48,235 nucleotides of DNA, from contig NZ_JAEULM010000024.1 of the NCBI RefSeq assembly GCF_016793825.1, forward strand, positions 1 through 48,235. The letters run 5' to 3'. Position numbers and translations under genes: made by a program. The stretch is from Sphingopyxis sp. (lineage in GTDB: Bacteria > Pseudomonadota > Alphaproteobacteria > Sphingomonadales > Sphingomonadaceae). This document shows, one piece after another, positions 1-48,235 of this stretch (position 1 is its first letter; the number at the start of each line of letters is the position of its first letter). The notes below the pieces were generated by a model. The model had not been told where the DNA came from and ran no database searches. It saw only the letters and a list, made by a program, of their open reading frames with translations.

Positions 1-10
1 GCTCGTTCAT
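1..10 (-). CDS. Start of a fourth gene of the fimbrial operon (partial)
   Basis: Only the first codons (Met-Asn-Glu) are inside the window; the gene runs off the left edge. The start is supported by a strong Shine-Dalgarno GAGGAG on the minus strand (plus positions 18-23), seven bases before the ATG at 10-8. It follows the usher-like gene by about 85 bases in the same direction, so it probably belongs to the same operon. In chaperone-usher loci this place often holds a tip adhesin or another pilin, but nothing in the visible bases shows that. Confidence 0.45.
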
Positions 11-94
11 CGTTCGACTCCTCAGGTAAAGGAGCCGAAAGGGTCTGCCTGTGGCAGCCCGCGTTCAATCAGGCGCGGCGCTCGAAGGGCTGCT

Positions 95-2881
95 TTACAT
101 CGAGGCTAGCGCCAATCCACGAAGTGGTTCGTGCACCGGCCCTCGCGCGCTATTGCCGCTTTCGGCCGCCGCCGTGGGTCCGGCCGCGTCGCGCTGGAGC
201 GGCCGCAGCTTCAGCGTTCCCAATTTGACGCGCGGCGCCGCCTTCCCCGGCCCCACACTCAGCATGAAAGCGGGGTCGAGCCGCAACGCAGCAGCCGATG
301 CTTTCGCCATACGCACCGTGTATCGGCCGTAAGCCACACTTTCGAAAAGGAAATATCCGTCGAACTCCGTCAGCGTCGTCGCGCGGACGCGGCCTTCGGC
401 ATCGACCAGCTCAAGGCTCAGTCCTTCGATCGGATTACCGCCGTCGCGGATTGCAACGCCTTCAATTTCGCCGGCCTGCGTCATCGGCAGCGCGACGCGC
501 GTCGCAACGCCGGGGCGCGGAGTAACGACCACACCGGGAAGTGCCGGCTGGACATAGGGATCGGGAAGGCTGCCCGCATCGATCCCGATCATTACCGGGC
601 GAAAGGGCTCAAGCCCGTCGATCGCGGCCCGCCCGCTCTTATCGGTCGATGCCTCGACAAAGGCATTCCCCGCGGTCAGCGGGACTCCGACCACCGCGGC
701 TTCACCGGGCTGACGGATACCATCGCCGTTATCGTCCATGAAGACGTCGGCCATCACTTGCCCGCGACCGCCCAGCTTTTCGCTCGACAGGCGCCAACCG
801 CCGCCGGCCGGCTTCGGCCCGAAGCTGAAAGCGAGCGACAGCGACGCCGCGACGGAGCCATCGGTCGCCACTTCGCCGAATCCACTGAGCTGTAGCTTGT
901 TGAAACGGCGCGTATATCCCAGGCCTGCCCGCGCGCGATCGAGCCCTCGATCATAGCCGAGTTCGGCGCGCCATTCGGCATCGTCCTTCCCCGTCCATTC
1001 GCCAACCACCGCGACGCGCGTGTCGGCACTGGCACCGGACAGCAGAAAGCGCGCCTCACCGCGCAGGCGGACGCGCCCGATCCGGGCATTGGCGAGCAGC
1101 GTTGCGGTCAGATTATCGGGCGGATCGGGCCCGACAGGAACCTTGGAACGCGCCCAGTCGAGTTGGCCGGTGAAGGTCAGTGCGCGAAAACTCAACGATG
1201 CTCGTCCCGACGCCTCAAGGGTCGAGGCTCCCGAGGCACGGTCGATCTTTGCGAGATCGAAATGAAGCGGCAGGATCGTCCGTCCCAACGTCACGGACTG
1301 ATCGACCGACAACGAATAGAGTCCCTCGATCTTGCCGACGAACCGATCGGACACGAAGCCGCCCCAGCCGCGCATCGCATCGGCCCGCACATTGGTATCG
1401 CCGAACGCCGCAACCCAGCTTGCGCGCGCCGCCGCGCTGCCGTCGTCGGCATAGCTCCCGGCGATTTCGAGCAGCGAGGGGCCAATCGAACGACGCACTG
1501 CCACTTCACCATAGGTGCGCCGGATATTTTCGATCATCAGGCTGTGGAGATACGCCGCGATCGAGGTACGGGTATTGAGTCCTCGCTCGATTCCAGCGGT
1601 TCCGCGCCAGCCACGCCGAAACGCCCCGCCACGCCGGCCGAATTCGACAAGATCGGTGTTTTCCTGGGCGACGCCCGCCCAGTACCAAGTCTGCTGCGGC
1701 GGTATCGAATCGATGCCGACCTGCAGTTGCTTGATTTCACGACGAATTTGCCCCTGCGGGCCATACATCACGATCTCGAAGCGGTTCGATCCATATTGCA
1801 GCGGGACGTCGAGAAATTCGTAACGACCGTCGCTGTTCGGCGCGGTAAAGGCCAGCAACTGCCCGTTGCGATACAATTCGGCGTCCCAACCCGCCGGAAG
1901 GTCGCCGCGAAAGCTCGTCTTGTCGAAGCTGTCGGGGCGCTCGACGGGGCGGTTGGTCAGCACGGCACCGCGCCCCGGTATCGACTGCGCGACGAGTCCG
2001 GTCGACAGCAAGCTGACATCGCCCACGGCATAGTGCGTCGCACGCAGTGGACCCAGCAGCCGCCCCTCCGGATCGGTTCGGTAGAGCCGCAGGCGCAGGC
2101 TGTCGGGCACTCCCTGATTGTCCGATGACAGGCGCGCATCGAAACTCTGGCCGACCACTTCGCCGGCCGCGAAAACCTCATAGCGCGCCTGTGCGTATGA
2201 TCCGCCCTTCTTGTCAGACACGAACCCGGCAGAAGCGACCACATCGACCGAAGGAGTCGCCCAGCCCTGATAGGGCCGCTTGGTCTGCGGCAGACTGGCG
2301 AGATCGAACGATGCCTGCGGCCGGATTCCCGCCGCCCGGGCCCGCCGCTCGGCCGCTAGCTGGAACGGCAGCTTCTCCTTGGAATCGACCCGCAAAACGG
2401 CATTCGACAGATCGGCAACGACGGGAACGCCCAGCCATGTGTTGAGACTGGCGAGGTCGACGCACCAGCCTGCGGGAACATCGCGGATTGCGGTCGCGCC
2501 GATCGCATAGCTCTGGCTGCCGACATGGACCTCTCCCGCGTCGCGGTCGATTACCAGGCTGCGCCGTTCGTCGAACACCCAGCCGGTTGCGCGGCGCAAC
2601 TTCTTGTCGACGCGGACGGCCAGATCGAGCGCAAGCACCATGTCGCCCAGATCGACGCAAATGCCCTGCGGGGTCTGATAGCCGCGCACGCCATCGCCCA
2701 GGCGGTATTGGCCAGACCGCAGGTCGAAGAGCCAGCGGTCGTCCTCGTTCGGCGCCCAGCCATCGGATGCCAGAGATACAGGATTCTTTTCAACGGCATG
2801 GGCGCCGAACGGGGCAAGCCCGACCAGCGCCAGTCCAGCGAAAAGCGCCGGAAAATACCGAAGTATGGCCGCGCGGATCAT
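95..2881 (-). CDS. Usher-like outer-membrane protein with C-terminal SdrD-B/carboxypeptidase-regulatory-like domains
   Basis: 928 residues. A signal peptide ends near FGAHA (about residue 29). Residues 30-160 form a mixed region and the middle (about 190-700) is rich in the alternating, aromatic-flanked strands of an outer-membrane barrel. From residue 706 there is an SdrD-B-like calcium-type motif (DVFMDDNGDGIRQPGE) followed by a second beta-sandwich repeat with the carboxypeptidase-regulatory signature (FDGYFLFESVAYGRYTV). The gene sits 30 bases after the periplasmic chaperone gene, and a DUF4402 pilin heads the operon, so the likely role is secretion and assembly of surface fibres. It lacks an obvious classical FimD layout and looks closer to alternative (CS1-like) ushers; that subfamily is inferred from context. 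The ATG at 2881 directly precedes a basic N-terminus and hydrophobic core, which fits the start. Confidence 0.72.
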   Translation of the reverse strand: MIRAAILRYFPALFAGLALVGLAPFGAHAVEKNPVSLASDGWAPNEDDRWLFDLRSGQYRLGDGVRGYQTPQGICVDLGDMVLALDLAVRVDKKLRRATGWVFDERRSLVIDRDAGEVHVGSQSYAIGATAIRDVPAGWCVDLASLNTWLGVPVVADLSNAVLRVDSKEKLPFQLAAERRARAAGIRPQASFDLASLPQTKRPYQGWATPSVDVVASAGFVSDKKGGSYAQARYEVFAAGEVVGQSFDARLSSDNQGVPDSLRLRLYRTDPEGRLLGPLRATHYAVGDVSLLSTGLVAQSIPGRGAVLTNRPVERPDSFDKTSFRGDLPAGWDAELYRNGQLLAFTAPNSDGRYEFLDVPLQYGSNRFEIVMYGPQGQIRREIKQLQVGIDSIPPQQTWYWAGVAQENTDLVEFGRRGGAFRRGWRGTAGIERGLNTRTSIAAYLHSLMIENIRRTYGEVAVRRSIGPSLLEIAGSYADDGSAAARASWVAAFGDTNVRADAMRGWGGFVSDRFVGKIEGLYSLSVDQSVTLGRTILPLHFDLAKIDRASGASTLEASGRASLSFRALTFTGQLDWARSKVPVGPDPPDNLTATLLANARIGRVRLRGEARFLLSGASADTRVAVVGEWTGKDDAEWRAELGYDRGLDRARAGLGYTRRFNKLQLSGFGEVATDGSVAASLSLAFSFGPKPAGGGWRLSSEKLGGRGQVMADVFMDDNGDGIRQPGEAAVVGVPLTAGNAFVEASTDKSGRAAIDGLEPFRPVMIGIDAGSLPDPYVQPALPGVVVTPRPGVATRVALPMTQAGEIEGVAIRDGGNPIEGLSLELVDAEGRVRATTLTEFDGYFLFESVAYGRYTVRMAKASAAALRLDPAFMLSVGPGKAAPRVKLGTLKLRPLQRDAAGPTAAAESGNSARGPVHEPLRGLALASM

Positions 2882-2911
2882 CGCACGCCTGCGGTTTCGT
2901 CCTGCCCCGAC

Positions 2912-3742
2912 CTATTTCACGACCCGATCCACCGCATCGATCGTAGCGCCGCCAACCTCGCGGTCCTCGGTATAGCGGATCTGTACCGGACCTTTGAGCT
3001 TCACCGCCAGTTCGGGCGGAACGCGCAGCGATACCTTGCGCGCGCCAATCTCGGGATAGACAGCAATGCCTCGTGCGAGCAGCAGCGGTTCTGAAACCCC
3101 GGGCCGCGTCACTTCGATATCGCCATAAACCGAACGATTGCCCGTACGCGAGAGGTCGAACTCGAACGCTGGGCCATCCTTCGTTTCACCAACCCAGGCG
3201 TTGCCGATCGTCGCGGTCGCACCAAGATCGCCGACGCGCACGATGATCGGGATGGTGATGCCGTATATCGGCGTGAGCGCGATCGAAACACCGGTCGGCG
3301 CAGGCTTCGCAGGATCGACCGCGACGGCAGGCACGGCATCGGGGACCGCGCGAAACAGCATGTGCGCCCGATACTCCCCCGAAGCAAGTCCGTCGGGAAG
3401 GCGCACGCCGACCCGGATCACCTGCGGCTGATTCGGGGGCAGCGTCACGCGCCGCGGGCTGAAGGCGATCATGTCGAGCGCCGCGCGCTCGGCGGCCGTG
3501 ACATTCGCTTCGTCTATTTCCTCCAGCCCGCCTTCGGGCGTCATTCGCTTGATTTCCAGGCTGATACGGTATGTCGCCGGCTCGGCGCCGATGTTGTTCA
3601 GCACCACTTCGGTGCCGCGCGATCCGTCGAGGATGACGCGCGTCGGCGCGACGAGCAGGTCCCCGGCCGCCTCGGCCGGTACAGCGGCCGCTGACAGCGC
3701 AGCCGCGGAAAACAGGCACAGGGCCCTCATAAGGCGCAACAT
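2912..3742 (-). CDS. Periplasmic fimbrial chaperone (PapD-like immunoglobulin fold)
   Basis: About 276 residues from the chosen ATG at 3742, which has GGGGA nine bases upstream; the reading frame is open further upstream, but that extension would precede the signal peptide. The signal peptide ends near VPAEA. The mature N-terminus (LLVAPTRVILDG) and the later NQPQVIRVGVR segment match the first beta-sandwich of pilus chaperones, where an Arg and a Lys anchor the subunit C-terminus. The role is to hold pilin subunits in the periplasm and hand them to the usher. It lies between the pilin and usher genes, all on the minus strand. Family membership is well supported by sequence and context; the exact clade is not. 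Confidence 0.82.
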   Translation of the reverse strand: MLRLMRALCLFSAAALSAAAVPAEAAGDLLVAPTRVILDGSRGTEVVLNNIGAEPATYRISLEIKRMTPEGGLEEIDEANVTAAERAALDMIAFSPRRVTLPPNQPQVIRVGVRLPDGLASGEYRAHMLFRAVPDAVPAVAVDPAKPAPTGVSIALTPIYGITIPIIVRVGDLGATATIGNAWVGETKDGPAFEFDLSRTGNRSVYGDIEVTRPGVSEPLLLARGIAVYPEIGARKVSLRVPPELAVKLKGPVQIRYTEDREVGGATIDAVDRVVK

Positions 3743-3979
3743 CGATACGATCCCCACAATCGTTGCGGGCGTGGTCCCCACCGCGCCCATTGGTTGGTCG
3801 ATCCCTGTTGCGCCTTCATGGTTGATATTTCGCTAACCATGGCGGAGCGCCCAGCGCTGGCCGGTTCTTTCCGTCTTACCCCGCCGATATTTTCCAGTGG
3901 CGCGGGGCGTCAGGGAGACGGCACGGCCGGAACACAAAAAGAGCCGCCGAGGCTGGTACCCGGCGACCCCTTTGTGGTC

Positions 3980-4000
3980 GGCGCGCCCGTCCGGCGCGCC
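3980..4000 (-). terminator. GC-rich hairpin between pilin and chaperone genes
   Basis: Two copies of the self-complementary octamer GGCGCGCC (3980-3987 and 3993-4000) are separated by five bases. They form an eight-base-pair stem in the pilin-to-chaperone spacer. A second, weaker CGACC/GGTCG stem lies beside it (3964-3980). There is no run of T after it on the minus strand, so it is better read as a partial terminator or RNA-end stabiliser than a full intrinsic terminator. Such a site would let pilin mRNA outnumber chaperone and usher mRNA. Confidence 0.4.
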
Positions 4001-4025
4001 GTCCCCCCACCTGAAAAATCAGGAC

Positions 4026-4520
4026 TTACTGATAGTTGGCGGTAACGGTGAACGTTCCCGCGTAGTTGCCGGCAGCCTGGCTGGCACCGACGGTCAGCGT
4101 GCCGCCAACCGAGAAAGTGCCACCCGTCGCGCCGAGCGTAACGGTCGGAGCCGAATAGGTCAGCGCCGCCGACATCGTGTTGCTACCCGACGTCAGCGAA
4201 ACCGTGGACGGACCGCTGATGCCGACAACCGCGCCGCTCGTACCGGCGAGGTTGAAGCCCGCGGCGGTCGTGGTGCCGATGCAGGTCAGGCCGGTGCCGC
4301 ACGATACCGCGCCGGCCGTCGAAACCGCAACGGTCGACGCCGCGGTGCCGCTGACGATCGTGCCGAAGTCGAGATCGGTCGAATTGGTGAGCGTGAGCTG
4401 CTGGAGGATGCGGGCCTTCGCCGTGGCGGTGGCCGTTGCCGCATGTGCCGCCGAGGCGTTCATGGCGAGGGCAGCGATCGCGGCGCCGACGATGGCGCGC
4501 TTCATTCCAATGGTGCGCAT
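4026..4520 (-). CDS. DUF4402 pilin-like secreted protein
   Basis: 164 residues from the ATG at 4520, chosen because AAGGGA lies nine bases upstream; a second in-frame ATG at 4505 would start at MKRAIVG. The signal peptide ends near ASAAHA. The mature part is Thr/Ala/Gly/Ser-rich beta structure with DLDFGTIVSG near its start and a C-terminal AGNYAGTFTVTANY strand, both typical of DUF4402. Two Cys in the middle (SCGTGLTC) could form a disulfide. DUF4402 proteins are small secreted domains often coded with pilus chaperones and ushers. As first gene of this operon, with its own long upstream region, it is probably the major fibre subunit. Confidence 0.8.
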   Translation of the reverse strand: MRTIGMKRAIVGAAIAALAMNASAAHAATATATAKARILQQLTLTNSTDLDFGTIVSGTAASTVAVSTAGAVSCGTGLTCIGTTTAAGFNLAGTSGAVVGISGPSTVSLTSGSNTMSAALTYSAPTVTLGATGGTFSVGGTLTVGASQAAGNYAGTFTVTANYQ

Positions 4521-4874
4521 ATGATTTGGTCCCTTGAAGTCGATAGGTAGAGTCGAAACCCGAATGGAAATCCCACCCCATTCGCCGACCTCTTTAGCGA
4601 CGCACATCTTCAGGCTTTGCCAGCAAGCATGGTTAACAGCCCATATAGTTTTGGCCCGCGTTGCGAGGTGCAAGCGAGCGAAAACATGGCCTTAGGCCGC
4701 AGTTTGGCTAGTCGTGGGGACCGCCTATGGCCTGTTAACGGCCCGCGCTGACACAAATTAAGTCGCGCGAAAAAAGATTCGCAGGAAGGCGCACCGAATC
4801 GGAACCGCATTCGCCATCACTGCGAAGGCCAAGCCTATCCGTTCAAATTTTATGGGGCCCGCCCGGGCGCCGAT
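4521..4874. promoter_or_regulatory. Upstream region of the fimbrial operon; two GTTAACRGCCC repeats
   Basis: The 354-base gap between parB and the pilin gene has no convincing gene. It contains an 11-base direct repeat, GTTAACAGCCC at 4632-4642 and GTTAACGGCCC at 4734-4744, spaced 102 bases apart, and an inverted repeat GGCCT-T-AGGCC at 4687-4697. No clear sigma-70 promoter was recognised. The repeats are candidate operator sites for the pilin promoter; this is inference. The parB stop is followed by GC-rich sequence then an AT stretch (about 4846-4870) that could be a weak terminator. Confidence 0.35.
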
Positions 4875-5828
4875 TCAGATCGATTCGCCGCTAAGCCGCT
4901 GGCAGATCATGTCGAGCTGGTCGAGCGAAGCAAATTTCAGCGTCAGCGCACCTTTGCCCCCGCCCGCATATTGAATGGCAACGCCAATACCCAGCAGTTC
5001 GGACAAATGCCGCTCCACGGCCATGATGTCGGGGTCGCGCCCCGAACCGCTGCTCGCCGATTCATCCGCGGCCTTGCGCCCACCGCCCTTTTCGGCGCGG
5101 ACCAACGCTTCGACGGCCCGAACGGACAGCCCTTCCTTCGCGACCTTGCGCGCGATCGACTCGGCGCCATCGGCCCCGATCAGAGCGCGCGCATGCCCCA
5201 TCGACAGCGATCCGTCGCCGACCATCGCCTGCACGGCTTGCGGCAGGTCGAGCAGGCGCATCAGATTCGCGACATGGCTGCGCGATTTGCCGACGAGCTT
5301 GGCCAGTTCTTCCTGGCTATGCCCGAAATCGTCGATCAGCCGGCGATACGCGGTGGCCTCTTCGATCGCGTTGAGATCCTGACGCTGGATATTCTCGACG
5401 AGCGCGATCTCATAGGTCGCGGCGTCGTCGAGCTCTCGCACAAGAGCGGGAATCTGATGCAGTCCTGCGCGCTGCGCCGCACGCCACCGCCGTTCGCCCG
5501 CAACCAGTTGATACCCCTGCCCATCCGGAGCGCGCCGGATGATGATCGGTTGAAGCAGCCCGCGCGCGCCGATCGAATCGGCAAGCTCCGCGATCGCCGC
5601 GTCATCGAAATGCCGCCGGGGCTGATTCGGGAGCGGCCGGATCGACCCGACCGATACATGCTGCACCGAATCTCCTGTAGCCGGGGCGGTTTTTGCCGCT
5701 CCGCCGGGGGTCGCAAGCACCGGCGCCTCGACGGCCGCATCGCCAAACAGGGCATTCAATCCGCGACCCAGTCCCGAGGGACGCTTGCGCGGCGTTGATC
5801 CGGAATTTTCCTTTTCAATATCAGACAT
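4875..5828 (-). CDS. parB: Chromosome-partitioning protein ParB
   Basis: 317 residues. ParB is a CTP-dependent DNA clamp that loads at parS near the origin and spreads to form the partition complex. The CTP-binding motifs are visible: GERRWRA at 111-117 and ENIQRQDL at 145-152. A helix-turn-helix segment follows (about 170-192, SQEELAKLVGKSRSHVANLMRLL) and reads parS. The N-terminus holds the GLGRGLNALFGD segment typical of chromosomal ParB, which interacts with ParA. The C-terminal 60 residues are the dimerisation domain, after an Ala/Ser/Gly linker. The ATG follows the parA stop with no gap, so the two are co-translated. Three parS-type sites lie 0.9-3.5 kb upstream in the same operon. Confidence 0.97.
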   Translation of the reverse strand: MSDIEKENSGSTPRKRPSGLGRGLNALFGDAAVEAPVLATPGGAAKTAPATGDSVQHVSVGSIRPLPNQPRRHFDDAAIAELADSIGARGLLQPIIIRRAPDGQGYQLVAGERRWRAAQRAGLHQIPALVRELDDAATYEIALVENIQRQDLNAIEEATAYRRLIDDFGHSQEELAKLVGKSRSHVANLMRLLDLPQAVQAMVGDGSLSMGHARALIGADGAESIARKVAKEGLSVRAVEALVRAEKGGGRKAADESASSGSGRDPDIMAVERHLSELLGIGVAIQYAGGGKGALTLKFASLDQLDMICQRLSGESI

Positions 5829-6611
5829 CTAAGCTGCTTTCCGGACATTCGGAAGCCGATCGATCAGCTCGCGGGCAAGCGCAATATACGCGGCCGACCC
5901 GGCACAGCGATGGTCGTAAATCAGCGCGGGCAAGCCATGGCTCGGTGCTTCCGACAGCCGCACATTGCGCGGGATCACCGTTTCGAACACGACCGGGCCC
6001 AGCACTTCGCGGACATCGTCGGACACCTGATCGGTCAGCCGGTTGCGGCGGTCGAACATCGTCAGCGCGACGCCAAGGATCGACAATTTCTGGTTGAAGC
6101 GACCCCGCACGCGCTCAACGGTCGTCAGCAACTGACTCAGCCCCTCGAGCGCGAAAAATTCGCATTGCAACGGAACGATCAGCGATTCGGCCGCGATCAG
6201 TGCATTGAGCGTCAACATGCCAAGCGACGGGGGGCAGTCGATCAGGCAAATATCCCATTGTCCGGCCTCGGCGCCCGTCAGCGCCTGCTCGAGCCGGTGG
6301 AGCCGGTCGGCAAACTCGATCAGTTCGATCTCGGCGCCCGACAGGTCGACCGTCGCCGGGACGATATCGAGCCGTGGTACCGCCGTCGGCACCGCACATT
6401 CGGCGACGGTCGCCTCGGCGCGCAATAAATCATAGCTCGAATATTCGCGCTGCGCCTGCTTGATGCCGAGTCCCGTCGATGCGTTGCCTTGCGGATCGAG
6501 GTCGATGATCAGCGTCCGCCAGCCAGTTGCCGCGAGTGCGGTCGCCAGATTGATCGCGGTCGTCGTCTTGCCGACCCCGCCTTTCTGGTTCGCCACGGCA
6601 ATGCGGATCAT
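5829..6611 (-). CDS. parA: Chromosome-partitioning ATPase ParA
   Basis: 260 residues from the ATG at 6611. The start was chosen because MIRIAVANQKGGVGKTT is the normal family N-terminus; upstream in-frame codons lie inside rsmG. The deviant Walker A motif KGGVGKTT is at 10-17, with LIIDLDPQGNAS (Walker A') and ICLIDCPPSLG (Walker B) after it. ParA binds DNA non-specifically as an ATP dimer and moves ParB-parS complexes along the nucleoid. The rsmG stop and the parA start overlap as ATGA, and the parA TAG touches the parB ATG, so rsmG, parA and parB are translationally coupled. Confidence 0.97.
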   Translation of the reverse strand: MIRIAVANQKGGVGKTTTAINLATALAATGWRTLIIDLDPQGNASTGLGIKQAQREYSSYDLLRAEATVAECAVPTAVPRLDIVPATVDLSGAEIELIEFADRLHRLEQALTGAEAGQWDICLIDCPPSLGMLTLNALIAAESLIVPLQCEFFALEGLSQLLTTVERVRGRFNQKLSILGVALTMFDRRNRLTDQVSDDVREVLGPVVFETVIPRNVRLSEAPSHGLPALIYDHRCAGSAAYIALARELIDRLPNVRKAA

Positions 6612-7267
6612 CGCTTTCCTCGCTGTTGTGCCCCAATCGACCCTTCGCCGACCAGAATGTAACTTTCCGCATCGGTGCGGCTCTGTTCCACGTGAAACAT
6701 CCTCTGCCACGCCCGCGGCAGCAACGCCAGTTCCTTAACCGCGTTTCGTCCCTTTGGCAGCAGCCAGCGGGTCGATTCGGTGGAAAAGCGGGTGGATAAG
6801 CCGACCAGCTTGTCGAGCGGCGCGAAAGCGCGGGCGCTGATGGTCGAAGCGGCGCGCGTTTCGACGCGCTCCAACGACGCTTCGGCAACCTCTGCATGGG
6901 AGAGATCGAGTTCGGCCGCCACTGCACGCAAGAAATCGCACCGCCGTTTGCGCGATTCGACCAGCAACAGGGGCCGATCGCTCAGGATTGCAACGACCAG
7001 ACCCGGCAGCCCCGGCCCGCTTCCCAGGTCGATCCAGAGCCCGTCGCGCGCCCAATCGAGCACCAGCAATTGCGCACTGTCGGCGACATGCCGCACCCAA
7101 AGCGTCGGAATAGTCGACGCCGCAATCAGATTCTGCCGGTCATTCTCCGCGATCAGCATCTTCGCGAAGCGGTCAAGCTGCGCCCATTGCCGAACCGTGG
7201 GAGAGAGGACCTCATCAATCCAGGCGCGAGCGCTCTCCTCGCTGTCGAGCAACGCTATATCCGTCAT
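6608..7267 (-). CDS. rsmG: 16S rRNA (guanine-N7)-methyltransferase RsmG
   Basis: 219 residues. RsmG (GidB) methylates N7 of G527 in 16S rRNA using S-adenosylmethionine; loss gives low-level streptomycin resistance. The SAM-binding motif DLGSGPGLPG is at about 80-89, after the conserved NLIAASTIPTLWVRHVADSAQL segment that contacts rRNA. Near the C-terminus the codons for MFHVEQ contain a parS site, so partition and coding functions share bases. The ATG at 7267 overlaps the stop of a possible 39-codon ORF that fills the space back to mnmG. Confidence 0.95.
   Translation of the reverse strand: MTDIALLDSEESARAWIDEVLSPTVRQWAQLDRFAKMLIAENDRQNLIAASTIPTLWVRHVADSAQLLVLDWARDGLWIDLGSGPGLPGLVVAILSDRPLLLVESRKRRCDFLRAVAAELDLSHAEVAEASLERVETRAASTISARAFAPLDKLVGLSTRFSTESTRWLLPKGRNAVKELALLPRAWQRMFHVEQSRTDAESYILVGEGSIGAQQRGKR
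6684..6699. other. parS centromere site 1 (inside rsmG)
   Basis: TGTTCCACGTGAAACA matches the near-universal ParB-binding sequence TGTTNCACGTGAAACA. It lies in the rsmG coding region, about 70 bases upstream of the parA start. Confidence 0.93.
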
Positions 7268-7383
7268 GCGCGCGCCTTCGCCGATCCTTCGCGCGCCACT
7301 TCATCGATATCTGCGGTGACAAGGCGGCATGCGACGCTGCGTCCGGATTCGCCACCTGGCAAAGAACGGACCATAGGCCACAT
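7264..7383 (-). CDS. Possible small coupled ORF between mnmG and rsmG (39 residues)
   Basis: The gap between mnmG and rsmG is open in one frame from an ATG at 7383 to a TGA at 7266-7264. Its start shares a base with the mnmG stop (TGATG) and its stop overlaps the rsmG start (ATGA), the arrangement of translationally coupled genes. The predicted peptide begins [11 protein letters not shown] and ends SAKARA; it has no recognised domain or membrane segment. In GC-rich DNA a 39-codon open frame occurs easily by chance, so this is a candidate only. It may simply carry ribosomes from mnmG to rsmG. Confidence 0.35.
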   Translation of the reverse strand: MWPMVRSLPGGESGRSVACRLVTADIDEVAREGSAKARA

Positions 7384-9245
7384 CACGCCGCCCTCTTTCG
7401 GCTGTGGACCATGATCGCGGTCAGTGCCGCCGGCGTTACGCCGTCGATCCGCGCAGCCTGACCCAGCGTCTCGGGTCGCGCCCTTGTCAATCGCTCGACC
7501 ATCTCGCGCGACAGACCGCCGATCGCGCCGTAATCCAGCGCGGGGTCGAGTCCGATGGCCTCATTTGCCGCAAGCGAGCGTAGCTCCGCGTCCTGCCGCG
7601 CGATATAGGGGGCATAGTGCGCATCCTCGGCAAGCTCCGCCAGTATCGCACCGTCGATCGCCTCTAGATCAGGCGCGAGCGCCTTCAGCGTGGCGATCGT
7701 CACGCCAGGAAAACGTAAGAGATCGATCCGCCTCCGCGACACGCCGTCCGCCGGAACCGCCAGACCGATCGCCAGATAGTCCGCCGTCAACACCGGCTCG
7801 GCCAGCAGCGCCGCCGCCGACTCCCGATTCACTTGCCGCGCCTCGAACAACTCCGCCGTTGCGCGACGCACCAACCCCAGTGCGATCCCCCGGGGCGTCA
7901 GTCGCGTTGCGGCGTTGTCGGCGCGAAGCCGCAAGCGATACTCGGCCCGCGCGGTCAACATGCGGTAAGGCTCGGTAACCCCCTGCAGCACAAGATCGTC
8001 GACCATGACGCCGATGTAGGATTCCGATCGGTCGAGGATCATCGATTCGCGGCCCTGCACCGCAAGCGCGGCATTGGCCCCGGCTACCAGACCCTGCGCC
8101 GCCGCTTCCTCATAACCCGTGGTGCCGTTGATCTGCCCAGCGCAATATAGTCCTCCGATCGCGCGAACCTGCAACGTCCGATCGAGCGCCCGGGGATCGA
8201 TATGGTCATATTCGACCGCATAGCCCGGCACCGTCATTTCGACCTGCTCCAGCCCCTCCATCGTCCGCAGCATCGCAAGCTGGACATCGGCGGGAAGCGA
8301 GGTCGAAATTCCGTTCGGATAGACAAGGGATGAATCCAGCCCCTCGGGCTCCAGGAACACCTGATGGCCGTCACGGTCGGCAAAGCGGTGGATCTTGTCC
8401 TCGATCGATGGGCAATAGCGCGGGCCAGCCGCGCCGATCGCCCCCGTGAACAGCGGCGAGCGGTCGAGATTCGCCGCAATGATCGCATGCGTTTCGGCGT
8501 TGGTCCTCGTGATCGCGCAGAAAATCTGCGGGACTGTTCGGCCCCCGTTCCACGTGGAACAGGTCCAATCGCCCATGTCCGACGGCTGCGCCTCCAGCCG
8601 CGCCCAATCGATCGATCGTCCATCGAGGCGCGGCGGCGTCCCCGTCTTGAGTCGGGCCATCGGCAAATCCGCCGCACGAAGCTGGTCGGCCAGCCGGTGG
8701 GCGCCGGCCTCTCCGATACGTCCACCCTCCATCCGCTCCTCACCACGGAAAAGGCGTCCGCCTAGAAAGGTCCCCGTAGCAAGCACCACCGCGGACGCCA
8801 GAAGGATCGATCCGTCGCCGAGTTCCAGCCCTTCGACACGGGCGCCATCATCCGAAAGCCTCAACGCCGCCGCCTCACCGGCAATCACGGTGATGCTCGT
8901 TTCGGCGGCGAGCAGGGTCTGGATCGCATCGCGATAGAGCGTGCGATCGGCCTGGATGCGCGGACCCTGTACCGCCGCACCCTTCGAGGCATTCAGCATC
9001 CGATAGTGAATCGCCGCACGGTCGGCGGCGCGGGCCATCCAACCATCAAGCGCATCGACTTCACGCATCAGATGCCCCTTGCCGAGCCCGCCAATCGCCG
9101 GATTGCATGACATCGTTCCGATCAGCGCAGGGTCGAAGCTGACAAGCCCGACGCGCGCACCAATCCGAGCCGCCGCCGCGGCGGCCTCGGTTCCGGCGTG
9201 TCCACCGCCGACGACGATGACATCGAAAAGAGCTTCATTCGGCAT
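7383..9245 (-). CDS. mnmG: tRNA uridine-5-carboxymethylaminomethyl modification enzyme MnmG (GidA)
   Basis: 620 residues from the ATG at 9245, which gives the usual N-terminus [20 protein letters not shown]; a longer frame exists but would read through a parS site. MnmG is the FAD-binding partner of MnmE; together they install the cmnm5 group on wobble U34 of certain tRNAs. The dinucleotide-binding [10 protein letters not shown] is at 13-22 and the family motif [11 protein letters not shown] follows around 45-55. The C-terminal helical domain ([22 protein letters not shown]) binds tRNA and MnmE. It lies directly after mnmE and contains a parS-like site. Confidence 0.97.
8546..8561. other. parS-like site 2 (inside mnmG)
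   Basis: CGTTCCACGTGGAACA differs from a perfect palindromic parS variant (TGTTCCACGTGGAACA) only at the first base and keeps the CCACGTGG core. It is inside mnmG, where it encodes Cys-Ser-Thr-Trp-Asn. It is weaker than the other two sites but well placed in the parS cluster. Confidence 0.75.
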
Positions 9246-9305
9246 GATTGCCGGCGCCTTTAGCGCAATGCGAGCAGCGAATCCACCGGCGTGCGCCCGG
9301 AGCCG

Positions 9306-9321
9306 TGTTTCACGTGAAACA
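9306..9321. other. parS centromere site 3 (mnmE-mnmG spacer)
   Basis: TGTTTCACGTGAAACA is a perfect 16-base palindrome and the exact consensus parS. It sits directly after the mnmE stop codon (9322-9324, minus strand) and about 60 bases upstream of the mnmG start, so this one is non-coding. Confidence 0.96.
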
Positions 9322-10632
9322 TCATTTTCCGATGCAGAAACGGCCAAACAGCGCATCGAGCATGTCCTCGACGCCAGCCCGCCCCGTTATCCGGTCGAGC
9401 GCTATGCCCGCAAGCCGCAAGCGCTCGGCAAGCAGGATAAGATCCTCCGCTTCAGGTGACTGCGGCATGATGTCGAGCCATTGCCTCGCTTCGACGAGAG
9501 CGCTCCGCTGCCGCTGCCGCAGCGCCGCCTCCCCTTCCCTCGGCAACATCCTCCGCGCCTGTTCGACGATGAGTCGGTGCAGGGCATCCATCCCCTCACC
9601 CGTCATCGCCGACAGAGCGAGATCCCAGCGCGCCACGGCGTCAGCATCCGGCACCCTCTCGCTTCCCGCTTCGTCCCGCCAGCGGTCCGCCTGCGCCGCA
9701 ATCCGAATGACGCGCGGATGTTCGGGCGCATCGCTCGGGCGTCCCAGCCACAACAGAATATCCGCCGCCTCGATCGCCGCCTTTGCCCGGTCGATACCGA
9801 TCGCTTCGACCCCATCGCCGGCTTCGTCCCGAATGCCGGCCGTATCGGAGAAACGCATCGCGATCCCATCCAGCGCCAGCGGCGTTTCGATGACGTCGCG
9901 CGTCGTTCCCGCAACAGGTGACACGATCGCAAGCTCGCGCTGTGCCAAGGCATTGATGAGCGTCGATTTTCCGGCGTTCGGCGGGCCCGCAATCACAACC
10001 GAAAGTCCTTCGGAAATCACCTCGGCCGCAGGCCGCGCCAGCCATTCGTCCAGCGCACGGCCGAGGCTCTCCATCCCCTCTCGCAGCCGCCGCATCACCG
10101 CATCGCCGACCTCGACATCGTCCTCGTCGGCGAAGTTGAGTTCGGCCTCGGCCCCCGCCATCAGCGTCAACAGCCGATCCTGCCAGCCCGCCACGGCGCG
10201 CGACACATGCCCGCTCGCCATGCCGAGCGCCTGGATACGCTGACTTTCCGTCTCGGCGGCAAGAAGATCGGCCAGTCCTTCGGCCTCAGCCAGGTCGATT
10301 CGCCCATTCAGAAACGCCCTGCGGGTAAACTCTCCTGCCTCGGCACGCCGCAGCCCCGGAATCGCCCCGAGCGCCGTCTCCACGGCCGCGACCACCGCGC
10401 GGCCACCATGAAGATGCACTTCGGCCAGATCCTCGCCCGTCGCGGTGGCCGGGCCGGGAAACCATAGCAGGAGGGCGCGGTCGAGCGGTGTGCCGGCTGA
10501 ATCGTGAAGGTCCGCCAGCGACGCCCGCCGCGCTTCGGGCAAGCGCCCGGCGAGCGTCTTCAGCGCCACGCCGGCTTCCGGTCCACTGACCCGCACAACC
10601 GCGATCGCTGCCGGCGGCATTCCGCTCGACAA
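9322..10632 (-). CDS. mnmE: tRNA-modification GTPase MnmE (TrmE)
   Basis: At least 436 residues. MnmE is the GTPase partner of MnmG in wobble-uridine modification. The N-terminal folate-binding domain ([19 protein letters not shown]), the GTPase motifs (G1 [10 protein letters not shown]2 GTTRD, G3 DTAGIR) and the C-terminal FCIGK with the conserved Cys are all present. The first conventional start is TTG at 10632, used here. The conserved DTIFA residues lie just upstream in frame with no ATG or GTG, so translation may begin at ATT (10656-10654) or at CTG (10668-10666), which overlaps the stop of the gene before it. It is cotranscribed with the upstream DUF6489 gene and with mnmG. Confidence 0.95.
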
Positions 10633-10664
10633 CGCAAAGATCGTATCACTTACAATGGCTTGGT

Positions 10665-10973
10665 TCAGCTCTTGCGCCCCTTGGCGGCCTTGTCGTCATC
10701 GCCGGCGCCTGCCGCCTTCCCGGCCGACTTCGACGCGCCGCCCATCAGTCCGCTCCCAAACTGGCCCAGCAACGACTGGACGAGACCCAATCCGCTTTCG
10801 CCCATTGGCACCCATGTCTTGACCATCTGCTGGACCATGTCGGGCGTGATGCCTTTCGCCATCAATTCCTTGACCCGGCTCAAATAGATGTCGTGCAGCG
10901 GCTCGAGGTCGGGGAGCCCGAACAGCCGCCGGGCTTCCTCGGGCGTGCAATCGATCTCGATATTGAACTTCAT
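10665..10973 (-). CDS. DUF6489 family protein
   Basis: 102 residues, soluble, no signal peptide. The N-terminal 70 residues are conserved-looking (FNIEIDCTPEEARRLFGLPDLEPLHDIYLSRVKELMAKGI), then a Gly-rich stretch and a charged Lys/Asp-rich tail. Matches the small alphaproteobacterial family DUF6489 from memory; no function is known. It heads the mnmE-mnmG-rsmG-parAB operon, ending about 30 bases before the first conventional mnmE start. Its promoter would lie in the 97-base divergent spacer (10974-11070), which also holds a CGAAG/CTTCG inverted repeat at 11013-11027. Confidence 0.75.
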   Translation of the reverse strand: MKFNIEIDCTPEEARRLFGLPDLEPLHDIYLSRVKELMAKGITPDMVQQMVKTWVPMGESGLGLVQSLLGQFGSGLMGGASKSAGKAAGAGDDDKAAKGRKS

Positions 10974-11070
10974 CGTGTGGCCTTCCCTTTCGGCGCTTGA
11001 GCCGCGCCAGAACGAAGGCTAGCTTCGCGCTTTCCCTACCAAGAAGCAAGAGACAGGAGATCTCCCCGCC

Positions 11071-11778
11071 ATGACCGCAACTTCCGCGACGAACACGACC
11101 ATCCCGGCGCTGGACGGCGAAGGGGCAATCCCGGCCTATGTCGCGCGGCCCGACGCCGATTCGTCGCGTGCGATCATCGTGATTCCGGAGATCTTCGGCG
11201 TCAATGCCGGCATCCGTGAGAAGTGCGACGACTGGGCCGCACAAGGCTATCTCGCGATTGCCCCCGACATTTTCTGGCGCTTCGCTCCCGGTGTCGAACT
11301 GGATCCCGACGTCGAAGCCGAGTTGCAGGAAGCCTTCGGCTATTTCGGCCAGTATGACGCCGACGATGGCGTGAAGGATATCGAAGCCGCAATCCGCTGG
11401 CTCCACTATCAGGGGGCAAGCAAGGTCGGTTGTGCAGGCTACTGCCTCGGCGGGCGTCTCGCCTATATGACCGCGGCCCGCACCGACATCGATGCGTCGG
11501 TGGGCTATTATGGCGTGATGATCGACCAGATGCTGAACGAAAGCCACGCGATCGCGCGACCGTTGATGCTTCACATCCCGACTGCCGACCATTTCGTCAG
11601 CGCCGAAGCACAGGCCCAGATACACGAAGCGCTCGACCCGCATCCCAAGGTCACGCTTCACGACTATGTCGGGCTCGACCATGGCTTCGCCGCGACGCAT
11701 GGCAACCGCCGCGACAATGCGGCGGCCGAGCTGGCCGACGGTCGCACCCGCGCGTTTCTTGCGGAGCATCTCGCATGA
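11071..11778 (+). CDS. Dienelactone hydrolase family protein
   Basis: 235 residues, alpha/beta hydrolase fold of the dienelactone-hydrolase family. These enzymes use a Cys-His-Asp triad to open lactones or cleave esters. The nucleophile is Cys125 in GYCLGG; the IPEIFGVN segment with Glu40, the TADHFVS segment and the GLDHGF segment with the catalytic His complete the pattern. AGGAG lies upstream of the ATG. It overlaps the following NTF2-like gene by ATGA, so the pair is co-translated. The substrate cannot be told from sequence; many relatives are not linked to aromatic degradation. Confidence 0.9.
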   Translation: MTATSATNTTIPALDGEGAIPAYVARPDADSSRAIIVIPEIFGVNAGIREKCDDWAAQGYLAIAPDIFWRFAPGVELDPDVEAELQEAFGYFGQYDADDGVKDIEAAIRWLHYQGASKVGCAGYCLGGRLAYMTAARTDIDASVGYYGVMIDQMLNESHAIARPLMLHIPTADHFVSAEAQAQIHEALDPHPKVTLHDYVGLDHGFAATHGNRRDNAAAELADGRTRAFLAEHLA

Positions 11779-12182
11779 GCGCGCGCGCTGACGCCAGGAC
11801 GGGTGTGGCTGCCTGGCACGCCTATATGCAATCGGGCGATGCGCAGGCACTGAAAGGCAGCCTGGCCGACGATGCGGTATTTCATTCGCCTGTCGTCCAC
11901 ACCCCGCAGGAGGGCCGAGAGAAGGTTTTCGCCTATCTCCATGCGGCAAGCCATGTGCTGGGCGGCGAGAATTTCCGTTACCTGCGCGAGATCGTCGACG
12001 GCGACCAGGCCATGCTCGAGTTCCAGAGCGAGATCGATGGCATCCAGATCAATGGTGTCGACATCATCCGCTGGAACGACGACGGAAAGATACAGGATTT
12101 CAAAGTGATGGTTCGCCCGCTCAAGGCGATCAACAAGGTCTGGGAGAAGATGACGGCGATGCTCGCGGCGCAGGCGGGGTGA
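11775..12182 (+). CDS. NTF2-like (SnoaL-type) small protein
   Basis: 135 residues from the ATG at 11775, which overlaps the hydrolase stop (ATGA). The fold is NTF2-like: an N-terminal helix (WHAYMQSGDAQALKGSLADDAVFHSPV) and alternating strands ending in KIQDFKVMVRPLKAINKVWEKM. Such proteins serve as isomerases, hydratases or binding modules; no catalytic residues can be assigned here. Coupling to the hydrolase suggests a shared substrate. Confidence 0.82.
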   Translation: MSARADARTGVAAWHAYMQSGDAQALKGSLADDAVFHSPVVHTPQEGREKVFAYLHAASHVLGGENFRYLREIVDGDQAMLEFQSEIDGIQINGVDIIRWNDDGKIQDFKVMVRPLKAINKVWEKMTAMLAAQAG

Positions 12183-12192
12183 CGGGGACCGG

Positions 12193-13779
12193 GTGCTCGC
12201 CATGCGCCGGCTGATCGCTTTCCCGATCCTGCTCGCGGCGATCGCGCTGGCCGCGTGGTGGACGCCGGCACGCTGGACACTCCTGCTCTGGGTGCCGCTG
12301 CTCCTGCTTGCAGCCTATGATGCCCTGCAACGTCATCACAGCCTCCGCCGCAATTTTCCACTGATCGCACGCATCCGCTGGCTGTTCGAGGCGCTGCGCC
12401 CATTCCTCTACGCCTATATCGTCGAGGGCCCGCTCGACGGCCGTCCATTCGCCCGCGCCGAACGCGATATCGTCTATGCCCGTGCGAAGGGCGAACTCGA
12501 CAGCCATCCCTTTGGCACCGAACTCGACGTCTATTCGGACGAATATGAATGGATGAGCCACAGCATCGCCCCCGCCACGGGAGCCGATCGCAGCCAGCGC
12601 GTCCATGTCGGTACCGCCCAATGTACCAAGCCCTACGACGTCGCGTTGCTCAATATCTCGGCGATGAGTTTCGGCTCGCTCGGGGCGAAGGCGATCGAAG
12701 CGCTGAACCTCGGCGCCAAGCTCGGCAATTTCTACCACGACACCGGCGAAGGCGGCTTCAGCCCCTATCACAGCATCCACGGGGGCGACATCGTCTGGGA
12801 GCTCGGAAGCGGCTATTTTGGCTGCCGCGATGAAGCGGGCCGCTTCGATTCTACGCGCTTTCGCGACCGGGCCCAGAACGACCAGGTCAGGATGATCGAG
12901 ATCAAGCTCAGCCAGGGCGCCAAGCCCGGACATGGCGGCGTCTTGCCGGGCGCAAAGGTCAGCGCAGAGATCGCGGCGACACGCGGCGTCCCCGAAGGAC
13001 GGGATTGCATTTCCCCTGCCGCGCATTCGGCGTTCACGACCCCGATCGAAATGGTCGAATGGGCCGCGAAACTGCGCGATCTGTCGGGTGGCAAGCCGGT
13101 GGGGATCAAGCTTTGCGTCGGCCAGCCGCACGAGGTTTATGCCGTCATGAAGGCAATGATCGAGAGTGGAATCCGCCTCGATTACATCGTCGTTGATGGC
13201 GCCGAGGGCGGCACCGGTGCAGCGCCGATCGAGTTTTCGAACCGCGTCGGTATGCCGCTGCGCGAAGGGCTGATCTTCGTGCGCAATGCGCTTGTCGGTT
13301 GCGGGCTGAAAGAGGACATCCGCCTGGCCGCATCGGGGAAAGTGCATTCGGGTGCGGGGCTCGCGGTCAATTGTGCGCTCGGCGCCGACTGGTCGAACGC
13401 GGCGCGCGCCTTCATGTTCAGCCTCGGTTGCGTCCAGTCGCTGCGCTGTCATACCGACCAGTGCCCGACCGGCGTCGCCACGCAGGATCCCGGCCGCCAG
13501 CGCGGGCTCGTTCCCGCCGAGAAGGCCGGGCGCGTCCGCCGCTTCCAGGCGGCAACCGTTTCGGCGCTGTGGGATATCAGCTGCGCCATGGGGCTCGACA
13601 ATCCCTGGCAGATCCGGCCTCACCATCTGCACGAGCGCCTCAACTCGGCGCGCTCGGACACGATCGACCGTATCTATAAATTCTACGAGCGCGGCGTGCT
13701 GCTCGACGATCCCGATTCCGTCGCGGGCGCCCGCTATTGGGCCATGGCGCGCGCCGACAGCTTCCGCGCGGCCTGCTAG
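12193..13779 (+). CDS. FMN-binding glutamate-synthase family protein
   Basis: About 528 residues. The GTG at 12193 has GGGG five bases upstream; an ATG at 12202 is the alternative. The N-terminus has two membrane-type helices (about 8-20 and 28-42), so the enzyme is probably membrane-attached. The rest matches the synthase domain of glutamate synthase: ISAMSFGSLGAKAIEALN, GEGGFSPYH, SQGAKPGHGGVLPG, VDGAEGGTGAAP and the Cys-containing QSLRCHTDQCPTGVATQ segment (FMN and iron-sulfur region). It lacks the amidotransferase domain, so it is not a full GltB; its substrate is unknown. It converges with DUF1489 and the two stop codons lie in one palindrome. Confidence 0.88.
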   Translation: MLAMRRLIAFPILLAAIALAAWWTPARWTLLLWVPLLLLAAYDALQRHHSLRRNFPLIARIRWLFEALRPFLYAYIVEGPLDGRPFARAERDIVYARAKGELDSHPFGTELDVYSDEYEWMSHSIAPATGADRSQRVHVGTAQCTKPYDVALLNISAMSFGSLGAKAIEALNLGAKLGNFYHDTGEGGFSPYHSIHGGDIVWELGSGYFGCRDEAGRFDSTRFRDRAQNDQVRMIEIKLSQGAKPGHGGVLPGAKVSAEIAATRGVPEGRDCISPAAHSAFTTPIEMVEWAAKLRDLSGGKPVGIKLCVGQPHEVYAVMKAMIESGIRLDYIVVDGAEGGTGAAPIEFSNRVGMPLREGLIFVRNALVGCGLKEDIRLAASGKVHSGAGLAVNCALGADWSNAARAFMFSLGCVQSLRCHTDQCPTGVATQDPGRQRGLVPAEKAGRVRRFQAATVSALWDISCAMGLDNPWQIRPHHLHERLNSARSDTIDRIYKFYERGVLLDDPDSVAGARYWAMARADSFRAAC

Positions 13780-13793
13780 GGTCAGGACCCTAG
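13776..13793. terminator. Palindrome containing both convergent stop codons
   Basis: CTAGGGTC-AG-GACCCTAG: eight-base arms around a two-base centre. The plus-strand TAG of the glutamate-synthase-like gene (13777-13779) is in one arm and the minus-strand TAG of DUF1489 (13792-13790) is in the other. No T-tract follows on either strand, so full intrinsic termination is uncertain. Confidence 0.45.
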
Positions 13794-14191
13794 ATCAGGC
13801 TCAATTCGGCGAGTTCGCGATACAGTTCGGGCGGCAGGTCGCCGATGCCGTCGCCCTCTCCAACGCCTTTTGGCGCGTCCGCCTCGGTCAGGTAGCGCCA
13901 TCCCTGATGCGCGCGCTTCGGTTGCGGATGGATGCGTTCGAGCACGCCGGCACAGACGATATCGATCCGCCCGTCATCGCGATCGTCAAAGCGCAGAATC
14001 TCGACGCGCCCGACAAGCGTATGGCGGACGATAAAATGCAGCTTGCCACCGATCAGCTCGTCGGCGCGCTTCGGCTTGAACCGTGTCGTGAACCGGACTT
14101 CACCTTGCTCAGTGCGCGCCTCGATCCGCGCGGCGAGCGCCGGATAGTCCGGGCAGCCGACGGCGACGCGGGTCATGTGCAGGGCAGCCAT
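13790..14191 (-). CDS. DUF1489 family protein
   Basis: 133 residues from the ATG at 14191, chosen because family members begin with a short LHMTRVAVGC segment; an ATG at 14200 is also in frame. Sequence landmarks are RVAVGCPDYPALAAR, FTTRFKPKRADELIGGKLHFIVRHTLVGRVEILRF and HQGWRYL, all matching my knowledge of DUF1489, a small alphaproteobacterial family of unknown function. It follows the two terC genes on the same strand. Confidence 0.82.
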   Translation of the reverse strand: MAALHMTRVAVGCPDYPALAARIEARTEQGEVRFTTRFKPKRADELIGGKLHFIVRHTLVGRVEILRFDDRDDGRIDIVCAGVLERIHPQPKRAHQGWRYLTEADAPKGVGEGDGIGDLPPELYRELAELSLI

Positions 14192-14235
14192 CGCCACCAT
14201 ATGGGTGCGCCAGCGCCAAAGCGCCAGCCCTGCGA

Positions 14236-14955
14236 TCAGCCGCCAATCAGGTTCATGAAGTGCGGATGGACATCGTGCCAGCCGTCCCAGATCATCTTGA
14301 TCGCGACATAGAGGATGACCAGCAAACCGACCCACGCGATCCAGCGATAGCGTTCGATATATTTGGCGATGACATTTGCCGCGACGCCCATCATCGCGAC
14401 CGCGAAGATCAGCCCGACGATCAGGATTCCCGGGTGCTCCCGTGCCGCGCCGGCGACCGCGAGGACATTGTCGAGGCTCATCGACACATCGGCGATCGCG
14501 ACGCCCCACGCCGCGGCCGCAAAGGTCTTTGCGGGACGGAGACCTGAATCCTCATCACCGACAATCTCCGGCGATCCCGCCGATTCGCCGTGATCGCTGC
14601 GAATGTCACGCCACATGCGCCACGCGACCCACAGCAACAGAACCCCGCCGGCCAGCACCAGCCCGACGATCCCGAGCAATTGCTGGACGACCAGAGCAAA
14701 ACCGATGCGCAGCACCAGCGCCGCGCCGACGCCGATCAGGATGACCTTGCGCCGCTGGTCGGCCGGCAAGCCCGCGGCGAGCGCGCCGACGACGATCGCA
14801 TTGTCCCCTGCAAGCACGAGGTCGATCAACAGGACCTGGATGAAGGCCGTGAAGGCGGCAGGTTCGGTGATGTTCGAAAAATCATGGACGATCGCGTCCC
14901 AGATTCCACCTGACGCCGGCACCCCAGCGGCAAACAAGATCATGTCCCAAATCAT
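14236..14955 (-). CDS. TerC family integral membrane protein (copy 1)
   Basis: 239 residues with about seven hydrophobic helices. TerC proteins act in metal (often manganese) export and metal supply to secreted proteins. The two family motifs, each with an Asp-Asn pair in a membrane helix, are DLVLAGDNAIVVGAL (about residue 46) and ADVSMSLDNVLAVAG (about residue 155). A cytoplasmic acidic loop (HGESAGSPEIVGDEDSG) separates the halves. It starts one base after the stop of the second TerC gene, so the two form a tandem pair. Confidence 0.88.
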   Translation of the reverse strand: MIWDMILFAAGVPASGGIWDAIVHDFSNITEPAAFTAFIQVLLIDLVLAGDNAIVVGALAAGLPADQRRKVILIGVGAALVLRIGFALVVQQLLGIVGLVLAGGVLLLWVAWRMWRDIRSDHGESAGSPEIVGDEDSGLRPAKTFAAAAWGVAIADVSMSLDNVLAVAGAAREHPGILIVGLIFAVAMMGVAANVIAKYIERYRWIAWVGLLVILYVAIKMIWDGWHDVHPHFMNLIGG

Positions 14956-14956
14956 C

Positions 14957-15610
14957 TCAGCGTATCCATCCGAACAAATGACCCAGGCCGATCTCGGGAT
15001 CGACCCAACCGTCGTAAATCATCTTCAGCGCCACATAGAGGATCACCACCAGCCCGACCCAGGCGATCCAGTGATACCGTTGCAGCAGCTTGGCGACATA
15101 ATTGGCGGCCAGCCCCATGATCAGCACCGTGACGGTCATGCCGACGAACAGCAAGGCCGGATTTTCACGCGCGATCGAGGCGACGAGCAGCACATTATCG
15201 ATGCTCATCGACAGATCGGCGATCATGATCGAGATCGCAGCCTTGAAAAAGGTCTGCTTTGCCGGTGCGCCTTCGATTTCTGCGGTATCTGGATCATCGA
15301 TCGGACCCGCTTCGGGCGCCGGGCGAATCTCGCGATACATGTTGTAGGCGACCCACAGCAGCAGCAACCCGCCCGCGAACACCAACCCCGTGATCTTGAG
15401 CAACTGCGTCGCGATCGTCGCAAAAGTGACGAGAAATACCAACGCCATACCGACGCCCAGAAACAGCACGCGCTGGCGCTGGCGTTCGGGAAGGCGCCCC
15501 GCGATGGTTCCCATGATCAGCACATTATCGCCGGCCATGGTGAGATCGCCGATAATGATCTGACCCAGCAGCAGCAGTCCGGGTGCGGTAAAGATCGCCG
15601 AAAAATCCAT
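14957..15610 (-). CDS. TerC family integral membrane protein (copy 2)
   Basis: 217 residues, paralogous to the neighbouring copy. Motifs are IIGDLTMAGDNVLIMGTIAGRLPERQRQ in the first half and IADLSMSIDNVLLVASIARE in the second; both proteins end in similar YHWIAWVGL / YRWIAWVGL and IKMIWDGW / LKMIYDGW segments. Its ATG shares one base with the stop of the upstream monooxygenase-fold gene (TGATG). Two adjacent TerC genes may form a heteromeric carrier; that is inference. Confidence 0.88.
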   Translation of the reverse strand: MDFSAIFTAPGLLLLGQIIIGDLTMAGDNVLIMGTIAGRLPERQRQRVLFLGVGMALVFLVTFATIATQLLKITGLVFAGGLLLLWVAYNMYREIRPAPEAGPIDDPDTAEIEGAPAKQTFFKAAISIMIADLSMSIDNVLLVASIARENPALLFVGMTVTVLIMGLAANYVAKLLQRYHWIAWVGLVVILYVALKMIYDGWVDPEIGLGHLFGWIR

Positions 15611-15903
15611 CAGAGCGGCTCTCCGAAATATTGAACCTCGGGCACGGGGTCATAAAAGGGATGCAGAAGCGCGCGCCACTGCCGATAGCGGTCGGACAGC
15701 CGGAAACCATCGCGGTGATCAGCCACCGACCGCCATTCCACCAACAGCAGATAGGGCTGTCCGGTTCCGGTCGGGCGGCGGATTTCGAACGAGAGGAAAC
15801 CGGGCGAGGCCTCGATCAACGGCCTCGCTTCGACAACGGCCGCTTCGAACGCCGCCTCGCTGCCCGCTCGCACGGGGAGCAATGCATGCTCGATCACGGC
15901 CAT
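15610..15903 (-). CDS. Antibiotic-biosynthesis-monooxygenase (ABM) fold protein
   Basis: 97 residues. The short ferredoxin-like alpha/beta pattern (VIEHALLPVRAGSEAAFEAAVVEARPLIEASPGFLSFEIRR, then YLLLVEWRSVADHRDGFR) matches ABM-domain proteins, which include small monooxygenases and haem-degrading enzymes. No specific active-site residues can be assigned. It lies nine bases after rho and overlaps the terC gene by one base. Confidence 0.82.
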   Translation of the reverse strand: MAVIEHALLPVRAGSEAAFEAAVVEARPLIEASPGFLSFEIRRPTGTGQPYLLLVEWRSVADHRDGFRLSDRYRQWRALLHPFYDPVPEVQYFGEPL

Positions 15904-15912
15904 CGCCCTGAC

Positions 15913-17169
15913 TTATTGATTCATCGAATCGAAGAAATCTTCGTTCGTCTTCGAATCCTTGATCTTGTCGAGCAGGAATTCCATCGCATCGACGGTGCCC
16001 ATCTGCATGAGGATGCGGCGCAGCACCCACATCTTGCTGAGCTTGTCCTTCTCGACCAGCAGTTCTTCCTTGCGGGTACCGGATTTGCCGACGTCGAGCG
16101 ACGGGAAGATGCGCTTGTCCGAAACCTTGCGGTCCAGCACGATTTCCGAGTTACCCGTACCCTTGAACTCTTCGAAGATGACCTCGTCCATGCGGCTGCC
16201 GGTATCGATCAGCGCGGTGGCGATAATCGACAGCGAACCGCCTTCTTCGATGTTGCGCGCGGCACCGAAGAAGCGCTTCGGGCGCTGGAGCGCGTTGGCA
16301 TCGACACCGCCGGTCAGCACCTTGCCCGACGACGGCACGACGGTGTTGTACGCGCGGCCAAGGCGCGTGATCGAGTCGAGCAGGATGACGACATCCTTCT
16401 TGTGCTCGACGAGGCGTTTCGCCTTTTCGATCACCATTTCAGCAACCTGGACGTGGCGCGTCGCGGGTTCGTCGAAGGTCGAGGAAACGACTTCGCCGTT
16501 GACGCTGCGCTGCATGTCGGTGACTTCCTCTGGACGTTCGTCGACCAGCAGGACGATCAGATAGACCTCGGGGTGGTTGTCGGTGATCGCCTTGGCGATA
16601 TTCTGCAACAGCACGGTTTTACCGGTGCGCGGCGGCGCGACGATCAGCGCACGCTGGCCCTTGCCCTGCGGGCTCACGAGGTCGATGACCCGGGCCGACT
16701 TGTCCTTCACCGTCGGATCGACCGTGTCGAGCGACAGCTTCTGGTTCGGATAGAGCGGGGTGAGGTTGTCGAAGTTGACGCGGTGACGAACGGCTTCAGG
16801 ATCGTCGAAATTGACCTTGATCAGCTTGGTCAGGGCGAAATAACGCTCGCCGTCCTTCGGCGCGCGGATCTCGCCTTCAACCGTGTCGCCGGTCCGCAGG
16901 CCATATTTACGAACCTGGTTCGGCGAGACATAGATATCGTCCGGACCCGCCAGATAATTGGCGTCGGACGAGCGGAGAAAACCGAAGCTGTCGGGAAGGA
17001 CTTCGATCGTCCCCGATCCGATGATTTCCTCGCCCTCTTCGGCGAGTTCTTTCAGGATCGAGAACATCAGGTCCTGCTTGCGCAGCGTCGATGCGCCTTC
17101 GACGCCCAGTTCTTCCGCCATTTCGACGAGCTGCGCGGGCGCTTTGGTTTTGAGTTCTTTAAGATGCAT
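15913..17169 (-). CDS. rho: Transcription termination factor Rho
   Basis: 418 residues, standard length. Rho is the hexameric RNA helicase for factor-dependent termination. N-terminal helix bundle ([40 protein letters not shown]), cold-shock-like RNA-binding domain ([20 protein letters not shown]), then the RecA-like ATPase with Walker [13 protein letters not shown] and the [11 protein letters not shown] and [20 protein letters not shown] segments are visible. No lineage-specific insertion is present. The gene is third in hemE-hemJ-rho; a 279-base upstream region holds a promoter-like sequence and a hairpin, fitting autoregulation as known for rho in E. coli. Confidence 0.98.
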
Positions 17170-17448
17170 GGATGGATTCCGAGTGTAAAATAAGAGAGAT
17201 ATCTGGACTAAGTTCGGCGCACCGGCTGGTGCCTATCCGGCCGTGGGACGACCGTTCAAGATAGATCGACGCGACGACGCGCCGCCCGCAGGACGCGGGG
17301 TTGATCGGCCCCTATAACCGGCTTTTGCCCAAGTCAATCGGCGCGGAGCCCTGCAGGCAGGAAGATTCGACCATTTGATGCCCGTTTTCGCCGGACCGAA
17401 ACCCGGACCGAAGCAGGGCCCGCCCGAGAGTGAAAGCGATGCCGCGGC
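17170..17448 (-). promoter_or_regulatory. rho leader region with promoter-like sequence and hairpin
   Basis: On the minus strand TTGACT (17337-17332) and TATAGG (17316-17311) are 15 bases apart and could be a promoter; the spacing is short. The predicted leader is about 135 bases and includes a perfect hairpin GCACC-AGCC-GGTGC (17219-17232) and a GC-rich stretch at 17265-17300. No open frame of note was seen in the 279 bases. Confidence 0.4.
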
Positions 17449-17898
17449 TCAAAACGGCCGCACGACCACCAGGATAACGATCGCCGCCGCGGCCACCCCG
17501 GGCACTTCGTTGAGCATCCGGAGCTGTTTTTCGGTCAGCGGGCGCAGACCCCGCTTCAGCTTCTTGAAATAGCCGATCAGCCACCCGTGATATCCCGACA
17601 ACAGAAGAACGAGCAGAAATTTGGCGTGGAACCAGCCTTCGCGCCAATAATCGCCATTGAAGGCCAGCATCAGGCCGAGAATCCAGACAAGGATGATCGA
17701 CGGATTGAGGATGATCTTGCGGAGCCGATCCTCACGCTCAATCCATACCCGGTCTTCGTCCGATCCGACCGCGCACTGGTGGTGATAGACGAAAAAACGC
17801 GGCATCATGAACAGGCCGGCCATCAAGAATATCACGAAGATGACGTGCGCGGCTTTGACCCAAAGCATCGTCACGCCCAGAAATCCCACCAATTCCAT
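17449..17898 (-). CDS. hemJ: HemJ-type protoporphyrinogen oxidase
   Basis: 149 residues with four membrane helices. HemJ oxidises protoporphyrinogen IX to protoporphyrin IX in haem synthesis and depends on a membrane His. The family pattern is clear: LWVKAAHVIFVIFLMAGLFMMPRFFVYHHQ at the start, LRKIILNPSIILVWILGLMLAF in the middle and WFHAKFLLVLLLSGYHGWLIGYFKKL near the third helix. It lies between hemE and rho on the same strand, a normal alphaproteobacterial arrangement near the origin, which supports the haem assignment. Confidence 0.9.
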   Translation of the reverse strand: MELVGFLGVTMLWVKAAHVIFVIFLMAGLFMMPRFFVYHHQCAVGSDEDRVWIEREDRLRKIILNPSIILVWILGLMLAFNGDYWREGWFHAKFLLVLLLSGYHGWLIGYFKKLKRGLRPLTEKQLRMLNEVPGVAAAAIVILVVVRPF

Positions 17899-17907
17899 AA
17901 ATACCGC

Positions 17908-18933
17908 CTAGCCACGCACGCGCCGGATCAGATGTTCGACATGGGCAATGGGCGTGTCGGGTACGATGCCATGCCCGAGATTGAAGATATGGGGACGCGA
18001 AGGAAAAGCTGCAAGGATGCGATCGATCGCCGCGTCCAGCGCTGCACCGCCCGCAACAAGCACGAGGGGATCGAGATTGCCCTGAACCGGTAGCTCCGCA
18101 GGCAGCGCCGCATCGGCCCATGCCGGATCGACCGTCTCGTCCAGACCGATCGCATCGGCGCCCACTTCGTTCGCGTAAGCGGTGAGCTTGCCGCCAGCCC
18201 CTTTGGGAAAACCGATGATCGGCGTCTCGGGATGAAGCGCCTTCAGCCGGCGTACGATTTCGGCGTTGGGCGCGATGACCCAGCGTTCGAATTGCGCGGG
18301 CGACAGGCTTCCTGCCCAGCTGTCGAAAAGCTGGACCGCTTCGACCCCCTGTTCGATCTGGCCCGACAAATAGGTGACCGACAGGTCGATAATCGCCTCG
18401 ATGATCGCGCCGAAAGCCTCAGGATCGTTCAGCGCCATGCGCCGCGCCGCGGCCTGGTCCTTCGACCCCTGCCCCGCCACCATATAGGTCGCAACGGTCC
18501 AGGGGCTTCCTGCAAAGCCGAGGAAGGTCGTCTCCGGCGGCAACGATGCCGCGACGCGCGCGACCGTGCCATAGACCGGGTCGAGCCGCTGGGGCATCGC
18601 CTCAAGCGACGCCAGCGCAGTGTCGACAAGCGGCGGCGCGAGACGCGGCCCCTCTCCCGCCTCGAACCACAAATGCTGGCCCAGCGCGTGCGGTACGACA
18701 AGGATGTCGGAGAAGAGGATCGCCCCGTCGAACCCGAAACGTCGGATCGGCTGCAACGTCACCTCAGCCGCCGCCGCGCTGTCGTAGCAGAGCTCGAGAA
18801 ACCCTCCCTTGGTTTCACGCAAGGCGCGGTATTCGGGAAGATAGCGCCCGGCCTGGCGCATCAGCCACAAGGCAGGTCTGTCCTGCCGCACCCCGCGCAG
18901 CGTTGCCAGCAAGCTCTTCGACGACGCCTTCAC
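17908..18933 (-). CDS. hemE: Uroporphyrinogen decarboxylase HemE
   Basis: 341 residues. HemE removes four acetate carboxyls from uroporphyrinogen III to give coproporphyrinogen III. The signature RPALWLMRQAGRYLPEYRALRE is near the start and FAGSPWTVATYMV follows at about 140. The start is GTG at 18933 with AGAGGGG five bases upstream. hemE directly flanking the origin is a hallmark of alphaproteobacterial chromosomes, where a strong promoter into hemE overlaps the origin. Confidence 0.96.
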   Translation of the reverse strand: MKASSKSLLATLRGVRQDRPALWLMRQAGRYLPEYRALRETKGGFLELCYDSAAAAEVTLQPIRRFGFDGAILFSDILVVPHALGQHLWFEAGEGPRLAPPLVDTALASLEAMPQRLDPVYGTVARVAASLPPETTFLGFAGSPWTVATYMVAGQGSKDQAAARRMALNDPEAFGAIIEAIIDLSVTYLSGQIEQGVEAVQLFDSWAGSLSPAQFERWVIAPNAEIVRRLKALHPETPIIGFPKGAGGKLTAYANEVGADAIGLDETVDPAWADAALPAELPVQGNLDPLVLVAGGAALDAAIDRILAAFPSRPHIFNLGHGIVPDTPIAHVEHLIRRVRG

Positions 18934-18939
18934 GCGGCC

Positions 18940-19260
18940 CCTCTTTCTCTCATCTAATAATCTTATAGATAATTGTGGTGGTTTGTTGGTCGGCGGACAG
19001 CGCGGCTTTAGGCGGCGATGTCCCTTTTGCCAACATATTGACTCGGCAGGTTACGGGTAACGTCGCGGAGTCGCCGGGCGCTGTCCCCCTAATTCACAGC
19101 CTGTGGATAAAATTCATCCCTTGTGGACAAAGGGTGGAGCGGAATCGGCACCGCCGGGGACAAATCGGCCGTACCAAATTTGTCCCGCCGCTTATCCGGA
19201 AACTATCCACAGGACCCTTGTTCGCCTCTGCCGATCGAATCCGCGGTGATGTTTGACGGT
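18940..19260. other. Chromosomal replication origin (oriC)
   Basis: Intergenic region between divergent hemE and the dikinase-regulator gene, the known origin position in Caulobacter and relatives. It has an AT-rich stretch (18951-18976) suited to unwinding, one perfect DnaA box (TGTGGATAA, 19102-19110, reverse of TTATCCACA), a variant box TGTGGACAA at 19122-19130, CTATCCACA at 19203-19211 and a weak TTATCCGGA at 19192-19200. It also has a nine-base inverted repeat (19157-19165 / 19178-19186), an IHF-like near match at 19031-19043, and four GANTC sites (19040, 19068, 19142, 19237). The hemE promoter must also lie here. Genes on both sides mostly point away from this region. Confidence 0.85.
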
Positions 19261-19311
19261 CGATCGTTCGCGGGCTTGCCTTTTTCCGCGCCGTTCCGCC
19301 ATGGTGGCCGA

Positions 19312-20124
19312 ATGAGCCGGCTCCATCTCCACCTCATATCCGATTCCACGGGCGAGACGCTCGAAAATATCGCAAAGGCGGCGATCGCGCAGTTCGACGA
19401 TGTCGAGGTCGTGCGCCATTTCTGGCCGATGGTCCGGTCGGAATCGCATCTCGATCGCATCATTGCCGAAGTACAGGCCAGCCCCGGGATGATCCTGTTC
19501 ACGCTGGTGAGTGGCGAGTTGCGCGCCAGCCTCGAACGCCGGGCGGCGGCGCTGAATCTGCCGATCGTCCCTGCGCTCGATGCGGTCACCGATGCGCTGT
19601 CGCGCATGCTGGGACAGGAAGCCAAGGCGCGGCCCGGACGCCAGCACGCGCTGGATGCCGCCTATTTCGCGCGCGTCGAGGCGATCCAGTTCACCGTAGC
19701 GCATGATGACGGGATCGGTTGGGAAAACTGGGAGCAGGCCGACATCGTCCTCGCGGGCGTATCGCGCACCTCGAAAACCCCGACGAGCATCTATCTCGCC
19801 AACCGCGGGTACAAGACCGCTAATATCCCGATCGTCCCCGAATCGCCGCCGCCCGAGGCGCTGTACAATCTGAAACATCCTCTTGTCGTCGGACTGACAA
19901 CCGGACTCGACCGGCTTGTCCAGGTGCGCAGAAATCGTCTGCTCTCGCTCAACCAGGCGCCGGAAACCTCTTATGTCGATGACGAGAATGTGAAGGCCGA
20001 ACTCGCTTATGCCCGCCGCATGTTCGCCGATAATGGCTGGCCGGTGATCGATGTCACCCGCCGGTCGATCGAGGAGACGGCGGCCGCGGTGATCAAACTG
20101 GTCGAGGATCGCTCCGCGGCATGA
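19312..20124 (+). CDS. PEP synthase / pyruvate phosphate dikinase regulatory protein (DUF299 family)
   Basis: 270 residues from the ATG at 19312, chosen because family members begin at the LHLHLISDSTGET segment; longer in-frame starts would run back into the origin. These bifunctional kinase/pyrophosphorylases switch dikinases off by ADP-dependent phosphorylation and on by Pi-dependent removal. The P-loop GVSRTSKTPTSIYLANRGYK (about 153-172) and NIPIVPE segment are present. It heads the origin-proximal operon and overlaps maf (ATGA). Confidence 0.93.
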   Translation: MSRLHLHLISDSTGETLENIAKAAIAQFDDVEVVRHFWPMVRSESHLDRIIAEVQASPGMILFTLVSGELRASLERRAAALNLPIVPALDAVTDALSRMLGQEAKARPGRQHALDAAYFARVEAIQFTVAHDDGIGWENWEQADIVLAGVSRTSKTPTSIYLANRGYKTANIPIVPESPPPEALYNLKHPLVVGLTTGLDRLVQVRRNRLLSLNQAPETSYVDDENVKAELAYARRMFADNGWPVIDVTRRSIEETAAAVIKLVEDRSAA

Positions 20125-20720
20125 CACAGCTTCTTCTCGCCTCGCAAAGCAGCGGCCGCGCCGCGATGCTGCGCGCCGCCGGGCTCGATTTCGAAACGAC
20201 GGCGGCGCATGTCGACGAGGAGGCGCTTACCGCGTCGCTCGTCGCTGCGGGGCAGACCGCGCGTAATATCGCCGACGCACTTGCAGAGGCAAAGGCGGTC
20301 AAGATCTCCTCGCGGCTTCCCGGAGTTACGGTGATCGGCGCCGACAGCACCCTGGCGCTCGACGACGGGTCGATGCTTGCAAAGCCCGCGACGACCGAGG
20401 AGGCTGCGGGTCATCTACGCCGGATGGCGGGTTCCCGTCACCGGCTTTTCAGTGCCGTGGTCGCCGCGCGGGATGGTACCCCCGTCTGGCGTGCGGTCGG
20501 CGAGGCGAAGCTGTGGATGCGTCCCTTGTCCGACGCCTTCATCACCGACTATGTCGCGCAAAACTGGGACAGCATCCGCTGGACCGTCGGCTGTTACGAA
20601 ATCGAGGGGGCGGGCGTGCAGTTATTCGACCGGGTCGAGGGCGATCCCTGGACGATCATCGGGATGCCGATGCTTGCGCTGCTCCAATGGCTGCGCGCGA
20701 CGGGACTCGCGCCGTCATGA
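20121..20720 (+). CDS. Maf family nucleotide pyrophosphatase
   Basis: 199 residues. Maf proteins hydrolyse non-canonical nucleoside triphosphates (modified UTP/CTP or dTTP) to monophosphates. Features: LLLASQSSGRAAMLRAAGLDF at the N-terminus, IGADSTLALDDGSMLAKP with the catalytic acidic residues, and the later GCYEIEGAGVQLFDRVEGD segment. It overlaps both neighbours by ATGA and is part of the conserved gene set right of the origin. Confidence 0.93.
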   Translation: MTQLLLASQSSGRAAMLRAAGLDFETTAAHVDEEALTASLVAAGQTARNIADALAEAKAVKISSRLPGVTVIGADSTLALDDGSMLAKPATTEEAAGHLRRMAGSRHRLFSAVVAARDGTPVWRAVGEAKLWMRPLSDAFITDYVAQNWDSIRWTVGCYEIEGAGVQLFDRVEGDPWTIIGMPMLALLQWLRATGLAPS

Positions 20721-21529
20721 GCGTCCCGTTCGCGGAGGTGATCGGTGATCCGATCGCGCACTCGAAATCGCCCCTGATTCACAATTTCTGGTTGGAAGCG
20801 CTCGGCATTCCCGGCGACTATCGGCGCTTTCATGTAACGGCCGATGTGCTTCCGGACTATATCGCCGGGGCCTGCGCCGACGCCGACTGGCGGGGTTGCA
20901 ACGTCACGCTTCCGCATAAGGTGGCGGTGATGGATCTTGTCGATGATCCTGGCGACGTTCGCGGTACGATCGGCGCAATGAATACGATCGTTCGACAGCC
21001 CGACGGGGCGGTCATCGGCACCAACACCGACGCGGCAGGCTTTTACGCGCCGCTGGCCGATCTCGATCTGGAGGGCGCCCCCGTGGCGGTCGTCGGGGCG
21101 GGCGGCGCGGCGCGGGCGGTCCTGTTCGCGCTGGCGCGGGCGGACGTCGGCCATGTGACGATCTTCAACCGCAGCCCGTTGAAGGCGATGGGCCTGCTCG
21201 CGACCTTCGGCCTCAAGGGCGAAGTCGTCGGGCTTGATGCCGCGTTGCCGCCGGTATCGCTGCTCGTCAATTCGAGCAGCCTCGGCATGACCGGCCAGCC
21301 GCCGCTCGACCTCGACCTGTCGCCGCTGCCCGACGCTGCCGTCGTCTATGACCTCGTCTACGCGCCGCTTCAGACCGGTCTTCTCAAGGCGGCGGCCGCG
21401 CGCGGACTCGATACCGTCGATGGGCTCGACATGCTGATCGGTCAGGCCGCGCTCGCGTTCGAACTGTTCTTCGGGCAATCGCCGCCCGAAGGCCGCGACG
21501 ACGAGCTGCGCGCGCTGCTGACGGCATGA
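20717..21529 (+). CDS. aroE: Shikimate dehydrogenase
   Basis: 270 residues from the ATG at 20717, which overlaps the maf stop. AroE reduces 3-dehydroshikimate to shikimate with NADPH in aromatic amino-acid synthesis. Substrate-binding motif GDPIAHSKSPLIHNFW, the catalytic Lys in NVTLPHK, the GTNTDAAGF segment and the dinucleotide-binding GAGGAARAV are all visible. The C-terminus has the MLIGQAALAFELFFG helix typical of the family. Coupled to coaE by ATGA. Confidence 0.97.
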   Translation: MSVPFAEVIGDPIAHSKSPLIHNFWLEALGIPGDYRRFHVTADVLPDYIAGACADADWRGCNVTLPHKVAVMDLVDDPGDVRGTIGAMNTIVRQPDGAVIGTNTDAAGFYAPLADLDLEGAPVAVVGAGGAARAVLFALARADVGHVTIFNRSPLKAMGLLATFGLKGEVVGLDAALPPVSLLVNSSSLGMTGQPPLDLDLSPLPDAAVVYDLVYAPLQTGLLKAAAARGLDTVDGLDMLIGQAALAFELFFGQSPPEGRDDELRALLTA

Positions 21530-22149
21530 GTGTCCGGAAACATCGCGGGCTGCGGCTTCGCCGACCGTTCATTCTCGGACTTACCGGTTCGATCGGGATG
21601 GGAAAATCGACCGCTGCCGCGATGTTCGAAGAGGAAGGCGTTCCCGTCTTCGACGCCGATGCCGAGGTGCATCGGTTGCAAGGTCCGGGCGGTGCGCTGG
21701 TCGCCGCGATCGAGGCGCGATTTCCCGGTACGACGGGTCCTGCCGGCGTCGACCGGCAAAAACTTGGCGCCTGTGTTCTTGGCAATGGGCACGAACTGGC
21801 GGCGCTCGAGGCGATCGTCCATCCTGCGGTCGGCAAGGCGCAGAAACGTTTCCTCGCCAGGCATCGCGCGCGGGAGCTGGTCGTTCTCGATATCCCGCTG
21901 CTGTTCGAAAAGGGCGGTTGGCGAAAGGTCGGTGCCGTCGCGGTCGTATCGGCCCCCGCCTGGATGCAGGCCAAGCGGGTCCTGCGCCGCCGCGGGATGA
22001 CGCATGCCAAGCTGAAAGCGATTCGCCGCCTGCAGGTGCCCGACCGCGTCAAGCGCGCGCGCGCCGATTTCGTCATCGAAACGGGCCGCCCAAAAAGCGC
22101 CACGCGCCGGCAGATTCGCGCCATCGCCTCTTGTTTCCGCTCCCGATAA
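21526..22149 (+). CDS. coaE: Dephospho-CoA kinase
   Basis: 207 residues. CoaE performs the last step of coenzyme A synthesis. Walker A GLTGSIGMGKST is at 18-29, followed by FDADAEVHRL and the VLDIPLLFEKGG segment typical of the lid region. The first 15 residues (MSVRKHRGLRLRRPF) are a basic extension before the usual family start; the ATGA overlap with aroE supports this start. Confidence 0.95.
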   Translation: MSVRKHRGLRLRRPFILGLTGSIGMGKSTAAAMFEEEGVPVFDADAEVHRLQGPGGALVAAIEARFPGTTGPAGVDRQKLGACVLGNGHELAALEAIVHPAVGKAQKRFLARHRARELVVLDIPLLFEKGGWRKVGAVAVVSAPAWMQAKRVLRRRGMTHAKLKAIRRLQVPDRVKRARADFVIETGRPKSATRRQIRAIASCFRSR

Positions 22150-22168
22150 GGTCCAGATTGAAGCTTCG

Positions 22169-22867
22169 ATGCGAGAGATAATCTTCGATACCGAAACTAC
22201 GGGACTCGATCCCAAAACCGGGGACAGGCTGGTCGAAATCGGGTGCGTCGAGCTGATCGATCGTCGCGAAACGGGGATCACGTTCCACGCCTATTTCAAC
22301 CCCGAACGGGACATGCCGGCAGCAGCCGAGGCGGTCCATGGCCTGTCGATCCAGTTTCTGTCCGACAAGCCCCTGTTTGCGACGCGGGTCGATGAATTGA
22401 TCGCGTTTCTGGGCGATGCGCCGATGGTCGCACACAATGCGGCCTTCGACTTCGGCTTCATCAACGCCGAACTCGCGCGCGCCGGGCGTCCGGCGCTCGA
22501 TATGGCGCGGATGTGTTGCACGGTACAGATGGCGCGCAAGCTTCATCCCGGCGCGAAACACAGTCTGGATGCGCTCTGCACCCGTTACGGCATCGATCGC
22601 AGCCACCGTATCAAGCATGGCGCGCTTCTCGATGCCGAACTGCTCGCGCATCTGTATATCGAAATGACCGGCGGGCGGCAGATCGGTCTTGGTCTGGCAT
22701 CGGCTCCGTCGGGCTCTCTGCGCGTTGCCGCCGAACAGGTGCGTGCCGTTGCCCCGACCCGGCCGTTTCGCGAACCCCGCCCCCATATTGCAACCCCTGC
22801 CGAACTGGCGCGACATGCAGAATTCGTTGCCGCACTGAACCAACCTTTGTGGCACGATAGTCCGTAA
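22169..22867 (+). CDS. dnaQ: DNA polymerase III subunit epsilon (proofreading exonuclease)
   Basis: 232 residues. Provides 3'-5' proofreading in the replicative polymerase. The DEDDh exonuclease motifs are intact: ExoI FDTETTGLD, ExoII HNAAFDFGFIN, ExoIII-epsilon HGALLDAELLAHLY. The C-terminal 45 residues (EPRPHIATPAELARHAEFVAALN) are the region that contacts the alpha subunit. It is the fifth gene of the origin-proximal set, and a perfect hairpin starts at its stop codon. Confidence 0.96.
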   Translation: MREIIFDTETTGLDPKTGDRLVEIGCVELIDRRETGITFHAYFNPERDMPAAAEAVHGLSIQFLSDKPLFATRVDELIAFLGDAPMVAHNAAFDFGFINAELARAGRPALDMARMCCTVQMARKLHPGAKHSLDALCTRYGIDRSHRIKHGALLDAELLAHLYIEMTGGRQIGLGLASAPSGSLRVAAEQVRAVAPTRPFREPRPHIATPAELARHAEFVAALNQPLWHDSP

Positions 22868-22885
22868 CGGCGGCTCCCCGCCGTT
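22866..22885 (+). terminator. Perfect hairpin between dnaQ and hpf
   Basis: AACGGCGG (22866-22873) and CCGCCGTT (22878-22885) form an eight-base-pair stem with a CTCC loop. It begins inside the dnaQ stop codon. No T-tract follows, so it is more likely an mRNA-end or processing structure than a full terminator. Confidence 0.5.
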
Positions 22886-22907
22886 GCCGAGACCCAGAAG
22901 GAGAAGA

Positions 22908-23495
22908 ATGATGGAAATCCGCGTCTCTGGCCACCAGATCGAAACCGGCGAAGCGCTGCAGGCGCATGTGTCGGACCGGATGAACGCGATTGCCGACAAA
23001 TATTTCTCCCGCGCGATCGGCGCGCATGCGACCTTCGGTAAGGGTCCGCACGACAGCTTCCAGTGCGATATCGTCGCGCATGTGATGCAGGGCCTCGTGC
23101 TGAAGGGGCATGGCCAGGCGCAGGACGCCCATGTCGCGTTCGAAGGTGCGGCGGAGCGCATCGAAAAACAGCTGCGGCGCTATATGCGCCGCCTGAAGGA
23201 CCGAAACGTCAATGCATCGGTCGCCGCCGCTGCCGCGGCTTCGCTCGACGAAATCGACGATAATGCGAGCTACACCGTTTTCGACGCCGGAAGTGACGAG
23301 GATGACGCGGGCGACGCCCCGGCGATCATCGCCGAAACGCGCGTCGATATTCCGACGAGCAGCGTGTCCGATGCGGTGATGATGCTCGACCTTCGCAACA
23401 CCAATGCGCTGCTCTTCGTCAACAGCAAGACCGGGTCGCACAATATGGTCTATCGTCGGGACGACGGGACGATCGGCTGGGTCGAACCCCGCTAG
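22908..23495 (+). CDS. hpf: Long-form ribosome hibernation-promoting factor
   Basis: 195 residues from the first of two adjacent ATGs (22908 and 22911); AAGGAG is 5-8 bases upstream. The N-terminal RaiA-like domain (MEIRVSGHQIETGEALQAHVSDRM to about 95) binds the 30S decoding region. A linker rich in Ala/Asp leads to the C-terminal dimerisation domain (SVSDAVMMLDLRNTNALLFVNSKTGSHNMVYRRDDGTIGWVEP), which joins two 70S ribosomes into a 100S dimer. Length and both domains mark the long form. It is followed by ptsN, a common alphaproteobacterial pairing. Confidence 0.95.
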   Translation: MMEIRVSGHQIETGEALQAHVSDRMNAIADKYFSRAIGAHATFGKGPHDSFQCDIVAHVMQGLVLKGHGQAQDAHVAFEGAAERIEKQLRRYMRRLKDRNVNASVAAAAAASLDEIDDNASYTVFDAGSDEDDAGDAPAIIAETRVDIPTSSVSDAVMMLDLRNTNALLFVNSKTGSHNMVYRRDDGTIGWVEPR

Positions 23496-23525
23496 TGCAA
23501 AGGACAGGCGCCCGATCGGTGCTTT

Positions 23526-23636
23526 CGGCGGAAGGACAATGCCCTTCCGCCGCATGGCGCCCCGGGTCGGATACGATAGGGCTGGATTTTCTCTGCCATC
23601 CGGCCTAAGGGCCGCGCCCAACGATGCCCGGATGGC
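23526..23636 (+). other. Two strong hairpins in the hpf-ptsN spacer
   Basis: First hairpin: CGGCGGAAGG (23526-23535) and CCTTCCGCCG (23543-23552), ten perfect base pairs with a seven-base loop. Second: GCCATCCGG (23595-23603) and CCGGATGGC (23628-23636), nine perfect pairs, with GGCC/GGCC pairing inside the loop. Neither is followed by a T-tract. No gene was seen in the 227-base spacer. They may set relative levels of hpf and ptsN mRNA. Confidence 0.5.
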
Positions 23637-23722
23637 GGAACCTGCCGCACGACCGATCCGATGATCGATTGCCAACAGGATGAACCGGGCGCGGGCCCGG
23701 CGGACAAGATTTGACCAAAGCG

Positions 23723-24187
23723 ATGAACCTATCCTCTCTTCTCTATCCGGCGACTGTTCGCGCGCATGTGCAGCTGGATTCCAAAAAAGCCCTCTTTCCC
23801 TTCGTCGGCGATCTTGCGGCCCGTTCGCTCGGGCTCGACGCAGGTGAAGTCAGCGAAGCGCTGCTTGAGCGCGAGCGCCTTGGCTCGACCGGTTTCGGTC
23901 GCGGTATCGCGCTTCCGCACGCCAAGCTCGCGGACCTTTCGGGGGTCCGCGGCCTGTTCCTCCAGCTTGCGCGGCCGATCGATTTCCAGGCGGTCGATGG
24001 GCTGCCTGTCGATCTTCTTTTCGTCCTGCTCTCCCCGCTCGATGCGGGAGCGGACCATCTGAAAGCGCTTGCAGGCGTGTCGCGGATGCTCCGCAACGAC
24101 AGCATCGCCGAACGGCTGCGCGGTGCGAAGAGCGACGAGGCGCTGTATGCGATGCTGCTCGATACCGAAACGCGTGACGCGGCCTGA
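23723..24187 (+). CDS. ptsN: PTS IIA-like nitrogen-regulatory protein PtsN
   Basis: 154 residues from the ATG at 23723; a TTG at 23711 is an alternative. PtsN (EIIA-Ntr) is the last phosphate acceptor of the nitrogen PTS and regulates potassium transport and stress genes. The phosphorylated His is His66 in GRGIALPHAKL, and the EALLERERLGSTGFG segment is typical. It follows hpf after a 227-base spacer with two strong hairpins. Confidence 0.93.
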   Translation: MNLSSLLYPATVRAHVQLDSKKALFPFVGDLAARSLGLDAGEVSEALLERERLGSTGFGRGIALPHAKLADLSGVRGLFLQLARPIDFQAVDGLPVDLLFVLLSPLDAGADHLKALAGVSRMLRNDSIAERLRGAKSDEALYAMLLDTETRDAA

Positions 24188-24202
24188 CGCAGCCGTTTTC
24201 TC

Positions 24203-24541
24203 GTGACACGGCTGAGGAGCCGATTTCTCGTCGATTTGCTGATCCGCCGGACCGAAGCGGCCGGAGGGTTTGCCGCGATTCTTGCCAGCGGCGACGAGAC
24301 GGCGGGAATCATCCTGGTCCAGTGCAGCGAACGCGGGGTTCCCGGCCCCTTGCTCGAGCGGCGCTTTTTGCCGTCAGGCACCTATATGTGGGAGGCCGTC
24401 GGCCCCGATGACCCAAATGATGGTGAATCGCGGGCAAACTATCGGGATCGGCGCCGCACGGCCGATCCGGATCTGTGGATCGTTGAACTGGATATCGCAG
24501 ATGCGCCACGACTCGTCGCGGAGTGGGGTGCGTTAACTTGA
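24203..24541 (+). CDS. DUF1491 family protein
   Basis: 112 residues starting at GTG (24203), 15 bases after ptsN. Landmarks (LRSRFLVDLLIRRTEAAGGFAAIL, LERRFLPSGTYMWEAVGPDD, YRDRRRTADPDLWIVELDIADAPRLVAEW) match the small alphaproteobacterial family DUF1491, whose role is unknown. Its stop codon overlaps the -35-like TTGACT of the following RNA candidate. Confidence 0.82.
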   Translation: MTRLRSRFLVDLLIRRTEAAGGFAAILASGDETAGIILVQCSERGVPGPLLERRFLPSGTYMWEAVGPDDPNDGESRANYRDRRRTADPDLWIVELDIADAPRLVAEWGALT

Positions 24542-24569
24542 CTCTGTTGCAGCGCACAATAGGTCGCGC

Positions 24570-24708
24570 GCACCCTTAATGCGTAGGTCGGTCTGCGGGT
24601 TCCTTTTGGTTGGCCACAAGGAACGCCGATACAACGGACTGGACACGCAGTCGGATGATGGCCGCAGGCGGACAGGAACCCCATTTGTTCCGCTGCCTGT
24701 TTTTGTTT
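24570..24708 (+). ncRNA. Candidate structured RNA (small RNA or 5' leader) ending in an intrinsic terminator
   Basis: No protein-coding gene fits this segment. A -35-like TTGACT at 24538-24543 precedes it; the -10 is weak (near 24557-24565), so the 5' end is a guess. Inside are a hairpin GTTCCTT/AAGGAAC (24599-24605/24618-24624) extended by TGG/CCA around a TTGG loop, and a closing stem CTGCG/CGCAG (24593-24597/24646-24650). The 3' end is an intrinsic terminator. The cell-wall hydrolase ATG is 32 bases past the terminator, so the RNA may be a cis-acting attenuated leader or a separate small RNA. I do not recognise it as a known family. Confidence 0.5.
24664..24708 (+). terminator. Rho-independent terminator before the cell-wall hydrolase gene
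   Basis: Two stem layouts are possible: CAG plus GCGGA (24665-24672) with TCCGC (24689-24693) plus CTG (24697-24699), or GGAAC/GTTCC (24675-24679/24687-24691) with CAGGC/GCCTG outside. The stem is followed at once by TTTTTGTTT (24700-24708). It is the clearest intrinsic terminator in the window. Confidence 0.75.
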
Positions 24709-24739
24709 CGGTTCATCAGCCGCCCTTTTGACGGACTAT

Positions 24740-25405
24740 ATGAGTCGCATTTTGAACGCCGCCAGTGTGGCTGCCGTCGGCTTGACTGCCGCCTCCATGC
24801 TGTTGCTGGCCGAACCGGGCTTTGCGAGCGATCTCGCTGAAAGCGCGAATCTTCCCGCCATCATTCTCCCGGGCGCCGACGCGCCGGTCGAGTCTGAACA
24901 GGCGACTCTGTCGACCGATGCCGCATCGCCGGTCGATACGACCCCCGAAAACAAGGACGAGTCCGAGGCGGAGCCCAAGGCTGCACCGCTCGATATCGAT
25001 TCGCTTGCCGAACTCGTCACTGCAACTCCGCGTCCGGTCGAGCTTGATCCGGAACTGCGCTGTCTCGCCGGTGCCGTCTATTTCGAGTCGCGCGGTGAAT
25101 CGCTGGCCGGCCAGCTTGCGGTCGCGCATGTCGTTCTCAACCGCGCCAATTCGGGCCGCTTTCCCAGAAGCCTGTGCGGCGTCGTCCACCAGCCGAGCCA
25201 GTTCAGCTTCGTGCGTGGAGGCAGGATGCCGGCGATCCGTGAAGGGTCGCAATGGAACAACGCTGTCGCCATCGCCCAGATCGCGCGTGACGGCAGCTGG
25301 AAGAATCAGGCACCGGGCGCGCTCTTCTTCCATGCGCGCCACGTCTCGCCCGCTTGGCGCAAGACGCGCGTCGCGTCGATCGACAATCATATCTTCTATC
25401 GCTGA
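24740..25405 (+). CDS. SleB-type cell-wall hydrolase, exported
   Basis: 221 residues from the ATG at 24740; a TTG at 24728 is also in frame. The N-terminus is a signal peptide (ILNAASVAAVGLTAASMLLLAEPGFAS). An acidic, Glu/Ala/Pro-rich spacer follows (about 30-95), then the SleB/hydrolase_2 domain with LAGAVYFESRGESLAGQLAVAHVVLNR, whose Glu is the likely catalytic acid, and PSQFSFV. These enzymes cleave peptidoglycan glycan strands. The gene is preceded by a structured RNA ending in a terminator, which may control it. Confidence 0.88.
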   Translation: MSRILNAASVAAVGLTAASMLLLAEPGFASDLAESANLPAIILPGADAPVESEQATLSTDAASPVDTTPENKDESEAEPKAAPLDIDSLAELVTATPRPVELDPELRCLAGAVYFESRGESLAGQLAVAHVVLNRANSGRFPRSLCGVVHQPSQFSFVRGGRMPAIREGSQWNNAVAIAQIARDGSWKNQAPGALFFHARHVSPAWRKTRVASIDNHIFYR

Positions 25406-25503
25406 TCGGGGCGGCGGCCCCCCTGACGAGACCTCCCCCTTCCCCGGGCCGCTCCCGCATCCCGTTCATTGCCAAGCCATTATTCGTGGCGCATGATGCC
25501 GCG

Positions 25504-26115
25504 ATGATGCGTTCTTCCTCTGTCGCCCTGCTTACGGCAGCGGCGCTCGCGCTCGGCGGCTGCGCCACCGTGGTTCCGCCGGTCGAGGTCACCCGTTTTC
25601 ACAATGCGTTGCCCGGCTGGGCGTCGGGGACACGATATGCGATAGCCACAGCGCCGCTCGATGGATCGGCGGCGGCGATGCCGTCGATCGAATGGAACAG
25701 CTATCGCGCCGCGGTCGAACAGCAGTTGCAGCGTCAGGGGCTGGTCGCGGCCGGCAGCAACGATCGCGCCTCGCTTCTTGTCCGGATATCCTTCGAACGC
25801 AGCGAACAATTGCCCGAGGCGCGGCGCTCGCCGGTCTCGGTCGGCGTGGGTGGCTCGACGGGCAGCTATGGTTCCGGCCTCGGGCTTGGCATCGGCTTCA
25901 ACCTCGGCGGCGGGCCAAAGCGGATGGCCGATCTCCAGTTGTCGGTGCGGATCGACGACGCCACAACGGGTCAGGCCATCTGGGAGGGCCGCGCGCAAAC
26001 CGCGGTTCCGGTCAAGGCGCCGGCCGCGCAGCCATCGCTCGCGGCGGCGAAATTGGCCGAAGCGTTATTCAGGGACTTCCCCGGCGAATCGGGACGCACT
26101 ATCAGCGTTCCATGA
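25504..26115 (+). CDS. DUF4136 lipoprotein
   Basis: 203 residues starting at two adjacent ATGs (25504, 25507). The signal peptide ends in the lipobox LALGGC, so the protein is lipid-anchored. The rest ([20 protein letters not shown], then [24 protein letters not shown]) matches DUF4136, with a Gly-rich mid-region ([21 protein letters not shown]) and a final helix. Function is unknown. The stop overlaps the M14 peptidase start (ATGA), so the two are co-translated. Confidence 0.85.
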
Positions 26116-27227
26116 CCATCAGCATCAACGCCGCTTTCGATAGCGGCAATATCGTCGTGGATTCGATCGACGGCACTTCAGCTCGTCTGTCGATTCGCAA
26201 GGACCGCGAGTCCGACTTCTTTCAATGGTTCCACTTTCGCGTGGCGTGCCAGACCGGCGACGCGCTCGATCTGGCGATCACGGGCCTTGCCGATTCGGCC
26301 TATCCGGATGGATGGCCGGGCTATGCGGTATGCGCGAGCAGCGACCGCGATCACTGGTTCCGCCTCGACACCGATTATGATTCCGCGACGGGCACGCTGA
26401 CGGTCCGACACACCGCGGAAAGTCCGCTTCTCTGGCTCGCCTATTTCGCGCCCTATTCGATGGAGCGCCATCACGACCTCGTTGCGTCGGTCGCCGAATG
26501 CGAAGGCGTGACCTACCGCTGCCTCGGCACGAGTCTCGAAGGCCGGCCGATCGACTGCCTCGAAATGGGCAGTGGCGATACGCAGGTCTGGCTCTATGCG
26601 CGCCAGCATCCCGGCGAATCGATGGCCGAATGGTGGATGGAAGGCGCACTGGAGAAGTTGACCGACCCTGCGGATCCCTTTGCCCGCTCGCTGCGGCAGA
26701 AGTGCCGGCTCCATATCGTTCCCAACATGAATCCCGATGGGTCGTTCCGCGGGCATTTGCGGACCAACTATGCAGGCGTAAACCTCAATCGCGAATGGGA
26801 TAATCCGACCGTCGAGCGCAGCCCCGAAGTATTGGCGGTGCGCAATGCGATGGACGAAAGCGGCGTGGACTGGGCGATGGACGTCCATGGTGATGAAGCG
26901 ATTCCGGCCGTTTTCCTGGCGGGATTCGAAGGCATTCCGTCGCTGAAGGCGGGACAGATGGATCAGTATCAGGCCTTCCGCAAGGCGCTGGCGGCGAACA
27001 CGCCCGATTTCCAGACCGATCTCGGCTATGTCGAATCGGCACCGGGTCAGGCCAATCTGTCGATGTCGACGACGCAGCTCGCCGAGCGTTTCGGGGCGGT
27101 GTCGATGACGCTGGAAATGCCATTCAAGGACAACCGCGACTTGCCCGATCCGGTGCAAGGCTGGTCGCCCGAGCGTTCGAAGCTGCTCGCGCACGCCTGT
27201 CTCGCGACGCTGGATCAACTGCTCTGA
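26112..27227 (+). CDS. M14-family metallocarboxypeptidase (cytosolic CCP-like)
   Basis: 371 residues, no signal peptide. An N-terminal beta-sandwich (about 1-125, including [12 protein letters not shown] and WLAYFAPYS) precedes the zinc peptidase domain, the layout of cytosolic carboxypeptidases. Zinc ligands are His166 and Glu169 ([11 protein letters not shown]) and His259 (DVHGDE). [11 protein letters not shown] and NLNREW carry substrate-binding residues, and Glu335 in TLEMPFKD is the catalytic base. In bacteria the substrate is unknown; the eukaryotic relatives trim glutamate chains. It overlaps both the lipoprotein gene and the GNAT gene. Confidence 0.92.
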
Positions 27228-27709
27228 TGCCGAACGCGGACGGGGGCTGGCGGATTGTCGAGGACGATCTGTCGGGCACCCCGATCCGCGCACTGCTGGA
27301 GGCGCATTTTGCCGGAATGCTGGCGAATTCGCCGGCAGAGAGCTGCCATTTTCTCGATTTCGCCGGTTTGCGTGCCGATGGCGTGACCTTCTGGTCGATC
27401 CATAAGGGCGACGATCTCGCGGGCTGCGGCGCGCTCAAGGTGCTGGACGCCCAGCACGGCGAGATCAAGTCGATGCGCACCGCCGACGCCTTTCTGCGGC
27501 AGGGTGTCGCTGCGCGGATGCTCGCCCATATCCTGGACGAAGCGCGCAGCCGCGGCCTTGAACGCCTCAGTCTCGAAACCGGGTCGAGCCCGGCGTTCGA
27601 ACCCGCCCTCGCGCTCTACCGCAATCACGGCTTTCGGGATTGCGCGCCATTTGCCGGCTACAAGCCCGATCCGTTCAGCCGTTTCATGACGCGCCCTCTG
27701 CGGACGTGA
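27227..27709 (+). CDS. GNAT-family N-acetyltransferase
   Basis: 160 residues. The GNAT fold is seen in the acetyl-CoA-binding segment (EIKSMRTADAFLRQGVAARMLAHILDEARSRG) and the following LSLETGSSPAFEPALALYRNHGFRDC with the usual ALYRNHGF helix-strand. Substrate unknown; the layout resembles small-molecule or amino-acid acetyltransferases. Its ATG shares a base with the stop of the peptidase (TGATG). It converges with hsp20 across a long hairpin. Confidence 0.9.
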   Translation: MPNADGGWRIVEDDLSGTPIRALLEAHFAGMLANSPAESCHFLDFAGLRADGVTFWSIHKGDDLAGCGALKVLDAQHGEIKSMRTADAFLRQGVAARMLAHILDEARSRGLERLSLETGSSPAFEPALALYRNHGFRDCAPFAGYKPDPFSRFMTRPLRT

Positions 27710-27711
27710 AA

Positions 27712-27739
27712 CAGGGTCCGGAAGGGACTCCGGACCCTG
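27712..27739. terminator. Bidirectional hairpin between GNAT and hsp20 genes
   Basis: CAGGGTCCGGA (27712-27722) and TCCGGACCCTG (27729-27739) form eleven perfect base pairs with a six-base loop in a 59-base convergent spacer. It can fold in both transcripts. T-tracts are short, so strength is uncertain, but position and symmetry fit a shared terminator. Confidence 0.6.
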
Positions 27740-27768
27740 CCTGTTCCGCGATCACATACGGCGCGTCG

Positions 27769-28224
27769 TCACGCGGCCTTCTTGTCCTCGATCACCGGCT
27801 GCGCGCCGCCGATCGCGATCTTGTGGGGCTTCATCGCTTCGGGCACTTCGCGCACCAGATCGATCGTCAGCAGCCCGTCGGCGAGGTCGGCCACATCGAC
27901 GCGAACGAAGTCGGCGAGCTGGAAGCGGCGCTCGAACGCGCGCGTCGCGATGCCGCTATACAGAAGCTGGCGCGTATCGCCTTCGGCCGCCGGCGCCTTG
28001 CGGCCGCTGACGGTCAGCATATTCTGCTGCGCGGTGATGTCGATTTCCTGCGATTTGAATCCCGCGACCGCGACGGTGATGCGGAAATGATCGTCGCCCA
28101 GCCGTTCGATGTCGAACGGCGGATAGTTTTCGGCCGTCGATCCGCCGGTTTCGAGGAAATCGAACAACCGGTCGAAGCCGACCGTCGAACGGCGATAAGG
28201 GGTCCAGTCGAAACTGTTACGCAT
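27769..28224 (-). CDS. Small heat-shock protein Hsp20
   Basis: 151 residues from the ATG at 28224, with AAGGAAG seven bases upstream. Hsp20 proteins are ATP-independent holdases that form large oligomers. N-terminus RNSFDWTPYRRSTVGFDRLFDFLE is the IbpA-like type; the alpha-crystallin domain (about 38-130) contains YPPFDIERLGDDHFRITVAVAGF, LTVSGRK and YSGIATRAFERRFQLADFV. The C-terminal tail (PEAMKPHKIAI) ends in the conserved IXI-like motif. The leader has a ROSE thermometer and a heat-shock-type promoter. Confidence 0.95.
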   Translation of the reverse strand: MRNSFDWTPYRRSTVGFDRLFDFLETGGSTAENYPPFDIERLGDDHFRITVAVAGFKSQEIDITAQQNMLTVSGRKAPAAEGDTRQLLYSGIATRAFERRFQLADFVRVDVADLADGLLTIDLVREVPEAMKPHKIAIGGAQPVIEDKKAA

Positions 28225-28308
28225 GGTCTTTCTTCCTTTCAAAAGCGAAGTCAGGGACCGCAGCCGCTCGCCGCGATCGCCACCCGGCCCCGTTGCGGCG
28301 GCCGGATG
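28225..28308 (-). ncRNA. ROSE-type RNA thermometer in the hsp20 leader
   Basis: The last hairpin of the leader (plus positions 28232-28250) pairs CUUCGCUUU with AAAGGAAG. The left arm contains UCGCU, matching the ROSE motif U(U/C)GCU, opposite AGGA of the Shine-Dalgarno; the conserved G is unpaired or in a G-G contact, as in known ROSE elements. Upstream GC-rich stems (around 28257-28305) would be the other hairpins. At low temperature this hides the ribosome-binding site; heating opens it. The 5' end is set from the predicted promoter. Confidence 0.82.
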
Positions 28309-28314
28309 ATGCGA

Positions 28315-28342
28315 ATCTGGTAACCGCGGAAACCATTTCAAG
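28315..28342 (-). promoter_or_regulatory. Heat-shock sigma-32-like promoter of hsp20
   Basis: On the minus strand CTTGAA (28342-28337) and CCAGAT (28320-28315) are 16 bases apart; the -35 matches the RpoH core CTTGAA, the -10 is only partial. It places the start about 80 bases before the ATG, right for a ROSE leader. Confidence 0.5.
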
Positions 28343-28349
28343 GGGGCGG

Positions 28350-28379
28350 TTGGCCTTTGCGCAAAAGGCGCGCTATGGC
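28350..28379 (+). promoter_or_regulatory. Likely gpmA promoter
   Basis: TTGGCC (28350-28355) and TATGGC (28374-28379) are 18 bases apart, a form often seen for alphaproteobacterial housekeeping promoters. Its spacer holds an inverted repeat GCCTTT/AAAGGC (28353-28358/28364-28369). It lies back to back with the hsp20 promoter. Confidence 0.4.
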
Positions 28380-28410
28380 GCGGCGAATCGCTCCATCCAA
28401 AGGACAGGAC

Positions 28411-29097
28411 ATGCCGCAGCTCATCCTCCTTCGCCACGGTCAGTCGCAGTGGAATCTTGAAAATCGCTTCACCGGCTGGTGGGACGTCGATGTCACAGAG
28501 AAAGGGGCGACAGAGGCCTGGGCGGCGGGCACCCTGATGAAGGCAAAGGACATCGCGCCGGACGTCTGTTTCACGTCGGTCCAGACGCGCGCGATCAAGA
28601 CGCTCAATCTGGCGCTCGAAGCGATGGGGCGCCTGTGGCTTCCGGTCACCAAGGACTGGCGGCTCAATGAGCGGCACTATGGGGGCCTGACCGGGCTCGA
28701 CAAGGCCGAGACCGCGGCGAAACATGGCGACGAACAGGTGAAGATCTGGCGTCGCAGCTTTGACATTCCGCCCCCGCCGCTCGACGCCGGTTCGGCCTAT
28801 GACCTGTCGAACGACCCGCGCTATGCGGGCATCGCCATCCCCGCGACCGAGAGCCTGAAGGACACGATCGCGCGCGTGCTGCCCTATTATGAAAGCACGA
28901 TTGCGCCGCAATTGAAGGCGGGGAAGACGGTGTTGATTTCGGCGCACGGCAACAGCCTGCGCGCGCTGGTCAAACATCTGTCGGGCATTTCGGACGCCGA
29001 CATCACTGGCCTCGAGATCCCGACCGGCCAGCCGATCGTCTTTGACCTGAACGACGATCTGACCGCGCGCGAACGCTATTATCTGAGCGAGCGCTGA
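28411..29097 (+). CDS. gpmA: 2,3-bisphosphoglycerate-dependent phosphoglycerate mutase
   Basis: 228 residues from the ATG at 28411, preceded by AGGACAGGAC; longer in-frame ORF sequence upstream is not conserved. GpmA interconverts 3- and 2-phosphoglycerate via a phospho-His. The catalytic His9 is in [10 protein letters not shown], with [11 protein letters not shown] (family-specific lid) and the second His in [11 protein letters not shown]. Length is normal. Confidence 0.96.
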
Positions 29098-29121
29098 AGG
29101 CGGCCGCGCGCCGGATCGGAA

Positions 29122-31221
29122 TCAGAGCGTTCCCGTAACCGTAAGCTGGAAAAACCGGCCAAATCTGCGTTGGCGGCTTTCGCTGAAGGCGATCGGGCCG
29201 TCGCGCCGGTCGACGAAGACGGTACGATCGAACCCGTCCTTCATCCCCGCAAGGTTGCGGTACGACAGCTTCACCGTAAAGCCGGCGACATTCTTGTGCT
29301 CGATATAGGCGGTGACCAGCGGGCCGACCGTATAGTCGTTCTCGATCGCATCGAGGCGTAGACCGGGCGCGTAGCGCTCGTCGAAATAGCCGGCGCCCCA
29401 CGCCAGGTTGCTGCCCGGGATATCGTGGCGAAAGCTCAGGTCGACGACATAATCCTGCCCGAAGCTCTGATCGCGCCACAACCCGGTAAGGGGATCGCGC
29501 ACGCGGTTGCGGCGCCAGGTGACGTCGCTGTTGATGCGCGCGCCCTTGAACCCCAAGGGGTCCAGCAGCAAGGTCGCTTTCGAACTGATGCGATACAGGT
29601 TCGCGGGCGGCAGATTGCCTTTGCCCTCGGTCGTCGGCGACAGCGGGATCTGGTCGACTAGGTCCTGCGCATAGGCATAGGCGAAGGCGACGGACGCATT
29701 GCCCCAGCGTCCGAAATCCTGGACGAACTCCAGCTCGGTGCGGTTGACGATCGGCGGGACGAGCTCGCCGTTTCCGGTGTTGCCCTGCTGGTTCGCGACA
29801 TCGACCGAGCTGGCGAAATCGAAGAAGTTGAGCTGATCGACGCGGCGCTGGATATGCCAGTTGATCGTCGTCTTTGGCCCGACCTTCCAGGCGAACGCCA
29901 GCTTGCCCTTTGGCCGGATGAAACTGCGCGTCAGCCCGCCGGGTCCGGATGATCCGAGCTCGCTATATTCGGCCGCCAGGTTGAGCTGCGCGGTCAGGTT
30001 GGTCGCCAGCGAGCGGCCCCAGGTCAGCGATGCCTCGCCGCGCTTTTCTTCGACCTTGGTCCTTTCGCCGCCGAAAACGACAGGGAGGAAGCTGCTATCC
30101 GGTTGCAAAACCGCAAGTTCGGCATCGACGTCGAGCGTGTTGTACGCACCTTCGATCGCGACTTGCCAGTCGGTGCCGCCGGCGGTGCGCCAGCTATACT
30201 CGCCGCGCAGGATCGACTCGCTTTCGTCAGCGGTCTGCTTGAAACGTTCGCCGCTTCGTCCGCCGTTTTCGCGTTCGACGACGAATGTGTTGACGAAGGG
30301 GCTGTGTTCGAACCGGTAGAGACCGATCAGCTTCAATCGCCCCTTGCCCAGCCCCAGCTCATAGTCGCCGCCGATATCATAGTTATACTCGTCCTCGGTA
30401 AAGCGGAAGCGCTCGTCGACGTGGCCTGCGACGGGCTGTAACGATGTGCCATGTACCTCCTCTTCGAGGAGCTGGAGCTGGCCGCCTGCGTTGAAATTCC
30501 ATTTGTTGCCGTTCGCGGTCGATCGCGACAATGCCGCCGACAGGCGCGGCCGGTCGCCATAGCTGCTCGCGAATTCGTCGCGCACGAACGACAGGTTGCC
30601 GTCGCCGTCAAAGCGACGCTCGGGTCCCCAATGGCCGCTGCGATTGGCCTCGTTCTTGAGGCTGAGCGTCAGATTCGTCCTGCCGATCTTGCCCGTCGTC
30701 GAAATTTCGCCGTTCAGCCAATTGTCCTGGAGCCGCGGCCGCCAGTCGGGCTGCCAGCGAATGGTTGTCTGGAATCCGCCGTTCCCGGCGCCGGCAACCA
30801 ACACGACATTGGCAACCTGACCTGTCAGCCCGGGGACGTTCAGGCTCGCCCCGTCGACGATGTCGATATAGGCGACCTGTGTGGCGGTGATCCGTTGCAG
30901 GGCCGCGCGCGCGTCGGTCGTCTTGCTCGCGATGCGTTCGCCATTGATCAGGACGTTCTGCGTTGCCTGCCCCAGGCCGCGGTCGCCGCCATTGGTACCC
31001 GTGACGATCAGGAAGCCCGGAATCTTCTCGACCATATCGAGCGCGGTCCGCGGTGCGAAGCGTGTGAAATCGGCGCCGCTGTACCTTTGTGCACCGTTGG
31101 CGGACGCCGGAATCGCGGCGGGCGCGTCGCCTGTCGGTTCGGCCGTTTCCTGTGCGGCGACGGGTGCGGCCGACATCAGGATTGCGGCGGCAAGCGACGA
31201 GGTCTGAACAACGGCTGGCAT
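29122..31221 (-). CDS. TonB-dependent outer-membrane receptor
   Basis: 699 residues. Signal peptide ends near AAPVAAQ. A plug domain follows (about 45-150: RYSGADFTRFAPRTALDMVEKIPGFLI, VLINGERIASK, AAYID-type strand), then a barrel with repeated aromatic-rich strands (NWLNGEISTTGKIG, YNYDIGGDYELGLGKGRLKLIGLYRF). It ends FFQLTVTGTL rather than in Phe. These receptors import siderophores, vitamins or sugars with TonB energy; the ligand is not apparent. It is divergent from a DUF3857 gene, and the shared 194-base spacer has an operator-like palindrome. Confidence 0.88.
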   Translation of the reverse strand: MPAVVQTSSLAAAILMSAAPVAAQETAEPTGDAPAAIPASANGAQRYSGADFTRFAPRTALDMVEKIPGFLIVTGTNGGDRGLGQATQNVLINGERIASKTTDARAALQRITATQVAYIDIVDGASLNVPGLTGQVANVVLVAGAGNGGFQTTIRWQPDWRPRLQDNWLNGEISTTGKIGRTNLTLSLKNEANRSGHWGPERRFDGDGNLSFVRDEFASSYGDRPRLSAALSRSTANGNKWNFNAGGQLQLLEEEVHGTSLQPVAGHVDERFRFTEDEYNYDIGGDYELGLGKGRLKLIGLYRFEHSPFVNTFVVERENGGRSGERFKQTADESESILRGEYSWRTAGGTDWQVAIEGAYNTLDVDAELAVLQPDSSFLPVVFGGERTKVEEKRGEASLTWGRSLATNLTAQLNLAAEYSELGSSGPGGLTRSFIRPKGKLAFAWKVGPKTTINWHIQRRVDQLNFFDFASSVDVANQQGNTGNGELVPPIVNRTELEFVQDFGRWGNASVAFAYAYAQDLVDQIPLSPTTEGKGNLPPANLYRISSKATLLLDPLGFKGARINSDVTWRRNRVRDPLTGLWRDQSFGQDYVVDLSFRHDIPGSNLAWGAGYFDERYAPGLRLDAIENDYTVGPLVTAYIEHKNVAGFTVKLSYRNLAGMKDGFDRTVFVDRRDGPIAFSESRQRRFGRFFQLTVTGTL

Positions 31222-31261
31222 GATCCCCCTTCACCCTGCCTTCGAAACCGGCGGGGCTCAC

Positions 31262-31282
31262 AATCGCGAATAGTTCGCAATT
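31262..31282. promoter_or_regulatory. Imperfect palindrome in the TBDR / DUF3857 divergent spacer
   Basis: AATCGCGAA-TAG-TTCGCAATT: nine-base arms with one mismatch. It lies about 40 bases upstream of the receptor ATG, where a repressor or activator could bind. The regulator is not known; the rest of the 194-base spacer shows no other clear signal. Confidence 0.4.
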
Positions 31283-31415
31283 ACTCTGAGGGGTTGCGCC
31301 CGTCTACCAACGCTCTGTCTCGTTCGACGAGTGCGGTGCGAAAGCGTGAAAATGGCGCCGTCTGTCCTTGCATCGTCTGGAAATGCCGACATTATGCGAT
31401 GAGTCACGGGGGCTT

Positions 31416-33452
31416 ATGGTGCGCATCTTTACATCGACGTTACTGGCGATCTTTTTCCTGCACGTCCCGATTCACGCGGAGCCCGGCGCGGTACAGGTGG
31501 CCCCGGTGCCCGACTGGGTGGTTCCCTCCGAACTGATGCCGGTTCCCGACAATGCGACGGGACTGGTATTTGTTCGGCGGCAGGACGTGCTGGCTCATCT
31601 CGACGACAAGGGGCAGGCGCAGTATCTTGGCTACCGCATCAAGATACTTCATCCGAACGCGCTGCAAATCGGAAACATATCGATTGTGTGGAATCCTGCG
31701 TCCGGGCCACCGATTGTGCATTTCATTCGGATCTATCGCGACGGGGACGTGATCGACGTTCTGGGAAAGTCGTCGTTCGAAATATTGCGCCGTGAAGATC
31801 AACTCGAAGCCGCAAAGCTTGACGGAGTTCTGACGGCGGTGCTTCGCGTTCCCGATCTTCGGGTCGGTGATGAACTGGAGGTGGGTCAGACGGTTCGCGT
31901 GAGCGACCCTAAATTGGGCACAAATGACGCCGGACTTCTCTACCTGGCACCGAATCCTGCGCCGGGTCGATATCGCCTTGGTCTCAGCTGGGGAAAGGCT
32001 CCGAAACCCAATCTCAGGATGACCCCCGATATGGCCGCCGTTGCCAGTGCTCATGATGGCGGCATCGACTTTCGTATCGACAATCCTGCGACGCTGAATC
32101 CGCTAAAGGATACGCCGGCACGTTATCAGTGGCAGCGCGTCGTTGAGTTTACGGACTTTCCCGACTGGGCTGCCGTCTCGCGCCATTTTGCGCCGCTTTA
32201 CGCCAAGGCAGCGCGGATCGAGGACGGATCGCCGCTCGACAAGGAGGCCAAACGTCTTGCCGCGGCCGATTCCGATCCGATGGCCCGGGCGAGTGCGGCG
32301 TTGAAGCTGGTCCAGCAGGATGTGCGTTATATCTATGTCGGGCTGGGCGATGGCAATCTGACCCCGGCGACTGCGGAGGAAACCTGGGCCCGCCGATATG
32401 GCGACTGCAAGGGAAAGACGGTGATGCTCCTCGCGCTCCTCGCCAGGCTGGGGATCGAGGCCGAGCCTGTGCTGGTCAACAACAGCGGTCTCGACGATGG
32501 CCTCGATGAGCGCCTTCCGAACCCTGGAATGTTTGATCACGTCCTCGTGCGGGCGCGGATTGGAGGCGTTTCCTATTGGCTCGACGGCACCCTTCCGCCG
32601 GTCGTCGCGCCGGACGTGAACCCGTTGATCCCGTACAGATGGGTCCTGCCGCTGCTCGAACGGGGCGGCGCATTGCAGAATATCGCTTGGCATCCGGCGA
32701 AGAGGCCCGACGAAATCACCCTGTACGAAATCGACGCCCGTGCCGGGTTTGACCAGCTCGCCAAGGTGAAAAGCACGACCATCATCCGCGGTATTACGGG
32801 CCTCCAGCAGCAGGTTCAATTTTCTGGACTGACGCCCGACCAGTTGCTCAATGGGATGCGACAGCAGCTCGTCGGCAACACCTGGCAAACGGTCGATGAC
32901 ATCCAATGGCATTATGACCAGAAAGCCGGGGCCAGTGTGCTGACGGTCGATGGGACATGGGAGGTCGACTGGGATGACGATGGGGCCGGCGCCAGATCGT
33001 TGGCCTTGCCCGGAGGCGGCTTCAGTCCCCCTGAAAAGCGGGTGCGGCCTGCCGATCAGAATCAGGACCTGCCATTTTACAACGCGCCGGAATTCAGCTG
33101 CAACGTGACGACCCTCCGGCTGCCATCCACGGCGCCTATGGCGAAATGGACGTTCAAGTCAGGGTACGACACGCATATTTTCGGCAAAAATTATTATCGC
33201 GCGTTCGACGTTCGGGATGGTTCGATCCGCATGATACGGGGTTTTCGTGTGGAGAAGACGGAAATCGACGCGGTTACCGCGCGCGCGGACAATGCGCGGA
33301 TCGCAGCCTTCGACAATAGCAAGGCATGGGTATTCTATGATCCCGATGGCGACAGTCCGCCGAGCGCGGCCCGGAAACCCGTACCGGCTACCTATGATAT
33401 CGACTGGACGGGCGATGATGCCCCCTGCCTGTCGCCCGCGACGGTGCGCTGA
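31416..33452 (+). CDS. DUF3857 and transglutaminase-domain exported protein
   Basis: 678 residues from the ATG at 31416, preceded by GGGGG; it starts a signal peptide (VRIFTSTLLAIFFLHVPIHAEPG). Residues 60-230 form the DUF3857 beta domain. Then a transglutaminase-like core has Cys331 (ARRYGDCKGKTVMLLALLARLG), His375 (MFDHVLVRA) and Asp390 (SYWLDGT), so the cysteine-protease-type triad is intact. The remaining 280 residues are beta-rich. The role is unknown; such proteins act in the periplasm on peptides or cell-wall material. It is divergent from the TonB receptor. Confidence 0.88.
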   Translation: MVRIFTSTLLAIFFLHVPIHAEPGAVQVAPVPDWVVPSELMPVPDNATGLVFVRRQDVLAHLDDKGQAQYLGYRIKILHPNALQIGNISIVWNPASGPPIVHFIRIYRDGDVIDVLGKSSFEILRREDQLEAAKLDGVLTAVLRVPDLRVGDELEVGQTVRVSDPKLGTNDAGLLYLAPNPAPGRYRLGLSWGKAPKPNLRMTPDMAAVASAHDGGIDFRIDNPATLNPLKDTPARYQWQRVVEFTDFPDWAAVSRHFAPLYAKAARIEDGSPLDKEAKRLAAADSDPMARASAALKLVQQDVRYIYVGLGDGNLTPATAEETWARRYGDCKGKTVMLLALLARLGIEAEPVLVNNSGLDDGLDERLPNPGMFDHVLVRARIGGVSYWLDGTLPPVVAPDVNPLIPYRWVLPLLERGGALQNIAWHPAKRPDEITLYEIDARAGFDQLAKVKSTTIIRGITGLQQQVQFSGLTPDQLLNGMRQQLVGNTWQTVDDIQWHYDQKAGASVLTVDGTWEVDWDDDGAGARSLALPGGGFSPPEKRVRPADQNQDLPFYNAPEFSCNVTTLRLPSTAPMAKWTFKSGYDTHIFGKNYYRAFDVRDGSIRMIRGFRVEKTEIDAVTARADNARIAAFDNSKAWVFYDPDGDSPPSAARKPVPATYDIDWTGDDAPCLSPATVR

Positions 33453-33470
33453 TCCGCAAGCGCCGGTGCG

Positions 33471-34310
33471 TCAGTCGCGCAGGAGTTCGTTGATCCCTGT
33501 CTTTGCGCGCGTCTGTGCGTCGACGCGCTTGACGATCACCGCGCAATAAAGCGACGGTCCCGGCGTCCCGTCGGGCAGCGGCTTGCCTGGCAGCGCGCCC
33601 GGCACGACGACCGAATAGGCCGGGACTTCGCCGACAAATACTTCGCCCGTCGCGCGATCGACGATCTTGGTCGATGCACCCAGATAGACGCCCATCGACA
33701 GCACCGCACCCTCGCGCACGATCACCCCTTCGGCCACTTCGGCGCGCGCGCCGATGAAGGCGCCGTCTTCGATGACGACCGGTCCAGCCTGCAGCGGCTC
33801 CAATACGCCGCCGATCCCGGCGCCGCCCGACAGATGGACATTCGCGCCGATCTGCGCGCAGCTTCCCACCGTCGCCCAGGCATCGACCATCGACCCTTCG
33901 CCGACATAGGCGCCGATATTGACGAAGCTTGGCATCAGCACCGCGCCCTTGCTGATGAAGGCGCCGCGCCGGACGATCGAACCGGGGACGGCTCGGAAGC
34001 CGGCATCGCGAAAGCGGTTTTCGCCCCAGCCGGCGAATTTCGACGGCACCTTGTCCCACCAGTGCGCTCCGCCGGGGCCACCTTCGATCGGCTCCATGTC
34101 GTTGAGCCGGAACGACAACAGCACGGCCTTCTTCAGCCATTGATTGACCTGCCAGACGCCCGAGCCATCGCGTTCCGCGACCCGATAGCGACCGTCGTCC
34201 AGCCCGGCGAGCGCCGTCTCGACCGCATCGCGCACCGTGCCGGTCGTTGCCAGGCCCAGCGTGTCGCGCGCCTCCCAGGCGGCTTCGATCGTCGATTTGA
34301 GGTCGGTCAT
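33471..34310 (-). CDS. dapD: 2,3,4,5-tetrahydropyridine-2,6-dicarboxylate N-succinyltransferase
   Basis: 279 residues from the ATG at 34310, which overlaps the HAD gene stop (ATGA). DapD is the succinyl-transfer step of lysine and diaminopimelate synthesis. The left-handed beta-helix (hexapeptide repeats such as [40 protein letters not shown]) is clear, as is [23 protein letters not shown] in the N-terminal domain. Its N-terminus also fits standard family starts. Confidence 0.97.
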
Positions 34311-34984
34311 GAAATTCCCCCGGGTAAAGCTAGGTCGTCGAGCCAGTCGGTGATGTCGCTTACGTGGAAATCGACATGGTCTGGCAGGTGGTCGCGATGG
34401 CCACTTTCGCTGCCATTGTCCAGCCACACGGTCGTCATTCCCAACGCTTTCGCCGGGGTCAGGTTACGCGCCATATCCTCCACGAACAGGCTTCGCGCGG
34501 GATCGATGCCGAGATGGGCCACCATGGCGGTATAGGCTTGCGGGTCGGGTTTGGGCGTATAGCCGGTGATCCGGATGTCGCAGATCGCGTCGAACAGGTC
34601 GGCGATGCCCCGCGCCTCCAGCACGCGCGCCGCGTAATCGGCGTCCGCGTTGGTAAAGATCAGCTTGCGGCCGGGCAACCGGGCCAGCCCGGCGCGCAGC
34701 CGAGCGTCGATCGTCAGGCGGTCGAGCGCGATGTCGTGCACATCGACGAGAAAGGTTTCCGGATCGACCCCGTGATGACGCATCAGCCCCGCCATCGTGG
34801 TGCCATGATCGTGGAAATACCGCTTCTGCACGCGCCGTGCCTCGACAGCGTTGACGCCCAGCAATCGCATGATGAAGGCGCCCATGCGGTCGTCGATCAG
34901 ATCGAACAGCCTGGCCGACGGTGGATAAAGCGTGTTGTCGAGATCAAAGATCCAGTTGTCGATATGGTCGATGGGCGCAGTCAT
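34307..34984 (-). CDS. HAD-superfamily pyrimidine 5'-nucleotidase-type phosphatase
   Basis: 225 residues from the ATG at 34984, which gives the family start [17 protein letters not shown]. Catalytic Asp14 and Asp16 are in [18 protein letters not shown] is motif II, KPDPQAY motif III and [22 protein letters not shown] motif IV. The family (SDT1-like) dephosphorylates pyrimidine nucleotides and other small phosphates. It is the first gene of a pair with dapD. Confidence 0.93.
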
Positions 34985-35181
34985 GACGTCGCGTCGCATA
35001 AGACGGCAACCGCGTGGCGGCAAGACGCGCGATTTTACTTTCCGGCAACGACTATGGCTCTAGATTGGCGGACGTTATCTTGTTGTGATCGTGGCAAGGG
35101 TCGGGGTTGAGGTCAGCCTGTCCGGCCTGCAGGAAAGATGTCACGCGCGCCGGGGTTAAGAGACGGTCAGGGGAAACGGCT

Positions 35182-37584
35182 ATGGCCGAAAAGTTACGAC
35201 GCAGCGCGAACCGGCATCTCTCGGGGCGGACTTTGCCCTTCTTGCTCGGCATAGCGGCCTTGTCGCTCGCGGGTTGTGGCGGCGGCGGCGCCAGGCCTTC
35301 GCCGACACCCGCGCCGCCGCCGGCGCCAACGCCCGTCCCCACGCCCACACCCACGCCCACACCCACGCCGACTCCAACTCCAACGCCGCCATCGGGCATT
35401 TTCAACACGGCTGAAACGCGCCGATCGGACGGCGTCAATTTTCACGGCGCGATCACGGCCTATCAGGCGGGCGCGACCGGGCAGGGGGTTCTGGCGGGCG
35501 TCATCGACGACGGGATCGACGAGGATAGTCCCGAATTCGCGGGACGCATTTCCTCTCTCTCGGCCGATGTCGCGGGATCGCGCGGGATCAACGGTGAAGG
35601 ATCGCACGGGACGAACGTGGCGCAGGTGCTGCTGGGCGGGAAGAATGACGCCGGAACGTTCGGGATCGCTTTCAACGCCAACCTGCTCGTGCTGCGGGCC
35701 GATAGGCCAGGAAGCTGCGCCACCGAAGACCCGGACGACGATGAGAGCGGATGCCGCTTTGGTGAGAGCGCGATCGCGGCCGGCCTCGACCGCGCGGTCA
35801 CCGCGGGCGCGCGCGTCGTCAACATCTCGCTCGGCGGCGAGGATGCGCCGGGCGCAACGCTGCGTGCCGCCGTGGCACGAGCGACGGCGGCCGGGATCGT
35901 CGTCATCCTTTCGGCAGGCAATGAAGGCGACACGACGGCCGATGGCAATGATCCGAACAACCCGGATCCGTTCGCGCAAGGGATGCGCGATGCGGGTGGC
36001 GGACTGGTCATCATCGCGGGATCGGTGGACGAAAACGGGGTCATGTCCGGTTTCAGCAACCGCGCCGGAAATTATTCGGGATCCTTCCTGTCGGCACTCG
36101 GCGAAGGGGTTTGCTGCGCTTATGAAAATGGCGTGCTCAAGACCGACGGCAGCTTCGTCTTCGTCCTCAACGGGACCAGCTTTGCCGCGCCCCAGGTTGC
36201 GGGCGCGGTCGCGCTGCTCGCGCAGGCCTTTCCAAACCTCTCCGGCCAGCAGATCGTGCAGTTGCTCTACCAGTCCGCGCGCGATGCCGGCGCGGCGGGT
36301 GTCGATCCGGTCTATGGGCAGGGGATCCTGAACATCGCCCGGGCTTTCCAACCGGTGGGCGCGACAACGTTGGCGGGAACCGCGACTGCGGTTCGGCTCG
36401 ATACGTCGCTTGGGCTGCTTGGCGGTCCGATGGGCGATGCCGGCGCGCAGGGAGCGGGGACAACGCTTGGACTGGTCACGGATGGCTTTGGCCGCGCCTT
36501 CAACATCGATTTCGGTCAGTCGTTGCGCCCGCGCAGGCCCGATTTCAAATTGGCGGGCGCGATCGGCGGATTGATCCGCCAACAGAGCGCGACCTCGCGG
36601 GCGACCGCGATGTCGTTGCTCACCGCGCCGGGCCTCGCCGGCACCGACGCGCTCGCGGGACTCTCGTTTCACGATGCCGATCGGGCGCGGACGCTGGCAG
36701 CTTCGGTGATCACGCGCCTCGACGCGAACACACGCATCGGCTTCTCGGCCGGACGCGGGATCGGCGGGCTGCTCGCGGGCGAGCGTGGCGAAAGCGGTCA
36801 TGCCATGCTGATCGGCGACGGCGCGCAGGAGGGTATCGGTTTCGCCGCCAGCCCCGGCATCGGCACGCTATTCCGCTATAAAATATATCAGGATCAATAT
36901 GTTAACATACTCGCCGAAAGCGGCTGGGTGTCGGGATCGCGCTGGCAGGATGACCCTCTGCTCCGCTACCGTTCGGGCCACGACAGCCGTTACAACCGCC
37001 TCGGCGCCGCCTGGGACGGACGTTTTGGCCGAATTCGCGCTGCTGTCGGCGCAAGCTGGTTGCGCGAATCGGACAGCCTTCTGGGCGGACGGCTTGGTCC
37101 GGTCTTCGGTGCGGCGGGAGCGACGAGCCTGACCGGCGACGCGAACCTCAGTCTCGACGCCGGAAGCGGCTGGCGCCTCTCGGGCGCGTGGCGTCAGATG
37201 TGGACCCGGCCCGACCGCGCCGGCCTCGTCAGCGGCGGAGTGCTCCGGTCCAGCGCCTTTTCCTTCGACATTGCCAGGGCGGGTCTCTTCCGTCCCGACG
37301 ATCAGGCGGCGCTCCGCTTTGCGCAGCCGCTCCGCGTCGCGCACGGCGGCATCGATCTGACGCTCCCGATTGCCTATGACTATGCCACGGGCGCCGCCGA
37401 ATTCGGCCAGCGAACCTATAGCCTCGCGCCCACGGGACGCGAACTGGTGGTCGAGGCCAGCTATGCGCTGGCGCTTCTCGGCGGCGATCTTGTCGTCAAC
37501 ACATGGTGGCGCCAGGATCCCGGCCACATCGCCGCGATGCCCGATGACAAGGGCGCGGCGCTCCGCTTTACGATGGGCTTCTGA
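35182..37584 (+). CDS. S8 serine protease lipoprotein with C-terminal autotransporter-like barrel
   Basis: 800 residues from the ATG at 35182 (AGGGG upstream). A signal peptide ends in the lipobox LSLAGC, so Cys32 would be lipidated. A Pro-Thr repeat linker covers about 40-70. The subtilisin domain has catalytic Asp109 (GVIDDGID), His142 (GSHGTNVAQ), the oxyanion Asn247 (SAGNEG) and Ser333 (GTSFAAPQVAGA). The final 270 or so residues have alternating strands and end in Phe (ALRFTMGF), as in outer-membrane barrels. This lipoprotein-protease-barrel order recalls the Neisseria NalP autotransporter; cleavage and release are inferred. It is not phase-variable by slippage in an obvious way, since its repeat unit is 12 bases. 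Confidence 0.9.
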   Translation: MAEKLRRSANRHLSGRTLPFLLGIAALSLAGCGGGGARPSPTPAPPPAPTPVPTPTPTPTPTPTPTPTPPSGIFNTAETRRSDGVNFHGAITAYQAGATGQGVLAGVIDDGIDEDSPEFAGRISSLSADVAGSRGINGEGSHGTNVAQVLLGGKNDAGTFGIAFNANLLVLRADRPGSCATEDPDDDESGCRFGESAIAAGLDRAVTAGARVVNISLGGEDAPGATLRAAVARATAAGIVVILSAGNEGDTTADGNDPNNPDPFAQGMRDAGGGLVIIAGSVDENGVMSGFSNRAGNYSGSFLSALGEGVCCAYENGVLKTDGSFVFVLNGTSFAAPQVAGAVALLAQAFPNLSGQQIVQLLYQSARDAGAAGVDPVYGQGILNIARAFQPVGATTLAGTATAVRLDTSLGLLGGPMGDAGAQGAGTTLGLVTDGFGRAFNIDFGQSLRPRRPDFKLAGAIGGLIRQQSATSRATAMSLLTAPGLAGTDALAGLSFHDADRARTLAASVITRLDANTRIGFSAGRGIGGLLAGERGESGHAMLIGDGAQEGIGFAASPGIGTLFRYKIYQDQYVNILAESGWVSGSRWQDDPLLRYRSGHDSRYNRLGAAWDGRFGRIRAAVGASWLRESDSLLGGRLGPVFGAAGATSLTGDANLSLDAGSGWRLSGAWRQMWTRPDRAGLVSGGVLRSSAFSFDIARAGLFRPDDQAALRFAQPLRVAHGGIDLTLPIAYDYATGAAEFGQRTYSLAPTGRELVVEASYALALLGGDLVVNTWWRQDPGHIAAMPDDKGAALRFTMGF
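35338..35369 (+). repeat. 12-base tandem repeat in the protease Pro-Thr linker
   Basis: CCCACGCCCACA is repeated 2.7 times without interruption (35338-35369), followed by degenerate copies. The unit is a multiple of three, so copy-number change would alter linker length and keep the frame. Confidence 0.85.
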
Positions 37585-37600
37585 TCGGCTCTAACATCCC

Positions 37601-37623
37601 CAGGTCACAAATCAGGTCACAAA
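37601..37623 (+). repeat. 12-base-spaced direct repeat upstream of the amidohydrolase
   Basis: CAGGTCACAAA occurs at 37601-37611 and 37613-37623, one base apart, directly before the ribosome-binding site AGGGGA and the ATG at 37638. It may be an operator or a recent slippage duplication. Confidence 0.6.
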
Positions 37624-37637
37624 CAGGGGATCATCAG

Positions 37638-38939
37638 ATGAAATCGATCTACGCCCTCCCGCTCGCACTGGCCGGTGCCACGGTTGCCATGCCGCTGGCG
37701 GCACAGCCGGCCGCGCGCACGGTCATCCATGCCGGAAAGCTGCTCGCCGAACCCGGAAAGCCGGTTCGCGGCGCTTCGACGATCCTTGTCGAAGGCGACA
37801 GGATCGTTGCGATCGTCGATGGTTTTCAGGCGCCGGACGCCAGCGCGACGCTGATCGATCTCAAGGACAAATATGTCCTGCCAGGGCTCATCGACAGCCA
37901 TGTCCATCTGACAAGCGATGCCGGCGGCCTTGCCGGCCAGCTCGAGGAGGTGACGCTCAGCCCGGCGGCGCAAGCTTTCAATGCCGAAGTCAACGGCTTG
38001 AAGACGCTCCGTGCCGGCTTCACCACCGTGCGCAATCTGGGCGACGGTGATGGCGCAACGCTGGCCCTGCGCGACGCGATCGCTGCGGGCAAGGTGCGCG
38101 GCCCGCGGATCATCGACGCGGGCAATGCGATCTCCGGCAGCGCAGGCCATATGGATGGCTCGCTCGGCTATCGCGACGAACTGCGTCCGTTCTTTCAGGG
38201 CGCGGGCAATACCTGCAACGGCGCCGACGACTGCCGCCGCGCCGTGCGCCTTCAGGTCGGACGCGGCGCCGACGTGATCAAATTCGCCTCCACCGGCGGC
38301 GTGAACAGCCGCATCGGGGCCGGGCTCGGCAAGCAGATGTTCGATGACGAGGCGAAAGCGATCGTCGATACCGCGCATATGTTCGGCAAGAAGGTCGCGG
38401 TCCATGCCCATGGCGCCGACGGTATCCGCCTCGCGCTCGAGGCGGGGGCCGATTCGATCGAACATGGTACGATTCTCGACGAAGCGACGATCGCGGCCTG
38501 GGCGAAGTCGAAGGCCTATTATGTCCCGACGCTCTCGACCGTGAACGGGTACAAGGAACGCCTTGCGGCGAATGCCAACGCTTATGCACCCGATGTGCTT
38601 GCCAAGATTCAGTGGCGCATCGCGATCACCGGAAAAAGCCTTGAACAGCTTGTGCCGCGCGGCGTGCGCATCGCATTCGGAACCGATGCCGGCGTCTCGA
38701 AACACGGCCGGAACGGGGATGAATTCGAACTGATGGTGCAACATGGCATGACGCCGATCGAGTCGATCAGGGCGGCGACGATCAACGCCGCCGACCTGCT
38801 TGGCCTGTCGAACGAGATCGGGACGATCGCAGCGGGCAAGAGCGCGGACATCATCGCGGTGACGGGCGATCCGGTCGCCGATGTGCGCCTGCTCAAGAAG
38901 GTCGATTTCGTGATGGCGCGCGGAAGCGTGATCGATTGA
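37638..38939 (+). CDS. Exported amidohydrolase-family (metal-dependent) hydrolase
   Basis: 433 residues. A signal peptide (about 1-22, ending MPLAAQ) suggests export. The amidohydrolase barrel starts with LPGLIDSHVHLTSD (His88, His90 metal ligands), then VIKFASTGG with a possible carboxylated Lys, VHAHG and IEHG with further His ligands, and FGTDAG with the catalytic Asp. Relatives include imidazolonepropionase-like and Xaa-Pro dipeptidase-type enzymes; the substrate cannot be set from sequence. It converges with the glycosylase gene with a two-base gap. Confidence 0.9.
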   Translation: MKSIYALPLALAGATVAMPLAAQPAARTVIHAGKLLAEPGKPVRGASTILVEGDRIVAIVDGFQAPDASATLIDLKDKYVLPGLIDSHVHLTSDAGGLAGQLEEVTLSPAAQAFNAEVNGLKTLRAGFTTVRNLGDGDGATLALRDAIAAGKVRGPRIIDAGNAISGSAGHMDGSLGYRDELRPFFQGAGNTCNGADDCRRAVRLQVGRGADVIKFASTGGVNSRIGAGLGKQMFDDEAKAIVDTAHMFGKKVAVHAHGADGIRLALEAGADSIEHGTILDEATIAAWAKSKAYYVPTLSTVNGYKERLAANANAYAPDVLAKIQWRIAITGKSLEQLVPRGVRIAFGTDAGVSKHGRNGDEFELMVQHGMTPIESIRAATINAADLLGLSNEIGTIAAGKSADIIAVTGDPVADVRLLKKVDFVMARGSVID

Positions 38940-38941
38940 TT

Positions 38942-39436
38942 TCAGAGCGCGGCGCGGATCAACTGCCAGCGTTCCAGCTTCGCCGCGAAGCCGGTCGTGT
39001 TCGCAGCGCTGCTCGACGGCAAATCGATCATAGCGATGCCATTCGCGGCGGGAAGGCGTTTCCGCCCGATTGCCGAGGCCTTGCCGCCGTTGAACGCGAT
39101 CATGCGGAGGTCGGGCAAGGTAGCGACGAGCGCGCCGAGATCGTGCGCCTCGGCGTCGCGGATGTCCGAATCGCTGCTTGTCCGACGTTCGGCGGTGCGG
39201 ATCACGTCCCACAGGCCGATCTTCGCTTCGCGCAGCGCGGCCAGCCGCTCCTCATAGGGCAGCGCCGCAAGCGGCTGGTCCGTCACTTCTCCCAGCAGGC
39301 GCCAGAACAGGTTCGTCGGATGCGCATAATATTGCCGCGCGGCCAGCGACCGCGCGCCCGGCAGGCTGCCGAGGATGAGCAGGCGCGTATCGCGATGGAC
39401 GTGGGGCGCGAAGCTGCCGTGGCGAAGGGTGGGCAT
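38942..39436 (-). CDS. DNA-deoxyinosine (hypoxanthine/uracil) glycosylase-like protein
   Basis: 164 residues. Uracil-DNA-glycosylase superfamily fold: LLILGSLPGARSLAARQYYAHPTNLFWRLL holds the substrate-pocket loop, YEERLAALREAKIGLWDVI follows, then IAFNGGKAS and the final LPSSSAANT in place of the usual HPS-type loop. This pattern fits the hypoxanthine-DNA glycosylase branch, which removes deaminated adenine. The absence of a clear HPSP motif makes activity less certain. Confidence 0.85.
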   Translation of the reverse strand: MPTLRHGSFAPHVHRDTRLLILGSLPGARSLAARQYYAHPTNLFWRLLGEVTDQPLAALPYEERLAALREAKIGLWDVIRTAERRTSSDSDIRDAEAHDLGALVATLPDLRMIAFNGGKASAIGRKRLPAANGIAMIDLPSSSAANTTGFAAKLERWQLIRAAL

Positions 39437-39739
39437 CGTCTTGCGGTAGCGCGTTCCGGACCGCGCAACAATATTGCTGCCCCTTGACCCGCGAGGGAAT
39501 CGCCGCTAGGGGCGCGCTCGACCGAAAAGGGCGGTTTGCTGCCTCTTCCGGTTACAACAGCGCTTGAACATTGCTGGCGCGGATGGAGCCTCCGGAAGAT
39601 CAACGCGATCTGCCGGGGTCTTTTGCTGTTATCAGGTCGGTCCTTTTTCGCGATTTCGCGAACCGGGCGCCGGAGCTTCATCCACCGCGGCACAGTAACC
39701 GTTCGCTTTGATGGGCGGACATATAAAGGTGAAGCATTC
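39437..39739 (+). promoter_or_regulatory. str operon promoter and leader
   Basis: TTGACC (39484-39489) and TAGGGG (39507-39512) are 17 bases apart and make a good alphaproteobacterial ribosomal-gene promoter. The predicted leader of about 220 bases contains a TTCGCG-ATTT-CGCGAA hairpin (39647-39662) after a TTTTT stretch, and no recognisable ORF. The rest of the 303-base region shows nothing further. Confidence 0.55.
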
Positions 39740-40111
39740 ATGCCCACGATCAACCAGCTGGTCCGCAAGGGCCGGACTCCGCAGAAGGCGAAGTCCAAGG
39801 TCCCGGCGATGGACGCAAACCCGCAAAAGCGCGGCGTTTGCACCCGTGTCTACACGACGACCCCGAAAAAGCCGAACTCGGCGCTCCGCAAGGTTGCCAA
39901 GGTCCGCCTGACCAACCAGCGCGAAGTCATCACCTACATTCCCGGCGAAGGCCACAACCTCCAGGAACACAGCGTCGTGCTGATCCGTGGCGGCCGTGTC
40001 CGCGACCTTCCCGGTGTGCGTTACCACGTCCTGCGCGGCGTGCTCGATACGCAGGGTGTGAAGGACCGCAAGCAGAGCCGTTCGAAGTACGGCGCGAAGC
40101 GTCCGAAGTAA
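39740..40111 (+). CDS. rpsL: 30S ribosomal protein S12
   Basis: 123 residues from the ATG at 39740. S12 sits at the decoding centre. The loop [18 protein letters not shown] has Lys43 in the normal form. The second loop reads [13 protein letters not shown], with Arg88 (CGC, 40001-40003) where E. coli has Lys. Substitutions at this place, including Arg, give streptomycin resistance in other bacteria, so natural resistance is possible. The gene leads the str operon. Confidence 0.98.
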
Positions 40112-40135
40112 GGACCGCTTTTTCGGCTATCTGAT

Positions 40136-40163
40136 CATCCCGAGCCGCCAACGCGCCGGGATG
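40136..40163 (+). other. rpsL-rpsG intercistronic hairpin
   Basis: CATCCCG (40136-40142) and CGGGATG (40157-40163) pair perfectly with a 14-base loop, 21 bases before rpsG. Confidence 0.5.
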
Positions 40164-40184
40164 CTGTTGTAAAAGGAATTACCT

Positions 40185-40655
40185 ATGGCTCGTCGTCGTC
40201 GTCCTGAACGTCGCGAAATCCTGCCCGATCCCCGTTTCGGGGATGTCGTGCTGTCGAAGTTCATGAACAGCGTCATGCTGGACGGGAAGAAGTCCGTCGC
40301 CGAAAGCATCGTTTACGGTGCGCTGGAGTCGGTCGAAGCCCGCGCCAAGAAGGAACCGCTCGGCGTGTTCCATGAAGCGCTGGCGAACATCCGCCCGAAC
40401 ATCGAAGTCCGCAGCCGCCGCGTTGGTGGTGCGACCTATCAGGTGCCCGTCGAGGTCCGCCCGGACCGCGCGCAGGCGCTTGCGATCCGCTGGCTGATCA
40501 CGGCCGCGCGCAACCGCAGCGAGACCACGATGGCCGCGCGTCTGTCGGGCGAACTGCTCGATGCGTCGAACAACCGTGGCAACGCGGTCAAGAAGCGCGA
40601 AGACACGCACCGCATGGCGGAAGCGAACCGCGCCTTCTCGCACTACCGCTGGTAA
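40185..40655 (+). CDS. rpsG: 30S ribosomal protein S7
   Basis: 156 residues, full length. S7 nucleates the 30S head and contacts tRNA in the E site. [20 protein letters not shown] at the N-terminus and [26 protein letters not shown] are family signatures; the C-terminus is [19 protein letters not shown] lies before the ATG. In E. coli S7 also represses this operon, and the 73-base spacer hairpin upstream could have such a role. Confidence 0.98.
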
Positions 40656-40663
40656 TTTGCCGG

Positions 40664-40742
40664 ACGCTCCCCGTGTTACGGGGGCGTCTCGCAATCGCAA
40701 CAAAACTTCCTATATCGGGGGCGGCTCCAAAGGCCTCCCCCC
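40664..40742 (+). other. rpsG-fusA intercistronic hairpins
   Basis: Hairpin one pairs GACGC/GCGTC and CCCGT/ACGGG (40664-40688) with a two-base bulge and a GTT loop. Hairpin two pairs GGGGG/CCCCC and GGC/GCC (40717-40741). They fill most of the 105-base spacer, leaving the fusA ribosome-binding site AAGGA unpaired. Confidence 0.55.
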
Positions 40743-40760
40743 AAATCCAAGGAAAAGATC

Positions 40761-42854
40761 ATGGCACGCAGCCATCCGCTCGAACGCTATCGCAATTTCG
40801 GTATCATGGCGCACATCGACGCCGGCAAGACCACGACGACCGAGCGCATTCTCTATTACACCGGCAAGTCCTACAAGATCGGCGAAGTCCATGACGGCGC
40901 TGCGACGATGGACTGGATGGAACAGGAACAGGAACGCGGCATCACGATCACGTCCGCTGCGACCACCTGTCTGTGGAAGGCTGAAGAGGGCAATGGTCCC
41001 GAGCATCGCCTGAACATCATCGACACCCCCGGCCACGTCGACTTCACCATCGAAGTCGAACGCAGCCTGCGCGTCCTCGACGGCGCGGTTGCCGCGTTCG
41101 ACGGCGTTGCCGGCGTCGAGCCGCAGTCGGAAACCGTGTGGCGTCAGGCCGACAAGTATCGCGTGCCGCGCATGTGCTTCATCAACAAGCTCGATCGCAC
41201 CGGTGCGAACTTCTATTATTGCGTCCAGACGATCATCGATCGTCTCGGTGCGGTCCCGGCCGTCCTCTATCTGCCGATCGGCGCAGAAGGCGACTTCAAG
41301 GGCCTCGTCGACCTCGTCAACGAACGGGCGATCATCTGGAAGGATGAGAGCCTGGGCGCCGAATTCTTCTATGAAGAGATTCCGGCCGATCTCGTCGACA
41401 AGGCCGCCGAGTATCGCGAAAAGCTCGTCGAGCTCGCCGTCGAACAGGACGACGACGCGATGGAGGCCTATCTCGAAGGCACGCTGCCCGATGTTGCGAC
41501 GCTGAAGGCGCTGATCCGCAAGGGCACGCTCGGCCAGGCGTTTGTTCCGGTCCTTTGCGGTTCGGCGTTCAAGAACAAGGGCGTTCAGACGCTGCTCGAC
41601 GCGGTCGTCGACTATCTGCCGTCGCCGCTTGACATCGAAGACGTTCAGGGCATCAACCCCGACACGAACGAACCCGATTCGCGCGCGACCGCCGACGACG
41701 CTCCGCTGTCGATGCTCGCGTTCAAGATCATGAACGACCCGTTCGTCGGTTCGCTCACCTTCGCCCGCATCTATTCGGGTACCCTGACCAAGGGCAGCTA
41801 TCTGAACTCGGTCAAGGACAAGAAGGAAAAGATCGGTCGTATGCTCCTGATGCACGCCAATTCGCGTGAAGACATCGAGGAAGCGTTCGCAGGCGACATC
41901 GTGGCGCTCGCGGGCCTCAAGGAAACCACCACCGGGGACACGCTCTGCGCCAACAACGCGCCGATCATCCTCGAGCGGATGGAATTCCCCGAGCCGGTCA
42001 TCGAGCTGTCGGTGGAACCGAAGACCAAGGCCGACCAGGAAAAGATGGGCATCGCGCTCAATCGCCTCGCCGCCGAGGATCCCTCGTTCCGCGTGTCGAC
42101 CGACCATGAATCGGGCCAGACGATCATCAAGGGCATGGGCGAGCTTCACCTCGACATCCTCGTCGATCGCATGAAGCGCGAGTTCAAGGTCGAAGCGAAC
42201 GTCGGTGCGCCGCAGGTTGCGTACCGCGAATCGCTCGCGAAGCCGGTCGACATCGACTACACCCACAAGAAGCAGTCGGGCGGCTCGGGCCAGTTCGGCC
42301 GCGTCAAGGTCAGCGTCGCTCCCGGCGAACGCGGCTCGGGCATCACCTTCATCGACGAGATCAAGGGCGGCAACATTCCGCGCGAATATATCCCGTCGGT
42401 CGAAAAGGGCATGCGTGAGTCGGCCGAAAACGGTCACATGATCGGCTTCCCGATCATCGACTTCGAAATCAAGCTGACCGACGGCGCCTACCACGACGTC
42501 GACTCGTCGGCCCTTGCGTTCGAAATCGCGGGCCGTGCGGCGATGCGCGAAGTGGCGGCGAAGGCCGGCATCAAGCTGCTTGAGCCGGTGATGAAGGTCG
42601 AAGTCGTTACCCCTGAGGAATTCATGGGTGACGTGATCGGCGATCTCAACAGCCGCCGCGGCCAGATCCAGGGCACCGACAGCCGTGGTAACGCCCAGGT
42701 GGTTGAAGCCATGGTGCCGCTTGCCAATATGTTTGGCTACGTCAACCAGCTGCGGTCCTTCACGCAGGGCCGTGCGCAATACTCGATGCAGTTCTCGCAT
42801 TACGAAGAAGTGCCGAGCAATGTGGCGGAAGAAGTGAAGGCCAAGATGGCCTGA
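40761..42854 (+). CDS. fusA: Elongation factor G
   Basis: 697 residues, standard EF-G length. EF-G drives translocation and, with RRF, ribosome recycling. G1 [13 protein letters not shown], switch region [13 protein letters not shown]3 DTPGHVDF, G4 NKLDR and G5 GSAFKNKG are all present. Domain IV has the [12 protein letters not shown] segment, and domain V ends in the FSHYEEVP segment. Single copy in the str operon. Confidence 0.98.
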
Positions 42855-42863
42855 TTTGGTTTG

Positions 42864-42957
42864 GCCGTGCGGGGGTCCTCGCACGGCAGGACCTGAACAA
42901 GCGCGGACTTGCACCGCGCGCCAAGACCTACTAAGGGCGGCGCCTGATTCAGCAGGC
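42864..42957 (+). other. fusA-tuf intercistronic hairpins
   Basis: Three hairpins: GCCGTGCG/CGCACGGC (42864-42871/42880-42887), GCGCGG/CCGCGC (42901-42906/42914-42919) and GCCTG/CAGGC (42942-42946/42953-42957). All arms are perfect. No T-tract follows, so they are unlikely to stop transcription; RNA processing or stability is more likely. Confidence 0.55.
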
Positions 42958-43005
42958 TCGTCCACGACTGATCAACCGAAACATCGAACAAGAAGGTTCA
43001 ATATC

Positions 43006-44199
<1,194 letters not shown>

Positions 44200-44209
44200 T
44201 ATAGGGCCG

Positions 44210-44304
44210 CGAGCCGCGCGATTCGGACCTGATTCGCGCGGCTCGTAGCTTTAAGAATTTCAATGGCCGGTTCGGCTTCCATGGGGGAGCCGGAGCAGGC
44301 CATT
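44210..44304 (+). terminator. Two long hairpins between tuf and rpsJ
   Basis: Hairpin one: CGAGCCGCGCGA (44210-44221) and TCGCGCGGCTCG (44234-44245), twelve perfect pairs. Hairpin two: AATGGCC/GGCCATT (44262-44268/44298-44304) outside and CGGCTTCC/GGGAGCCG (44273-44280/44285-44292) inside, with an ATGG loop and one G-U pair. A short TAGCTTTA follows the first stem, so partial termination at the str-S10 boundary is possible. Confidence 0.6.
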
Positions 44305-44347
44305 TCGGCTCTTTCGCATCGTTAGACGGGATTCGACTGGAATAGTC

Positions 44348-44659
44348 ATGGAAACGCAGAATATTCGCATTCGCCTGAAGGCCTTTGATCACCGCGTGCT
44401 CGATCAGGCCACCACCGACATCGCCGACACGGCGCGTCGTACCGGAGCGCTTATTCGCGGCCCGATCCCGCTTCCGACGCGTATTGAAAAATTCACCGTG
44501 AACCGCGGCCCGCATGTCGACAAAAAGTCGCGCGAGCAGTTCGAGGTGCGTACCCACAAGCGGCTGCTCGACATCGTGCAGCCCACCCCGCAGACGGTCG
44601 ACGCGCTGATGAAGCTCGACCTCGCCGCGGGCGTGAACGTCGAAATCAAGCTGGCCTAA
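44348..44659 (+). CDS. rpsJ: 30S ribosomal protein S10
   Basis: 103 residues. S10 contacts the 30S head and also binds NusB during antitermination. [20 protein letters not shown] and the [29 protein letters not shown] loop are typical. A 277-base structured spacer follows before rplC, unusual beside the tight spacing of the later genes. Confidence 0.98.
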
Positions 44660-44669
44660 GGGTCAGCAG

Positions 44670-44926
44670 CCCCGCGAAAGCGGGGTCTCTATCGGCAGGA
44701 CGGTTCGCCGCCTGCGTCACGATAGGGTGGATACCGCCGGACCGCTTCCTTGGAAGCATCATGGTCCGGGCTGCGTCCCCCGTCTCGCCGCTTATCCTTC
44801 GGGAAGCGGCACCTCAGCCCGGACGGGGCGATGCATCGAAATTTTGGGCTGGGAGGGTTCCGTAAGAGGCTTGCCTCAACGGGTCCCGCAAGCCGTGCGG
44901 AATGGTCCGCCCGGCCTCTGTTGAGG
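44670..44926 (+). ncRNA. Structured RNA between rpsJ and rplC (candidate regulatory leader)
   Basis: At least five stem-loops in one spacer. A: CCCCGC-GAAA-GCGGGG (44670-44685). B: CTATCG/CGATAG, GCAGG/CCTGC and CGG/CCG around a UUCG loop (44689-44725). C: CCGGACC/GGTCCGG plus GCTTC/GAAGC with a CTTG loop (44737-44769). D: CCCCGTC/GACGGGG outside and GCCGCTT/AAGCGGC inside with a UUCG loop (44778-44828). E: CCTCAAC (44874-44880) pairs with GTTGAGG (44920-44926), covering part of the rplC Shine-Dalgarno GAGGAG (44923-44928). AGAGGC (44865-44870) can instead pair with GCCTCT (44914-44919), so two folds compete. The stable tetraloops show selection on RNA structure. Confidence 0.7.
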
Positions 44927-44936
44927 AGTATGGATC

Positions 44937-45716
44937 ATGCGTACTGGCGTGATCGCGAAGAAAATGGGGATGACCCGCCTGTTTCAGGACGACGGCCGCC
45001 ATGTGCCCGTCACTGTCCTGAGCCTCGAAGGCTGCCAGGTCATTTCCGTGCGCGAACAAGAACGTGACGGCTATGTCGCCGTCCAGCTCGGTGCCGGCTC
45101 GGCAAAGGCGAAGAATGTCGCCAAGCCCCAGCGCGGCGCTTTTGGCAAGGCCGAAGTCGAGCCCAAGGCGAAGGTCGTCGAATTCCGCGTCGCCGACGAC
45201 GCGACGCTCGACGTCGGCGCCGAACTGTCGGCCGACCATTTCGTCGCCGGCCAGATCGTCGACATCCAGGGCGTCACGCAGGGCAAGGGTTTTGCCGGTG
45301 CGATGAAGCGCTGGGGTTTCGGGGGCATGCGCGCCACGCACGGCGTGTCGATCAGCCACCGTGCCCATGGTTCGACGGGTAACCGCCAGGATCCGGGCCG
45401 CGTCTTCAAGAACAAGAAGATGGCCGGCCATATGGGCGCGCGCAACCGCACCCAGCAGAATCTCGAAATCGTCCGCACCGACGTCGAGCGCGGCCTTCTC
45501 TTCGTCAAGGGCTCGGTCCCTGGCTCGAAGGGCGGCTGGCTGATGGTCCGCGATGCGGTCAAGCTGCCGCGCCACCCCGAGGCCCCCTATCCGGCGGGCA
45601 TCAAGAGCGCGGCCAACAGCAACCAGGAAGCCCCGGCAGACGCGCCGGTCGAAACGCCGGTCGAAGAGACCGTCGTGACCGACACCGCGACCACCGACGG
45701 CGCGCAGGAGTCCTGA
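44937..45716 (+). CDS. rplC: 50S ribosomal protein L3
   Basis: 259 residues, about 45 more than E. coli L3 because of a C-terminal acidic Ala/Pro/Glu/Thr-rich tail ([20 protein letters not shown]). The core with [30 protein letters not shown] and [34 protein letters not shown] is intact, including the peptidyl-transferase-centre loop. The ATG is 8 bases from GAGGAG, which can pair with upstream RNA. Confidence 0.97.
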
Positions 45717-45718
45717 TC

Positions 45719-46357
45719 ATGAAGGTCAAGGTTCAGACCCTAGAAACCGCGGGCTCCGGCAAGGCCGGCACCGATATCGACCTCAGCGACGACGTCTTCG
45801 GCGTCGAAGCGCGCGCCGACATCCTGCACCGCGTCGTGTCGTGGCAGCTCGAAAAGCGCCGCGGTCCGGCTCGCGCCGCCCGCGAACGCAGCGACGTCGC
45901 CCGCACGGGCAAGAAGTTCGGTCGCCAGAAGGGCGGCGGTACCGCGCGTCACGGCGATCGCAGGGCGCCGATCTTCATCGGCGGCGGCAAGGCGCACGGC
46001 CCCCGGGCCCGCACCTTCGGCCACTCGCTGAACAAGAAGATCCGCGCGCTCGGCCTGAAGATGGCGCTCAGCGACAAGGCCAAGGGCGGCAAGATCGTCG
46101 TCCTCGACACGCTCGAGCTCAAGGATGCCAAGACCAAGGCGCTCGCCGGCAAGCTCGGCAAGCTCGAACTCGGCAACCGCGCCCTCTTCATCGACGGCGA
46201 TGCGGTCCATGAAAGCTTCGCCATGGCGTCGGCCAACCTGATCGGTATCGACTCGATGCCGGCGGCGGGTGCCAACGTCTATGACATCATCCGTGCCGAC
46301 ACGCTGGTCCTGACCCGCGCGGCGGTCGAAAAGCTGGAGGCCCGTTTCAATGGCTAA
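45719..46357 (+). CDS. rplD: 50S ribosomal protein L4
   Basis: 212 residues, starts two bases after rplC. The extended loop that reaches the exit tunnel ([40 protein letters not shown]) is present. In E. coli L4 represses the S10 operon through the leader RNA, so it is a natural candidate ligand for the rpsJ-rplC leader. It overlaps rplW by eight bases. Confidence 0.97.
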
Positions 46358-46658
46358 GGCAAAAACTGTCGACGCGCGTCACTATGACGTGATCCTCGCT
46401 CCGGTGATCACCGAAAAGTCGACCCTGCTCAGCGAGAATAACGCGGTGGTGTTCAAGGTTGCGAACGACGCGACCAAGCCCGCCATCAAGGCCGCCGTAG
46501 AGGCGCTGTTCGATGTCAAGGTGATCGGCGTCAACACGCTCGTCACCAAGGGCAAGACCAAGCGCTGGAAGGGCAAGCCCTACACCCGCAGCGACGTGAA
46601 GAAGGCGATCGTTCGCCTGGCCGAAGGCCAGTCGATCGACGTCACCACCGGCGTCTGA
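46350..46658 (+). CDS. rplW: 50S ribosomal protein L23
   Basis: 102 residues. L23 lies at the exit of the nascent-chain tunnel and docks trigger factor and SRP. Landmarks [29 protein letters not shown] and [17 protein letters not shown] are typical. The start overlaps rplD by eight bases, so translation is coupled. Confidence 0.97.
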
Positions 46659-46679
46659 TTGTAGGAAGAGGCAAGAACA

Positions 46680-47516
46680 ATGGCACTTAAATCCTATAAT
46701 CCGACCAGCCCCGCGCAGCGCGGCCTGATCCTCGTCGACAAATCGTCGCTGTGGAAGGGCAAGCCCGTCAAGGCGCTGACCGAAGGCAAGAACAAGACCG
46801 GTGGCCGCAACAACAAGGGTCATGTGACCTCGCGCGGCATCGCCGGCGGCCACAAGCAGAAGTACCGCTTCATCGACTTCAAGCGTCGCAAGTGGGACAT
46901 GCCGGCCACCGTCGAGCGTCTGGAATATGACCCCAACCGCACCGCCTTCATCGCGCTGGTGAAGTATGAGGACGGCGAGCAGACCTATATCCTGGCGCCG
47001 CAGCGCCTGGCGGTCGGCGACACCGTCGTCGCGGGCAAGAAGACCGACGTGAAGCCGGGCAATGCGATGGAATTGTCGCAGATGCCGGTCGGCACGATCG
47101 TCCACAATATCGAGATGAAGCCGGGCAAGGGTGGCCAGATCGCCCGTTCGGCCGGCACCTATGCGCAGGTCGTCGGTCGTGACCGCGGTCTCGTCATCGT
47201 GCGTCTCGGTTCGGGCGAACAGCGGTATATCCGCGGCGAGTGCATGGGCACGGTCGGCGCGGTGTCGAACCCCGACAACCAGAACACCAATCTGGGCAAG
47301 GCCGGTCGCGGCCGCTGGCTCGGCAAGCGTCCGCTGACCCGCGGCGTTGCCAAGAACCCGGTCGATCACCCGCACGGCGGCGGCGAAGGCCGTACATCGG
47401 GTGGCCGTCATCCGGTGACCCCGTGGGGCAAGCCGACCAAGGGTGCCCGCACCCGCTCGAACAAGTCGACCGACAAGATGATCATCCGGTCGCGTCACGC
47501 GAAGAAGAAGAGGTAA
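46680..47516 (+). CDS. rplB: 50S ribosomal protein L2
   Basis: 278 residues. L2 binds near the peptidyl-transferase centre and is needed for its assembly. [20 protein letters not shown] at the start and [31 protein letters not shown] near the C-terminus with the essential His are present. Confidence 0.98.
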
Positions 47517-47519
47517 GCC

Positions 47520-47795
47520 ATGGCTCGCTCGGTCTGGAAGGGTCCTTTCGTGGACCTCCATCTGCTCAAGAAAGCCGAAACGGCCCAGGACGGCGGCAGC
47601 TCTGCCCCGATCAAGACCTGGTCGCGTCGGTCCACCATCCTGCCGCAGTTCGTGGGGCTGACCTTCAACGTCTACAACGGCCGCAAGTTCGTGCCGGTGT
47701 CGGTCAATGAAGACATGGTCGGCATGAAGCTGGGTGAATTTGCGCCGACGCGCTTCTTCCCCGGCCACGCGGCCGACAAGAAGGGCAAACGCTAA
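47520..47795 (+). CDS. rpsS: 30S ribosomal protein S19
   Basis: 91 residues; [47 protein letters not shown] and [21 protein letters not shown] are family signatures. It starts three bases after rplB and shares a base with rplV (TAATG). Confidence 0.98.
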
Positions 47796-48175
47796 TGGGC
47801 AAGGCAAAATCCCCCCGCCGCGTTGCGGATAATGAGGCATTGTCCGTGGGCACGCAGATTCGTGGCTCGGCGCAGAAGCTGAACCTCGTCGCTGCGCTGA
47901 TCCGCGGTCGCAAGGTCGAAGACGCGATGAACGTCCTCGCTTTCTCGAAGAAGGCGATGGCCGTCGACGTGCGCAAGGTTCTCGCCAGCGCCGTCGCCAA
48001 CGCCGAAAACAACCACAACCTCGACGTCGATGCCCTGGTCATCCAGGAAGCCAGCGTCGGCAAGTCGATCTCGATGAAGCGCTGGCACGCTCGCGGCCGC
48101 GGCAAGTCGACCCGGATCGTCAAGCCGTTCAGCCGCATCCGCATCGTCGTGCGCGAACAGGAAGAAGAGGCGTAA
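47795..48175 (+). CDS. rplV: 50S ribosomal protein L22
   Basis: 126 residues, with an extended hairpin lining the exit tunnel (QEASVGKSISMKRWHARGRGKSTRIVKPFSRIRIVV). KLNLVAALIRGRKVEDAMNVLAFSKKAM is the globular part. The ATG overlaps the rpsS stop. Confidence 0.97.
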   Translation: MGKAKSPRRVADNEALSVGTQIRGSAQKLNLVAALIRGRKVEDAMNVLAFSKKAMAVDVRKVLASAVANAENNHNLDVDALVIQEASVGKSISMKRWHARGRGKSTRIVKPFSRIRIVVREQEEEA

Positions 48176-48176
48176 G

Positions 48177-48235
48177 ATGGGCCAGAAGAGCAATCCGATC
48201 GGCCTGCGCCTGCAGGTCAACCGTACCTGGGACAG
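48177..48235 (+). CDS. rpsC: 30S ribosomal protein S3 (partial, window end)
   Basis: Starts at ATG 48177, one base after the rplV stop, and runs off the right edge. The visible MGQKSNPIGLRLQVNRTWD is the diagnostic S3 start. It continues the S10 operon. Confidence 0.95.
   Translation, partial: MGQKSNPIGLRLQVNRTWD

Follow-up and report, generated by a model that had tools for sequence, protein, structure and literature searches.

The rpsJ–rplC spacer and its surroundings

The window, i.e. the whole stretch of 48,235 nt that was analysed, is part of a Sphingopyxis contig and carries the gene order tuf, rpsJ, a spacer of 277 nt, rplC and an open reading frame at 45719–46357 which, by gene order, we take to be rplD (L4); the name rpsJ is likewise our assignment. 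The stop codon of rpsJ occupies 44657–44659 and the ATG of rplC begins at 44937. Consequently, the spacer spans positions 44660–44936. The genes and the features found in and around the spacer are listed in Table 1.

Table 1. Positions in the window of the genes and of the structural features between them
Feature	Position	Strand	Support
rpsJ (S10, also NusE), gene preceding the element	44348–44659	+	ORF; protein homologue in 70/80 genomes of the genus and 114/119 of the family
Hairpin 1, GAAA loop at 44676–44679, variable	44670–44685	+	genus alignment: double changes in 4/7 pairs
Hairpin 2, outer stem CUAUCG...CGAUAG enclosing a UUCG hairpin	44689–44725	+	outer stem 93% paired; inner stem with double changes in 6/8 pairs
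Family core of 126 nt, a double pseudoknot with helices P1–P4, PK1 and PK2	44726–44851	+	covariance model R1, 84.7 bits, E 1.7e-15
Box UGGAUACC; contains GGA, P1 5' strand (partner UCC, 44776–44778)	44728–44735	+	15 compensatory events vs null mean 0.9, max 4
P2 hairpin, cap CUUG in the window (44749–44752)	44737–44769	+	double changes in 3/4 pairs; contains the top pair of both all-pairs runs
PK2, 5' strand UGCG (3' strand UGCA, 44832–44835)	44772–44775	+	30 compensatory events vs null mean 4.0, max 9
UCCC; partner GGA (P1) or, alternatively, CC 44778–44779 with GG 44827–44828 (P3 extension)	44776–44779	+	both feasible in 197/201
P3, 5' strand CCGUC (3' strand GACGG, 44822–44826)	44780–44784	+	12 compensatory events vs null mean 2.7, max 7
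P4 hairpin within P3, UUCG cap, sequence variable	44787–44810	+	double changes in 2/5 and 2/3 pairs
PK1, 5' strand AGCCC (3' strand GGGCU, 44846–44850)	44816–44820	+	10 compensatory events vs null mean 1.8, max 6
Post-core hairpin at the terminator-like site of other lineages; without U-run	44851–44887	+	genus: double changes in 4/6 outer and 5/5 inner pairs
rplC-proximal hairpin; hairpins of this kind, judged by eye, also in most spacers of the family without a core	44892–44915	+	
CCUCU, Shine–Dalgarno complement (CCUC 44915–44918 with GAGG 44923–44926)	44915–44919	+	CCTCT in the last 45 nt of 198/201 core-bearing spacers
Shine–Dalgarno sequence of rplC, AGGAG	44924–44928	+	sequence
GAUCAUGC/GCGUGAUC hairpin containing the rplC start codon	44933–44954	+	pattern in 142/201
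rplC (L3), first gene 3' of the element	44937–45716	+	ORF

An earlier note on this DNA had described the spacer as strongly structured. This was borne out by the folding of positions 44640–44960, for which −161.8 kcal/mol was calculated compared with −136.1 kcal/mol (sd 5.7) for shuffled sequences (z = −4.5; 0 of 100 shuffles as low). The tetraloops that had been named are recognizable by eye, namely GAAA at 44676–44679, two UUCG and CUUG at 44749–44752. The same note had also proposed two competing pairings with the ribosome-binding site. Both exist in the window (CCTCAAC 44874–44880 with GTTGAGG 44920–44926, and AGAGGC 44865–44870 with GCCTCT 44914–44919), but they are not conserved: among 66 distinct sequences of the genus the first was found in two and the second in three.

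The note had not recognised the spacer as a described family, and the database agrees insofar as the whole window gave no match to Rfam 15 at the gathering cut-off. When positions 44600–45000 were compared with Rfam at a permissive E of up to 10, the best match was a chance match with E 2 and no ribosomal leader was among the matches. In 12 relatives a single sub-threshold overlap with the core was obtained (SorY in locus L249, 24.6 bits with a cut-off of 111, E 0.79).

Several observations were made in the surroundings of the spacer. The same assembly contains a second rpsJ–spacer–rplC arrangement at the edge of contig 33 (113000–114521, locus L197) with 85% identical DNA, which is most easily explained by a second, contaminating relative (the listed contamination is 2.24%). 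Just upstream of rpsJ (44300–44347) the sequence GGCTCTTTCGC is conserved. It occurs exactly in 124 of the 201 distinct upstream stretches of the family and, in the form [GC]CTCTTTC, in 186 of them, and at none of seven loci of other families; possibly it is a second leader or a promoter element. A terminator-like inverted repeat, GAGCCGCGCGA...TCGCGCGGCTC followed by GTAGCTTT, was seen by eye after tuf at 44211–44252. Similar stems are present in many of 20 relatives viewed; a consensus scan did not report the repeat of the window. A consensus scan of 43500–45600 for promoters yielded none, and the consensus may not fit sphingomonad promoters. A word search of the main text of a paper on transcription start sites in Zymomonas (PMC7566282) did not find rpsJ or rplC.

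A covarying double pseudoknot

The earlier note had described an array of stem-loops. The key and most conserved part of the spacer is, however, a core of 126 nt which the note had missed. The comparison is based on 249 loci at which rpsJ is followed by rplC on the same strand, of which 242 belong to the own family and seven to further families within the order. The 242 family spacers comprise 215 distinct sequences; without 13 off-pattern spacers and one misparsed spacer (L233) 201 rows remain, which were used for the tree, tail, strand-exchange and terminator counts. For counts within the genus, 66 of 70 distinct sequences were used, the divergent L022, L023, L195, and L196 being left out. 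Among the 13 off-pattern spacers the core is found in eight by the model and in L125 by eye; it is absent in L138 (by eye), L201, L204, and L212.

Alignments of diverse spacers revealed conserved blocks in a fixed order: GGGAUACC, the P2 hairpin, UGCG, UCCC, CCGUC, the P4 hairpin, AGCCC, GGACGGGGC, approximately YGCAUCA, a short A/U-rich loop and GGGCU. Four helices are formed between these blocks: P1 (GGGA/UCCC), P3 (CCGUC/GACGG), PK2 (UGCG/YGCA), and PK1 (AGCCC/GGGCU). Since PK1 crosses P3 and PK2 crosses P1, the fold is a double pseudoknot. The fourth pair of P1, 44728 with 44779, is U-C in the window. Standard folding draws a single long stem through 44772–44835 instead of the pseudoknots and thereby hides the double pseudoknot. 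The core alone folds moderately better than shuffled sequences (z = −2.0, 5 of 200 shuffles as low), a modest score which we ascribe to a calculation that is blind to pseudoknots. The UACC sequence is identical in all 201 rows; this is partly by construction, as is letter conservation in general, because the pattern used for collecting demanded TACC and tolerated few changes elsewhere.

In a structure-blind alignment of 20 sequences (A3), chosen for diversity and for one shared linker length with the other linker type left out, 93.6% of the cells in P1, P2, P3, PK1, and PK2 are paired compared with at most 53% in slid controls, a comparison that favours the structure, which had been derived from these very sequences. 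The alignment contains 31 double-change cells compared with 9.3 in shuffles, and none of 500 shuffles was as high. Changes on both sides occur in 11 of the 22 pairs.

The strongest numbers came from the 201 sequences placed on a tree of rpsJ and rplC DNA. In P1, P3, PK1, and PK2 together 67 compensatory double events were counted, whereas 100 simulations, in which the column changes were re-placed on the tree, gave a mean of 9.4 and a maximum of 17. Typical swaps convert GGGA/UCCC of P1 to GAGA/UCUC or GGAA/UUCC. This test followed an all-pairs test and its four helices were preset from the alignments; P2 was omitted, its 3' side being misregistered. In the all-pairs test, an R-scape-like procedure of our own whose null was tree-based and pooled, only one P2 pair per run reached E ≤0.05, and the best P1 pair had an E of 0.73. 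Of the top 10 pairs in the run on 201 sequences, four belong to the model (three in P2, one in P1) and six lie outside. Judged by the percentage of paired cells, P1 and PK1 are inside the null range, P3 equals the null maximum and only PK2 is above the null. It is the double events that carry the evidence. Pair failures are frequent for the outermost pair of P1 (74/201), the outermost pair of PK2 (43/198), and the last pair of PK1 (26/201), where we suspect a misaligned variant type. Covariation across relatives was the check that the earlier note had suggested, with a lack of compensatory changes speaking against a regulatory RNA; such changes are present.

The UCCC strand deserves separate mention. 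Over the 201 rows its partners in P1 co-vary with it, whereas the alternative pairing that extends P3 keeps G and tolerates G-U, without changes on both sides. Either a switch or a base triple would account for such a pattern.

Ribosomal-protein leaders commonly, though not necessarily, resemble the rRNA site. A suspected likeness of the core to H89–H91 of the E. coli 23S rRNA was followed up at the level of sequence and discarded: when four cores were aligned to the 23S rRNA of their own genus, 26 to 148 of 300 shuffles aligned at least as well. Hairpins 1 and 2 in front of the core (44670–44725) vary between subgroups of the genus, other stems standing in place of hairpin 2 in part of it, and they were not seen in those spacers of other genera that were read by eye.

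Distribution of the core and the region in front of rplC

The seven loci from other families of the order have just 4–11 nt between rpsJ and rplC. In the own genus the spacer mostly measures 275–323 nt, with four small-genome or divergent loci at 203–253 nt; at the other family loci it is mostly 150–390 nt long, with four at 50–134 nt. The covariance model R1 was built on P2, PK2, and P3 with 20 training rows, the sequence of the window (L001) among them. In the window the core is the sole match at E up to 10. Genome-wide searches were made with strict filters, the match-free genomes being listed in part; for the order, R1 had matches in 60 of the 147 genomes, and for the class, in 4 of 289. 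All these matches are in the own family, with a single place per genome in the order search except for the own assembly (two contigs); among the match-free genomes listed are four of the family.

R1 was also run on 96 family loci outside the genus and matched 80, 11 of them training rows, with an E of no more than 0.01, a proportion that is not a rate because L268–L283 had been picked for an absent match or a divergent S10. The 16 misses are L201, L204, L212, L268–L271, and L275–L283. Where coordinates of both were available, the match lies immediately 3' of rpsJ on the same strand in 30 of 30 genomes (compared by hand). The loci that were brought in by the model have rpsJ followed by rplC in 14 of 14 cases, the genomes being partly shared with these 30. 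The suggestion of a lineage-specific RNA one gene inside the S10 operon is therefore supported, as the RNA covaries and all matches are within the family.

Downstream of the core the lineages differ. A hairpin resembling an intrinsic terminator follows PK1 in 34 of 201 spacers, whereas 20 shuffles of the tails gave a mean of 12.7 and a maximum of 18, so that about 13 of the 201 would be expected to be hits by chance. Among the 34 spacers are one from Blastomonas and those of named loci of Sphingobium and Sphingomonas. Their first U-run begins 10–34 nt past PK1 and ends 46–68 nt before the ATG of rplC; the best sigma-70-like match in between has 4–6 mismatches out of 12. In 24 of the 34 spacers a common tail consists of the U-run and CGUUGG. 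This CGTTGG after the terminator U-run was noticed in several genera, e.g. at L107, L235, and L073. Since a terminator that always acted at this place would be expected to cut off the supply of essential proteins, it is probably conditional. Together with the fixed position of the core, the terminator-like hairpins of some lineages are consistent with regulation in cis.

In the window no terminator was found 3' of the core. The covarying hairpin at this site lacks a U-run, and for that reason control in the Sphingopyxis window is more likely exerted at the ribosome-binding site. There the CCTCT sequence is nearly constant among core-bearing spacers, being absent from the last 45 nt before rplC only in L081, L132, and L141. 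The 17 coreless family spacers (L138 and the 16 loci missed by R1) all contain GCCTCTG when it is sought in a wider stretch, and most have, by eye, a hairpin on its 5' side. In two of them, L276 and L277, the hairpin and GGCCTCTG are present in tandem copies. GGCCTCTG is found in all 66 distinct sequences of the genus. As a genome-wide element it was rejected: its counts were under those of the reversed control in three of five genomes and over them in the other two (G119 and G115). In the own genome GGCCTCTGT followed by a Shine–Dalgarno sequence and ATG occurs solely at the two rpsJ–rplC loci. Pairing of CCUCU with the Shine–Dalgarno sequence is possible, and both sequences hardly vary. The pairing of the start-codon hairpin is invariant across the genus, which gives no covariation evidence.

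Possible function of the element

We observed a covarying fold at a fixed position, a family-limited distribution and a variable downstream part. With a probability of roughly 60% we propose that the element represents a new family of cis-acting ribosomal-protein leaders situated inside the S10 operon of the Sphingomonadaceae, between rpsJ and rplC, which would sense L4 or L3 and act by attenuation or by occlusion of the ribosome-binding site. This reading is suggested by the combination of a conserved sensor and a variable output in a fixed place before ribosomal protein genes of one lineage. The sensor would be the core, in which P1 encloses P2, P3 encloses P4, and PK2 and PK1 tie both together. 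An excess of a ribosomal protein encoded in the distal operon, most likely L4 and next L3, would bind and stabilize one fold, and the bound fold would presumably lower the expression of rplC and the genes downstream. In some lineages the terminator right after PK1 would halt transcription, whereas Sphingopyxis and others would restrict initiation by means of the rplC-proximal hairpin, the CCUCU complement of the Shine–Dalgarno sequence and the start-codon hairpin. The UCCC strand, pairing either with the 5' GGA or as an extension of P3, may serve as a strand-exchange switch. We know of no bacterial L3 autoregulator; L3 is encoded by the first gene here. L4 is established as controlling the E. 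coli S10 operon, by attenuation and at the level of translation (PMC10931766).

A bolder version, which we regard as speculative, is that the exchange of UCCC between P1 and an extended P3 within the double pseudoknot constitutes a new class of switching RNA which senses L3 or a growth-linked small molecule and in which the same core leads to a terminator in some genera and to ribosome-binding site control in others.

Four other explanations were considered. First, the spacer could be an element of RNA processing or stability, at which RNases cut or protect the fold so that the mRNA levels of rpsJ and of the distal S10 genes differ without any ligand. Stable stems between cistrons, the retention of GCCUCUG, usually with its preceding hairpin, in spacers without a core, and the terminator-like repeat that is seen by eye 3' of tuf in the window (44211–44252) would all suit such an element. 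A processing site would, however, not need two pseudoknots that are maintained by compensatory change, nor does it account for terminator-like hairpins right after the core in some lineages; we consider it unlikely. Second, the core could be a riboswitch whose ligand, instead of a ribosomal protein, is a small molecule or an ion linked to growth rate. Riboswitches combine compact pseudoknots with variable downstream parts, and the core, a compact double pseudoknot with differing downstream parts, shows no likeness in sequence to 23S rRNA. The idea nevertheless appears quite improbable to us, as the genes downstream encode ribosomal proteins and no candidate ligand is at hand; motifs in such places are usually interpreted as ribosomal-protein leaders (PMC7247131).

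Third, the device could act on translation only, the CCUCU/Shine–Dalgarno pairing and the start-codon hairpin fixing the rate of initiation or coupling rplC to rpsJ, and the core being a mere spacer. The near-constant presence of CCTCT, in 198/201 core-bearing and 17/17 coreless family spacers, is what one would expect in this case, but the core would then not be maintained by 67 compensatory changes, and we give this explanation very little weight. Finally, a functionless repeat- or palindrome-rich spacer can hardly be reconciled with a core that has a single site per genome throughout the family and shows compensatory changes: for 44726–44936 this is contradicted, while for 44670–44725, where hairpins 1 and 2 vary from one subgroup of the genus to another and were not noticed in those spacers of other genera that were read, it could hold, some double changes even in these hairpins speaking against it.

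Much is known about the control of ribosomal proteins in E. coli and Bacillus and less in alphaproteobacteria; the S7 and S8 sites of E. coli have simpler folds. The ribosomal-protein leader that we propose shares with the S7 and S8 sites of the E. coli str and spc operons its location between ribosomal protein genes of one operon, the operons and proteins being different (PMC2704228). Like the E. coli S10 leader that responds to L4, it is proposed to control S10-operon genes by attenuation or at translation (PMC10931766); that leader sits 5' of rpsJ, whereas the sphingomonad element is located 3' of rpsJ. An L2 leader candidate of alphaproteobacteria (Eckert and Weinberg 2020, PMC7247131) likewise concerns genes of the S10 cluster in this class, but it precedes rplB and the sphingomonad element precedes rplC. 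In the same survey an L4 leader candidate of the Archaeoglobi lies before rplC and would regulate rplC, rplD, rplW, and rplB. It is archaeal (PMC7247131). Among 30 ribosomal leader candidates in a further study, the rpsJ motif of Clostridioides difficile also precedes a gene of the S10 operon, but it is located in the 5' UTR of rpsJ and is confined to three genera of the Peptostreptococcaceae (PMC11109978).

In the parts of the literature on ribosomal leaders and structured RNAs that were covered (PMC7247131, PMC2704228, PMC11109978, PMC8632094, PMC6429828) we found no mention of the rpsJ–rplC element of sphingomonads; it is possible that supplementary lists contain it as a nameless candidate. 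As far as could be seen from these parts, the element resembles a ribosomal-protein leader and is not among the known candidates at rplB (alphaproteobacteria), rplC (Archaeoglobi), or rpsJ (clostridia).

The compact double pseudoknot is suited to structural work. Lineages that share the core but differ in its presumed output lend themselves to comparison, and two or three proteins encoded in this operon would be the first to try in binding work. The order in which the element was assembled may be read from the parts that different members of the family have, the part near the ribosome-binding site being present in core-bearing and coreless members, the core in most and terminator-like hairpins in some; the origin of a regulatory RNA therefore becomes testable within one family. 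If the proposal is correct, an RNA switch would govern the distal S10 operon in much of the family, including Sphingomonas, Novosphingobium, Sphingobium, and Sphingopyxis.
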